From positions 1-43,715 of the forward strand of contig CAKZHE010000084.1 of assembly GCA_936920195.1 (NCBI GenBank): a stretch of DNA of 43,715 nucleotides. Direction: 5' to 3'. Position numbers and translations under genes: made by a program. Below are positions 1-43,715 of this stretch, piece by piece. The DNA comes from an uncultured cyanobacterium. GTDB lineage: Bacteria > Cyanobacteriota > Cyanobacteriia > Cyanobacteriales > FACHB-T130. Every line of letters starts with the position of its first letter. Within the stretch, counting starts at the first letter, position 1. The notes below the pieces were generated by a model. It worked only from the letters and a program-made list of their open reading frames with translations. It had not been told where the DNA came from and did not search any database.

Positions 1-323
1 CCGCCGTTATGCTTCTTTTTGAAATTGGGATACTTAGCGCGACCAGCAAAGAAGTTAGTAAACGCCTTTTGCAGATGCCTCAGTCCCTGTTGAAGCGGAA
101 CGCAACTAACCTCATTCAGAAAATCAAACTCTTCCTCTTGTTTCCAACCTGTCAGCAGGTCGGAAGTCTGAACGTAGTCAATTCTCTCCTGTCGTTCGTA
201 CCAGCCTTCTGTCCGAGCAGCCAAAGCCTTGTTGTAGACTAGCCGTACACAGCCCATTGTCCGCCGCAAGAGTGATTCTTGCTCGGTCGTAGGATAGAAA
301 CGGTAGCGATAGGCTTTTTCCAT
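1..323 (-). CDS. tnpB: TnpB (OrfB) family RNA-guided endonuclease / transposon protein, N-terminal part, cut by window edge
   Basis: Read on the minus strand from the ATG at 323, the frame stays open to the window edge (107 codons). The start MEKAYRYRFYPTTEQE, followed by a conserved GCVRLVYNKAL segment, is the typical N-terminus of IS200/IS605 OrfB/TnpB proteins. Family members are compact RuvC nucleases guided by an RNA encoded at the 3' end of their own element. The RuvC and zinc-finger regions, and that RNA, lie outside the window, so activity cannot be judged. No tnpA is seen on the visible side. A hairpin upstream at 375-400 is probably the element's left end. Family assignment is firm; whether the gene is intact is unknown. 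Confidence 0.85.
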   Translation of the reverse strand, partial: MEKAYRYRFYPTTEQESLLRRTMGCVRLVYNKALAARTEGWYERQERIDYVQTSDLLTGWKQEEEFDFLNEVSCVPLQQGLRHLQKAFTNFFAGRAKYPNFKKKHNG

Positions 324-374
324 GCTCACATTATAGCATCAATTTTGTGATTGTGTTAAACTTTTAAGATCAAG

Positions 375-400
375 CCGTCCTGAGCTTCGCTAAAGGACGG
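375..400. repeat. Imperfect hairpin, probable left end of the IS200/IS605-type element
   Basis: CCGTCCT (375-381) pairs with AGGACGG (394-400), and inside it AGC (383-385) pairs with GCT (389-391) around a TTC loop. IS200/IS605 elements end in subterminal hairpins recognised as single strands by TnpA rather than in inverted repeats. The position, 50 bases upstream of the tnpB start and just before the next gene, fits a left end. The exact element boundary cannot be set from one copy. Confidence 0.5.
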
Positions 401-420
401 GGTTTATACCCAATTTTTCG

Positions 421-1305
421 ATGAATTTAATTACCATAGCCGTACTGCTGACTTGCTATAACCGTCGCCCAAAAACTTTGGCTAGTTTAGCAGCTTTTTT
501 TAACCAGTCTCTGCCCCCAGAGATAAAAACGAGGGTTTATCTGGTAGATGACAACAGTACCGATGGAACTGCGGAGGCGGTAAGACAAGCTTACCCCCAA
601 GTGAAAATTCTCTTAGGTAATGGTAACTTATTTTGGAATGGGGGGATGCGCTTGGCCTTCGAGGAAGCGCTGAAGTCAGATTATGACTATTATCTCTGGC
701 TCAACGATGACACGATTCTCGATCCCGAAGCCCTAAACAAGTTGCTGACCACTCATCATAATTTAGCCGATCGAGGAAGCGATCGCGCCCTGATTGTCGG
801 CGCTACCCGCGATCCGGAAACAGGTAAAACTACTTACGGTGGGATGATCCGCCGGAGTAAGTTACGTGCCTTAAAATTTGATTTAATTGAACCGGGAGAA
901 CAACCAAAAAGTTGCGACACAATTAACGGTAATTGCGTATTAATACCGAAGACAGTTGCCCAATTATTAGGGAATTTAGACCCAGCTTTCACCCATTACA
1001 TTGGGGATTTTGACTATGGCTTGCGCGCTCGTCAACAAGGTTGTACAGTTTGGTTAGCTCCAGGCTATATCGGAACTTGTGCGGGAAATCCTCAACCGGA
1101 TAGCAGCCAAAAATCTCAGGTGCATCTAAACGAACAACTAAAGAAAATGGAACAGCCCAAGGGTTTAGCCATCCAACAAGAAGTGCTTTATTCTTTTGAG
1201 GAATGGAAGGTGTTTTCTCAACGGCATGGGGGTGTATTGTGGCTAGTTTATTGGTTGCTGCCTTATCGGAGATTGTTATGGAAGTCGCTATTGGGCAAGC
1301 GTTAA
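421..1305 (+). CDS. Glycosyltransferase family 2 (rhamnosyltransferase-like)
   Basis: A 294-residue GT-A fold transferase. The N-terminus (IAVLLTCYNRRPKTL) and the acidic DDNST stretch at about 43-47 form the nucleotide-binding part, and LNDDT at 94-98 is the metal-binding DxD-type motif. A later GDFDYGLRARQQG segment is typical of WbbL/rhamnosyltransferase-like GT2 enzymes. It should move a sugar from a nucleotide donor to a surface polysaccharide precursor at the cytoplasmic face of the membrane; donor and acceptor cannot be read from sequence. No clear ribosome binding site precedes the ATG, and the probable TnpB-element left end lies about 20 bases upstream, so the native promoter may have been displaced. 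It is followed 12 bases later by a GT4 gene, suggesting an operon. Confidence 0.85.
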   Translation: MNLITIAVLLTCYNRRPKTLASLAAFFNQSLPPEIKTRVYLVDDNSTDGTAEAVRQAYPQVKILLGNGNLFWNGGMRLAFEEALKSDYDYYLWLNDDTILDPEALNKLLTTHHNLADRGSDRALIVGATRDPETGKTTYGGMIRRSKLRALKFDLIEPGEQPKSCDTINGNCVLIPKTVAQLLGNLDPAFTHYIGDFDYGLRARQQGCTVWLAPGYIGTCAGNPQPDSSQKSQVHLNEQLKKMEQPKGLAIQQEVLYSFEEWKVFSQRHGGVLWLVYWLLPYRRLLWKSLLGKR

Positions 1306-1317
1306 TTTACCGGATTT

Positions 1318-2472
1318 ATGAATGAAAATCTTCGCATTGCTTGGCTAATACCATCGGTAGAGTTGGGGGCATATTGGCAACCAGTTTTGGCAGAATTTAC
1401 CAAGGTTTTTCCCCAAACTAAATTTTATACTGGTTTGGTTTGGCCTGGATTTGACCCTTCAGTTCCCGGCTCGCAGGCAATTGAGCTAGTGGGAGAGATG
1501 AAATCGGTTGAAATTACCAAAACTGAGGGTTATACCCGCCGCTTAATGGTGGTTTCTCCGGGAATTGTGGGCAAGTTACTGCAATTTAAACCCCAGGTAG
1601 TATTAGCTCAGGCTTTTTCCCTGTGGACATTACTGGCAGTGTTGCTGAAACCGATTTTGGGTTGGCGGTTAATTATCATTTACGATGGAAGTTCCCCCAA
1701 TTCTGATTTTCGCGATTCCATAGTGCGATCGCTATTTCGACGGTTTATGGCAGCCTTTGCGGAAACCTTTATTCCCAACAGCTATGGCGCTAAGGATTAC
1801 CTGATTGATGGTTTGGGTGCTAAACCGGAAAGGGTATTTACTAAAATGTATTTGGTTCCCGATGCGGAAACCCTCCAGCAAACCCTAGATAAAGACCAAC
1901 CAATTAATTTGTCTCTCCCTCGTCCAATTTTTCTCTATGTGGGGCGCATTTCTCCCCGAAAAGGGATTAAATCCCTTTTGGAAGCCTGTCATATCCTCCA
2001 AACCAAAGGATATCAGGATTATTCCCTGTTAGTAATTGGCACGGGAGAACAGCGTCCAGAATTGGAATCCTATATTGCCGAAAAAGGTTTGGAAAAACAA
2101 GTATATTGGCAAGGATGGGTAGATTACGGACAGTTGGGAGCCTACTTTAAACAAGCAGATGTGTTTGTTTTTCCCACTTTAGAAGATATTTGGGGAATGG
2201 TTCCCCTAGAAGCAATGGTATTTGATAAGCCAGTACTTTGTTCTAAATGGGCAGGGGCAGCCGAAGTAGTTGTAGAAGGAGAAAATGGTTATATTTTCGA
2301 TCCCTATCAACCGGCAGAATTAGCTTTGGCGATGCAACGTTTTCTCGACCAACCAAATTTAGCGAGCTTCATGGGGGCAAAATCTGGACAGTTAATTGCC
2401 CAGCATACACCACAAGCAGCAGCACAATCCTTTGTGGAGGTAATTGAGAAAACTTGGAATCGCCAATTCTGA
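1318..2472 (+). CDS. Glycosyltransferase family 4 (GT-B fold)
   Basis: A 384-residue protein. The C-terminal half carries the GT4 signature: a domain start FLYVGRISPRKGIKSLLEA, then GTGEQRPELE, then a donor-site stretch FVFPTLEDIWGMVPLEAM in which the EDxxGxxxxEA pattern corresponds to the EX7E motif. The N-terminal half is the acceptor domain. GT4 enzymes are retaining transferases that build exopolysaccharide, O-antigen or glycolipid chains. It begins 12 bases after the upstream GT2 gene and is probably co-transcribed with it. No truncation is visible. The sugar specificity is not predictable. Confidence 0.87.
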   Translation: MNENLRIAWLIPSVELGAYWQPVLAEFTKVFPQTKFYTGLVWPGFDPSVPGSQAIELVGEMKSVEITKTEGYTRRLMVVSPGIVGKLLQFKPQVVLAQAFSLWTLLAVLLKPILGWRLIIIYDGSSPNSDFRDSIVRSLFRRFMAAFAETFIPNSYGAKDYLIDGLGAKPERVFTKMYLVPDAETLQQTLDKDQPINLSLPRPIFLYVGRISPRKGIKSLLEACHILQTKGYQDYSLLVIGTGEQRPELESYIAEKGLEKQVYWQGWVDYGQLGAYFKQADVFVFPTLEDIWGMVPLEAMVFDKPVLCSKWAGAAEVVVEGENGYIFDPYQPAELALAMQRFLDQPNLASFMGAKSGQLIAQHTPQAAAQSFVEVIEKTWNRQF

Positions 2473-2521
2473 ATTAATCAACTTGAAAATGGAGAGGAAA
2501 AATAACTGACAATATTCGTAG

Positions 2522-2550
2522 GTTGGGTTGAGCAACAGCGAAAACCCAAC
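2522..2550. repeat. Hairpin GTTGGGTT / AACCCAAC
   Basis: Perfect 8-base arms at 2522-2529 and 2543-2550 with a 13-base loop, 50 bases after the GT4 stop codon. Short palindromes with GTTGGGTT arms are common intergenic repeats in cyanobacteria. There is no T-tract, so it is not a classic intrinsic terminator. Confidence 0.6.
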
Positions 2551-2598
2551 ATTTAGAGCGGTTATCATGTCTGTGATGTACACTTTGACTGTGCTAAA

Positions 2599-2719
2599 TA
2601 GGTGGTCATAATTAAAGTCAAAATCAAATTAAGTTCGTAGTTGGGCTTCAGCCCTCTCCGGATTGAGGCTCAAGCCCAACTACAAACTTTTGCGTATAGT
2701 ATTGATTTATGACCACCTA
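2599..2719. repeat. Nested inverted repeat, MITE-like
   Basis: Outer arms TAGGTGGTCATAA (2599-2611) and TTATGACCACCTA (2707-2719) are perfect 13-base inverted repeats. Inside them lie 18-base arms at 2631-2648 and 2672-2689 with one mismatch (core GTAGTTGGGCTT / AAGCCCAACTAC). The inner palindrome recurs without the outer arms at 4726-4740 and 13939-13984. The layout suggests either a short non-autonomous element or a palindromic repeat that landed in an older one. Confidence 0.75.
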
Positions 2720-2812
2720 CTAAATACCTGTCGCACTCAGTTGATTATAATCAAGTTATTGATTTTTCATTCCTTTGTCAGCACAACCTGAGAGTTTTAT
2801 TAGGAGTTTAAC

Positions 2813-3895
2813 GTGAGCGTTGCAATTATTACTGGTTCAGCAGGTTTAATTGGTTCTGAAGCATCAAAGTTTTTTGCGGCTCAGGGCTTGGAAATTGTCG
2901 GTATTGATAATGATATGCGGCAGGTTTTCTTTGGAGCAGAAGCTTCGACGGATTGGAATCGTCAGCGCTTAGAAGAATCCTTGGGGGCAAAATATCATCA
3001 CTATAATATTGATATCCGCAATTGGGAGGCGATCGCGCAAGTTTTTCAGCAGTACGAAAAAGACATTGCCCTGGTGATTCATACCGCCGCCCAACCTTCC
3101 CACGACTGGGCGGCAAGGGAACCCCAAACTGACTTTACAGTGAATGCCAATGGGACATTGAATTTATTGGAAGCTACCCGACAATACGCTCCCAAAGCTG
3201 TTTTTATCTTCACTTCCACCAACAAAGTTTATGGCGATACTCCCAATCGCTTACCTTTAATTGAACAGGAATATCGTTGGGAAATCGATCCCAATCATAC
3301 CTACGCCCCCGGTATTCGAGAAGATATGTCCATCGATCAAACTTTACATAGTTTATTCGGTGCTTCCAAAGTCGCCGCCGATGTCTTAGTGCAGGAATAT
3401 GGGCGCTATTTTGATATGTTTACCGCTTGTTTTCGCGGCGGTTGTTTAACCGGACCAAACCACTCTGGCACTCAGTTACATGGCTTTTTAGCTTATTTAA
3501 TGAAATGTACCGTCACGGGCAATCCCTACACAGTTTACGGCTACAAAGGGAAACAAGTCCGCGACAATATCCACAGTGCGGATTTGATTGCTTCTTTCAA
3601 CGAGTTTTTTAAAGCTCCGCGAGTCGCCGAAGTGTACAATGCAGGCGGCGGCAGATATAGCAATTGTTCAATGATCGAAGCGATTCAGATTTGCGAGCAG
3701 ATTGCCGAGCGCAAACTCAACTGGACTTATGCCGATACCAATCGAGTGGGCGATCATATTTGGTGGATTAGCGATAATGGTAAATTTAGTCACCATTATC
3801 CTAACTGGCAGTTAAAGTATAATGTCAACCAAATCTTGCAAGAAATCTATCAATTTAATGTTGAGCGCTGGCAAAAAGAAGTTGTAGGGAAATAG
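2813..3895 (+). CDS. NAD-dependent epimerase/dehydratase, extended SDR, CDP-paratose 2-epimerase-like
   Basis: A 360-residue extended short-chain dehydrogenase. The Rossmann motif GSAGLIG is at 8-14, an [11 protein letters not shown] loop at 90-100, and a TSTNKVYGD strand at 134-142. The usual YxxxK catalytic pair reads as F182-G-A-S-K186, so phenylalanine replaces tyrosine. Family members oxidise and re-reduce a nucleotide sugar to invert a carbon. The start is GTG at 2813, chosen because the Rossmann strand begins at once. The WecG-type gene follows 15 bases later, so it belongs to the glycan operon. Substrate is uncertain; recalled relatives are the CDP-tyvelose epimerase-like group. Confidence 0.82.
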
Positions 3896-3910
3896 GGGGT
3901 AGGTTAGACT

Positions 3911-4717
3911 ATGATCGATCAAGGGAAAAAGAATATTCTGGGCGTGTGGGTAAATGCGGTGGATTATGAAGCAGCAGTAGATAAAATTATTACAGCTGCT
4001 CGCGATCGCCGTCCCATGGGAATTTCTGCTCTCGCCGTACATGGGGTAATGACGGGAGCGCTAGATGCGATTCATCGTTACCGCTTAAATCATCTGGAGC
4101 TAGTTTTACCGGATGGACAACCCGTGCGCTGGGCGTTAAATTGGCTGCACGGCACGGGATTGCCAGATAGGGTTTGCGGACCTGATACGATGATTAAGGT
4201 TTGTGAGCGAGCGGCATTGGAAGGATTGCCAATTTATTTCTATGGCAGCCGTCAATCGGTGATTGATAATTTATCCAAGAATCTGTGCGATCGCTTTCCC
4301 AAATTAATTATTGCAGGTTCCCAACCTTCCCGTTTCCGGCAAGTTTCGCCGGAGGAAAAGCAGGAAATCATTACTCAAATTCGGGAAAGTGGTGCTGCCA
4401 TCACTTTCGTAGGATTGGGTTGCCCCCGTCAAGAGGTTTGGGCCTATGAATATTGCCAAGAACTTGCCATGCCTGTCTTTGCCGTGGGTGCTGCCTTTGA
4501 CTTCCACGCCGGGAATTTACCCAAAGCACCGGAATTTTTAGCCAGTATTGGGATGGAATGGTTTTTTAGGTTAATGCAAGAACCCCGCCGTCTGTGGAAG
4601 CGCTATGTCTTCTTAAATCCCTTGTATCTGTGGATGTTTACTTTACAGTGGTTAAGGTTAGCTGATTACGATCCCCAGGAAGCCATTCCTCCCGCCCAAG
4701 AAATGAGGTATGGCTAA
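3911..4717 (+). CDS. WecG/TagA/CpsF family glycosyltransferase
   Basis: A 268-residue protein matching the whole family. It has the N-terminal strand ILGVWVNAVDYEAAVDKI, the LPDGQPVRWA segment with its conserved aspartate, an FYGSRQSVID region, and the signature VGLGCPRQEVW followed by AVGAAFDFHAG. These GT26 enzymes (ManNAc transferases WecG and TagA; CpsF-like in capsule synthesis) add the second sugar to an undecaprenyl-linked precursor at the membrane. The C-terminus has a basic amphipathic stretch (RLMQEPRRLWKRYVF) and a hydrophobic tail that could hold it on the membrane. It ends the plus-strand glycan run; galT converges from the other side. Confidence 0.9.
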   Translation: MIDQGKKNILGVWVNAVDYEAAVDKIITAARDRRPMGISALAVHGVMTGALDAIHRYRLNHLELVLPDGQPVRWALNWLHGTGLPDRVCGPDTMIKVCERAALEGLPIYFYGSRQSVIDNLSKNLCDRFPKLIIAGSQPSRFRQVSPEEKQEIITQIRESGAAITFVGLGCPRQEVWAYEYCQELAMPVFAVGAAFDFHAGNLPKAPEFLASIGMEWFFRLMQEPRRLWKRYVFLNPLYLWMFTLQWLRLADYDPQEAIPPAQEMRYG

Positions 4718-4725
4718 TCAAGTTG

Positions 4726-4790
4726 GTAGTTGGGCTTTAGCCCTAATTCAGCTAAAGCAATAGGGGCAACCACGGGGGGATTGCCCCTAC
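4726..4790. repeat. Two repeat fragments between wecG-type gene and galT
   Basis: At 4726-4740 is the GTAGTTGGGCTT arm of the repeat seen at 2631-2689. At 4761-4790 is a palindrome with arms TAGGGGCAA and TTGCCCCTA around a CCACGGGGGGA core. The second also occurs at 9192-9219 and 38062-38089. Sitting between convergent genes, the hairpin could help end transcription on either strand, but it lacks a T-run. Confidence 0.6.
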
Positions 4791-4799
4791 AAAACTCTA

Positions 4800-5804
4800 T
4801 TAAATCTCAGGAAGATTAACCGAACGTAAAAAGCGAGCGCTTTCTTCTGGCACTGCCGTATTAATATACATTCCCGAACCCAATTCAAACCCCGCTGCTA
4901 CTGAAGTGCGCGGCACAATGGCAATATACCAATGAAAGTAAGCTGCTCGCTCATCAGCAGTGGGAATTGAACGCAAGGTATAGTTATAGTCAGGATTGTT
5001 TAATCCGTAATACAACTTACCTAAAACCGTTTTCAGCGTTGCCGCCAAATCAATAATTTCTACTTCCGTAATTTCATCAAAAGAGGAAGCGTGGCGACGG
5101 GGAAAAATCCAAGTGTGAAAAGGGGAAAGCGCCGCATAGGGAATAAACGCTACAAAATGATCGCTGGCAGCAATAATTCTCTGTTCATCCGCTAATTCAT
5201 CTGCGAGCGCTCGACAGAAAATGCACTCCCCGGTATCGTCAAAAAATCGAATCGCTTCTTGAGTCCTAATTCGCAATTGAGAAGGTACAATGGGCGTAGC
5301 TGCCAGTTGCGAGTGGGGATGTTCTAAGGAAGTCCCCGCTGAAAGGCCGTGGTTTTTAAAAATAATAATTGATTCAATTCTGGGATCGTGGCGAATCTCC
5401 ACATACCGCTGGCGATATACTTTTAGGATATTGGCAAGATCTGCCACTTCCATCAGCGCCATGGTTAAATCGTGCCGAGGATGTTCGATAATGACTTCAT
5501 GAAATCCTACTCCAGACATGGAGCGATGCAAACCGTTGATTGTCCGAATGCGATCGCCTTCTGCTGAAAGTGCTGGAAACTTGTTAAAAACCGATCTTAC
5601 TCTCCAACCCCGTTCGTCGCACAGTCGCAGGGATTCTGTCCCAGTTAACTCTTCATTTCCCCAACAGAACGGGCAGTTGTGCCGATATTCTGGTAGGGCA
5701 GGGCGGGAGTTGTCGGGCTGAATAAACTCATCTGGTCTTCTTGCCCGTTCGGTGGCAATGATGACCCAATCCCTAGTAATAATGTTTTGTCTGAGTTCTG
5801 TCAA
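4800..5804 (-). CDS. galT: Galactose-1-phosphate uridylyltransferase
   Basis: A 334-residue HIT-superfamily enzyme. The active-site motif HPHSQ, whose middle histidine is the uridylylated nucleophile in GalT, lies in the LEHPHSQLAATPIVP segment. Zinc-type CxxC pairs are visible as CPFC near residue 46 and CIFC further on. The reaction swaps UMP between UDP-glucose and galactose-1-phosphate in the Leloir pathway and supplies UDP-galactose for glycan synthesis. The start is TTG (5804-5802): an in-frame TGA lies directly upstream, and the MTELRQNIITRDWVIIATERARRP start matches the family. Some homologues of this type are ADP-glucose phosphorylases, an alternative that cannot be excluded. Confidence 0.9.
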   Translation of the reverse strand: MTELRQNIITRDWVIIATERARRPDEFIQPDNSRPALPEYRHNCPFCWGNEELTGTESLRLCDERGWRVRSVFNKFPALSAEGDRIRTINGLHRSMSGVGFHEVIIEHPRHDLTMALMEVADLANILKVYRQRYVEIRHDPRIESIIIFKNHGLSAGTSLEHPHSQLAATPIVPSQLRIRTQEAIRFFDDTGECIFCRALADELADEQRIIAASDHFVAFIPYAALSPFHTWIFPRRHASSFDEITEVEIIDLAATLKTVLGKLYYGLNNPDYNYTLRSIPTADERAAYFHWYIAIVPRTSVAAGFELGSGMYINTAVPEESARFLRSVNLPEI

Positions 5805-5925
5805 TCAACTTAACTTGAATGTAATATTTAGTGGTCTGATGCCATTAGCCATAATCTAGCATAAGACCTCAGACAGTTGCAATTCCTCTTGGGCAATTCC
5901 TCAAGTCCTTAAATCCTTTGAGATT

Positions 5926-6813
5926 TCAGATGGAAGTGACTTTATCTTTGGGGATGGCAAATAAATGGCTACGCACTTTGATCTCTTGCTGAAAATCGAA
6001 CTCTACTGGTGCTTTTGCGCCCTCCGGTTTCAGCCAACATTGATAATGGTTACGATCAATAAAAGATAGTAGTTCTTTAATTGAAGTATTGTGTTCATGC
6101 AAGATATCAGTGTGAATTTCAATTCCCAGTTTAGGTAGGGTTTGTAAGACATTTTTTGCCCCTTTGAGAACTTCAATTTCGTACCCTTCTACATCTATTT
6201 TTATAGCTGTAGGCAGGATCTGATTTTGTTCTACATATCGATCAAGGGCTATTAACTCTACCTCATCTAATCCATAAAGCAGATTCCCACTGATTAACAT
6301 AGTTATCCAATCTTGGGGAATAACTGAAGCATTAGATTTACGGAAAATTTTTACCTTTCCCTGACTAGCACCCACTGCTTTAAATTCCACGACCACATTA
6401 TTAATATTGTTTATTTCCAAGTTCTTTTGGATAATTTTAACATTCCTAATATTAGGTTCAAAAGTGACAACTTTACCTGTATTTCCTATCCATTTAGAAA
6501 AAAGAATTGATGTCCATCCGTGATTTCCTCCACAGTCAAAAACCACATCTCCTGAACCAATAACTTTACTTTTGAGAAATGCCATTTCTCCGACTTCATC
6601 TGATGAGTCTATCTCTTGATCTGCATTCTTAGGCATATTTAACTGGGAAATCAGATCGAAGTGATTTTTGCTGTCTAGATCGCCAATCAAAAAGTTAAAA
6701 GTAACCCCATCAACATTTTGGGGGATTGCATAAGGCTGAAATGTTTTTTCCATATAAATATTGGCAATTTTTCTAGCCTTCGATTGTAGTTTGTTAATAA
6801 TACTTTTCATCAA
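5926..6813 (-). CDS. FkbM family SAM-dependent methyltransferase
   Basis: A 295-residue class I methyltransferase. The SAM-binding glycine motif is VFDCGGNHGWTS at about 91-102, an acidic strand end VVTFEPN at 116-121 should bind the ribose, and the FkbM mark IKIDVEGYE lies at 205-212. FkbM enzymes O-methylate sugars or polyketides; near glycan genes the likely target is a sugar hydroxyl of surface polysaccharide. The ATG at 6813 has an AGAGG ribosome binding site about eight bases upstream. The gene is visibly richer in A and T, with many Asn, Ile and Lys codons, than galT and dnaK on either side, which suggests recent acquisition. Confidence 0.85.
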   Translation of the reverse strand: MMKSIINKLQSKARKIANIYMEKTFQPYAIPQNVDGVTFNFLIGDLDSKNHFDLISQLNMPKNADQEIDSSDEVGEMAFLKSKVIGSGDVVFDCGGNHGWTSILFSKWIGNTGKVVTFEPNIRNVKIIQKNLEINNINNVVVEFKAVGASQGKVKIFRKSNASVIPQDWITMLISGNLLYGLDEVELIALDRYVEQNQILPTAIKIDVEGYEIEVLKGAKNVLQTLPKLGIEIHTDILHEHNTSIKELLSFIDRNHYQCWLKPEGAKAPVEFDFQQEIKVRSHLFAIPKDKVTSI

Positions 6814-7122
6814 AAACCTCTAGCAAAGTGCAAAATGTTCATTATGAAGAGCCGTGTTTTTAAGTCGATTGACAAAGGCATACTTGTTCAATAGACCTAA
6901 ACCATATCCTTTGCTTTATTTAATGACAATACTTGTGCAATAATACTTTACTAAAGCTTTTAATCGACAGGCGAGTAACCCCAAAAAGTTGATCTGAGAG
7001 GGATTTTGAGTTTAGGTTTACCTTCTAACTCAGGTTCGCGCCTATACCCGCCAGCGAGATACAATGGAATCCAGCCAAGGTTCTGTATATATTAAAAAGT
7101 TAACAAGGGAGCAAGTTAACGC
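6814..7122. promoter_or_regulatory. Divergent intergenic region upstream of dnaK; no confident promoter
   Basis: This 309-base gap lies between divergent genes and must hold promoters for both. A TTGACA at 6869-6874 has only a weak -10 partner (TAGACC at 6892). A TATATT at about 7087 precedes dnaK, followed by GGGAG some 12-16 bases before the ATG. No CIRCE element (TTAGCACTC-N9-GAGTGCTAA) is present, so HrcA control is not indicated here. Confidence 0.35.
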
Positions 7123-9159
7123 ATGGGCAAAGTAGTCGGCATTGACCTGGGAACAACGAACTCAGTGGTAGCTGTCATGGAGGGCGGCAAGCCGGTAGTG
7201 ATTGCCAATGCGGAAGGTACGAGGACTACACCCTCCGTGGTTGGCTTTAGCAAGGAAGGAGAACGACTGGTTGGACAACTGGCGCGGCGGCAAACGGTAC
7301 TGAACCCGCAAAATACTTTTTATGCAGTCAAACGGTTTATTGGTCGCAAGTATGCGGAACTCACTCCCCAATCAAAGCAGGTTCCCTACACCATCCGCAA
7401 AGATGAGGAAGGCAATATTAAAATTAAATGCCCTCGGCTGAAGCAGGAGTTTGCCCCGGAGGAAATTTCGGCAATGGTGTTGCGGAAGCTGACGGAGGAG
7501 GCAGGGCGCTATTTGGGAGAACCTGTGACGGGGGTGGTGATTACGGTTCCGGCCTATTTTAATGATTCCCAGCGCCAAGCGACTAAGGATGCGGGGAGAA
7601 TTGCTGGGTTAGAGGTACTGCGGATTTTAAATGAACCAACGGCGGCTTCTTTGGCGTATGGGTTGGATAGGAAAGAGAGCGAAACCATCTTAGTCTTTGA
7701 CTTGGGTGGCGGTACGTTTGATGTTTCGTTGCTGGAAGTGGGGGATGGGGTGTTTGAAGTCAAATCCACCAGTGGCGATACCCAGTTGGGGGGGAATGAT
7801 TTTGATAAAAAGATTGTGGACTGGTTGGCGGAACAGTTTTTAGAAACTGATGGGGTGGATTTGAGACGCGATCGCCAAGCTCTGCAAAGATTAATGGAAG
7901 CGGCGGAAAAGGCGAAAATTGAACTTTCTGGCGTGGGCGTAACTGATATTAATTTACCTTTCATTACTGCCACTGACGATGGTCCAAAGCATTTGGAAAC
8001 CAGATTAACCCGTTCTTTATTTGAAGAGTTGTGCGGCGATTTGGTAAGTAAATTAAAATCCCCCGTGAAACGAGCTTTAGCAGATGCGGGATTGCGCCCT
8101 GGGGATATTGATGAAGTGGTGTTAGTGGGCGGTTCTACCCGGATTCCGATGGTTAAAGAGCTAGTCCGGAGTTTAATCGATCGGGAACCAAATGAAAATG
8201 TCAATCCCGATGAAGTGGTAGCAGTGGGGGCAGCAATTCAAGCTGCGATTTTGGCAGGAGAGATTAAGGATATTCTGCTATTGGATGTTACCCCCTTATC
8301 TTTGGGATTAGAAACCATTGGCGGCGTAACTAAAAAGCTGATTCCGCGCAATACTACTATTCCGGTTCGTCGTTCGGATATCTTCTCCACGGCAGAGAAT
8401 AATCAAACCATGGTAGAAGTTCACGTTTTGCAAGGCGAACGGGAAATGGCTGTTGACAATAAATCCTTGGGACGGTTTAAACTGACTGGGATTCCTCCGG
8501 CTCCTAGGGGAATCCCCCAAGTTCAGGTATCCCTGGATATTGATGCCAATGGAATTTTGCAAGTCACGGCTTTGGATAGAACCACAGGTAGAGAGCAAAG
8601 CGTTACCATTCAAGGGGCATCCACTCTCAGCGAGTCCGAAGTGACTCGGATGATTCGGGAGGCAGAACAATATGCCCAAACTGATAGGGAGCGCAAGGAA
8701 AGAGTTGAGAAACGCAATCGGGCTGAGGGGTTAACTTTCCAAGCCGAGCGGCAACTAAAAGATGCGGCGCTGAACTTTGGAATGCAGTTTGCCAGCGGTT
8801 ATCGTCGCCAAATTGAGGCGCTGATTCAGGATTTGCGCGCAGCGGTGGCAAAAGATGATGACCGTGCCATTGACAGAGCGCAATCTGACCTGCAAGATGC
8901 TTTGTACGAGTTAAATCGGGAAATCCGGATGCAGGCTAGTGAAGATGAGGATGAGGATGATTTCTTTGGTTCTCTGAAGCGGACTTTAACGGGGGATAGG
9001 GATGAACCGATAACTCGTTCCTACCGCGAGCAACCCCCTGCCTATCGTCGGGAGCCAGATACGAGTCGCTCCTATCGTCGGGATGGTGACACCAGTCGCC
9101 GAACTAGAACTACGCGGGTAGACAATGATTGGGATGATGATGACGATGATTGGTTGTAA
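7123..9159 (+). CDS. dnaK: Hsp70 chaperone DnaK (cyanobacterial DnaK1-like)
   Basis: A 678-residue Hsp70. The ATPase domain starts with [21 protein letters not shown]; the phosphate 2 motif [20 protein letters not shown] and adenosine motif [15 protein letters not shown] are intact. The linker [15 protein letters not shown] joins it to the substrate-binding domain (about 390-505) and helical lid. The tail is unusual: Arg/Tyr/Asp-rich from about residue 630, ending in [12 protein letters not shown] instead of the EEVD-like end of general DnaKs. This tail and the [16 protein letters not shown] segment match my memory of the cyanobacterial DnaK1 paralogue, not DnaK2 or DnaK3. It uses ATP to bind and release unfolded segments with J-protein and GrpE. 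A J-protein gene follows 122 bases later; grpE is not here. Confidence 0.95.
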
Positions 9160-9191
9160 AGAACAAGTCTTACCCAAGTTGTCCAGATTTC

Positions 9192-9250
9192 GTAGGGGCA
9201 ATCCCCCCGTGGTTGCCCCGATTACTCGTTCCCAGACTCTGCTTAGGAAC
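9192..9250. repeat. Two repeat fragments between dnaK and dnaJ
   Basis: At 9192-9219 lies the GTAGGGGCAA ... TTGCCCC palindrome also found at 4761-4790 and 38062-38089. At 9227-9250 is a decayed first arm of the CTCGTTCCCAGGCTCTGCC repeat described at 20585. The pair is inserted between two functionally linked genes. Confidence 0.65.
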
Positions 9251-9281
9251 CAGTTGATAGGTTTAAAGATTCAATAATGCT

Positions 9282-10283
9282 ATGCAAAACTTTCGGAACT
9301 ACTACGATATTTTAGGCGTTGCTAGAGAGACTTCTGGCGAGGAAATTAAGAAGGCTTTTCGCCGACTGGCACGGCAATATCACCCGGATCTTAATCCCAA
9401 TGATGTGACAGCGGAGGAAAAGTTTAAGGATATTAATGAGGCTTACGAAGTGCTTTCCGATCCCAAAAGGCGATCGCAGTACGATCAGTTTAGTCAATTT
9501 TGGAAACAACGGGGCTTTAATCGCGGTAAAACTAATCAGCCAGTGGATTTCAAAACCTGGGAAGAACGTTCTACCAACACTCGCAATTCCACTGCCGAAG
9601 TTGATTACAGCGAGTTTCGCGACTTTAACAGCTTTGTGGATGAGTTGTTGGGGCGTAGACCAGAACGACAACCCGCTACTCCTAATGGTAATGGAACGCG
9701 GGTACGGACATCTGACCCCTTTCGTCCCGGTACTACCAAAACTGCCTATACAGTGGGTTCTCGTGCCACCCGCCGGGATATCGAAGCCCAATTAACTTTA
9801 CCTTTGGAAAGAGCCTATCGGGGGAGAAGAGAGCGAATTCGGTTGGAAGATGGGCGATCGCTTGAAGTTAAAATGCCTGATGGGATGGTAAGTGGGCAAC
9901 GTATCCGCTTACGAGGGCAAGGGGTAAGCGGTGGCGATTTATATTTGAAAATCACGGTAATTCCCCATCCCTTTTTCAAAGTTGAAGGGATTGATATTGC
10001 CTGTCAAGTGCCGATTACTCCCAGCGAAGCCGTATTAGGGGGAGCTATTCAAGTTCCCACTTTAGATGGGTTGGTGCAGATGTTTTTGCCCCGCGCCGTC
10101 AAATCTGGGCAAAGATTGCGTCTGGCGGGGAAAGGCTACCCCGATGATAATGGCAAACGGGGCGATCAATTAGTGGAAATCCAGATTGTGATTCCCAAGG
10201 AAATTACCGAGGAAGAGGAAAAGTTGTATCAGCAGTTGCGAGAAATCGAAAGTTTTAATCCGCGAGCCGATTTGCCTGTATAA
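9282..10283 (+). CDS. dnaJ: Type II (CbpA/DjlB-like) J-domain co-chaperone
   Basis: A 333-residue J protein. The J domain covers about 5-70 with the HPD motif at 34-36, which triggers ATP hydrolysis by Hsp70. A Gly/Asn/Arg-rich linker (about 75-155) follows, then two peptide-binding barrels from about 165 ([24 protein letters not shown]) and the C-terminal dimerisation part. The four CxxCxGxG zinc repeats of type I DnaJ are missing, so this is the CbpA class. Its place directly after dnaK suggests the two work as a pair. In Part 1 terms nothing is truncated. The symbol is generic, since cyanobacteria hold several J proteins. Confidence 0.9.
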
Positions 10284-10340
10284 TTTTAGATCGTCAAGTA
10301 AGCTCACCCAAACTTCTGTTGAGTAGAGAACGAAAGTCCA

Positions 10341-10676
10341 TTATGTAATTTCCTCAAGCATCAACTTGATCTGGGAATGGAAACTAGGTAACTCATGCTC
10401 TACAATCACCCAGACTATTTCTAAATCAACCCTAAAATACTCATGGACAACCAAATTGCGAAAATCAATAATATCTTGCCAACTAACCTGTAAATAACGA
10501 TTCCTAGTAACTTCAGACATTGCTCTTGCTGCCTCACCAATAGTCTGTAAATGAAATAAAACCCAAATTTGCACTAACTCATCAGCTAAAAAATTAGCCT
10601 TTCCCTTCGCAGTATATTTTTCAATCTTTGTGATTGCTTCATCAATATCCTTAAGCCGTTCAGTATCACTTCTCAT
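10341..10676 (-). CDS. hepT: HepT-like HEPN ribonuclease toxin
   Basis: A HEPN-domain protein of 111 residues from the ATG at 10676. That start overlaps the mntA stop codon as ATGA, typical of translational coupling; a TTG at 10688 is possible but less likely. The RNase motif RNLVVHEY fits Rx4HxY, where Arg and His cut RNA and the Tyr is the known site of AMPylation by MntA. In described MntA/HepT pairs the nucleotidyltransferase neutralises HepT by modifying this tyrosine. The order antitoxin then toxin also fits. All key residues are present, so the module looks active. Confidence 0.88.
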   Translation of the reverse strand: MRSDTERLKDIDEAITKIEKYTAKGKANFLADELVQIWVLFHLQTIGEAARAMSEVTRNRYLQVSWQDIIDFRNLVVHEYFRVDLEIVWVIVEHELPSFHSQIKLMLEEIT

Positions 10677-10966
10677 AACCAAATACAATCCTGCAATACT
10701 TGATCGCGAACTCGAGCCTTTAACCCCTTTTCTGTTACCACATCTACCTTACAATTTAATAGATTCTCTAAATCTCGAATTAGGCGCACGGGAAACCAAG
10801 GCGAAATTTTCTTTAAATCATAGTCAACCAAAAAATCAATATCGCTATTTTCCGTTTCCTCCCCCCGTGCCACTGAGCCAAACACCCGAATATTAAACGC
10901 CCCATGCCGTAAGGCAACTGCGAGAATATCTTCCCGATTTATCTGTAATAACTGCTTTAATTTCAT
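10673..10966 (-). CDS. mntA: MntA-like minimal nucleotidyltransferase antitoxin
   Basis: A 97-residue minimal nucleotidyltransferase. The signature GSVARGEETENSDIDFLVDY has the GS pair and the two metal-binding aspartates spaced as in the DNA polymerase beta-like fold (GSx10DxD). In known systems MntA transfers AMP to the tyrosine of HepT and blocks its RNase. The ATG at 10966 has GGAG nine bases upstream. It overlaps hepT by four bases. The LKQLLQINREDI start and basic loop are usual for the family. Confidence 0.9.
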   Translation of the reverse strand: MKLKQLLQINREDILAVALRHGAFNIRVFGSVARGEETENSDIDFLVDYDLKKISPWFPVRLIRDLENLLNCKVDVVTEKGLKARVRDQVLQDCIWL

Positions 10967-10986
10967 GATTTACTCCAAACTAACTT

Positions 10987-11610
10987 TTAATCTACCAACT
11001 GGGGAAACTTCTCTTTTGAACTTTGCTCGAAATAATGCTGACACCAAAATTCAGTTATTTCTAATAACATGGGTTTTGACTTTGGTGTTAAACCACTACT
11101 ATAGGATGAGTCATACTTTTCAGCATATTCCCTGGCTAATTTGTAAGCCCAGAGAGGATAATCTGGGTTACAATAACAGTTGATGGCATATTTTATTTTC
11201 AACAGATCGCCACTTCTCACAAAATGTACGGTTGTCCAGTGAACTCTGTGATAGTCATCCCCCTGGAACTTGTTAATTTCTCTCAGAATTTTGTCAAGAT
11301 TAAGTAATGTTTGTGATGACGGCTCCTGAAGATAGTTTTCCATCTCCACCACCGCCTGAGCAACTACTTGTTTGTGCAAATTCCATTCTTCTGGCAGAAA
11401 ATCTTCAGGACATTCCATTGCGCTCATTTCCTGCTGTACTCGCTTGGCGAAATGCAGGGCAAACTTCTGTGCGTCGGTGGCATCCCGGCACAAGCTTTTG
11501 ATGCTGGTTAATCGGGTGATTTGGATAGCAATTCTAATATTTTCTAGTTCCTTAGCTGTTTCTAACCACTTTTTGATTTTCTTTGCCGCCGCCAGGTTTT
11601 TTTCAGGCAT
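10987..11610 (-). CDS. Unrecognised 207-residue protein next to mntA/hepT
   Basis: I do not recognise this family. The most likely start is ATG at 11610 (MPEKNLAAAKKIKKWLE); a longer reading to 11676 begins with a poor Pro/Leu-rich extension. The protein is mostly predicted helical and charged, with no signal peptide or membrane span. A region around DDYHRVHWTTVHFVRSGDLLKIKYAINCYCNPDYP holds several aromatic and cysteine residues. It lies 20 bases upstream of mntA on the same strand and could be co-transcribed with it. Whether it takes part in the toxin module is unknown. Confidence 0.6.
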   Translation of the reverse strand: MPEKNLAAAKKIKKWLETAKELENIRIAIQITRLTSIKSLCRDATDAQKFALHFAKRVQQEMSAMECPEDFLPEEWNLHKQVVAQAVVEMENYLQEPSSQTLLNLDKILREINKFQGDDYHRVHWTTVHFVRSGDLLKIKYAINCYCNPDYPLWAYKLAREYAEKYDSSYSSGLTPKSKPMLLEITEFWCQHYFEQSSKEKFPQLVD

Positions 11611-11747
11611 AATAGTTTCTGAGTAGAAGCAGGGATTGAGCAGAGGTGCGTAGGGAAGCGGCTGCACCAGGAGCATCTAAATATAAGATACAACGTGGTA
11701 TGATTTTAGAGACTAAATTCAATTAATCTTAAAATTCCTCAGCTAAA

Positions 11748-13229
11748 GTGACTCTGCCTCTGATTGACCGTGCGATCGCCCACGAAAACAACATTGCTAT
11801 TGTTGCCTCCATAGGAACCTTTACTTATCGGGATTTGCGGCAAACTGCGGCTGAAATTGCTACCAATCTCCTCCACCAGCCAGCAGATTTACAGGAGCAA
11901 CGAGTTGCCTTTCTCATCCCCCCCGGATTTGAATATGTGGCGACACTGTGGGGAATTTGGCAGGCTGGGGGAGTGGCAGTACCGCTCTGTGTTGTCCATC
12001 CCCGCCCGGAATTAGAATATGTGATTGCCGATAGTGCTGCCACTATTATTATTGCTCATCCAGATTTTGCTGACCGCTTGCGCCCCATTGCCGAAGAACG
12101 AAATTTAAGATTTATCCTGACTTCTGAATATTTGCCAGTTAAGATTAGTCCGCTGCCCAGGATCGATATTACCAGACGAGCTTTAATCCTTTATACCAGC
12201 GGCACAACCGGGAAACCCAAGGGAGTAGTCACAACTCACCAAAATATTCAAGCTCAAATTACCAGCTTAGTCACCGCTTGGAAATGGACAGCGAGCGATC
12301 GCATTCTCCATGTCTTGCCCCTGCATCACATTCATGGGATTATTAACGTGCTTTCCTGCGCTTTGTGGGTGGGAGCCGAATGTCAGATGCTGCCGAAATT
12401 TGATGCCGAAACGGTTTGGCAGCGAATTATGGCAGGCAATCTCACCCTATTTATGGCTGTTCCCACCATTTATGTCAAACTAATTAAGGTTTGGGAAACT
12501 GCCGATGGGGAACTGCAAAAACAGATGTCCGCTGGTTGTCGTCAAATGCGGCTGATGATTTCCGGCTCCGCTGCTTTACCCCTACCTGTTTTAGAAACCT
12601 GGCAAAATATTAGCGGTCATTTTCTGCTAGAACGCTATGGGATGACAGAAATTGGTATGGCCCTATCTAACCCTTTACATGGGGAAAGGTTAGCCGGATA
12701 TGTCGGCAACCCTTTGCCGGAAGTGGCAGTCAGGTTAGTCGATGAAAATGATAACTTAGTGGCTCCGGGTATGCCGGGAGAAATTCAAGTTCATAGCCCT
12801 AGTGTATTTTTAGAGTATTGGCAAAAACCAGAGGCGACGGCGAGGGCTTTCTGCGATCGCTGGTTTCGTACCGGAGATTTCGCTATATTTGAACATGGCA
12901 GCTACCGCATCCTCGGACGGATGAGCGTTGATATTATCAAAACTGGTGGCTATAAAGTTTCTGCATTGGAAATTGAATCAGTCCTGTTCGCTCATCCAGA
13001 TATTCTAGAATGTGCAGTCGTCGGAATAGAAGATCCTGAATGGGGTGAGCGAGTTTGTGCAGCTTTGGTATTGCGCCCAGAAAGTGATTTAACCTTGGCA
13101 TCCCTAAGAAGTTGGGCAAAGGAGCGAATTGCCACGTACAAAGTTCCTGCTCAGATAGTCGTTGTGGAAGAACTCCCGCGCAATGCTATGGGGAAATTAA
13201 CCAAACCTAGCATCGCGCAGTTATTCTGA
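11748..13229 (+). CDS. Acyl-CoA synthetase of the malonyl-CoA synthetase (MatB/ACSF3) type
   Basis: A 493-residue ANL-superfamily enzyme. The phosphate loop TSGTTGKPKG is at 150-159, the A5 motif YGMTEIG follows ISGSAALP, the TGD motif is in RTGDFA, the hinge GGYKVSALEIE and the catalytic lysine motif PRNAMGKLTK are at the C-terminus. The stretch LPLHHIHGIINVLSCALWVGA is characteristic of malonyl-CoA synthetases. It would activate malonate (or methylmalonate) through the adenylate to the CoA thioester. The start is GTG at 11748; the usual N-terminal length supports it. It stands alone with no malonate transporter or decarboxylase in reach. Another short dicarboxylate or acyl substrate remains possible. 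Confidence 0.82.
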   Translation: MTLPLIDRAIAHENNIAIVASIGTFTYRDLRQTAAEIATNLLHQPADLQEQRVAFLIPPGFEYVATLWGIWQAGGVAVPLCVVHPRPELEYVIADSAATIIIAHPDFADRLRPIAEERNLRFILTSEYLPVKISPLPRIDITRRALILYTSGTTGKPKGVVTTHQNIQAQITSLVTAWKWTASDRILHVLPLHHIHGIINVLSCALWVGAECQMLPKFDAETVWQRIMAGNLTLFMAVPTIYVKLIKVWETADGELQKQMSAGCRQMRLMISGSAALPLPVLETWQNISGHFLLERYGMTEIGMALSNPLHGERLAGYVGNPLPEVAVRLVDENDNLVAPGMPGEIQVHSPSVFLEYWQKPEATARAFCDRWFRTGDFAIFEHGSYRILGRMSVDIIKTGGYKVSALEIESVLFAHPDILECAVVGIEDPEWGERVCAALVLRPESDLTLASLRSWAKERIATYKVPAQIVVVEELPRNAMGKLTKPSIAQLF

Positions 13230-13568
13230 GCATTCAGAAAAAACACGCCTATCCATTGAAAGGCGCATACAATTTAAGAAATTTCGACTCTAGCCCTACC
13301 TATCCTATAGATAGGTATTCGATTGAGGACACACAACATACCAACGCTGACCAGGATAAAGAATCTTAGAAAATACTCAATCAGCCCAAGCAACTGCTCT
13401 CGCCTTTTAAGCTCCTGAACTTCCTTACCCTATATGAGGTACTATACGATATGGGCGAGCAAATAGTCAAGCACTTTAAGTTGAAATTACAAAACAAGTT
13501 AGAAACTAAGCAGGATTTACGCAACTGGCACATGATGGCATTAAATTAGCGTGCATTTGAAGTTATTA
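13230..13568. other. Intergenic stretch; hairpin but no gene seen
   Basis: The first part of a 757-base gap. At 13297-13317 a perfect 8-base hairpin, TACCTATC / GATAGGTA with a CTATA loop, follows the synthetase gene by about 70 bases. A 32-codon frame at 13450 has no ribosome binding site and is not called. At 13512 a GGATTTACGCAACTG string resembles GGACTTACGCA strings at 42321 and 43637. Confidence 0.5.
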
Positions 13569-13613
13569 CTCGTTCCCAGGCTCTGCCTGGGAATGCCATC
13601 CAGAGGCTCTGCC
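13569..13613 (+). repeat. Truncated REP-like palindrome (first hairpin only)
   Basis: Starts CTCGTTCCCAGGCTCTGCC and includes the GGAATGCCATC spacer and the first part of the second hairpin, then stops at GGCTCTGCC, where the MITE begins at a TA. Compared with the full copies at 20585 and 21362, everything after this point is missing. Confidence 0.75.
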
Positions 13614-13938
13614 TAGGCTGTTGACTTTGTGCCTTTTTAGAGGATTTCTATTCATGCAGTTTCTGAGTAATCGATTTCGGGATTGATGTAGGGGCGGGTT
13701 TGGGCAGGAATTTTAATCTTTACCAATAATCTCCATAAACCCGCCCCCCATGTACCGTTAAAATCAATTAATGCTGAATTTTCTGGCGGTGGGGGGCGGG
13801 TTCAGATAATTTGTTGGTGGATATCAAACCTCTGGACTAACCCGCCCCTACAGATTTGGGTCAATGATTTAGACACACTTGCTCACATAGTTATTGCATG
13901 AAAAATATTGCTCAAAAACTCGCAAAGTCAACAGCCTA
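13614..13938. mobile_element. 325-bp MITE with terminal inverted repeats and probable TA target duplication
   Basis: The left end TAGGCTGTTGACTTTG (13614-13629) is matched exactly by the reverse complement at 13923-13938. Similarity goes on inwards: both ends continue with a TTTTT tract and a CATGCA about 40 bases in. The first TA probably is the duplicated target, as in IS630/Tc1/mariner-type MITEs. No transposase frame is inside. The interior (13684-13812) is a copy of the GC-rich repeat found at five other places here. Left ends alone occur at 19293, 21328 and 42337. Confidence 0.78.
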
Positions 13939-13984
13939 GCTTGAGCCTCAATCCGGATTAGGGCTAAAGCCCAACTACGAACTT
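13939..13984 (-). repeat. Copy of the GTAGTTGGGCTT palindrome
   Basis: The reverse complement of the repeat at 2637-2683: ends AAGCCCAACTAC and contains the GAGCCTCAATCCGGATTAGG centre. It lies between the MITE and the stop codon of the ParD-like gene, so three repeat types are stacked here. Confidence 0.7.
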
Positions 13985-13986
13985 AG

Positions 13987-14304
13987 TTAACTGAACTGTA
14001 TTGACTCTTGTTCGGCAGTGGCGATCGCTCTCTCTAAGGTGCGCTTGTGGTACTGTGAGCGGATACGCGCCATAATCTGTTCTGCGGGAACCCCAAGCTT
14101 GGCATCGGCTTCACAGTCGTCATAGCTTTTCACCACTTCTTCACGCAGCCACTTCTCAAGAGCGGCATCACGCGCCTGGAGGGTACGAAGACCATCGCGG
14201 ATAACTTCGCTTTCTGTAGCATATTCACCCGAAGTGACCTTCGCCTTGACCATTTCCAACATCTCATGAGGCAAGGTGATCGTGAGGGCTTGTGTAGTTC
14301 TCAT
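13987..14304 (-). CDS. ParD/CopG-like ribbon-helix-helix antitoxin, apparently without toxin
   Basis: A 105-residue protein from the ATG at 14304, which has AGGAG nine to thirteen bases upstream. The N-terminus TQALTITLPHEMLEMVKAKV followed by SGEYATESEVIRDGLRTL is the ParD ribbon-helix-helix DNA-binding domain. The rest is a helical, charged tail longer than in most ParD proteins (about 80 residues). ParD normally binds and silences a ParE toxin encoded just downstream and represses the operon. Here, downstream sequence is a stack of repeats and a MITE, and no ParE-like frame is seen, so the partner may have been lost. It could also serve as a stand-alone regulator. Confidence 0.8.
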   Translation of the reverse strand: MRTTQALTITLPHEMLEMVKAKVTSGEYATESEVIRDGLRTLQARDAALEKWLREEVVKSYDDCEADAKLGVPAEQIMARIRSQYHKRTLERAIATAEQESIQFS

Positions 14305-14415
14305 AAATGATTCTCCTGCTTGAAGCCAATTGAGCGCGGCGTATGATTTAATCATACACTTAACCGGAGAGCGATCGCCCTTGTCCTAAGAAAGCGATCG
14401 CGCCTCATGTTGAAT

Positions 14416-14796
14416 CTAGGAAATCGAGGGTAGGATTTGTTCTAACGAAACTAAACCATTATCTTCAAAATCAATCTCCAGATGATATCCTGCCATCAAA
14501 GCTGTTCCTAATAAAGGTTTATAACCAGATGCTAAAATAGGGACTACTTTTTCTTGATTCTCCCAAACAATTGTTGCTAAATGTATAGATAACAACGCCT
14601 CCCTACCATCAGCTAATCTGGCAAGCGTACTGGAATATAACGGCAGATTCATCGCACTGACCGCTTGTGGTGGTAAGGTAAGATGGTCGTTGAATCCAGT
14701 ATCGATAATAAAATCGATCGAAAAATCTGGTTGTGTCGGTAAACAAAAAATTACTGGCACTACCGCTTTGCCGTCAATCAATCTCCCGTAAATCAT
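14416..14796 (-). CDS. Clan AA (retropepsin-like) aspartic protease family protein
   Basis: A 126-residue single-domain protein. The motif FIIDTGFNDHLTLP carries the catalytic DTG of clan AA aspartic proteases, and ILASGYKPLLGTALMAGYHLEIDF supplies the second conserved hydrophobic-Gly part. Such proteins work as dimers, like retropepsins; their cellular substrates in cyanobacteria are not known. The ATG at 14796 overlaps the upstream gene's TGA (ATGA), so the two are coupled. No signal peptide is visible, so it acts in the cytoplasm. Activity is inferred from the DTG motif only. Confidence 0.8.
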   Translation of the reverse strand: MIYGRLIDGKAVVPVIFCLPTQPDFSIDFIIDTGFNDHLTLPPQAVSAMNLPLYSSTLARLADGREALLSIHLATIVWENQEKVVPILASGYKPLLGTALMAGYHLEIDFEDNGLVSLEQILPSIS

Positions 14797-15065
14797 TTGA
14801 CAGTCCGCTCGCTCGCCCCCCCAAAGCTGACAGCAACATCATAACCAATCCGCATTGTAAATAATCTGGCATTTGGCTTCTTCTGCTTTAACTTTAATGC
14901 TGTTTCTACACCAGTTTTATCAATTCCGTATTCCCCCGTTTCCGCATCAATTACAATCATCTTGCCAATGTTATCATCGCACTCCACTTGTTGGCGAATA
15001 CCATTTTCGTAAAAGTGTTTAGCTCTTTGGGCAACTTCTTCTCCAGTCCAAAAAATAGCCTGCAC
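14793..15065 (-). CDS. Unrecognised 90-residue partner of the aspartic protease
   Basis: A small acidic-basic protein starting at GTG 15065, with AGGTG about ten bases upstream. It includes a MIVIDAETGEYGIDKTG segment and an N-terminal part rich in charged residues. There is no membrane span. I recall similar proteins beside clan AA proteases in cyanobacteria but no function. The four-base overlap with the protease gene indicates joint translation. A role as antitoxin, chaperone or substrate of the protease is possible but unproven. Confidence 0.7.
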   Translation of the reverse strand: MQAIFWTGEEVAQRAKHFYENGIRQQVECDDNIGKMIVIDAETGEYGIDKTGVETALKLKQKKPNARLFTMRIGYDVAVSFGGASERTVK

Positions 15066-15094
15066 GATAATTACACCTGTTTTGTGCTGTTGAA

Positions 15095-15262
15095 TTATTT
15101 TAGCCGAGTTGGATTGACTGGGGAAATCTCTGGCAGAAAGCGATCGCTCCCCCTAGGATCTTGAATCAACATGGTAGCTAAAACCATTAATCCCCCAGTG
15201 GCAAATAAAGCGGCAACTAGGGAGAGAGCGTTAAGAACAATGGCTAAATCAAACCAAGTCAT
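15095..15262 (-). CDS. Tiny membrane protein (55 residues), unrecognised
   Basis: From ATG 15262 (MTWFDLAIVLNALSLVAALF) the protein has a hydrophobic stretch covering about residues 5-33, enough for one long or two short membrane spans, followed by a polar tail QDPRGSDRFLPEISPVN. A TTG start at 15289 would add nine residues but overlaps the upstream small gene. It follows that gene by seven bases and is likely co-translated. Cyanobacterial photosynthetic and NDH complexes contain subunits of this size, but no match to a known one was recognised. Confidence 0.6.
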   Translation of the reverse strand: MTWFDLAIVLNALSLVAALFATGGLMVLATMLIQDPRGSDRFLPEISPVNPTRLK

Positions 15263-15269
15263 GTTAGAG

Positions 15270-15386
15270 CTACTTTTTCTTGTCTCCAAAAGCTGCCATG
15301 CCGTTAAATAGCATAGCTAATCCGGCAATCAAAATTATGATGGCTGTTGCCCCCATCACTAAATCTAACCAACCTGTATTTTCCAT
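15270..15386 (-). CDS. Tiny single-span membrane protein (38 residues), unrecognised
   Basis: Reads MENTGWLDLVMGATAIIILI, then a continued hydrophobic span and a polar end GDKKK, with the TAG at 15272-15270. One membrane span at about 8-28 with a positive C-terminal tail suggests the C-terminus stays inside. It lies seven bases upstream of the 55-residue membrane protein and shares an N-terminal W(F/L)DL pattern with it. Evidence is the hydrophobic pattern and the tight pairing; no ribosome binding site is obvious. Real but unknown is the best reading. Confidence 0.55.
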   Translation of the reverse strand: MENTGWLDLVMGATAIIILIAGLAMLFNGMAAFGDKKK

Positions 15387-15405
15387 GAATTTGCTTTAAT
15401 TACTG

Positions 15406-15460
15406 TAGGGTGTGTTAGCGCAGCGTAACGCACCATCAACGCTATATGCGGAGCAACTGC
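15406..15460. repeat. 55-base repeat, copy 1
   Basis: Begins TAGGGTGTGTTAGCGCAGCG and ends GAGCAACTGC. The core GGTGTGTTA / TAACGCACC pairs with one G-T. The same 55 bases with two changes are at 43661-43715. It sits between divergent genes upstream of the vapBC pair. Confidence 0.8.
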
Positions 15461-15510
15461 GTAATTCCTGATACAATCAGAAAATTGAGCAGATATGTAT
15501 TATACACTCT

Positions 15511-15741
15511 ATGACTTCTCGATCTTCATATTCAGCCAGAAACTTTCTCATCAAGCTCCAAACCCTGCCACCAGAGCAACAACAGCAAGTGGCTGATTTT
15601 GTGGAATTTCTTGCCCAAAAGTATCACCATACTCCTCAACAAAAATCAGATCGCGTGCTGGGCTTACACAAGGATATGGGTTGGATGAGCGAGGACTTCA
15701 ATGCTCCCTTAGCGGACGAATTTTGGCTTGGGGAACTATGA
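15511..15741 (+). CDS. VapB-type antitoxin (DUF2281-like)
   Basis: A 76-residue protein. The N-terminal helix region SARNFLIKLQTLPPEQQQQVADFVEFLAQKY matches DUF2281-type antitoxins, and the C-terminal DMGWMSEDFNAPLADEFWLGEL is the tail that wraps around the PIN toxin in such pairs. The last codons overlap the start of vapC (ATGA). It should neutralise the toxin and help repress the operon. An N-terminal DNA-binding domain is not obvious. The start ATG at 15511 is the first in the frame. Confidence 0.85.
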   Translation: MTSRSSYSARNFLIKLQTLPPEQQQQVADFVEFLAQKYHHTPQQKSDRVLGLHKDMGWMSEDFNAPLADEFWLGEL

Positions 15742-16124
15742 ATCTGCTGTTAGATACGCACGTTTTTATTTGGCTGTCGCTCGCTCCAGAGCAGCTTTCA
15801 GAACCAGTTACGGATTTGTTGATGGATGAAAAGAACCTCTGGTTTTTGAGCCTTGCCAGTGTCTGGGAAATGCAAATCAAACGACAACTGGGTAAGTTAT
15901 CACTTAATCTTCCACTTCCAGAACTGATTGCAAGTCAACAACAAACAAATGGCTTGCAGCTTCTTCCAATCGAGTTAAATCACATTTTTACGCTAGAAAA
16001 TCTACCTCAATTTCATCGAGACCCTTTCGATCGATTACTCATTGCTCAAGCAATCACTGAACAGATACCCCTCTTGAGTATTGATACAGTCTTTGACCAT
16101 TACCCCGTCCAGCGACTTTGGTAA
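15738..16124 (+). CDS. vapC: VapC-type PIN domain ribonuclease toxin
   Basis: A 128-residue PIN domain protein from the ATG at 15738, which overlaps the antitoxin stop codon. The four acidic positions of the active site are visible: D in LLDTHVFIWL, E in SVWEMQIK, D in RDPFDRLLIAQA, and D in LLSIDTVFDHY. These hold Mg for RNA cleavage; VapC toxins cut tRNA or rRNA and stop translation. A longer reading from 15681 lies inside the antitoxin gene and is not supported. The module looks complete. Confidence 0.9.
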   Translation: MNLLLDTHVFIWLSLAPEQLSEPVTDLLMDEKNLWFLSLASVWEMQIKRQLGKLSLNLPLPELIASQQQTNGLQLLPIELNHIFTLENLPQFHRDPFDRLLIAQAITEQIPLLSIDTVFDHYPVQRLW

Positions 16125-16144
16125 GCAAAACAACGGATTTTGCT

Positions 16145-18163
16145 TTAATTACTGGTGTTAATAACTGTGGGAGAAGTTGTCGGCGATGGGGGAGCTAAAG
16201 CTTTTTCCCATTCCTTAATTTGATTTTGGGCATTGCGATAGGCAGAAGTACCAGCGGGGATATTTCTGGCGATCGCGATCGCTTCATTTAAATTGCTCGC
16301 GGCTCGCCCCTGAGCCAAGGAAAGTAACTGTTCGCTCCAACCATCAATGGCAGTTTTCGCTTCCGAACTCTGCCGAGAAGCACCGGGTACTTGGCGAGCC
16401 GATTGAATGGCAGCGGTGAGAGATTCCGGCGTACCAGATTTTGCCAATTGACTAGCAGATTGCAAGGCTTGTTCGCCTTGAATTTCTTGTCGCCAACTCC
16501 GTACTTTGGCTTGAGCTTCCCGGTACAAAGCTCTGCCTTCACGAACTTGTTCGGCAGTGGCGATCGCCCCATTTAAATTTCCCGCATTAGCTAAACTTTC
16601 CGCCTGGGCTAAATAGGGACGATCTTGAGCGATTTGAATTCTATTTGTCCACTGATTAATATTATTCCGGGCTTCTTGATACAACGCTCGTCCAGAACCA
16701 ATTTTGCGCGCTTCCTCAATGGCAGCTTGTAAAGAAGCTACATCTCCTCCACTAGCTAAACTTTGAGCGCGCTCTAAATAAGGACGATCTTCGCGGGTTT
16801 CAATTTCATTTCTCCAGCGCTGAATTTGTTTCTGAGCTTCCTGATAGCGAGGATTGGTACTAGAGATTAATTGCGCTTCCGAAATTGCCGCTGAAATGTC
16901 GCTACCGCCGCCTGCTTTGGCTAATTCCCGCGATCGCTCTAAATGAGCAACATCTTCAATTTCCCGCTGCCAGCGACTTCTTAATTCCTGGGCTTTGGCG
17001 TAGAGAGGACGACTAGGTTCGATTTTTTGAACTTCAGCGATCGCGGCCTCTAAACTAGATATATTACCTATTTCTGCCCGCGCTTGCGCCCTAGCTAAAT
17101 CAATCAAATCTTGGGTTTCCGCTTGCAAATCTAAACTTGCCGGAATCCGATTGGCAATCTCTAACACCCGCTGCCAATTCCGTTGGTCTAAATTATCCTT
17201 GGCTAACTGAATTAAGCGGTTGCTTAATTCAGCAATAGTAGTTTTGGCCTTGCGGTAAACATAGCTTTGGGGACTAATTTCCTCGGCTAAATTAATTGCC
17301 GACAGCAGATTATCTAATCCCCCAGACCTAATTAAATCCTGCGCTTTATCCAGCTTGCCACTATCCTGCTGCGCGGTTTGAATTTTGGCAGTTAGTTCTT
17401 CATACTTAGTAGTTGACCAATATTTATTTGCCACTGCGCTCAGACGATTAGCTTTCATAAAAGCGTCGTGCCAGTGCAAAGACTCTAGCTCGCTTTCCAC
17501 TTGCCGATAAATCTCTTCCGCCTTTGCCCAAATAGTTTGCCAACGGGCAATTCTGTCTTTGACTAACTTATAAGCCGAGACATGGGTGGGAATTTTTTTG
17601 GCAGTAGCGATCGCCTCTTGTAAATTCCCCGTATTAAACCCCTCTTCTGCCAAGTCTAAAACTTCCGTTGACCATTCTTCAATATTGCGGTTAATTTCAT
17701 TCCGCATGGGATGATCTTCTGGTAAACCTTCTAAGAGGGCGATCGCATCTAATAAACCCCGCACCGTCTGTTGGCTTGCCGAGGCTTGAGCGCAATACAA
17801 CCGCGAGGAAACCGAAGCCATAGGCCAAAAAACTGCCGCACAATCCGGCAAGGCTGGCAACTTCAACAACATCCCCACCGAATAAAATCCAATGCTGCCA
17901 GAAAGGACAACGGTGATTGCTCCCCAGAACTGCCAATTGGTGGGGATGCGGAGATTTAATTTCCATTTTCGACTATTGCGACGACGCGATCGCCGCAAAC
18001 CAGCCTCGCCAGTTCTCGCCAGTTGCCCATGATCGCCCTCAACTTGCCCTGGGAGAGATGGCGGCAAGCCTTGACTAGCATTACCATCACTTATAGACCC
18101 TTGGGGTGAATTGGTAGGTCTTCTAGGAGGCCAACGATCGGGAATGTTGGGATTTCGGCTCAT
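16145..18163 (-). CDS. Membrane-anchored helical-repeat protein, unknown function
   Basis: A 672-residue protein. The first 75 residues are basic and Pro/Ser/Arg-rich, a single membrane span lies at about 79-100, and the rest is soluble. From about residue 140 it contains at least eight degenerate units of about 35-65 residues, each with a pattern like L-x-A-I-x-x-A-x-x-I ... Y-x-x-A-x-x-x-I-x-x-W. The units look like paired helices of a TPR/SEL1-like or coiled-coil array. With the N-terminus cytoplasmic (positive), the repeats would face the periplasm or thylakoid lumen. The Trp in nearly every unit is notable. Similar cyanobacterial proteins are sometimes labelled chromosome segregation ATPase, but no ATPase motif is present. 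Confidence 0.7.
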   Translation of the reverse strand: MSRNPNIPDRWPPRRPTNSPQGSISDGNASQGLPPSLPGQVEGDHGQLARTGEAGLRRSRRRNSRKWKLNLRIPTNWQFWGAITVVLSGSIGFYSVGMLLKLPALPDCAAVFWPMASVSSRLYCAQASASQQTVRGLLDAIALLEGLPEDHPMRNEINRNIEEWSTEVLDLAEEGFNTGNLQEAIATAKKIPTHVSAYKLVKDRIARWQTIWAKAEEIYRQVESELESLHWHDAFMKANRLSAVANKYWSTTKYEELTAKIQTAQQDSGKLDKAQDLIRSGGLDNLLSAINLAEEISPQSYVYRKAKTTIAELSNRLIQLAKDNLDQRNWQRVLEIANRIPASLDLQAETQDLIDLARAQARAEIGNISSLEAAIAEVQKIEPSRPLYAKAQELRSRWQREIEDVAHLERSRELAKAGGGSDISAAISEAQLISSTNPRYQEAQKQIQRWRNEIETREDRPYLERAQSLASGGDVASLQAAIEEARKIGSGRALYQEARNNINQWTNRIQIAQDRPYLAQAESLANAGNLNGAIATAEQVREGRALYREAQAKVRSWRQEIQGEQALQSASQLAKSGTPESLTAAIQSARQVPGASRQSSEAKTAIDGWSEQLLSLAQGRAASNLNEAIAIARNIPAGTSAYRNAQNQIKEWEKALAPPSPTTSPTVINTSN

Positions 18164-18272
18164 CTCTCACACCAGAAAGCAGTTGGGATTTAACTTGAAA
18201 CTCAAGACTCTAGCAAAAGTCTGGTATTTCAAGTTCTAACTTAAACCTTTTTGACTCAAAATTCCAAGCTCT

Positions 18273-19172
18273 TTAACCCAAATCGCTCTCTAAAGCGTCA
18301 ATCAGTTGAGCTAATTCTTTGCTACTGGCTTGGTAAACTTCCCCACAGAAATGACAAGTAGCCTCTGCGCCCTTATCTTTCTCAATCATATCCTGGAGTT
18401 CAGTTGCTCCCAGCATCTTCAATGCTCCCAAGACGCGATCAAAGGAGCAACCGCAATGAAACCGCAACATTTGGATTTCTGGTAAAATCTCCAGACCCAT
18501 GTCCCCTAGCAGTTGTTCCAAAATCTCTGGGAGGGTTTTACCAGCCTGCAACAGGGGGGTAAAGCCTGCCAAGGCGGTAATGCGTTCTTCCAAGGTAGCA
18601 ATCAAGTTTTCATCGTGGGCAGCTTTGGGTAAAATTTGCAGGAGCAATCCTCCCGCTGCCGTCACCCCCGCTCCACCGACAAATACACCTAAAGCGATCG
18701 CCGAAAGTGTTTGTTCGGAACTCACCAGATATTCTGCCACATCCTCGCCAATTTCCCCAGAAACCAGTTTCACGGTACTGGAATAGGGATAGCCATAGCC
18801 GATATCTCGCACCACATAAAGGTAGCCTTCTTTCCCCACCGCTTTGCCCACATCCAGTTTGCCTTTAGCATTGGGGGGTAATTCCACATCGGGATTTTCT
18901 ACATAACCCCGCACCGTACCATCCAACCCAGCATCGGCAAAAATTCCCCCTATCGGACCATTGCTTTTAATGCAAATGTTCACCCGCGAACCTGGACGCT
19001 TCATGCTGGAAGCTAATAATAGTCCTGCGGACATAGTACGTCCTAGGGCAGCGGTTGCCACATAGGAAAGTTGGTGTTTCTGTCTCGCTTCTTCAGTGAG
19101 GCGGGTAGTAATAGCTCCCACGGCGCGGATGCCGCCATTAGCGGCGGTAGCGCGAATTAGTTGATCCGCCAT
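18273..19172 (-). CDS. hslO: Redox-regulated chaperone Hsp33
   Basis: A 299-residue protein. The N-terminal domain begins DQLIRATAANGGIRAVGAIT and contains the AALGRTMSAGLLLASSMK segment. The redox switch at the C-terminus has the conserved four cysteines: C240 and C242 (CGC) and C273 and C276 (CHFC). When reduced these hold zinc; oxidation releases zinc and turns the protein into a holdase for unfolding proteins. Length and motifs are standard. It stands alone, with about 110 bases to the next gene downstream. Confidence 0.95.
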   Translation of the reverse strand: MADQLIRATAANGGIRAVGAITTRLTEEARQKHQLSYVATAALGRTMSAGLLLASSMKRPGSRVNICIKSNGPIGGIFADAGLDGTVRGYVENPDVELPPNAKGKLDVGKAVGKEGYLYVVRDIGYGYPYSSTVKLVSGEIGEDVAEYLVSSEQTLSAIALGVFVGGAGVTAAGGLLLQILPKAAHDENLIATLEERITALAGFTPLLQAGKTLPEILEQLLGDMGLEILPEIQMLRFHCGCSFDRVLGALKMLGATELQDMIEKDKGAEATCHFCGEVYQASSKELAQLIDALESDLG

Positions 19173-19246
19173 CTAACTTTCTCTCTTAAAAGACCTATTT
19201 TAACTATTTTTTCGCCAAATCAGGACTGAAAACCATTTCACTCGTT

Positions 19247-19536
19247 ACTCGTTCTCAGGCTCTGCCTGGGAATGCCATCGAGAGGCTCTGCCTAGGCTGT
19301 TGACTTTGTGCGTTTTTATGGTTTTTTATTCATGCAGTTTCTAGGTAGTCAGTTGCGGGATTTTCAACCAATACCAAGTCCTTTTGATTGACCATGATTT
19401 ATGTAGGGGCGGGTTTGGGGATGAATTTTAATATTCACCAATAACCTGAATAAACCCGCCCCCGACGGCATCGATGAAGTCAATTAATGGTAAATTTGAG
19501 GGTGTATGGGGCGGGTTTAGATCATTTGTTGGGGGA
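19247..19536 (+). repeat. Composite repeat: truncated REP palindrome, MITE left end, GC-rich repeat
   Basis: Within the 564-base gap 19173-19736, three modules lie in the same order as at 13569-13812. The first hairpin of the REP-like palindrome (19247-19292) stops at GGCTCTGCC. The MITE left end TAGGCTGTTGACTTTG starts at 19293. The GC-rich repeat runs 19400-19536. No right terminal repeat is found, so this copy is cut. The rest of the gap (19537-19736) shows no gene. Confidence 0.78.
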
Positions 19537-19736
19537 GTATGTCAAAAATATCTTGACTATCTGGGCGAGGTTATGAAATAATCCAGAAACATAGCCTTGC
19601 TGTTGGATGTGATGCGGTAAGCTTTTCCATCGAAACGCTTTGTTTACATAACTTTCAGATGTACCCCATACCACCGAGGACTGCTATGATTTTGAGTTAG
19701 ATTCGGCTAACTTTTGGAAATGATGACATTTGTGCC

Positions 19737-20558
19737 ATGAGCAACCTAGGTAGAAAAAAAGACATCCATTCTAATGATGATGTCCCAGACAAAAAACTTA
19801 TAATTCCCAACCTCCGAGAAGAATTTAATGCCGTCTTCAAGGATTTGGACTTGGCAGAAACATATTTGAGGCCAATTTTGCCAGAATCGGCAAAAATTGT
19901 CCCTAGTAGCGGTAATTCTAGAGTTCTAAAAATCTCTCTAGAAAACTCCTGCGATGAAGACTTGATTTATATCTTTCGGAAATTGTGGTTTTTGTCTCCC
20001 AAATTGGGAGGACTGCATCAATTTTCCTCTGTCCAAATGGCTTCCCATTTCCAGGAAGAAGAAAATTACTGTTTTCCTCCCGATCCAGTATCAATAGCCA
20101 GTTTAGTACAGGAGTATGTTTCTATGCTACCCCAAAATTCTGTGTTAAATCTTTCCACGGCTGACATTGATTTGAATAACGAATTACTGTACTCGCCCTT
20201 CCCAACAGCAATTGTCAGAATCAAAGATTTTGTGTTGCTCAATGCCAATACTCTTTGGGCTAGCAGCAATCAAAAGGATTTGGGGGAAATACTGGGAAGA
20301 CCAATAGACTCACAGTTTACCCCAGAGGTAATTGAGAAAGCTTTAGTTGACCTTTTTAGAAGTGGATCTTTGCCAGAATACCCCTTTAAAGGTTATCTTC
20401 ATTCCAAAGTAGAACATGGCGGTCAAGTTTACAACGTCCGCGACGAGTATGATTTCATCACCAACAGCAAGCGCATCACCTATGCCGATGCTGACTGTTA
20501 TGTAGTTGATTTAGCTGGGCAACAGCTAATCCGTAGTGGCGAAGTCCCTCGAATATAG
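19737..20558 (+). CDS. Unrecognised 273-residue protein with a possible PAS-like C-terminal domain
   Basis: I do not recognise this protein. The N-terminal half is acidic and polar (residues 1-120). From about residue 165 the sequence SPFPTAIVRIKDFVLLNANTLW, then ILGRPIDSQFTPEVIEKALVDLF and later YNVRDEYDFITNSKRITYADADCYVVDL, resembles the strand-helix order of a PAS domain, but no cofactor residue can be named. There is no membrane span or signal peptide. It lies alone between two repeat arrays, and its product may be a small sensor or regulator. The ATG at 19737 is chosen as the first in frame. Confidence 0.55.
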   Translation: MSNLGRKKDIHSNDDVPDKKLIIPNLREEFNAVFKDLDLAETYLRPILPESAKIVPSSGNSRVLKISLENSCDEDLIYIFRKLWFLSPKLGGLHQFSSVQMASHFQEEENYCFPPDPVSIASLVQEYVSMLPQNSVLNLSTADIDLNNELLYSPFPTAIVRIKDFVLLNANTLWASSNQKDLGEILGRPIDSQFTPEVIEKALVDLFRSGSLPEYPFKGYLHSKVEHGGQVYNVRDEYDFITNSKRITYADADCYVVDLAGQQLIRSGEVPRI

Positions 20559-20584
20559 CGAGCCTGTTTTCCCTCGTTTTTTCC

Positions 20585-20734
20585 CTCGTTCCTAGGCTCT
20601 GCCTAGGAATGCCATCAAGAGGCTCTGCCTCGGATGATCGCCAAGCGAGGCAGAGCCTCTGGAGAGTGTTCCCAGTCAGAGACTGGGAACGAGCAACGAG
20701 TAAAACGAGCAACGAGTAAACGAGTAAACGAGTA
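20585..20734 (+). repeat. Full REP-like repeat of three hairpins, RAYT-proximal copy 1
   Basis: Three palindromes in a row. CCTAGGC-TCT-GCCTAGG is at 20591-20607. A perfect 15-base inverted repeat AGAGGCTCTGCCTCG / CGAGGCAGAGCCTCT is at 20618-20632 and 20646-20660. GTTCCCAGTC-AGA-GACTGGGAAC is at 20668-20690. A tail of repeated AACGAGTAAA units reaches 20734, 15 bases from the stop of the transposase gene. The same design is at 21362-21496. Confidence 0.9.
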
Positions 20735-20749
20735 ATTACCCTCTTTCCT

Positions 20750-21283
20750 TCAGAAATCAATCAATTGAACCTGCAATAAACTGGGCAATTCCATATAATT
20801 CCGGTAGCTAGAATAACGCCAATGAGATGGATCATCAACATAACCGCGACGCACAGGATTATTGTGAATATACTCTAATTTTTGAATAAACATAGCCTGA
20901 TCAGAAATTGCCTGGGGATGAAAACCTTCTTGCCAAAGTTGATATTCTTGCCTTGCCTTATGCTTTAGCTTATGGAATTCTAGCTGTTGAAGTATATAGT
21001 TGGCGTTATTTCTCTGAAGCAAATCAACAATAGAACGAGCAGTAAATGATTTAAAATTTCCTATTTCTTTAGATAAATTAGCAGCAGCAGCGATGAGATG
21101 AAGGTGATTTTCCATGATCACATAACCGTATAATATCAACCGCTGCTGAGATTGGAGAAAGTTGAGGGAATCAATGATAATTTGGGCAATTTCAGTGTTG
21201 CCAAATAGTGGCATCCAATTGACTAATGTGCAAGTCAGGAAGTGGGGTTCAGTTCCTAATACATGATAGCGGCTGCGTCCCAT
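20750..21283 (-). CDS. REP-associated tyrosine transposase (RAYT, IS200-like Y1 fold)
   Basis: A 177-residue single-strand-specific transposase-like protein. It has the RAYT N-terminus GRSRYHVLGTEPHFLTCTLVNWMPLF, the HUH motif in VIMENHLHLIAA, and the C-terminal part KLEYIHNNPVRRGYV with SHWRYSSYRNY, where the catalytic tyrosine is expected. RAYTs cut and join at REP palindromes with a folded single strand, and are domesticated relatives of TnpA. The gene lies between two direct copies of a long three-hairpin repeat, the arrangement expected for a RAYT and its cognate REPs. The ATG at 21283 gives a full-length family N-terminus. All motifs are present, so it may be active. Confidence 0.88.
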   Translation of the reverse strand: MGRSRYHVLGTEPHFLTCTLVNWMPLFGNTEIAQIIIDSLNFLQSQQRLILYGYVIMENHLHLIAAAANLSKEIGNFKSFTARSIVDLLQRNNANYILQQLEFHKLKHKARQEYQLWQEGFHPQAISDQAMFIQKLEYIHNNPVRRGYVDDPSHWRYSSYRNYMELPSLLQVQLIDF

Positions 21284-21315
21284 GCTATTGCTTTGATTTA
21301 CATTGGGCTTAAACT

Positions 21316-21496
21316 GAAGGCAGAGCCTAGGCTGTTCACTTTGTGCCTTTTTATGGAGTTACTCGTTACTCGTTCCCAGGCTCTGCCTGGGAATGCCATC
21401 GAGAGGCTCTGCCTCGGATGATCACTAAGCGAGGCAGAGCCTCTGGGGAGCGTTCCCAGTCAGAGACTGGGAACGAGGAAAACGAGGAACGAGGAA
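21316..21496 (+). repeat. MITE left-end fragment followed by full REP-like repeat, RAYT-proximal copy 2
   Basis: At 21328-21355 is a short MITE left end (TAGGCTGTTCACTTTG) preceded by GGCAGAGCC, an arm of the palindrome. From 21362 follows a complete three-hairpin repeat that differs from the copy at 20585 at about eight positions over roughly 110 bases, with a tail of GAACGAGGAAAACGAGG type. Both copies have the same orientation and bracket the RAYT gene. Confidence 0.88.
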
Positions 21497-21522
21497 AATT
21501 GATATTTTTTTTGAATAGTGGG

Positions 21523-22236
21523 CTATTGGGTTGGCGGGATATCTTCCCCTGGTTCTTCTAGGAATTCTATATCCTCTGACAAATCCGGCTCGTTTAAAAT
21601 CGGTAATGGAAACGTATGCGGGGGCGTTGTTTGGCCGTAAATATTATTGGCTAAATCTTGGATCTCGGAAAACGTTTTGTCTGCCAATATTTCCGCTACT
21701 ATGCCGAGGACTACCAAATTTGGTTTCTTCCCCGCCAAAAAACCCTCAAATTCAAGTGGGGTAGCGAAAATAAATGAATCAAAATGACCCTTATCAGAGA
21801 CTTTCATCCGGTCGCAAACCATCTGCACTAGCAGGTTAGGAGCATCTTTCTTGCCACTTATGATCTTTTGGTATTCTGCCTCTATATTCTCCAAAAACTG
21901 CATTTTATTTTCGCATAAGGATTGTAAGCTGTTCAGTTCAACAATAGAAAACCCATCGATGCCTCTCCGAACTTCCTCTCTGCTGATTCCTTCTAGGGGA
22001 GCGTGCAAACCATTCAAATAAGCCTCCAGACTATCTAACGATAGATTAGCAACTCTGGCGATGCTTTCTAAATGATTAGCCTCTGGCTCTGCTCGACAGT
22101 TGATCCAATTACTGAAAGTTTGCTTAGATACACCTATTTTCTTTGCCAAGTCCGCAGCAGACCAGTCGTTTGCATTCTGCATTTTTATGAACAGCGCGCT
22201 GAGGCGCTTCCTCCGAATAATTGTATTTTCCTTCAT
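21523..22236 (-). CDS. XRE-family helix-turn-helix regulator
   Basis: A 237-residue protein from the ATG at 22236; a longer reading to 22317 adds 27 residues of poor quality. The helix-turn-helix WSAADLAKKIGVSKQTFSNWINCRAEP lies near residues 25-51, followed by ANHLESIARVANLSLDSLEAYL, typical of the Cro/CI (XRE) domain. The rest (about 100-237) is helical, with an acidic Pro-rich tail ending EPGEDIPPTQ; it should mediate dimerisation or ligand response. The downstream neighbour is the RAYT/REP array, the upstream one the RND pump, so it might control either; nothing in the sequence decides. Confidence 0.75.
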   Translation of the reverse strand: MKENTIIRRKRLSALFIKMQNANDWSAADLAKKIGVSKQTFSNWINCRAEPEANHLESIARVANLSLDSLEAYLNGLHAPLEGISREEVRRGIDGFSIVELNSLQSLCENKMQFLENIEAEYQKIISGKKDAPNLLVQMVCDRMKVSDKGHFDSFIFATPLEFEGFLAGKKPNLVVLGIVAEILADKTFSEIQDLANNIYGQTTPPHTFPLPILNEPDLSEDIEFLEEPGEDIPPTQ

Positions 22237-22386
22237 AACCACTAGACGTTTCGATAACTTATTTTGCCATAAATTACTGAAATTTTGCTTAAAGTTAGCT
22301 TCATAATACAGTAGCACTTCTAGCCTAACTTGTATTTAGCTCTGGAGGAGATCTATCGGTAATACTTTATACCAACTTTATATCCG

Positions 22387-22430
22387 ATGGATTGACCATA
22401 ATTGATGTAGCGGCGGGTTTGGGCATGATA
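22387..22430 (+). repeat. Truncated copy of the GC-rich repeat
   Basis: Contains GATTGACCATAATTGATGTAG and GCGGGTTTGGGCATGA, the first part of the repeat also at 13684, 19400, 28245, 35098 (inverted) and 42450. It ends just before the stop codon of the RND pump gene. Confidence 0.65.
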
Positions 22431-22445
22431 TAAGTCCCGCGAGCA

Positions 22446-25400
22446 TCAATGTTTCCCTGGCAAACGCTTGACAAATAAACTTTGCAACCCATCCATATAG
22501 GTGTAAATGACTGGAATAGCGACGAGGGTGAGCAGCGTAGAAGTAATTAAACCACCAATCACGGCGATCGCCATCGGACTCCGCACCTCAGAACCCGCGC
22601 CAATCCCCAAGGCAATCGGCATCATCCCGGCAATCATGGCGATGGTAGTCATCAAAATGGGGCGCAATCGCGATACCCCAGACTCCACCACCGCTTTGTA
22701 TAAAGGTTTGCCTTCCCGCTGATTTAACAGGGTATAATCCACCAACAAAATCGAATTTTTGCTCACCAAACCAATTAATAACACAATCCCAATCAGGGCA
22801 AACAAACCCAAGGGTTGCTGCCCAATTAATAATCCTAATAATGCTCCCCCCAAAGATAAAGGCAGCGACACCATAATCGTCAGGGGATGGAGAAAATTGC
22901 TAAACAACAGTACCAAAACGGTATAAATAAACAACACCGCTGCTGATAAGGCATTGCCAAAATTGCTAAACAAATCCCGCATTAATTGGGCATTGCCAAA
23001 GGGCGCTTCCACAACTTCTGCCGGGAGAGGATTCATCGCTGGCAATTTTCTGACGGCCTTAAATGCTTCTCCCAAAGCCACACCTTGTAAATTAGATTCG
23101 ATGGAGACTTTCCGAGAACGATCTAAACGGTCAATTTGACTGGGACCGCTACCTAAGCTCACATCAGCGACAGAAATCAAAGGGACTAAGGAGCCATTTT
23201 TGGCAGGCAATTGGAGATTTTTAATAGTTTCAATATCATTGTGAAATTTGGGGTCTAATTGGATGCGGATGGGAATTTGCCGACCATCGGGCAAGTCAAA
23301 TTTAGGTAGATTGGCTTCCGTATCCCCCAAAGTGGCAATGTAGGCAGTTCTGGCAATAGTTTGAACTGATACCCCCTGGTCGGCAGCGCGATTAGGATCT
23401 GGTTTAATTAAAATTTCTGGTCTGACTAAACTGGCACTACTGGTAACTTCTACCAATCCTGGTAGAGCCTGCATTTGCTTGGTTAAGGCTTCGGCAGTTT
23501 GGTTCAGAGCAACAGGATTCTCGCTTTTGAGGACGATGGATAAATCTTTGTTGCCAATCCCCTGCATACTGGCAAAACTAATTCGCGCTCCGGGAATTTT
23601 GGCAAGCTGAGGACGAAGTTGTTGTTCAAACTCTCCCTGCTTGATTGTCCGCTCTTCCACAGGTTTTAACTTCACACCGACGGAGGCGGAACCAACTTTT
23701 TCGGTAGCCAGAATACTTTCAACGGCGGGACTTTGAATCGCCAGGTTGGTAACTTGCTGCACCACGGTTTCCGTGTCTTGCAGAGTGCTACCAGGAGGCA
23801 GTTCAATAGCAATACTGGAATAACCAATATCTTCGGAACCAAATAAGCCCATAGGTAGGTGCGGTACTAACATCAAGCTGCCGATAAAGAAGAGCAAGGA
23901 AATGGCGATGGTAGTTAACCGATGTCGCAAAGCCCAAGTTAGTAACTGGCGATAGAAGGATTCGTAATTGAAAATGGCAGCTATTCGTTTAAAAATCGAT
24001 TTTCGCTTGGTGGTTGGTGTCGCGACTGACTTATCGTGGGGGACATTTTTGAGTAGATAAGCTGCCATCATGGGGGTGACTGTGCGTGCCACCAACAGGG
24101 AAAAGAGGACTGAGGCGACAACCGTCACCCCAAAGGGACGGAAAAACTGTCCGGTGATGCCGCTCATAAAAGCGACAGGCATGAACACTGCCACAATGCT
24201 CATGGTTGTTGCCACTACCGCCAAACCAATTTCATCGGAGGCATCAATGGCAGCTTGGAAAGGTGTCTTCCCCATCTGCATATGCCGTTCAATGTTCTCA
24301 ATTTCCACAATGGCATCATCCACAAGAATTCCTACTACCAGGGATAATGCCAGCATGGTCATGTAATTGAGCGTATAGTCAAATAACCTCAAGACGGTAA
24401 AGGTAGGAATGACTGATAGGGGGAGAGCGACAGCAGTAATTAAAGTGGAGCGCCAATCTCGTAGGAAGATTAAGATGGTGACGACTGCCAAGACTGCGCC
24501 AATAATTAGGGCATCAATGGAGGCTTGGTAGGATTCCCGAATGTGGTCGGCTTGGGAAAAAATTAGTTCTAGTTTAATGTCTGGGAAGACTTTTTGTAAT
24601 TCTTTTAGCTTGGCTTGTACCCCTTCTTCAACAGTAACTAAGGTGCTGCCAGTGCTACGGAGAATGGAGAAGGCTACTACAGGTTGACTAACGCCTAGAT
24701 TTTCTCCTGGATTAGTCGCAGGTTCTGAAGGATGATTAATGGCTAAATGGGCTGATTGTCTGGTTTCAGCAAAACCGTTGGTTATTTCCCCTAGACTGGA
24801 AAGGGGAACGGAACTACCTTTGGGGAGGACGATTTGATAGTTTCGTAAATCTTCGACGGTGAGAGCGCTGCCAATGGTGCGGACGCTTTGCTCGCGATCG
24901 CCTAAATTGGTTCTGCCTCCTGGTAAGTTAATATTAAAGCTGCGAATTTGGTCATTGACTTGGGTGGCAGTAATTCCCAAGGATTGTAAACGGTCAGGGT
25001 TGAGGTCAATTCGCACTTCCCGGTCTACTCCTCCAGAGCGGGGAATTTGAGCTACGCCGGGGACGGAGAGCAGTTCTCTGGCGATACGACGGTCTACAAT
25101 GTCGCTGAGTTCTTCCACCGATCTTTGGTCGGAAGATACGGCATAATACATGATTGGTGCGCCAGAAAATTCCAACCGTTTAATAATCGGTTCGTTGATA
25201 TCTTGGGGCAGGTTTTGACGAATTTGAGAAACGGCATTGCGGACATCATTGGTGGCGCGATCGCTATTCGTTCCCAGGATAAAATCTACTCTAGTGGTGG
25301 AAACTCCATCATTAATTGTGGAATTAATATGGTCGATATTGCCTAGAGAGGCAATGGAATCCTCAATCTTTTTAGTAACTTGGGTTTCTAGTTCCGCTGG

Positions 25401-25571
25401 GTCTGCTCCTACCTGAGTGACGGTGACAGAAACGGAAGGAATATCAATATTTGGTCGGGCATCAATACCCAAAATGGGAAAACATACCAATCCCATAATT
25501 GTTAGGACTAAAAATAGGACAATTGTCGGGACGGGAGTTTTAATTGACCAAGCAGAGATGTTATTAGACAT
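22446..25571 (-). CDS. RND-family efflux transporter permease (AcrB/HAE1-like)
   Basis: A 1041-residue inner-membrane pump. The N-terminus SAWSIKTPVPTIVLFLVLTIMG is the first of twelve membrane spans. Two large periplasmic loops lie between spans 1-2 and 7-8. The proton-relay motif VVGILVDDAIVEIENIERH carries the paired aspartates of span 4, and the second half has the expected ALIGIVLLIGLVSKNSILLVDYTLL. Such pumps use the proton gradient to export hydrophobic compounds together with a periplasmic adaptor and an outer-membrane channel. No adaptor gene is next to it, so partners must lie elsewhere. No ribosome binding site is seen before the ATG at 25571. Confidence 0.92.
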   Translation of the reverse strand: MSNNISAWSIKTPVPTIVLFLVLTIMGLVCFPILGIDARPNIDIPSVSVTVTQVGADPAELETQVTKKIEDSIASLGNIDHINSTINDGVSTTRVDFILGTNSDRATNDVRNAVSQIRQNLPQDINEPIIKRLEFSGAPIMYYAVSSDQRSVEELSDIVDRRIARELLSVPGVAQIPRSGGVDREVRIDLNPDRLQSLGITATQVNDQIRSFNINLPGGRTNLGDREQSVRTIGSALTVEDLRNYQIVLPKGSSVPLSSLGEITNGFAETRQSAHLAINHPSEPATNPGENLGVSQPVVAFSILRSTGSTLVTVEEGVQAKLKELQKVFPDIKLELIFSQADHIRESYQASIDALIIGAVLAVVTILIFLRDWRSTLITAVALPLSVIPTFTVLRLFDYTLNYMTMLALSLVVGILVDDAIVEIENIERHMQMGKTPFQAAIDASDEIGLAVVATTMSIVAVFMPVAFMSGITGQFFRPFGVTVVASVLFSLLVARTVTPMMAAYLLKNVPHDKSVATPTTKRKSIFKRIAAIFNYESFYRQLLTWALRHRLTTIAISLLFFIGSLMLVPHLPMGLFGSEDIGYSSIAIELPPGSTLQDTETVVQQVTNLAIQSPAVESILATEKVGSASVGVKLKPVEERTIKQGEFEQQLRPQLAKIPGARISFASMQGIGNKDLSIVLKSENPVALNQTAEALTKQMQALPGLVEVTSSASLVRPEILIKPDPNRAADQGVSVQTIARTAYIATLGDTEANLPKFDLPDGRQIPIRIQLDPKFHNDIETIKNLQLPAKNGSLVPLISVADVSLGSGPSQIDRLDRSRKVSIESNLQGVALGEAFKAVRKLPAMNPLPAEVVEAPFGNAQLMRDLFSNFGNALSAAVLFIYTVLVLLFSNFLHPLTIMVSLPLSLGGALLGLLIGQQPLGLFALIGIVLLIGLVSKNSILLVDYTLLNQREGKPLYKAVVESGVSRLRPILMTTIAMIAGMMPIALGIGAGSEVRSPMAIAVIGGLITSTLLTLVAIPVIYTYMDGLQSLFVKRLPGKH

Positions 25572-25606
25572 AGGGAAGGGGAAATTGCGAATAGAGTTGA
25601 TAATGT

Positions 25607-26032
25607 TTACAATGGTGGATGAATGCCAGCCATAATCAATAAACCGCGCAAATTAATTAACCCCTCTCTGTTTAAGTGTAGTGCTTTAATTGTCGCCCTA
25701 CCGCAGGCTGTTTTTCCAATCACGCCAGTAAAATCATTGCTCCAAGTAAAATGGTCTGACCAAACTTGCTGACGCGGATTAAATAAGGGAACATCTTCCC
25801 CAGTTTCAGGATCTTTATCCTGAGTTTTGATATGCTTGTGACTATTACAGCCCAAACAAGCCCAGGCTAAATTATCTAATGTATTTTCCCCTCCAGCTTC
25901 GCGGGGTTTAATATGGTCAATTGTGAAACTTCCAGTACAGTATTTATCTGGGGTTTGGCAATACTCACAGTGGTTTTTAGCTCTGCTTGAGACTATTTTT
26001 TTGACCCCAGGTGCAACTCGCTCAGAAGACAT
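25607..26032 (-). CDS. HNH endonuclease
   Basis: A 141-residue nuclease. The N-terminal zinc pair HCEYC is matched by ACLGC downstream, framing FTIDHIKPREAGGENTLDNLAWACLGCNSHK, a full HNH core with DH, N and H in place. The C-terminal part (FTWSNDFTGVIGKTACGRATIKALHLNR) is the extension common to cyanobacterial HNH proteins of this type. It should cut DNA with a single metal; its role in the cell is unknown. The ATG overlaps the upstream gene by 11 bases, so the two are translated together. Confidence 0.9.
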   Translation of the reverse strand: MSSERVAPGVKKIVSSRAKNHCEYCQTPDKYCTGSFTIDHIKPREAGGENTLDNLAWACLGCNSHKHIKTQDKDPETGEDVPLFNPRQQVWSDHFTWSNDFTGVIGKTACGRATIKALHLNREGLINLRGLLIMAGIHPPL

Positions 26033-26429
26033 TATAAGTTATTTTCTCTGATTTTAATTGATTGAGCAAGTTATCCAAATCCACATTTCTGAGTTTAGCC
26101 AATTCCAGTAATGCTCGCAATCGCTCTACACTTAGATGCTCTAATCGTTCCGCGTATGCTAATAACTGACTATGTTCTAAATCAGTTATCTCTCCCATTT
26201 CATCGCGATCGTGTAGATAATTTAGATGTTGTTGCTGATCTGCTGGCAAGTGGCGATGAATGATTTCTAGCAAAGCACTTTCTTCTGGATTGGGAATCTC
26301 TACCGCTTTGACTAAATCGGCTTTGAGGTGCAAGGATTCTAGCATTTGCACTGCTTCCTCTAACAGGGCTTCTGGTAATTTTTCTAGCAGCGCGATCGCA
26401 GTTTGGCGAATTTCGGTTGATACTGTCAT
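26022..26429 (-). CDS. Unrecognised 135-residue helical protein coupled to HNH endonuclease
   Basis: From the ATG at 26429, with AAGG eight to eleven bases upstream (a start at 26480 is possible but has no such site). The protein is helical: VSTEIRQTAIALLEKLPEALLEEAVQMLESLHLK at the N-terminus resembles small antitoxin-type proteins, and LSVERLRALLELAKLRNVDLDNLLNQL at the C-terminus is amphipathic. Overlap with the HNH gene is 11 bases. The arrangement (small helical protein then nuclease) recalls toxin-antitoxin order, but the family is not known to me and function is not claimed. Confidence 0.7.
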   Translation of the reverse strand: MTVSTEIRQTAIALLEKLPEALLEEAVQMLESLHLKADLVKAVEIPNPEESALLEIIHRHLPADQQQHLNYLHDRDEMGEITDLEHSQLLAYAERLEHLSVERLRALLELAKLRNVDLDNLLNQLKSEKITYNVF

Positions 26430-26486
26430 ATAAACCTTCTTAGCTCTTTCAACAATAATCAATAGCGATCGCCATTTCAATGCAAG

Positions 26487-27416
26487 TTAGGTGGGATTAT
26501 GGGGAGAATAGTCCAAAAACTCCCATTGCAGTACCTGGGGTAAATCAGTTTCTAACCACTGCTCAATGGCAAAGTCCCAATATCTGTGAGTTCCACCTGT
26601 TAAATCGGGAGATTCATCCAAATTCCACTGGATTGTAGTTTTACCTGTCAGTTGCAACGTGCGGCTGCGCTCGAAGTCTAAAAAAACCAGTCCAGCCAGA
26701 GGATTAATCATCAGATTTCCCAGGGTATTAAACATACTGTTGCCAGCATAATCGGGAATGCGAAGCGATCGCTCATCTAAAATCTGCACAAAGCCAGGAT
26801 TGCCCCCGCGATGGGAGATATCAACTCCACGATGGGGATAGTTACTGGCAACAAACAGGGTATCGGCTGATGCAATCCAATGTTGCTGTGGGAGGGTGAG
26901 AGATTGCCCCAATTGTGGGGCAGAGCATTGCTTGACAGCCGTTAAATCAAAGTTGGGAATCAACTGCCGCCGCTGAATGTATTTAGGACAGTTAGGATAG
27001 GATTCAATAACATTTAAATGAAACTGATTATTGGTAACTTGAACAATTGCGCCATTAATCCGCAGCCGACGGCGATGAGCAAGTTCAATTACCAGCATCC
27101 CAATCTGATTTTCGGCCTGAATGTTTGCCCAGAAAGGATCGTGGGGATTTATAATGGCTTGGGTTAAGTCAAAAGCGATCGCCTGTGGATCGACAGGCTT
27201 TATAAAACCGGGTAGGCCAAACAAGATAGATGCCCAAACATTCTGTTGTGCATCCACGCTGCCCAAAACTACCATAGGTTGCTGCTCAATGAGTTTGAGC
27301 GCACCTTTGAGAATTGTATCCCCAATAATTTGGCCATTTTGCTGGGCGGCAATTTCCTCGCCCACTCGTTGCTGTACCAGTAATTCACCTTCGTGGAAAG
27401 GGCTTTCAATTCGCAT
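26487..27416 (-). CDS. Pyridoxamine 5'-phosphate oxidase-fold (FMN-binding split barrel) protein
   Basis: A 309-residue protein of the PNPOx-like type. It begins FHEGELLVQQRVGE and has the split-barrel strands VVLGSVDAQQNVWASILFGLPGF and IGMLVIELAHRRRLRINGAIVQV. The second half contains FVASNYPHRGVDISHRGGNPGFVQILD and GNSMFNTLGNLMINPLAGLVFLDFERSRTLQLTGKTTI, the usual FMN and substrate contacts in this family. These proteins are flavin- or cofactor-binding oxidoreductases, many uncharacterised; the substrate is not known. It lies 57 bases upstream of the small helical gene and may be transcribed with it and the HNH gene. Confidence 0.85.
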   Translation of the reverse strand: MRIESPFHEGELLVQQRVGEEIAAQQNGQIIGDTILKGALKLIEQQPMVVLGSVDAQQNVWASILFGLPGFIKPVDPQAIAFDLTQAIINPHDPFWANIQAENQIGMLVIELAHRRRLRINGAIVQVTNNQFHLNVIESYPNCPKYIQRRQLIPNFDLTAVKQCSAPQLGQSLTLPQQHWIASADTLFVASNYPHRGVDISHRGGNPGFVQILDERSLRIPDYAGNSMFNTLGNLMINPLAGLVFLDFERSRTLQLTGKTTIQWNLDESPDLTGGTHRYWDFAIEQWLETDLPQVLQWEFLDYSPHNPT

Positions 27417-27537
27417 ACAGCCAACCTCAGCGATCGCTTCTCTATTCTATCGGAAATGCGATCGCTTGACTGTCAAAACCGTTTCTCTCCATCATATCAT
27501 GTCCGGTCGATTGCCCACTATTAAACTCGTTAAACTG

Positions 27538-27642
27538 GTTCCTAGGCTCTGCCTGGGAACCGAGATCAAGAGGCTCTGCCTCGCTTGGAGATCGTCGAGG
27601 CGGAGCCTCTCGTAGGCATTCCTAGGCAGAGCCTAGGAACGA
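27538..27642 (+). repeat. REP-like repeat, diverged copy
   Basis: Contains TTCCTAGGCTCTGCCTGGGAA, AGAGGCTCTGCCTCG with partner CGAGGCGGAGCCTCT, and a closing CATTCCTAGGCAGAGCCTAGGAAC. It is similar to the copies at 20585 and 21362 but the third hairpin differs, the last arm being an inverted copy of the first. Confidence 0.75.
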
Positions 27643-27655
27643 GTGAAATTCCCAA

Positions 27656-27690
27656 TTCCCTGTTCCCTGTTCCCTGTTCCCTGTTCCCTA
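27656..27690 (+). repeat. Heptanucleotide tandem repeat TTCCCTG x4 plus TTCCCTA
   Basis: Four TTCCCTG units and a fifth with one change, about 85 bases before rplI. Short tandem heptads of this kind are common in filamentous cyanobacteria. Confidence 0.85.
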
Positions 27691-27774
27691 TTGCGATCGC
27701 CCCCCATAATTTCGTATTATGGAGAGTTCGAGCCTATTTTTACGCTCCCTGGGGCGATACCAGCAAACAAGATT

Positions 27775-28233
27775 ATGGCGAAAGTACAACTGGTTTTAAA
27801 TCAAGATGTCAGCAAACTCGGCAAAACGGGGGATTTGGTAGAAGTAGCTCGCGGCTATGCTCGCAACTACCTCATCCCCCAAAAGCTCGCCGTGAACGTC
27901 ACTCCCGGCATTCTCAAGCAAGTAGAACGACGCAAGGAAAAAGAACGGCAGCGGCAATTGGAACTGAAGCAACAAGCTCAAGAGCGCAAAGCTGCCCTAG
28001 AAGCCAAAGGCAGCTTTACCATTGCCAAGAAAGTTGGGGAAGGAGATGCTATCTTTGGTACAGTCACAGATCGCGAATTGTCAGAACTGATTCAATCTGC
28101 CATTGGACAAGAAATCGATCGGCGCGGCATCACTCTCCCAGAAATCAAGAAGATTGGTACTTACAAGGCAGAAGTCAAGCTCCATGCGGAAGTTAGTGCC
28201 ACCGTGGAAGTGAACGTTGTGGCAGAAGATTAA
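27775..28233 (+). CDS. rplI: Ribosomal protein L9
   Basis: A 152-residue protein. It starts [22 protein letters not shown] and goes on [19 protein letters not shown], the L9 N-terminal RNA-binding domain, then a long charged helix ([25 protein letters not shown]) and the C-terminal domain with [14 protein letters not shown]9 sits at the base of the L1 stalk and helps keep the reading frame. The start at 27775 is chosen over an upstream in-frame ATG because it gives the family N-terminus. The gene precedes dnaB, an order seen in many bacteria. Confidence 0.97.
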
Positions 28234-28244
28234 ATTATGAACCT

Positions 28245-28306
28245 TGTAGGGGCGGGTTTGGGGATGATTTTAATACTTACCAATAACCTTAATAAACCCG
28301 CCCCCT
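28245..28306 (+). repeat. Short copy of the GC-rich repeat
   Basis: Starts TGTAGGGGCGGGTTTGGGGA and ends AAACCCGCCCCC; the later part of the repeat is missing. It begins 12 bases after the rplI stop codon and folds as GGGGCGGGTTT against AAACCCGCCCC. Confidence 0.75.
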
Positions 28307-28379
28307 AAATCCCAGGGAACAGGGAAACAATTTAGGATTTTGACAAGTGTTTGTCAATTTAAGTTTAAATCCTCAATCC

Positions 28380-28491
28380 GACAGGGGTTAAAACCCCTGT
28401 CTCAAAGCTGAAGTCCTCTAAAGAGGACTAACATGAGTTCTTCAGTCCTCTTCAGAGGACTTAATTTATTAGACAGGGACTTGAGTCCCTG
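28380..28491. repeat. Cluster of four perfect hairpins with two-base loops
   Basis: GACAGGGGTT-AA-AACCCCTGTC at 28380-28401; AGTCCTCT-AA-AGAGGACT at 28412-28429; AGTCCTCT-TC-AGAGGACT at 28444-28461; CAGGGACT-TG-AGTCCCTG at 28474-28491. All arms are perfect. Spacing is 10-14 bases. These are repeat-type palindromes of cyanobacteria lying between rplI and dnaB, and could slow or end transcription. Confidence 0.85.
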
Positions 28492-28539
28492 GCGGGTGTC
28501 AAGTCGCTTCGCTCCAATTCAAAATTCAAAATTAAAGAC

Positions 28540-28570
28540 AATTAGTGGGAGCTTGAACTCACCACTAATT
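28540..28570. repeat. Inverted repeat upstream of dnaB
   Basis: AATTAGTGG (28540-28548) and CCACTAATT (28562-28570) form a 9-base stem with a 13-base loop. A second weaker pair CCGCC / GGCGG follows at about 28576-28599. Confidence 0.6.
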
Positions 28571-28630
28571 GAAGACCGCCAAATCAAAGATTGTGGCGGG
28601 GGCTTGAACCAAGCGAATTAATTAATTCAA

Positions 28631-28671
28631 AATTATTTCCATTCTTCATTTTGAATTTTGAATTTTGAATT
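28631..28671 (+). repeat. 41-base AT-rich repeat, copy 1
   Basis: Starts AATTATTTCCATTCTTCATT and continues with TTGAATT units. The same 41 bases are at 36064-36104 without a change. The repeat here runs into TTTGAATTCAAAAAAGGTC, also similar to the other copy's flank. Confidence 0.8.
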
Positions 28672-28729
28672 TTGCCTTTTGAATTCAAAAAAGGTCAGCA
28701 ATGCCGTATCCCTATTGATGCGCTTAACT

Positions 28730-31534
28730 ATGGCTCAAGAACAGAACTTTGCTGCTGCTAGCGACAGAATGCCGCCCCAAAATGTTGATGCCGAAGAATC
28801 AATTTTGGGTGGTATTCTGCTCGATCCTGAAGCCATTAGTCGAGTCAATGACCTATTAAAACCAGAAGCTTTTTATATCACCGCTCATAAAGAAATCTAC
28901 CGCGCCGCTGTTACCCTCAACAGTCAAGGTAAACCCACTGACTTGATGAGCGTTACTAGCTGGCTCGCCGATCATAATTTATTAGAAAAAGTTGGTGGGA
29001 CTGCCAAAATTGTACAATTAGTAGACCGGACAGTTAGCGCAGTTAATATTGATATCCTAGCCGATCTGGTGATGGAAAAATACTTGCGCCGCAAGTTAAT
29101 CCAAGCTGGGACTGAAATTGTCCATTTAGGTTTTGAGACAGCTACCGAACTAGCTACTATTCTCGATCAAGCTGAACAAAAAATCTTTGGTTTAACTCAA
29201 TCTCGTCCCCAACAAGGTTTAGTTCCCGTTTCAGAAACCTTAATTCATACTTTTCAAGATATTGAATACCGCCAACAAGAATCTGCCCTACCGGGATTGC
29301 CTTGCAACTTCTATGATTTAGATGCGATGACGGGAGGTTTTCAGCGCTCTGATTTAATTATTGTCGCTGGCAGACCATCAATGGGGAAATGCTTGCCAGA
29401 AAGTGCCGAAATTCTGCTGGCAGATGGCAGTATTGTCACCATTGCCGAAGTTTATCGTCGCCGTCAAGCTCAGTTACTGACTCTGGGCAAAGATTGGCAG
29501 TTTCATCTCACCGCACCTTCAGCATTTATAGACGATGGAATTAAACCTGTTTTTCGGGTTACAACTAAATTGGGCAGACAGGTAGAATCTACTCTCAACC
29601 ATCCTTATTTAACCATTGAAGGATGGCGATCGCTTGCCACATTACAACCGGGAAATAAAATTGCTGTACCGCGTAAATTACCAGTTTTTGGTACAGCAAC
29701 TCTCCGAGATTGCGAAGTCAAATTACTCGCTGATTCGATTGAAAATGTTTGTCTGACTGCCATTGTCCCTGATATTGTGTTTAAGTTGACAAGAGTGCAA
29801 CTAGCTCTTTTTTTAAACCGCCTTTTTGCCACCGATGGTTGGGCAACTTTATTATCCAGCGGTCAATCTCAATTAGGTTATGCTTCAGTTAGCGAAAAAC
29901 TAGCCCGACAAGTACAGCATCTTTTATTAAGATTTGGTATTATTGCTATTCTCAAACAACGCCATGTCAAATACAAAGATACTCGCCATCTAGCTTGGCA
30001 ACTCGATATTACCGATGCTCGTTCTATCAAAACTTTTATAGCTGAAATTGGCATTTTTGGTAAGGAAGCTGCTGTAGATAAAATTCAAACTGCCCTTAGT
30101 TACAGGCGAGAACAATGCAATCGCGATTTTATCCCTGTAGAAATTTGGCTGCAAATAGCTGCTGCGAAAGGGGATGAATCTTGGCAAGCTTTAGGAAAAA
30201 GAGCCAATATTGCTGGCTATTCTAATATTCATGTTGGTAAGCGAGCATTATCGCGAGATAGATTAACGCAACTGGCGACTGCTCTCGATAGTTTACCTTT
30301 GCAACAGCTAGCAATGAGCGATATTTATTGGGATGAAATAGTCTCAATTGAACCTGTTCGCTATCAACAAGTGTACGATTTGACTATTCCTGAAACCCAT
30401 AATTTTGTTGCTAATGATGTTTGCGTTCATAATACCAGTTTTGCCATCAATGTAGCGCGGAATATTGCCGAAATCCATAAATTACCAGTGGCAGTTTTTA
30501 GTTTAGAAATGTCCAAGGAGCAACTGGTACAACGGATGCTGGCTACGGAAGCGCAAATTGAAAGCAATCGCCTCCGAGCAGGGCGAATTAGTCAAAATGA
30601 ATGGGAACCTCTGTCTCATGCCATTGGCATTTTATCGGAGTTACCGATTTATATTGATGATACGGCGAATATGATGGTTTTGCAAATGCGATCGCAAGCC
30701 CGTCGTCTGCAAACAGAACACAACAAACCCCTCGGTTTAATCCTGCTAGATTACTTGCAATTAATGGAAGGTGGCGGCGACAATCGGGTGCAAGAATTAT
30801 CGAAAATCACTCGTTCTCTCAAAGGTTTAGCTCGCGAACTAAATGTGCCAATTATTGCTTTATCCCAGTTAAGTCGCAGCGTGGAAGCTCGTACCAATAA
30901 GCGCCCGATGATGTCTGACTTGCGAGAAAGTGGTTGTTTAACCGGAGATGCTTTAGTAACATTAGCTGATGACGGGATGCCGGTACCAATTAAAGATTTA
31001 GTTGGTAAATCCGGTTTTGCAGTTTGGGCATTAAATGAAACTACAATGCAATTAGAAAAGGGAATTGTTAGTAATGCTTTTTCTACAGGTATTAAACCTG
31101 TATTTACCTTAAAAACTCGATTAGGGCGGGAAATTCGTGCGACTGGTAATCATCAATTTTTGACAATTGATGGTTGGTGTAGATTAGATCAATTACGTCA
31201 AGAGATGGCTTTAAAAGTTGTTGATAGTCATATTGATTGGGATGAAATTATCTCGATTGAGTTGGATGGAGAAGAAGAAGTATTTGATTTAACAGTTCCT
31301 CAATTTCATAACTTTATTGCCAATAATATTGTTGTTCACAACTCAATTGAACAAGATGCAGATTTAGTGATTATGCTTTACCGGGATGAATACTATAATC
31401 CAGATTCCCCCGACCGAAATATTGCTGAAGTAATTATTACTAAACACCGCAATGGACCCACGGGTGTAATTAAACTGTTATTCGATCCTCAGTTTACTCG
31501 CTTCCGCAATTTAGCTGCACCCAATCGCGGATAA
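28730..31534 (+). CDS. dnaB: Replicative DNA helicase DnaB with two inteins
   Basis: Precursor of 934 residues from the ATG at 28730 (MAQEQNF; an ATG at 28718 is possible). Removing both inteins leaves 450 residues, the normal DnaB size. The N-terminal domain begins PPQNVDAEESILGGILLDPEAI. The RecA-like motor has Walker A GRPSMGK-T, interrupted after K220 by intein 1, then FSLEMSKEQLVQRML, Walker B LILLDYLQLM, and RESG-SIEQDADLVI, interrupted by intein 2. The ring of six unwinds DNA at the fork with ATP and recruits primase. Both inteins must splice before the protein can bind ATP properly. No frameshift is present. Confidence 0.97.
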   Translation: MAQEQNFAAASDRMPPQNVDAEESILGGILLDPEAISRVNDLLKPEAFYITAHKEIYRAAVTLNSQGKPTDLMSVTSWLADHNLLEKVGGTAKIVQLVDRTVSAVNIDILADLVMEKYLRRKLIQAGTEIVHLGFETATELATILDQAEQKIFGLTQSRPQQGLVPVSETLIHTFQDIEYRQQESALPGLPCNFYDLDAMTGGFQRSDLIIVAGRPSMGKCLPESAEILLADGSIVTIAEVYRRRQAQLLTLGKDWQFHLTAPSAFIDDGIKPVFRVTTKLGRQVESTLNHPYLTIEGWRSLATLQPGNKIAVPRKLPVFGTATLRDCEVKLLADSIENVCLTAIVPDIVFKLTRVQLALFLNRLFATDGWATLLSSGQSQLGYASVSEKLARQVQHLLLRFGIIAILKQRHVKYKDTRHLAWQLDITDARSIKTFIAEIGIFGKEAAVDKIQTALSYRREQCNRDFIPVEIWLQIAAAKGDESWQALGKRANIAGYSNIHVGKRALSRDRLTQLATALDSLPLQQLAMSDIYWDEIVSIEPVRYQQVYDLTIPETHNFVANDVCVHNTSFAINVARNIAEIHKLPVAVFSLEMSKEQLVQRMLATEAQIESNRLRAGRISQNEWEPLSHAIGILSELPIYIDDTANMMVLQMRSQARRLQTEHNKPLGLILLDYLQLMEGGGDNRVQELSKITRSLKGLARELNVPIIALSQLSRSVEARTNKRPMMSDLRESGCLTGDALVTLADDGMPVPIKDLVGKSGFAVWALNETTMQLEKGIVSNAFSTGIKPVFTLKTRLGREIRATGNHQFLTIDGWCRLDQLRQEMALKVVDSHIDWDEIISIELDGEEEVFDLTVPQFHNFIANNIVVHNSIEQDADLVIMLYRDEYYNPDSPDRNIAEVIITKHRNGPTGVIKLLFDPQFTRFRNLAAPNRG
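29390..30433 (+). other. Intein 1 of DnaB, 348 residues, in the Walker A motif
   Basis: From Cys1 (CLPESAEILLADGS) to the terminal His-Asn (VCVHN), followed by Thr as the first extein residue. Block A is at the start, block B holds T68 and H71 in STLNHPYLT, and blocks F/G are VYDLTIPETHNFVANDVCVHN. A LAGLIDADG-type motif, FLNRLFATDGW at 141-151, shows an inserted homing endonuclease; a second motif is not clear, so the nuclease may be decayed. The insertion lies between Lys and Thr of the Walker A motif, so unspliced protein cannot bind ATP. Confidence 0.93.
30935..31342 (+). other. Intein 2 of DnaB, natural mini-intein of 136 residues
   Basis: From Cys1 (CLTGDALVTLADDG) to HN at 135-136, followed by Ser of the C-extein SIEQ. 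T70 and H73 form the block B TxxH (ATGNHQFLT), and EVFDLTVPQFHNFIAN with NIVVHN gives blocks F and G. No endonuclease domain is present. The site, RESG/SIEQ, is that of the well-known Synechocystis DnaB intein. All splicing residues are in place. Confidence 0.93.
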
Positions 31535-31575
31535 AATAGTAGAAACGTTCCGATGGAACGCCTCTACTGAAGAAC

Positions 31576-32121
31576 TTATTTTATTTCCAATAGTTCCACA
31601 TCAAAAATTAGGGTGGCATTAGGAGGAATCACGCCGCCAGCACCGCGAGCGCCATAACCTAGTTCTGGGGGAATAATTAGTTTCCTTTGCCCACCAACTT
31701 GCATGGTACTTAGTCCTTCATCCCAACCTTTAATAACTTTCCCCATGCCCAGGGGAAAAGAAAAAGGTTGATGGCGATCGCGGGAACTATCAAATTTAGT
31801 CCCATCGCGCAAAGTTCCAGTGTAATGTACCACCACTATTTGTCCAGATTGAGGAGTAGCCCCTGTTCCCACTACTAAATCAATATACTGCAATCCCGAA
31901 GGAGTTGTCACCTTTTTCTGATCTTCTGCATCTGCTGTCATTGCCACAAGTCCTTGATTATCAGCAATAGTTTTCGTGACGGTTGCCTGAGCAACAACAG
32001 CAACGGGATTTTGGACTAATTCATCAGCTACTGCCGATTTCTGCCCCCCGCCTAGCTGCACGACAATCAGGAATAACCCACAAGCCAGCATAACCCCTAA
32101 ACTGATCAAAATTTCTTTCAT
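31576..32121 (-). CDS. FKBP-type peptidyl-prolyl isomerase, membrane-anchored or exported
   Basis: A 181-residue protein from the ATG at 32121, preceded by a GGGGG run about eight bases upstream; a longer reading starts at 32154. The first 30 residues (MKEILISLGVMLACGLFLIVV) are a signal sequence or anchor. The FKBP domain is the C-terminal 110 residues: VVHYTGTLRDGTKFDSS, FPLGMGKVIKGWDEGL, LIIPPELGYGARGAGGVIPPNATLIFDVELL, with the active-site Tyr, Asp, Phe and Trp positions present. It speeds proline isomerisation during folding outside the cytoplasm, likely in the thylakoid lumen or periplasm. A phasin-like gene lies 23 bases upstream on the same strand. Confidence 0.92.
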   Translation of the reverse strand: MKEILISLGVMLACGLFLIVVQLGGGQKSAVADELVQNPVAVVAQATVTKTIADNQGLVAMTADAEDQKKVTTPSGLQYIDLVVGTGATPQSGQIVVVHYTGTLRDGTKFDSSRDRHQPFSFPLGMGKVIKGWDEGLSTMQVGGQRKLIIPPELGYGARGAGGVIPPNATLIFDVELLEIK

Positions 32122-32144
32122 GCCAATCCCCCTTTTGCGAAATT

Positions 32145-32468
32145 TTAACGCCAAAGTTTGTTTTCTAAGTCCCGGACTTGTCTCTCTAGACGGTCAATCC
32201 GTCCTCGTAACTCGTCTACTTCCGATTGACGGGCAACGCCTAGGTCTTGCATCATATTACGCATCTGCCGCTGCATCTGCGATTCAAAGTTATTCTGCTC
32301 AGTTTTCAACTGTTGCGTCATCTCATCGACAAATTCTTTAGCTTGGTCGGGATTGATTTTACCTTCCTTTACCCATTCGTCGCTCGCTTCCCGAATTTTG
32401 TCCGCCACGATGGATGTTGTCCCTAAACCAATCAGGAGCAGTTGCTTGAGCCAGTTATCGTTGTCCAT
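32145..32468 (-). CDS. Small phasin-like coiled-coil protein
   Basis: A 107-residue protein of cyanobacterial phasin-family type: a hydrophobic start NWLKQLLLIGLGTTSIVADKI, the KINPDQAKEFVDEMTQQL segment, and a C-terminal coiled coil with leucine/valine heptads (SEVDELRGRIDRLERQVRDLENKL). Phasins coat polyhydroxyalkanoate granules in other bacteria; in cyanobacteria many proteins with this fold have no proven granule role. No PHA gene is nearby. It is transcribed together with the FKBP gene, 23 bases downstream. Confidence 0.7.
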   Translation of the reverse strand: MDNDNWLKQLLLIGLGTTSIVADKIREASDEWVKEGKINPDQAKEFVDEMTQQLKTEQNNFESQMQRQMRNMMQDLGVARQSEVDELRGRIDRLERQVRDLENKLWR

Positions 32469-32884
32469 GTTGATATTGCCTTTGCTGCTGTTTGCGCTGA
32501 ACGAGGGAACTGCGGCTCAAGCAATGCCAGAGTCCTTGCCTTCCCCACCTTTATTTCTATTCTGGATCGTACTCAATTCTAGTTGCCTGTTTATGTTGAT
32601 ATCGATTTCAGCGATCGTACTCTTGACAAGAGCTTCTACACAAAAAATTCACAATTCACAAAATTTGTCTTCTGAAATGCTTCCCAATTTTCGATAGCAG
32701 TGCTATCGTGAAAGTGGTGGTGAGCAGATCGCCAAAAATGTGTGATCTAGATCGCTGACAGCCGAAGTTAAAACTAAGGAAGCGATCGCTTAAGTAGCTA
32801 CTATTTTCAGGGGAAGTCTGGGGCATTGCAGGGCAAGAGTTAGTTTTAAAGTTGTGTTTCTTTTGTGGTGGAAGGCGAGCTAGT
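32469..32884. other. Divergent intergenic region with a short perfect hairpin
   Basis: A 416-base gap. A plus-strand frame from 32467 (76 codons, two hydrophobic stretches) overlaps the phasin gene start on the other strand and has no ribosome binding site; it is not called. At 32692-32708 is the perfect hairpin CGATAGC-AGT-GCTATCG. Promoters for both flanking genes should lie here but are not resolvable. Confidence 0.5.
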
Positions 32885-33346
32885 ATGGCAAGCAAGGAAT
32901 GTTTAGATAAATTACGTCAAGGTGTCCATGTGTGGAATGAATGGAAAAAGGACAAGCCCGAAAGCTTGCTCAACCTCAATGGTGCAGATCTGAGCGGACT
33001 AGATCTGAGGGGGATTGACCTCAGCGGCGCAGACCTAAGCAGAGCCGATTTGGGTGGAGCTAACTTAAGCAAGGCTAATTTAACTAGAATTAACCTGACC
33101 AAGGCCAACTTGAGTTGGGTAAACTTTAACAGAAGCAACCTGAGCGAAGCCAGATTAGAAAAAGCTGTGATGAACAGCGCCCAATTTAGCCGAGCCAAGT
33201 TAAACGGAGCCGTGTTAGATCATGCCTGCCTCCGAGAAGCCGATCTCAGCAAAGCTGACTTGGCAGGTGCGAGCTTGTCTGGAGCCAACCTGATTGATGT
33301 GCAGTTCCGAGGTGCAACCATGCCAGATGGTTCAGTCTATAATTAA
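32885..33346 (+). CDS. Pentapeptide repeat protein
   Basis: A 153-residue protein starting at ATG 32885 (MASKECLDKLRQGV), with a GGAAGG region about 12-17 bases upstream; a start at 32852 would add a poor Cys-rich segment. After an N-terminal helix with WNEWKKDKPE, the chain is made of about 20 pentapeptides of the A(D/N)Lxx form (GADLS, GLDLR, GANLS, KANLT), which fold into a right-handed quadrilateral helix. Some members mimic DNA and protect gyrase, others have unknown roles; cyanobacteria have many. No other domain is present, so function is open. Confidence 0.9.
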   Translation: MASKECLDKLRQGVHVWNEWKKDKPESLLNLNGADLSGLDLRGIDLSGADLSRADLGGANLSKANLTRINLTKANLSWVNFNRSNLSEARLEKAVMNSAQFSRAKLNGAVLDHACLREADLSKADLAGASLSGANLIDVQFRGATMPDGSVYN

Positions 33347-33472
33347 TGGCAATTCGATCGGAATGACGGCTGTTTAATACCAAAAATTTAGGTTTGAAAA
33401 ATCTCCGGGTTTGATAGTGGAACCAGGAGGTTTTTGCATTAATGCTAAAATTTATTTCTGGGAGTGTGGAGA

Positions 33473-34744
33473 ATGCGGTTACTGTGTCTAAGCAATGGTC
33501 ATGGAGAGGATGCGATCGCCATCCAGATCTTGCAGGAGTTACAGCAATTGCCTAACGCTCCAGAAATCGCGGCGCTCCCTTTGGTGGGGCAAGGGAATGC
33601 CTATCGGCAATTAGAAATTCCCATTGTTGGACCAGCGCAAACTATGCCCTCTGGCGGATTTATTTATATGGATGGCAAGCAACTGGCGCGGGATGTGCGC
33701 GGTGGCTTGCTGCAACTAACTTGGGCGCAATTTCAAGCGATTCGGCAATGGGCAAAAACTGGCGGCTCAATTTTGGCAGTGGGAGATATTGTGCCGCTGT
33801 TGTTTGCCTGGTTGAGTGGTGCGCCCTATGCCTTTGTGGGAACAGCCAAATCCGAGTATTATTTACGGGATGAGGAGGGGATTCTCCCTCGCAAAACCTG
33901 GCGGCAGCAGCGGGAAGGCAAGCAGGTTTCGGTTTATTTCCCTTGGGAGCGGTGGTTGATGAAACGGAAACGCTGCAAGGCGATTTTCCCCAGGGATAAG
34001 TTGACGGCAGAGACTTTGCAAAAGTTGTCCATTCCCGCTTTCGATTTAGGCAATCCGATGATGGATGGGATTGAGCCAGATCGAGCGATGCCAATTTTCT
34101 ACGATCCTCATATAGAATTGAAGGAAACTCAGCGATCGCTTATCTTTACTTTACTCCCTGGTTCGCGCCCTCCGGAAGCCTACCAAAATTGGCAGTTGAT
34201 TGTGGAAGCGGCTAATGGGGTGTTGCCAAATTTCCGCGATCGCTCTTTAATCTTTTTAGGGGCGATCGCGCCCTCCCTCAGTCTCGATCCTTTTCGGGAA
34301 GTCTTAATTACTCAAGGTTGGGAAGTTGGCAAATTTGACCATTTATCCACTGTAATTCCCAGCGACCCCAATCCCCTAGTTTTTCAACAGAAAAACGCCA
34401 TTTTGATCCTTTCCCAACGGGCTTACAATGATTGCTTAAATCAAGGGGATGTAGCAATTGCGATGGCAGGCACAGCCACAGAACAATTTGTGGGTTTGGG
34501 GAAACCTGCGATCGCGATTCCCGGCAAAGGACCACAATTTAATCCTGTTTTTGCCGAAGCCCAATCCCGGCTTCTCGGTCCATCATTAATATTAGCCGAT
34601 TGTCCAGAGCAAGTTTCCCGAATTGTGCAATCTCTGTTGCGCGACCCCGATCGCTTACAATTAATTGCAGAAAATGGTCGTCGTCGTCTGGGAGAACCAG
34701 GAGCAGCGAAAAGGATTGCCACTTGTTTAATGGATAGGTTTTAA
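33473..34744 (+). CDS. Lipid-A-disaccharide synthase-related protein (TIGR03492 type)
   Basis: A 423-residue GT-B fold protein. The N-terminus MRLLCLSNGHGEDAIAIQILQ has the conserved GHGED in place of the LpxB start, and the C-terminal half has TLLPGSRPPEAYQNW and IAMAGTATEQFVGLGKPAIAIPGKGPQFNPVFAEAQSRLLG, both typical of the cyanobacterial/plant LpxB-like family. Relatives of this family are found in cyanobacteria and chloroplasts; their acceptor is not known, so transfer to lipid is only inferred. The ATG at 33473 was preferred to GTG at 33464 because GGGAG lies 8-12 bases upstream of it. Confidence 0.82.
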   Translation: MRLLCLSNGHGEDAIAIQILQELQQLPNAPEIAALPLVGQGNAYRQLEIPIVGPAQTMPSGGFIYMDGKQLARDVRGGLLQLTWAQFQAIRQWAKTGGSILAVGDIVPLLFAWLSGAPYAFVGTAKSEYYLRDEEGILPRKTWRQQREGKQVSVYFPWERWLMKRKRCKAIFPRDKLTAETLQKLSIPAFDLGNPMMDGIEPDRAMPIFYDPHIELKETQRSLIFTLLPGSRPPEAYQNWQLIVEAANGVLPNFRDRSLIFLGAIAPSLSLDPFREVLITQGWEVGKFDHLSTVIPSDPNPLVFQQKNAILILSQRAYNDCLNQGDVAIAMAGTATEQFVGLGKPAIAIPGKGPQFNPVFAEAQSRLLGPSLILADCPEQVSRIVQSLLRDPDRLQLIAENGRRRLGEPGAAKRIATCLMDRF

Positions 34745-34749
34745 AATCA

Positions 34750-35073
34750 TTAATGTGTTGTACTACCCAGATTTATGCCAATTACGCCTATCACCACCAA
34801 GGCAATTGAGATTATTTTCAAAGCTGGGGCTGGTTCTTTAAACCACAAAATACCGATGACTGCAATCAGAACTGTTCCCAATCCAGACCAAACTGCATAG
34901 GCAGTGCTGATATTAATGGTTTTAATTGCCATCGTCAATGAAGCCAAACTAATCCCATAAAAGATTGCCATTGCTACCGAAGGTAATAGGTGAGTAAAAC
35001 CTGCCGATAACTTCATACAAGTAGTACCTGTCACTTCAGAAATTATTGCCAAAAATAGAAATAGCCAACTCAT
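34750..35073 (-). CDS. Small multidrug resistance (SMR) transporter
   Basis: A 107-residue protein with four membrane spans: SWLFLFLAIISEVTGTTCMK (first span with the essential glutamate of SMR pumps), AMAIFYGISLASLTMAI, AYAVWSGLGTVLIAVIGILWF and IISIALVVIGVIGINL. SMR proteins act as dual-topology dimers exchanging protons for cations or guanidinium compounds. It has AAAGGACA upstream of the ATG at 35073. It faces the LpxB-like gene tail to tail and has only a repeat upstream. Confidence 0.93.
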   Translation of the reverse strand: MSWLFLFLAIISEVTGTTCMKLSAGFTHLLPSVAMAIFYGISLASLTMAIKTINISTAYAVWSGLGTVLIAVIGILWFKEPAPALKIISIALVVIGVIGINLGSTTH

Positions 35074-35097
35074 TGATATGTCCTTTAATTTTTGACA

Positions 35098-35236
35098 AAT
35101 TATCTGAACCCGCTCCCCACCATCCTAAAATTCAGCATTAATTGACTTTAACGGTGCGTGGGGGGCGGGTTTATTAAGATTATTGGTAAAGATTAAAATT
35201 CCTGCCCAAACCCGCCCCTACATCAATTATGGTCAA
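35098..35236 (-). repeat. GC-rich repeat, inverted copy
   Basis: Read on the minus strand it starts GATTGACCATAATTGATGTA, then GGGGCGGGTTTGGGCAGGA, and later AAACCCGCCCCCCACGCACC and a second GGGAGCGGGTTCAGATAA. It is the longest complete match to the copies at 13684 and 42450. Confidence 0.8.
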
Positions 35237-35251
35237 TCGCTTTATATAATA

Positions 35252-36013
35252 TTAACTCTTGGGCTGAGAAAGAACTTGATGTAAATTAACTACTGCTCCA
35301 ATCACCGCGATCGCCGGAGCTTCAAAACCAGTTTCGGCAATCCTACTCACAATTGTACCTAAAGTTGCAAGCAATTCTTCTTGTTCGGGGCGAGTTCCCC
35401 ACCGCACTAAAGCAATCGGCGTATCTAAACTCAATCCCCCTAAGTGTAATTGTTCGACAATATGGGCGATATTGTGAATCCCCATATAGATTACAATGGT
35501 TTCCGAACCTTGGGCGATCGCTTGCCAATTAATCGCCGGACGATATTTTCCTGCACCTTCATGCCCGGTCACAAAGGTGACTGAGGAACTATATAATCGA
35601 TGGGTTAATGGAATCCCCGCATAGGCAGGAGCCGCAATTCCCGAAGTTACTCCCGGCACAACTTCTACAGGCACTCCTGCTTGAATTAGATCTGCCATTT
35701 CCTCGCCGCCGCGTCCAAAAACAAAGGGATCTCCACCTTTTAGCCGGACAATTACGGCGTGTTCCTGAGCTTTTTCAATCAGCAATTGGGTAGTTTCTTC
35801 CTGTAACTTAGAATGCCTACCCATCCGTTTACCCGCATCAATTTTTTCGGCTTGGGGATTGATAACTGCTAAAATTGCCGGACTAACTAAAGCATCATAA
35901 ATTACTACATCTGCACATTCCAACAACACCTTTCCTTTAATCGTCATTAGTCCAGGATCTCCTGGTCCTGCACCCACCAAATAAACTTTACCCACGCAGT
36001 TTTTTCTATTCAT
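35252..36013 (-). CDS. cobA: Uroporphyrinogen-III C-methyltransferase
   Basis: A 253-residue methyltransferase of the CobA/SUMT type. The N-terminal KVYLVGAGPGDPGLMTIKGK is the SAM-binding loop, GGDPFVFGRGGEE is the second signature, and VVPGVTSGIAAPAYAGIPLTHR the third. It adds two methyl groups to uroporphyrinogen III to give precorrin-2, the branch point to siroheme and cobalamin. The product is the substrate of the CbiX-type chelatase in the next gene, upstream on the same strand (90 bases apart). Single-domain form; no fused CysG parts. Confidence 0.96.
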   Translation of the reverse strand: MNRKNCVGKVYLVGAGPGDPGLMTIKGKVLLECADVVIYDALVSPAILAVINPQAEKIDAGKRMGRHSKLQEETTQLLIEKAQEHAVIVRLKGGDPFVFGRGGEEMADLIQAGVPVEVVPGVTSGIAAPAYAGIPLTHRLYSSSVTFVTGHEGAGKYRPAINWQAIAQGSETIVIYMGIHNIAHIVEQLHLGGLSLDTPIALVRWGTRPEQEELLATLGTIVSRIAETGFEAPAIAVIGAVVNLHQVLSQPKS

Positions 36014-36063
36014 TATCTATAGTTTTTGCCAATTGAATGTCACGGTCTTTCGCTCGAATTCAC

Positions 36064-36104
36064 AATTATTTCCATTCTTCATTTTGAATTTTGAATTTTG
36101 AATT
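36064..36104 (+). repeat. 41-base AT-rich repeat, copy 2
   Basis: Identical to 28631-28671, with the TTGAATT units directly against the stop codon of the chelatase gene. The flank GAATTCAAAAAACG also resembles the other copy. Confidence 0.8.
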
Positions 36105-36928
36105 CAAAAAACGTCTCCCAGAAACTCTTGTCCCAACATTTTAGCTAATTCCAGATTAGCGGCAATTGGTTCGCCCAAAATAAATTCCACCCCGGCAAAT
36201 TTCCCTTGCCAATTAATTATCGATTGGGCGATCGCATCCGTTATCCCCCCCGAAAAGAGAAAATACGGTAAAATCCCAATTTTCCGGCATCCCAATCGCA
36301 CCAATTCCCTTACCTGCGACTCCAAACTAGGCGATACTGACCAATAGGCGGGTAACGCTCCTAATTGCAGCGCGATCGCCTCTACTGCCTGATTTGCCCC
36401 TAGACGGCGACTGCCGTGGGATAGCAAAATCCACCCCTCTGCGGCGGCTGTCGCCTGTTGTGCCGCCAGCAAATTGACTAGATGAGGACAGGAACCTAAA
36501 TAGGGTAGCAAATCAATTTGCAAATCTGTAGAATGAATGCGCCGATCGTTTTTGGCGATCGCCACCTCCCTCGGCACATCTTCCAGGGCGTGGACTCCCG
36601 GTAACAGAAATAATGGCAGCACTGCCAACCTTTGGCAACCCGATGTCAAGGCTTGCTGACTAAACTGGCAAATTTGTTCGTGTAAGGGCATCAGCGCCAA
36701 TTCTAACGTTGCCGTACCGACTAGAACAGAGGTAGATTGAGGATTGACGGCAGTAGGATGCCAGAGATATGCTCTCACCTGTTCCCCTAGTTGGATTAAA
36801 CCAGTTTGGGAACGGCGATCGCTACTGCCGTGGGCAACCAAGAGATAGGCTGATAACAAAACTGATAAACTATAAATCTTCTGTTTAGATGGTATCTTAA
36901 AATTCACTTTGGAATAGCTTGTCAACAA
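36104..36928 (-). CDS. CbiX-type sirohydrochlorin chelatase
   Basis: A two-domain chelatase. The first half has LLVAHGSSDRRSQTGLIQLGEQV with the metal-site histidine of HGS, the second has ILLSHGSRRLGANQAVEAIALQLGAL; both halves carry the AVLPLFLLPGVHALEDVPREV and IGILPYFLFSGGITDAIAQ elements. The enzyme inserts Co or Fe into sirohydrochlorin, following CobA and precorrin-2 dehydrogenase. The start is uncertain: TTG at 36928 gives 30 residues before the first domain, and GTG at 36907 or TTG at 36859 are possible; none has a clear ribosome binding site. The neighbouring cobA supports the assignment. The 5' end overlaps the divergent ABC gene region. Confidence 0.83.
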   Translation of the reverse strand: MLTSYSKVNFKIPSKQKIYSLSVLLSAYLLVAHGSSDRRSQTGLIQLGEQVRAYLWHPTAVNPQSTSVLVGTATLELALMPLHEQICQFSQQALTSGCQRLAVLPLFLLPGVHALEDVPREVAIAKNDRRIHSTDLQIDLLPYLGSCPHLVNLLAAQQATAAAEGWILLSHGSRRLGANQAVEAIALQLGALPAYWSVSPSLESQVRELVRLGCRKIGILPYFLFSGGITDAIAQSIINWQGKFAGVEFILGEPIAANLELAKMLGQEFLGDVF

Positions 36929-36954
36929 GACCTTCAGGAAGAAGCGCTGGCATT

Positions 36955-37935
36955 ATGGAATCTATCACAGATCAACCAGGCTCAATTGCCGTTATTGAAC
37001 ATCAACCAGTCGTCCAAACTCTTGAATTGCGAAAAGTTTATCGGACTGGCTTTTTTCAAAATCAAAAAGTAGAATCTCTCAAAAATTGTACCCTGACCGT
37101 TAACCAGGGTGAAACTTTTGGCTTATTAGGTCCGAATGGAGCCGGGAAAACTACCCTTCTGAAACTTCTTTTGGGAATAGTTTACCCCACATCGGGACGA
37201 GGAATACTATTAGGAGAACCCTTGGGCGATCGCGCCGTTAAGCAGCGGGTTGGTTATTTGCCAGAAAACCCCTATTTTTACGAATATCTCACCGGATGGG
37301 AATTTTTGCGGTTCATTGCGGGGTTATTTCAACTTCCGGCTGCAGTACAACGCGATCGCATCCCCTATTTATTAGATTTAGTTGGTTTAAATCAAAATAC
37401 TGCCCGAAAAAAACAGTTGCGGCAATACTCCAAAGGAATGTTGCAACGCATCGGTTTAGCCCAAGCATTAATTAACGATCCGGAGTTAGTATTTTTAGAT
37501 GAACCCATGTCCGGATTAGATCCCTTGGGGCGCTATCAAATGCGAGAAATTATCCTTTCCCTTAAAGCCCAAGGGAAAACCATTTTCTTCAATAGTCATG
37601 TTTTAGCCGAAGTCGAACAAATATGCGATCGCGTCGCCATTTTAGCCAGAGGCGAACTAATTTGTAGCGGTTCTTTAGATCAACTTCTCGGCTCCACCCG
37701 TACCTACCACGTCAAAGGGCAAGGGGGCAATCTGGAAATTCTGCGGCAATGGATTCCCCAGTTAGAATTTAATGGCGACTGTTGGCAGGGAGAACTACAA
37801 GGCGAACCTCAAGACTTTTTAGCTACTATTCGCCTGATGGAAGCTCAACTAATTGCCCTCAACTTATCTCGCCAATCCCTAGAAGAATTTTTTGTCCAAC
37901 AGCTTCGAGACAGAGGCATTGTGAGCAGTCAATAA
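36955..37935 (+). CDS. ABC transporter ATP-binding protein (NatA/CcmA-like)
   Basis: A 326-residue ATPase from the ATG at 36955. Walker A GPNGAGKTT, the Q-loop YLPENPYF (Glu in place of Gln), the signature QYSKGMLQRIGLAQAL, Walker B ELVFLDEPMSGLDP and the switch histidine FNSHVL are all present. The C-terminal 90 residues are an extension seen in NatA-type export ATPases. It powers an ABC exporter, but no permease gene lies next to it in the 250 bases downstream, so the partner must be encoded elsewhere or outside. Start alternatives upstream lack support. Confidence 0.9.
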   Translation: MESITDQPGSIAVIEHQPVVQTLELRKVYRTGFFQNQKVESLKNCTLTVNQGETFGLLGPNGAGKTTLLKLLLGIVYPTSGRGILLGEPLGDRAVKQRVGYLPENPYFYEYLTGWEFLRFIAGLFQLPAAVQRDRIPYLLDLVGLNQNTARKKQLRQYSKGMLQRIGLAQALINDPELVFLDEPMSGLDPLGRYQMREIILSLKAQGKTIFFNSHVLAEVEQICDRVAILARGELICSGSLDQLLGSTRTYHVKGQGGNLEILRQWIPQLEFNGDCWQGELQGEPQDFLATIRLMEAQLIALNLSRQSLEEFFVQQLRDRGIVSSQ

Positions 37936-38061
37936 ACGCCTTCATCAACTAGGATTGCGATCAAAACTTTAGTAAGCTAAGTTTGAGAAGCCTACACTGT
38001 CCCTGCAATCAGGCCAGTGTAGGCTGATGTTATAGCGTGTCTAAATGAGTTGTGAAATTCC

Positions 38062-38126
38062 GTAGGGGCAATCCCCCCGTGGTTGCCCCAATTTAACGGG
38101 GTAGGCACGGGGGCGCTACCCCTACA
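38062..38126. repeat. GTAGGGGCAA palindrome and related GC-rich hairpin
   Basis: 38062-38089 is a copy of the repeat at 9192-9219. It is followed by a second palindrome, GGGGTAGGCACGGGGG / CGCTACCCCT, ending near 38126. They lie between the convergent ABC and amt genes in a 256-base gap that holds nothing else recognisable. Confidence 0.65.
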
Positions 38127-38191
38127 CATTTACACAAATGATTCAGACGCGCTATATATCTTAGCTAAGGTCATCAGGATCTAACAACTAT

Positions 38192-39736
38192 CTATTCATG
38201 TCCTGACTTAGAAGACTCAGAACCAGCAAAGCTCAATCCCGAAGCAAACTCTTCCCCATAGCCTTCTTCACCATGTTCGCTCACATCTAAACCTTGATCT
38301 TCTACAGTAGGCTTAACTCGCAAATCCATGAATGAGCCGAGAATTTTCAGAATGACAAAAGTTCCCACCCCAGCGAAAATATAGGTGGCAATCACGCCGA
38401 CCAATTGCTCGAACAACTGAGTAGGATTGCCAAAAAGTAAGCCATTATCTCCAGTTGCCGAGTTAACAGCTGTGGTAGCAAAAACTCCAGTAAGAATTGC
38501 TCCAACTGTCCCACCTACACCATGAATTGGATAGGTATCTAAGGAATCATCAAACTGCCATTTGGCTCGCAGGCTGACGGCAAAGAAACAGCAAACCGAG
38601 GTGATCGAGCCAATCATAATTGCCCCGATGGGGGTCACAAATCCCGCCGCAGGGGTAATACCAACTAACCCAGCAAGGAAGCCACTAGCAATACCAACAG
38701 CTGTTGGTTTGCCTCTCAGCACCCATTCCACAATCATCCAAGTTAGACCCGCAGCGGCAGTGGAGATCATGGTGGTCACAAAAGCTACTGTGGCATAGGG
38801 GCCTTTGTCGGGAGTGTACTGAATTGCCAAAGCACTACCAGCGTTGAACCCAAACCAGCCAAACCAGAGTAATCCAATCCCTAACAGCACAAAAGGAACG
38901 TTATGGGGGGCAGAGGGTCGGATCATGAAGCTTTTCCGCGGACCAATCATCCAAGCGGCAACGACGGCTGACACACCAGAACTAATGTGTACGACTGTCC
39001 CACCAGCAAAGTCTAAGGCTCCAAAGGCTCCAATCCAACCTTTTCCCCAAACCCAGTGAGCCAAAGGAGAATAGATAAAGGTAGACCAGAGAACGATGAA
39101 CCAAAAGTAGGACTTAAAGCTCATCCGCTCGACGATTGCCCCGGAAATCAGGGCTGGGGTGATGATGGCGAACATCATCTGATAAACCATGAACACCTGA
39201 TGGGGAATGGCTGGGGCATAGCCCAAGGGGTCGGGTTGGTTGAATTCCACCCCGCTCAATCCCAGCCAGCTAAAGTTGCCAATAAATTGTTCGATGCCTT
39301 GAGCAAAGCCTTTGGGATCGAGGTTAGTAGGAGTAACGCTGAAGGCTAAACTGTAACCCCACAGAGTCCAGGTAACGCCTACCAGTGCCATGAGCAGCAA
39401 GCTCATCATCATGGTGTTGAGGACGTTGCGCGATCGCACCAGTCCCCCATAGAAAAAGGCTAAACCTGGAGTCATCAGCAGCACTAGGGCGGAGCAGATC
39501 AGCATAAATGCTGTATCCCCGCTAGTAATTGTGGAAGCCGGGGCAGCAGCCGGGGCTGGAGTAGTCGCTCCCGGTGCCGGGGACGTTGTTGCGGCTGGGG
39601 AGGACGATGGCGATACTTCTGTAGTCGGAGAGGCTGTTGGAGACGTGGCTGGGGATTGAGCAGCCACATTACCTATCAGGAGACCGCACACCAGTACGAG
39701 GGCGATGATCCCGGTAGTTAGAAATTTCTTGAACAC
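38192..39736 (-). CDS. amt: Ammonium transporter Amt
   Basis: A 514-residue protein if it starts at GTG 39736 (MFKKFLTTGIIALVLV), chosen for the GGAAGGA upstream; a GTG at 39763 would add nine residues. A signal sequence (to about residue 27, NVAAQ) is followed by a Pro/Ser/Thr/Ala-rich linker of about 50 residues, then eleven membrane spans. Amt signatures TPGLAFFYGGLVRSRNVLNTMMMS, AHWVWG and GGTVVHISSGVSAVVAAW are clear, with the His of the pore in GGTVVHISSG. It takes up ammonium/ammonia, feeding glutamine synthetase; in cyanobacteria such genes are normally NtcA-activated. A candidate NtcA site lies upstream. Confidence 0.95.
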   Translation of the reverse strand: MFKKFLTTGIIALVLVCGLLIGNVAAQSPATSPTASPTTEVSPSSSPAATTSPAPGATTPAPAAAPASTITSGDTAFMLICSALVLLMTPGLAFFYGGLVRSRNVLNTMMMSLLLMALVGVTWTLWGYSLAFSVTPTNLDPKGFAQGIEQFIGNFSWLGLSGVEFNQPDPLGYAPAIPHQVFMVYQMMFAIITPALISGAIVERMSFKSYFWFIVLWSTFIYSPLAHWVWGKGWIGAFGALDFAGGTVVHISSGVSAVVAAWMIGPRKSFMIRPSAPHNVPFVLLGIGLLWFGWFGFNAGSALAIQYTPDKGPYATVAFVTTMISTAAAGLTWMIVEWVLRGKPTAVGIASGFLAGLVGITPAAGFVTPIGAIMIGSITSVCCFFAVSLRAKWQFDDSLDTYPIHGVGGTVGAILTGVFATTAVNSATGDNGLLFGNPTQLFEQLVGVIATYIFAGVGTFVILKILGSFMDLRVKPTVEDQGLDVSEHGEEGYGEEFASGLSFAGSESSKSGHE

Positions 39737-39813
39737 TTGGTTTTTTCCTTCCACACCAAACACAAAGCGAATCTAATGCAACGAATTTTCAGGAATTCAG
39801 ATCGCTACATTCT

Positions 39814-39827
39814 GTATTGGAAGTTAC
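39814..39827 (-). promoter_or_regulatory. Candidate NtcA-binding site upstream of amt
   Basis: GTATTGGAAGTTAC fits the palindromic NtcA consensus GTA-N8-TAC exactly (39814-39816 and 39825-39827), 78 bases upstream of the chosen amt start. The usual -10 box about 22 bases further downstream is not clear; a TAGATT lies 38 bases on. The site is plausible because amt is a classic NtcA target. Confidence 0.45.
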
Positions 39828-40010
39828 GGACAAAGAGGGAATAATAAGCACTTGCTAACTATTTGACCGATAACTTATCAAAACTTAACAATTCCCTTGG
39901 TGTTGGCTGGCAATGAATGAATTGCCAAATGTTTTCCGGAATTCTGCCCCTCAGCTATTCCCTATCGACCTGAGATAAGCATCAAAAGAAAGATTACCCA
40001 TTCCCTATCC

Positions 40011-40502
40011 CTATTCTTCTAACAAACTTCTGAGCATCCAAGCATTCTTTTCATGAATCTGCATTCTTTGAGTTAATAAATCGGCAGTTACTTCGTCGTT
40101 GGCACTGTCTACAATGGGAAATAAAGACCGGGCAGTTTTAACTACGGCTTCTTGTCCTTCTACTAGCAGCTGAATCATTTCTTTGGCTTTGGGTACGCCG
40201 GGAGTTTCGGGAATGGAACTTAATTTGGCGTACTCGCTATAGGTTCCGGGGGCTGGAAAGCCCAACGCCCGAATTCGTTCGGCAATCAAATCTACGGCTA
40301 ATGCTAATTCGGTGTACTGGGTTTCAAACAACAAGTGCAATGTCTGGAACATTGGCCCGGTGACATTCCAGTGAAAGTTATGGGTTTTTAGGTATAGAGT
40401 GTAGCTATCGGCCAGAAATCGGGAAAGCCCTTGGGCAATTTCTTGGCGAGTATTTGGGGCAATGCCAATATCAACGGCATGACCTTTTTTGTGGGATGGC
40501 AT
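40011..40502 (-). CDS. dps: Dps-family ferritin-like DNA-binding protein
   Basis: A 163-residue member of the Dps family. The ferroxidase segment [44 protein letters not shown] includes the two histidines and the Glu/Asp positions of the inter-subunit iron site. The N-terminal tail ([12 protein letters not shown]) is short and basic. Dps shells of twelve subunits oxidise Fe(II) with peroxide, store it and protect DNA. The ATG at 40502 has AAGGACA upstream. It stands alone, near amt on the same strand. Confidence 0.93.
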
Positions 40503-40624
40503 AAACTTGTCCTTATGTTGAGTGAATGGTTGAGTTGCCGACAGGGAAGGGGAATTTCCTCTATCCTAAATCATGGAAGTTGTGGCGATCGCCGTCTAGA
40601 TTCCCATCCTTAATCATAGTCGTT

Positions 40625-42316
40625 ATGAGTATGTTTTGCCTAGTAAATCAAAAAATAGCTGGTTTTTGGAAGCAGATTTTCGGAGCTTTCCCCCAGAGGG
40701 ATGGGACAAGATTATATTATCCAGCCGTGGTAGGAGTGTTATTTGTCAGTGCGATCGCTTTTCCGGCAACTGCCCAAGAGCCGAATATTGAGTTGAAAAT
40801 CGGTGTAGTACAGCGATTTGGGGAAGAAGCGACAGAACGGCTAACCTTACAAGCCACTGAGGGCGATCGCTTAACTTTAAAATTTCTGGGGGGCGATCGG
40901 CAACCCCAAACCCTCCAAACTACTAGCGTCGTGGTAGAAGCCCTAGTACAGAACATCTCGCCCCCCAAGTTGGCAGAAAAAATCATCCTCAGCAACCATC
41001 GCAGTTTTGAAACTGCTGAAGACAACGCTTTAAATTGGCGCAAGCAAGGGATTGCCGTGGAAATTGCCCAACCAAGGCGCTGGCAGGTGTGGGCAAAGAG
41101 AGATGTTTATCGTACTCCCCTACTACGCCGTTTGTTGTTGGAAAGCCTGCAAACCCAAAGTAAGAGCGCTGCCTACTTAGATTCCCAAGCTCAAGCCCAA
41201 CAACTAAAAATTAGTTGGGTACTGAATGGCAATCGCTACAGCCGCGAACAAATGGAAATTGTGGCGGGGAAAAATGTCATTGAAGTGAAGCAAGGTAAAG
41301 TCGGAACAACCAAGGAAACCTCTAACTTGTATGCCGGGAAGTTGCAGTTGCAACCCAACGCTTATCACACCTACACCCTAGTTAATCACGTCCCCATTGA
41401 AACCTATCTGCGGGGGGTTGTTCCCCATGAAATTGGACCTGGAGCGCCCTACAATGCCGTAGAAGCCCAAGCAATTTTGGCAAGAACCTATGCCCTACGC
41501 AATCTGCGGCGCTTTGCCATTGATAATTACGAATTATGCGCTGATACTAACTGTCAAGTTTATCGCGGTTTGAAGGGAACAGTATCCACCGCAGATCGGG
41601 CGATCGCCGCGACTAAAGGTCAAGTGATAACCTATAAAAATGAACTGGTGGATGCCCTCTATTCCGCTGCGACGGGAGGGATTACTGCTCCTTTCAATGA
41701 TATTTGGAATGGGCAGAACCCACCTTACTTACAACCAGTCGTTGATTCAGCGGGCAAAGTCTGGGATTTGTCTAAACAACCTTTAGGGAACGAAGAAAAC
41801 CTGCGACAGTTTATCAGCCTGAAAAAAGGGTTTAACGAAGATGACTGGAGTATGTTTCGCTGGAGCCGCGAAAGCACTTTGCCAGAAATCGAGGAATTTT
41901 TGCACCGCTACCTGAAAAGGATTAATCATACTAAGACCAAATTCACTAAAGTCCAAGAGGTGAAAATAGTCAAGCGATCGCCCTTTGGCAGAATCCTGAA
42001 AATGTCTGTCCAAACTGACGGCGGTACAATTGAACTGGAAAAAGACGACATTCGCAGCGCCTTCCTTGCCCCCCTCAGCACCCTGTTTTACCTAGAACCC
42101 ATCTACAACGCCGATAAAACCCTAAAAGGTTATGCTTTTATCGGTGGAGGCATGGGACACGGGGTAGGACTAAGCCAATCAGGAGCGTACCATTTAGCCA
42201 AGATCGGTTGGTCTAGCCAAAAAATTCTCAGTTTTTACTATCCCGGCACAGAACTACAACCACTGAGCGATCGCCTAGTCTTTTGGCAAGAACCATCCCT
42301 ACCATCCCAGAAATAA
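40625..42316 (+). CDS. SpoIID/LytB domain protein
   Basis: A 563-residue exported protein from ATG 40625 or 40631; a longer start at 40526 lies in the divergent dps promoter region. The hydrophobic segment YYPAVVGVLFVSAIAFPATAQ at about 30-50 is a signal sequence. The SpoIID domain runs from about 260: HTYTLVNHVPIETYLRGVVPHEIG, then EAQAILARTYALRN and, at the end, GMGHGVGLSQSGAYHLAKIGWSSQKILSFYYPGTEL. Family members bind or trim peptidoglycan glycan strands (SpoIID is a lytic transglycosylase). The catalytic Glu is present in PHEIG. Likely periplasmic cell-wall enzyme or amidase enhancer. Confidence 0.88.
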   Translation: MSMFCLVNQKIAGFWKQIFGAFPQRDGTRLYYPAVVGVLFVSAIAFPATAQEPNIELKIGVVQRFGEEATERLTLQATEGDRLTLKFLGGDRQPQTLQTTSVVVEALVQNISPPKLAEKIILSNHRSFETAEDNALNWRKQGIAVEIAQPRRWQVWAKRDVYRTPLLRRLLLESLQTQSKSAAYLDSQAQAQQLKISWVLNGNRYSREQMEIVAGKNVIEVKQGKVGTTKETSNLYAGKLQLQPNAYHTYTLVNHVPIETYLRGVVPHEIGPGAPYNAVEAQAILARTYALRNLRRFAIDNYELCADTNCQVYRGLKGTVSTADRAIAATKGQVITYKNELVDALYSAATGGITAPFNDIWNGQNPPYLQPVVDSAGKVWDLSKQPLGNEENLRQFISLKKGFNEDDWSMFRWSRESTLPEIEEFLHRYLKRINHTKTKFTKVQEVKIVKRSPFGRILKMSVQTDGGTIELEKDDIRSAFLAPLSTLFYLEPIYNADKTLKGYAFIGGGMGHGVGLSQSGAYHLAKIGWSSQKILSFYYPGTELQPLSDRLVFWQEPSLPSQK

Positions 42317-42336
42317 AACCGGACTTACGCACTGCC

Positions 42337-42590
42337 TAGGCTGTTGACTTTGGGCTTTTTTAGGGCTTTTCTGTTCATGCAGTTTCTGTTTCTAGGTAGT
42401 CAGTTTCGGGATTGTCAACTAATATCAAGTCCTTGTAATTAACCGTGGTTGATGTAGGGGCGGGTTTGGGGACAAGCTTTGCTCCTCACCAATAACCTAA
42501 ATAAACCCGCCCCTCCACGTACTGTAAGACCTGCCGAACTGCTGAATTTTAGGCGGTGTGGGGCGGGTTTAGATCATTTGTGGGGGTTAA
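42337..42590 (+). repeat. MITE left end plus GC-rich repeat overlapping the GT2 gene
   Basis: The MITE end TAGGCTGTTGACTTTG starts at 42337, followed by TTCATGCAGTTTCTG, and the GC-rich repeat runs 42450 to about 42590. No right end is seen. The last 40 bases lie inside the glycosyltransferase coding region and encode its C-terminus. At 42321 the string GGACTTACGCA precedes the MITE end. Confidence 0.78.
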
Positions 42591-43577
42591 TAATTCTAAA
42601 TTATCCTTTTGAGTGTAAATTTGTCCGTCGTTCCAAGGAGATTGGATGAGGGCGATCGCAGCTTTCCAAAACCCGATTTTATAAAAGAAAGCGCGAGTTA
42701 AAATTCTGATGGGCGAACCACTTTTATAACAGGGAGGATGCCCTAAAACGTGACAATCAAATAATTTGATATAAAACCGCAGTTGCTGCCCAAAAGTGAG
42801 ATTTTTTAAACCTAATAAAAAGTGGTTGTGATAAAAAGTGATTTGATAAGCAAACGAGCGCGTACTGATGTCGTGACAGCCTCCGGTTTCTTCTCCCAAG
42901 TGGATTAAATGAGCCGCAGGATCGTACCAAATTTGATAACCAGTCTTTCGCAACCGCAGACAAAAATCTGATTCTTCTCTGACGGCACTGCCGCGAAATC
43001 TTTCATCAAATTGCAACCCAAATTTAGTGAAAATTTCTCGTCGAAAGGACATATTACAGCCCCTGGCAGAAATTACTGGTTGTGCTTTGATAGTATGAAC
43101 TAAATCAAAATGATACCAAGCGATCGCCGGATCGTGGGCTTCAGAAGGCAAATCTTCAATAGTATATTCTCCATAATTTTCACTTTCTGATAATTTCATT
43201 CGATCGAAAACTCGCCCTGCTACTGCTCCCACTTCAGAACGTTCTAAATAATTGCGGGTGTGGGCAGCTAAAAACCCGGTTTCTAAGCGCACATCATCAT
43301 CAAGAAATAGGACAATATCACCAGTAGCTCGCCGCACTCCATAATTACGCGCTCCGGGCAAACTTGCCCATTCTAAACGCCACCAAGAAATCTTTTGGGT
43401 AGCAGCTAATTCTTCTAAAAAAGCTTGAATTTCTGGTTGGTGTTGAGCAGTTTGATCGACTACCAAAACTTCAAAATTGGGATAGTCCTGTTGCAAAACA
43501 TCATTAATGGTATCTCGTAGGGGTTCTTCCCGCTGATAGGTGGGAATAATCACGGAAATGGATAGGCGATCGCTCAT
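42549..43577 (-). CDS. Glycosyltransferase family 2
   Basis: A 342-residue GT-A enzyme. The N-terminus LSISVIIPTYQREEPLRDTI, the acidic strand VLVVDQT, LPGARNYGVRRATGDIVLFLDDDVRLE with the DDD metal site at 93-95, and ISARGCNMSFRREIFTKFG are standard for GT2. A W/H-rich segment HLGEETGGCHD follows, and the C-terminal basic part may touch the membrane. It should add a sugar to a surface glycan; the donor is unknown. The last dozen codons (PTNDLNPPHTA) come from a dispersed repeat, so the original C-terminus has been replaced or extended. The start ATG at 43577 has no clear ribosome binding site. Confidence 0.86.
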   Translation of the reverse strand: MSDRLSISVIIPTYQREEPLRDTINDVLQQDYPNFEVLVVDQTAQHQPEIQAFLEELAATQKISWWRLEWASLPGARNYGVRRATGDIVLFLDDDVRLETGFLAAHTRNYLERSEVGAVAGRVFDRMKLSESENYGEYTIEDLPSEAHDPAIAWYHFDLVHTIKAQPVISARGCNMSFRREIFTKFGLQFDERFRGSAVREESDFCLRLRKTGYQIWYDPAAHLIHLGEETGGCHDISTRSFAYQITFYHNHFLLGLKNLTFGQQLRFYIKLFDCHVLGHPPCYKSGSPIRILTRAFFYKIGFWKAAIALIQSPWNDGQIYTQKDNLELLTPTNDLNPPHTA

Positions 43578-43660
43578 AATTTACTCACTGGTTATTGGCA
43601 AGTTTATTTGTTTTTAAAAACCGCATTTGTCGGTCAGGACTTACGCAACACCTCTATTAG

Positions 43661-43715
43661 TAGGGTGTGTTAGCGCAGCGTAACGCACCATAAACGCTAT
43701 ATGCAGAGCAACTGC
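43661..43715. repeat. 55-base repeat, copy 2, at the window edge
   Basis: TAGGGTGTGTTAGCGCAGCG ... GAGCAACTGC, the same 55 bases as 15406-15460 with two substitutions. It may continue beyond the window. The string GGACTTACGCA lies 20 bases before it (43637). Confidence 0.78.

Follow-up and report, generated by a model that had tools for sequence, protein, structure and literature searches.

The window, by which we mean the whole stretch of 43,715 nucleotides analysed here, contains a RAYT (TnpA-REP) gene and several copies of a palindromic repeat (Table 1). The first-pass annotation had proposed a RAYT gene with an HUH motif that lies between two repeat copies, and both parts are borne out by an intact open reading frame of 177 amino acids between two repeats of about 110 bp. 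The protein scores 102.7 bits against the NCBIfam model REP_Tyr_transpos (cut-off 80) and 23.6 bits against Pfam Y1_Tnp, just over the cut-off of 23. It carries the HUH motif ENHLH (residues 58-62), the WQ motif (117-118) and YIHNNP, in which Tyr138 is presumed from the sequence to be the catalytic tyrosine. H60, H62, Y138, N142 and P143 are kept in 81 of 81 aligned RAYT relatives; position 141 is also Y or A and position 61 also F or C among these members. The structure model has a mean pLDDT of 90.6, and its best fold match in the PDB is 4er8, a RAYT bound to a REP hairpin (E 7.1e-10, TM 0.65 and 0.70), followed by the ISDra2 and IS608 transposases. The HUH motif, the single tyrosine, the signature and a score above the NCBIfam equivalog cut-off, together with a gene bounded by inverted repeats that are dispersed genome-wide, place the protein in the RAYT/TnpA-REP family. 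At the window locus the innermost repeat pair is degraded, with two REPINs as the nearest full copies.

The two flanking copies, at 20585-20712 and 21369-21496, are 128 nt long each and 88% identical. They differ at 7 positions over the first 109 nt, which agrees with the roughly eight differences counted at first pass for a repeat of about 110 bases, and at 15 over all 128 nt. Each copy is an inverted pair of arms of 48-51 nt that are 81-84% complementary and separated by a 13-nt spacer. Read from 5' to 3', an arm consists of the tag (C/A)TCGT, hairpin A, about 6-12 nt and hairpin B. The lower stem of hairpin A is mostly TTCCC/GGGAA, its upper stem is variable and its loop has 3-4 nucleotides. 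Hairpin B mostly has 5-8 bp, with upper stem and loop similar to those of hairpin A. Three hairpins per repeat had been annotated; we find four small ones instead, A and B in each arm. The 15-base perfect stem described earlier exists as a pairing, but it is formed by the two B hairpins pairing with each other. As an arm is made of two hairpins and a copy is an inverted arm pair, the window repeat is a REPIN built of two-hairpin units. Its size, which had been considered to make the cognate pair unusual, is probably not unusual, since PMC2718517 lists intergenic inverted repeats of 80-110 bp for P. fluorescens; it is the tag and the double hairpin that are unusual.

A covariance model of the arm was built from 43 arms and used to search the window with filters off. 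It detects three full pairs and two single arms, along with two weak remnants. Four more copies or fragments had been assigned to 9227, 13569, 19247 and 27538: the last is a full pair (27533-27645) and the two in the middle are single arms, but the first is a remnant only. An Rfam scan of the window gave no match at or above a family's gathering score. A second repeat, GCTGTT(G/C)ACTTTGTGC followed by a T-rich tail, occurs at 13617-13632, 19296-19311 and 21331-21346 and in weaker form at 13920 and 42340. It comes after both single arms and after the RAYT-side remnant, its exact copies are always on the + strand, and 8 more exact sites are found in 6 of 20 sampled stretches of the same genome, with none in the loci examined from other genomes. 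It might make up the remaining half of a second composite repeat.

Table 1. The RAYT gene, repeat arms and tag arrays in the window.
Feature	Position	Strand	Score or basis
RAYT (TnpA-REP) gene, 177 aa, no internal stop	20750..21283	minus	ORF, NCBIfam, Pfam, fold
Gln112 codon of the RAYT	20948..20950	minus	residue matching the REP type
REPIN 1, left arm (tag, hairpins A and B)	20583..20633	+	63.7 bits
REPIN 1, right arm	20644..20695	minus	58.7 bits
Tandem array of six CTCGTT tags, which ends in the tag of the REPIN 1 right arm	20688..20732	minus	
Weak arm remnant just upstream of the RAYT start, where an arm is expected	21314..21360	minus	10.2 bits, E 0.14
REPIN 2, left arm	21367..21417	+	64.7 bits
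REPIN 2, right arm	21428..21479	minus	65.3 bits
Tandem array of three CTCGTT tags, which ends in the tag of the REPIN 2 right arm	21472..21493	minus	
REPIN 3, left arm	27533..27585	+	54.7 bits
REPIN 3, right arm	27595..27645	minus	62.4 bits
Single arm	13567..13617	+	58.1 bits
Single arm	19246..19296	+	47.5 bits
Arm remnant	9223..9260	+	10.5 bits, E 0.12

The structure of the arm is conserved while its sequence varies. In the alignment of 43 arms (42 distinct) 12 of 16 pairs are changed on both sides, with 92 double-changed cells compared to a shuffle mean of 15.2 and none of 500 shuffles as high, relatedness being uncorrected. The covariation score is 0.466 and reaches at most 0.078 with slid partners. 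The arms were chosen for their stems, so that the 97% pairing is no evidence by itself; the evidence lies in the variety of pair types. One position links the two hairpins of an arm. In 75 of 79 arms the third base pair from the loop is identical in both hairpins, against a permutation mean of 30.0 with none of 10,000 permutations as high (again uncorrected for relatedness). The four rows with unlike third pairs are L066, L070, L115 and L122.

The repeat is dispersed through the genome of the window. A BLAST search with the first copy gives at least 90 matches in the own genome, both strands counted, among the best 40 of 327 candidates that were scored. Twenty stretches with a total of 394,522 bases contain 26 strong arms (39 bits or more), of which 20 form 10 pairs, 8 of them close and 2 with some 165-190 nt between the arms. 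All 10 sampled pairs are in + then - order, the inverted orientation in which two close REPs constitute a REPIN. A proportional estimate gives some 370 arms in 5.7 Mb, a rough figure from a biased sample, since the contigs were picked because earlier matches named them. At L025/L007 (G000:C304:12894-13201), an IS200-like transposase fragment ends beside a full repeat copy.

A close relative of the RAYT (E below 1e-50) is present in 15 of 100 related genomes, the own genome included; the genes of G002, G006 and G058 are broken. An alignment-based scan of species genomes gave at least 551 relatives among at least 588 stretches, of which the best 80 were kept, so that 95 loci were compared (two are present twice and one is a near-identical sister). 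The relatives belong to Cyanobacteria, Pseudomonadota, Planctomycetota, Chloroflexota, Poribacteria, Cloacimonadota, Campylobacterota, Balneolota, Ignavibacteriota, Bacteroidota and others. Among 398 genomes of the phylum of Methylomonas fluvii (G101), 5 have a match. Ten plasmid records were found, the best at 46.8%, and 13 pattern matches in viral contigs contained no relative.

We searched the flanks of the 95 genes for two-hairpin arms tagged with TCG[TC], both near the gene (within 400 bp) and far from it (1.2-2.4 kb away). At least one arm lies within 400 bp at 79 of 95 loci, and 16 loci have no full arm in this range. The near flanks contain 169 arms in 74,387 bases compared to 6 arms, 5 of them at one locus, in 180,899 far bases, which is 2.4 times more DNA; at the 15 loci L026-L040 the far flanks comprise only 600 bases. 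When the flanks of all 95 loci, the window locus included, were shuffled by base five times, no arm was obtained. TCGT arms flank RAYT relatives of Cyanobacteria, Pseudomonadota, Planctomycetota, Chloroflexota and others; no such arm is found in the Bacteroidota rows L130, L133 and L134, nor a TCGT arm in the hairpin listing of the Bacteroidota plasmid records L275-L277. Of the 46 loci with arms on both sides, 27 have the order (+)arm-gene-(-)arm, 11 are (-,-), 5 are (+,+) and 3 are (-,+). The window locus is of the (-,+) layout, with the expected upstream arm left as a weak remnant. The prevailing (+)arm-RAYT-(-)arm layout across phyla suggests that the gene arose inside an inverted arm pair.

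The tag itself was examined without presupposing it, by collecting the feet of perfect hairpins. TCGT is the tetramer found at the largest number of loci, near the gene at 72 of 95 and far from it at 4, with hairpins of any kind present in the near flanks of 86 loci compared to the far flanks of 47. GTAG stands at the hairpin foot at 4 loci near and 5 far, GTGG at 5 near, and CGTC at 4 near and 2 far. With TCGT at 72 loci against 4 for GTAG and 5 for GTGG, we reject the assignment as a classic REP, which is defined by GT[A/G]G (PMC3686654) and is also known from cyanobacteria in its GTAG form (PMC3733652). The assignment as a CGTC-tagged REP is rejected likewise, as CGTC is near the gene at just 4 of 95 loci. 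In being a palindrome of variable sequence in high copy, the repeat does resemble a REP in the strict sense. A possible further tag is seen at L135, an Actinomycetota MAG, which combines a Ser112 RAYT and A-type hairpins with the foot TCCGTCCC instead of TCGTTCCC. A more distant RAYT, L270 (G321), is flanked by many CCGGAACAGGAT-type palindromes, another repeat family.

The first-pass annotation held that repeat copies equally abundant in relatives lacking a RAYT of this clade would speak against the pairing. Abundance follows the clade both in cyanobacteria and in Pseudomonas, with per-genome counts taken among the best ~58 and ~49 scored candidates, respectively. Of the same 100 cyanobacterial genomes, all 15 that have the RAYT are repeat-rich (28 or more model matches, a threshold set after seeing the counts), compared to 10 of 85 without it (Fisher 1.3e-11); for any match at E 0.01 the numbers are 15/15 and 25/85 (Fisher 1.6e-7). 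In 119 Pseudomonas genomes, 16 of 16 with the RAYT are rich (7 or more matches, the threshold again set after the counts) compared to 29 of 103 without a detected RAYT (Fisher 2.4e-8), and any match at E 1e-4 is found in 16/16 and 49/103 (Fisher 4.6e-5). Equal abundance is therefore not observed, yet a share of the RAYT-less genomes in both sets is rich. The RAYT gene predicts the repeat, and these genomes imply that the repeat often outlives the gene, or that the gene was missed. All 10 repeat-rich cyanobacteria without the RAYT share their family code with a RAYT-bearing genome, which fits a loss of the gene without proving it. The many RAYT-less genomes that carry the repeat could also mean that the repeats belong, as non-autonomous elements, to a different mobile element and merely insert near RAYT genes. 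We consider this highly improbable, because the arms are often close to the gene and mirrored around it in many phyla, and because the other RAYTs of the own genome that were looked at (C50, C219, C258, C265) have visibly different flanking sequences as judged by eye, several with a GTAG-like start.

When each locus is typed by its third pair as G, C or A, the type of the repeat follows the lineage of the RAYT and not that of the host. The tree of 81 RAYTs leaves out 14 of the 95 loci (11 with stops or too short, the duplicates L059 and L063 and the near-identical L034); on it, the 66 labelled rows require 4 type changes compared to at least 21 in 100 shuffles. Labelled RAYTs of cyanobacteria are paired with the G type, except those of G098 and Phormidium tenue, which have C-type repeats and nest among proteobacterial RAYTs. 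The exact C-type (proteobacterial-type) hairpin is found in 1 of the 100 related genomes, G098, where 7 exact copies lie between 672,741 and 675,367 (2.6 kb) around the RAYT at 674,663-675,178. As far as exact matches show, the pair in G098 appears to be a recent arrival that is still unspread. The repeat type is a marker for the horizontal arrival of a REPtron, and in G098 the 7 exact hairpin copies of a foreign pair have all stayed close to the gene.

The third base pair is matched by a single residue of the RAYT. In the 66 rows whose hairpins A and B agree in the third pair, residue 112 and third pair combine as Gln with G:C in 19 of 20, Arg with C:G in 36 of 36 and Ser with A:T in 10 of 10, a total of 65 of 66. 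Among the 177 columns compared, the normalised mutual information with the repeat type is 0.97 for column 112 and 0.56 for the next column. Outside the discovery set, 21 of 21 further loci with Gln, Arg or Ser at this position and a readable repeat fit the rule. These are L033, L091 (hairpin B alone), L108, L113, L121 and L135; L029, L039, L040, L056, L099, L102, L103 and L112, with types from arms; and L266-L269, L272, L274 and L273. The 21 do not include the Lys rows L087 and L109, the mixed rows L066, L070, L115 and L122, the Bacteroidota rows L130, L133, L134 and L275-L277, L270 (residue in a gap, other repeats), L271 (the same gene as L096), or L064, L131 and L132 (no usable hairpin or residue). 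The exceptions to the rule are Pro112 with G:C (L126) and Lys112 with C:G (L087, L109). Methylomonas fluvii (G101) has three Arg112 RAYTs with C-type repeats and a fourth, insertion-interrupted RAYT with Ser112 and an A-type repeat downstream.

Such a match could be a marker of the clade that involves no contact. The tree of 91 rows, with 45 C/Arg, 21 G/Gln, 14 A/Ser, 2 C/Lys and 1 G/Pro, contains only 5 type changes and 7 residue changes, and the type switches give one independent pair on well-supported branches and 2 to 5 when the best tree made without column 112 is used, numbers that carry no statistical power. In the independent pairs the residue never went the other way; for G/Gln there is no difference in half of the pairings. 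With so few independent switches the match could partly be due to shared descent, and a contact by residue 112 is what we infer. Nevertheless, we find a mere clade marker rather doubtful. All columns share the same tree, yet the second-best column stays far behind column 112; Ser with A:T appears more than once, in separate regions of the tree, and stands beside Gln with G:C on well-supported forks (L076 beside L126 and L127); and the two types within the one genome of M. fluvii both match their residue. In the structure model, helix 95-103 and W117 are connected by a coil in which residue 112 is located. The sequence alignment to 4er8 starts two residues past 112, so that the place of this residue in 4er8 is not fixed. 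In this alignment W117 and Q118 match W94 and Q95 of the E. coli RAYT. At the places of E. coli E100, H101 and R104, which are discussed as GTAG contacts (PMC6006769, PMC8266576), the 81 RAYTs mostly have Pro/Ala, Glu/Gln/Lys and variable residues, respectively. The tag-contact residues of the E. coli RAYT are thus not kept, and, unlike there, one consensus extends across many phyla.

The layout of a rayt gene between REPs, their co-descent and the link with abundance are known from reports on other systems (PMC2817692, PMC3116915). As in the RAYT/REPIN systems described for E. coli, Pseudomonas and Stenotrophomonas (PMC2817692, PMC3116915, PMC3686654, PMC8266576), we observe an HUH-Y1 protein with inverted repeats round its gene, dispersed inverted doublets, gene-linked abundance, co-descent and the fold match to 4er8. 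In contrast to these, the tag is TCGT instead of GT[A/G]G and each unit has two hairpins of linked sequence. The IS200/IS605 transposases (ISDra2, IS608) share the HUH-Y1 fold; membership in this group (class 1) is rejected, as the motif is YIHxNP rather than the Y[IV]ENQ given in Table 1 of PMC6006769, and the repeats far outnumber the gene. Another close known group is TnpA-Y1 subclass 2.6, equal to Bertels group 5, which PMC6006769 characterizes by NH[LIV]H, WQ, YIH[QN]NP and a C-terminal SS and reports without GT[A/G]G. The window protein fits all four motifs of Table 1 there and is a candidate member of the subclass. According to the same source, subclass 2.6 genes are also flanked by structures with genomic copies, like the window repeats; the structures of the non-GTAG RAYT groups are called atypical and were found by manual inspection. 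The subclass is described there as mostly from Bacteroidetes with weaker structures, whereas the repeats here are defined, strong and present in many phyla. CGTC-tagged REPs as reported in PMC3733652 are likewise tagged palindromes in inverted doublets in several phyla, but they have one hairpin and no transposase beside them, while the TCGT repeat has an adjacent RAYT. The system is of the known RAYT/REPIN kind, and new are the other tag, the double hairpin and a testable one-residue rule. Neither the TCGT repeat with its two hairpins nor the residue rule turned up in the literature searched; the supplement of PMC6006769 and Bertels 2017 may hold some of the repeats. Of 64 papers that contain one of six 11-mers of the motif, the 40 listed appear unrelated to judge from their titles.

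The first-pass proposal that the RAYT is paired with these palindromes is supported by the comparative tests of location, abundance and type, all of which are linked to the clade. A cognate pair, joint descent and a matched recognition sequence are supported. We consider it likely that gene and repeats form a REPtron, a Y1 HUH single-strand nuclease with its cognate REPINs. Each arm would present hairpin A, with its foot at the TCGT tag, and hairpin B. The RAYT would read the third pair from the loop in both hairpins by residue 112, in the segment before the WQ strand, with Gln for G:C, Arg for C:G and Ser for A:T; an insertion before this strand in subclass 2.6 has been suggested to help recognise unusual REPs (PMC6006769). 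By analogy to RAYTs in general, among which that of E. coli cuts single-stranded REP (PMC8266576), it would then nick repeat DNA in single-stranded form close to the CTCGTT tag, on strands that replication exposes, and join the ends, and REPINs would in this way be copied or moved between genes. A further step is the proposal of a pan-bacterial RAYT lineage with a one-residue code, in which residue 112 sets the accepted third pair, this pair is required in both hairpins, and a single exchange re-aims the nuclease; the chances for and against it seem to us evenly balanced. If it is true, one amino-acid exchange would re-aim a single-strand hairpin nuclease to another REP family. The residue rule makes the co-evolution of transposase and repeat directly testable by mutation. 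With a single consensus and a single covariance model the repeats of non-GTAG RAYTs are found in many phyla, and one residue predicts their type, which bears on how RAYTs recognise their own REPs and on what the repeats of the non-GTAG groups look like.

Observations at individual sites bear on whether the repeats move. A RAYT block present in G014 is absent at the same site in G042, where 51 unrelated bases are found and no clean insertion boundary or target duplication. Comparison of 400 kb of G014 with 400 kb of G042 revealed no empty REPIN site; these 800 kb contain 7 model matches, and each of those that we located by hand falls on or outside the end of an aligned block. One Pseudomonas gene border was read in 29 of the best 30 loci (L216-L245; 77 genomes have a match). 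This slot holds a REPIN in 4 loci, a collapsed palindrome in 2, a GT[A/G]GGAG repeat in 20 and other sequence in 3; none of the 29 is empty, other repeat families being there instead. The contents vary between species, so such slots are exchangeable, which may reflect insertion, conversion or selection for a hairpin. In L232 and L242 the REPIN has seemingly collapsed to a single perfect palindrome, to which both A hairpins contribute their outer halves.

It is as if any hairpin serves in this slot, as would be expected for a domesticated RAYT that binds REPINs to regulate or remodel DNA, with repeats that persist as bidirectional terminators or roadblocks and not by moving. The gene is also present in one copy per genome in the cyanobacterial and Pseudomonas sets, but G101 has four. 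Against domestication, the repeat sequence tracks the RAYT lineage even across phyla, and a purely host-serving terminator needs no match to residue 112. We therefore regard domestication as possible though unlikely and favour the REPtron, for which the mobility of the REPINs is predicted.

The tag is also found in tandem. CTCGTT arrays with a period of 7-9 lie beside arms at 20688-20732 and 21472-21493 in the window, at L252:211-234 and at L255:9850-9871, and all 4 arrays of three or more tags in the sample and the window abut a REP arm. Such arrays may reflect repeated joining at the tag, and slippage would fit as well. A longer CTCGTT array is present in the downstream flank of L040.
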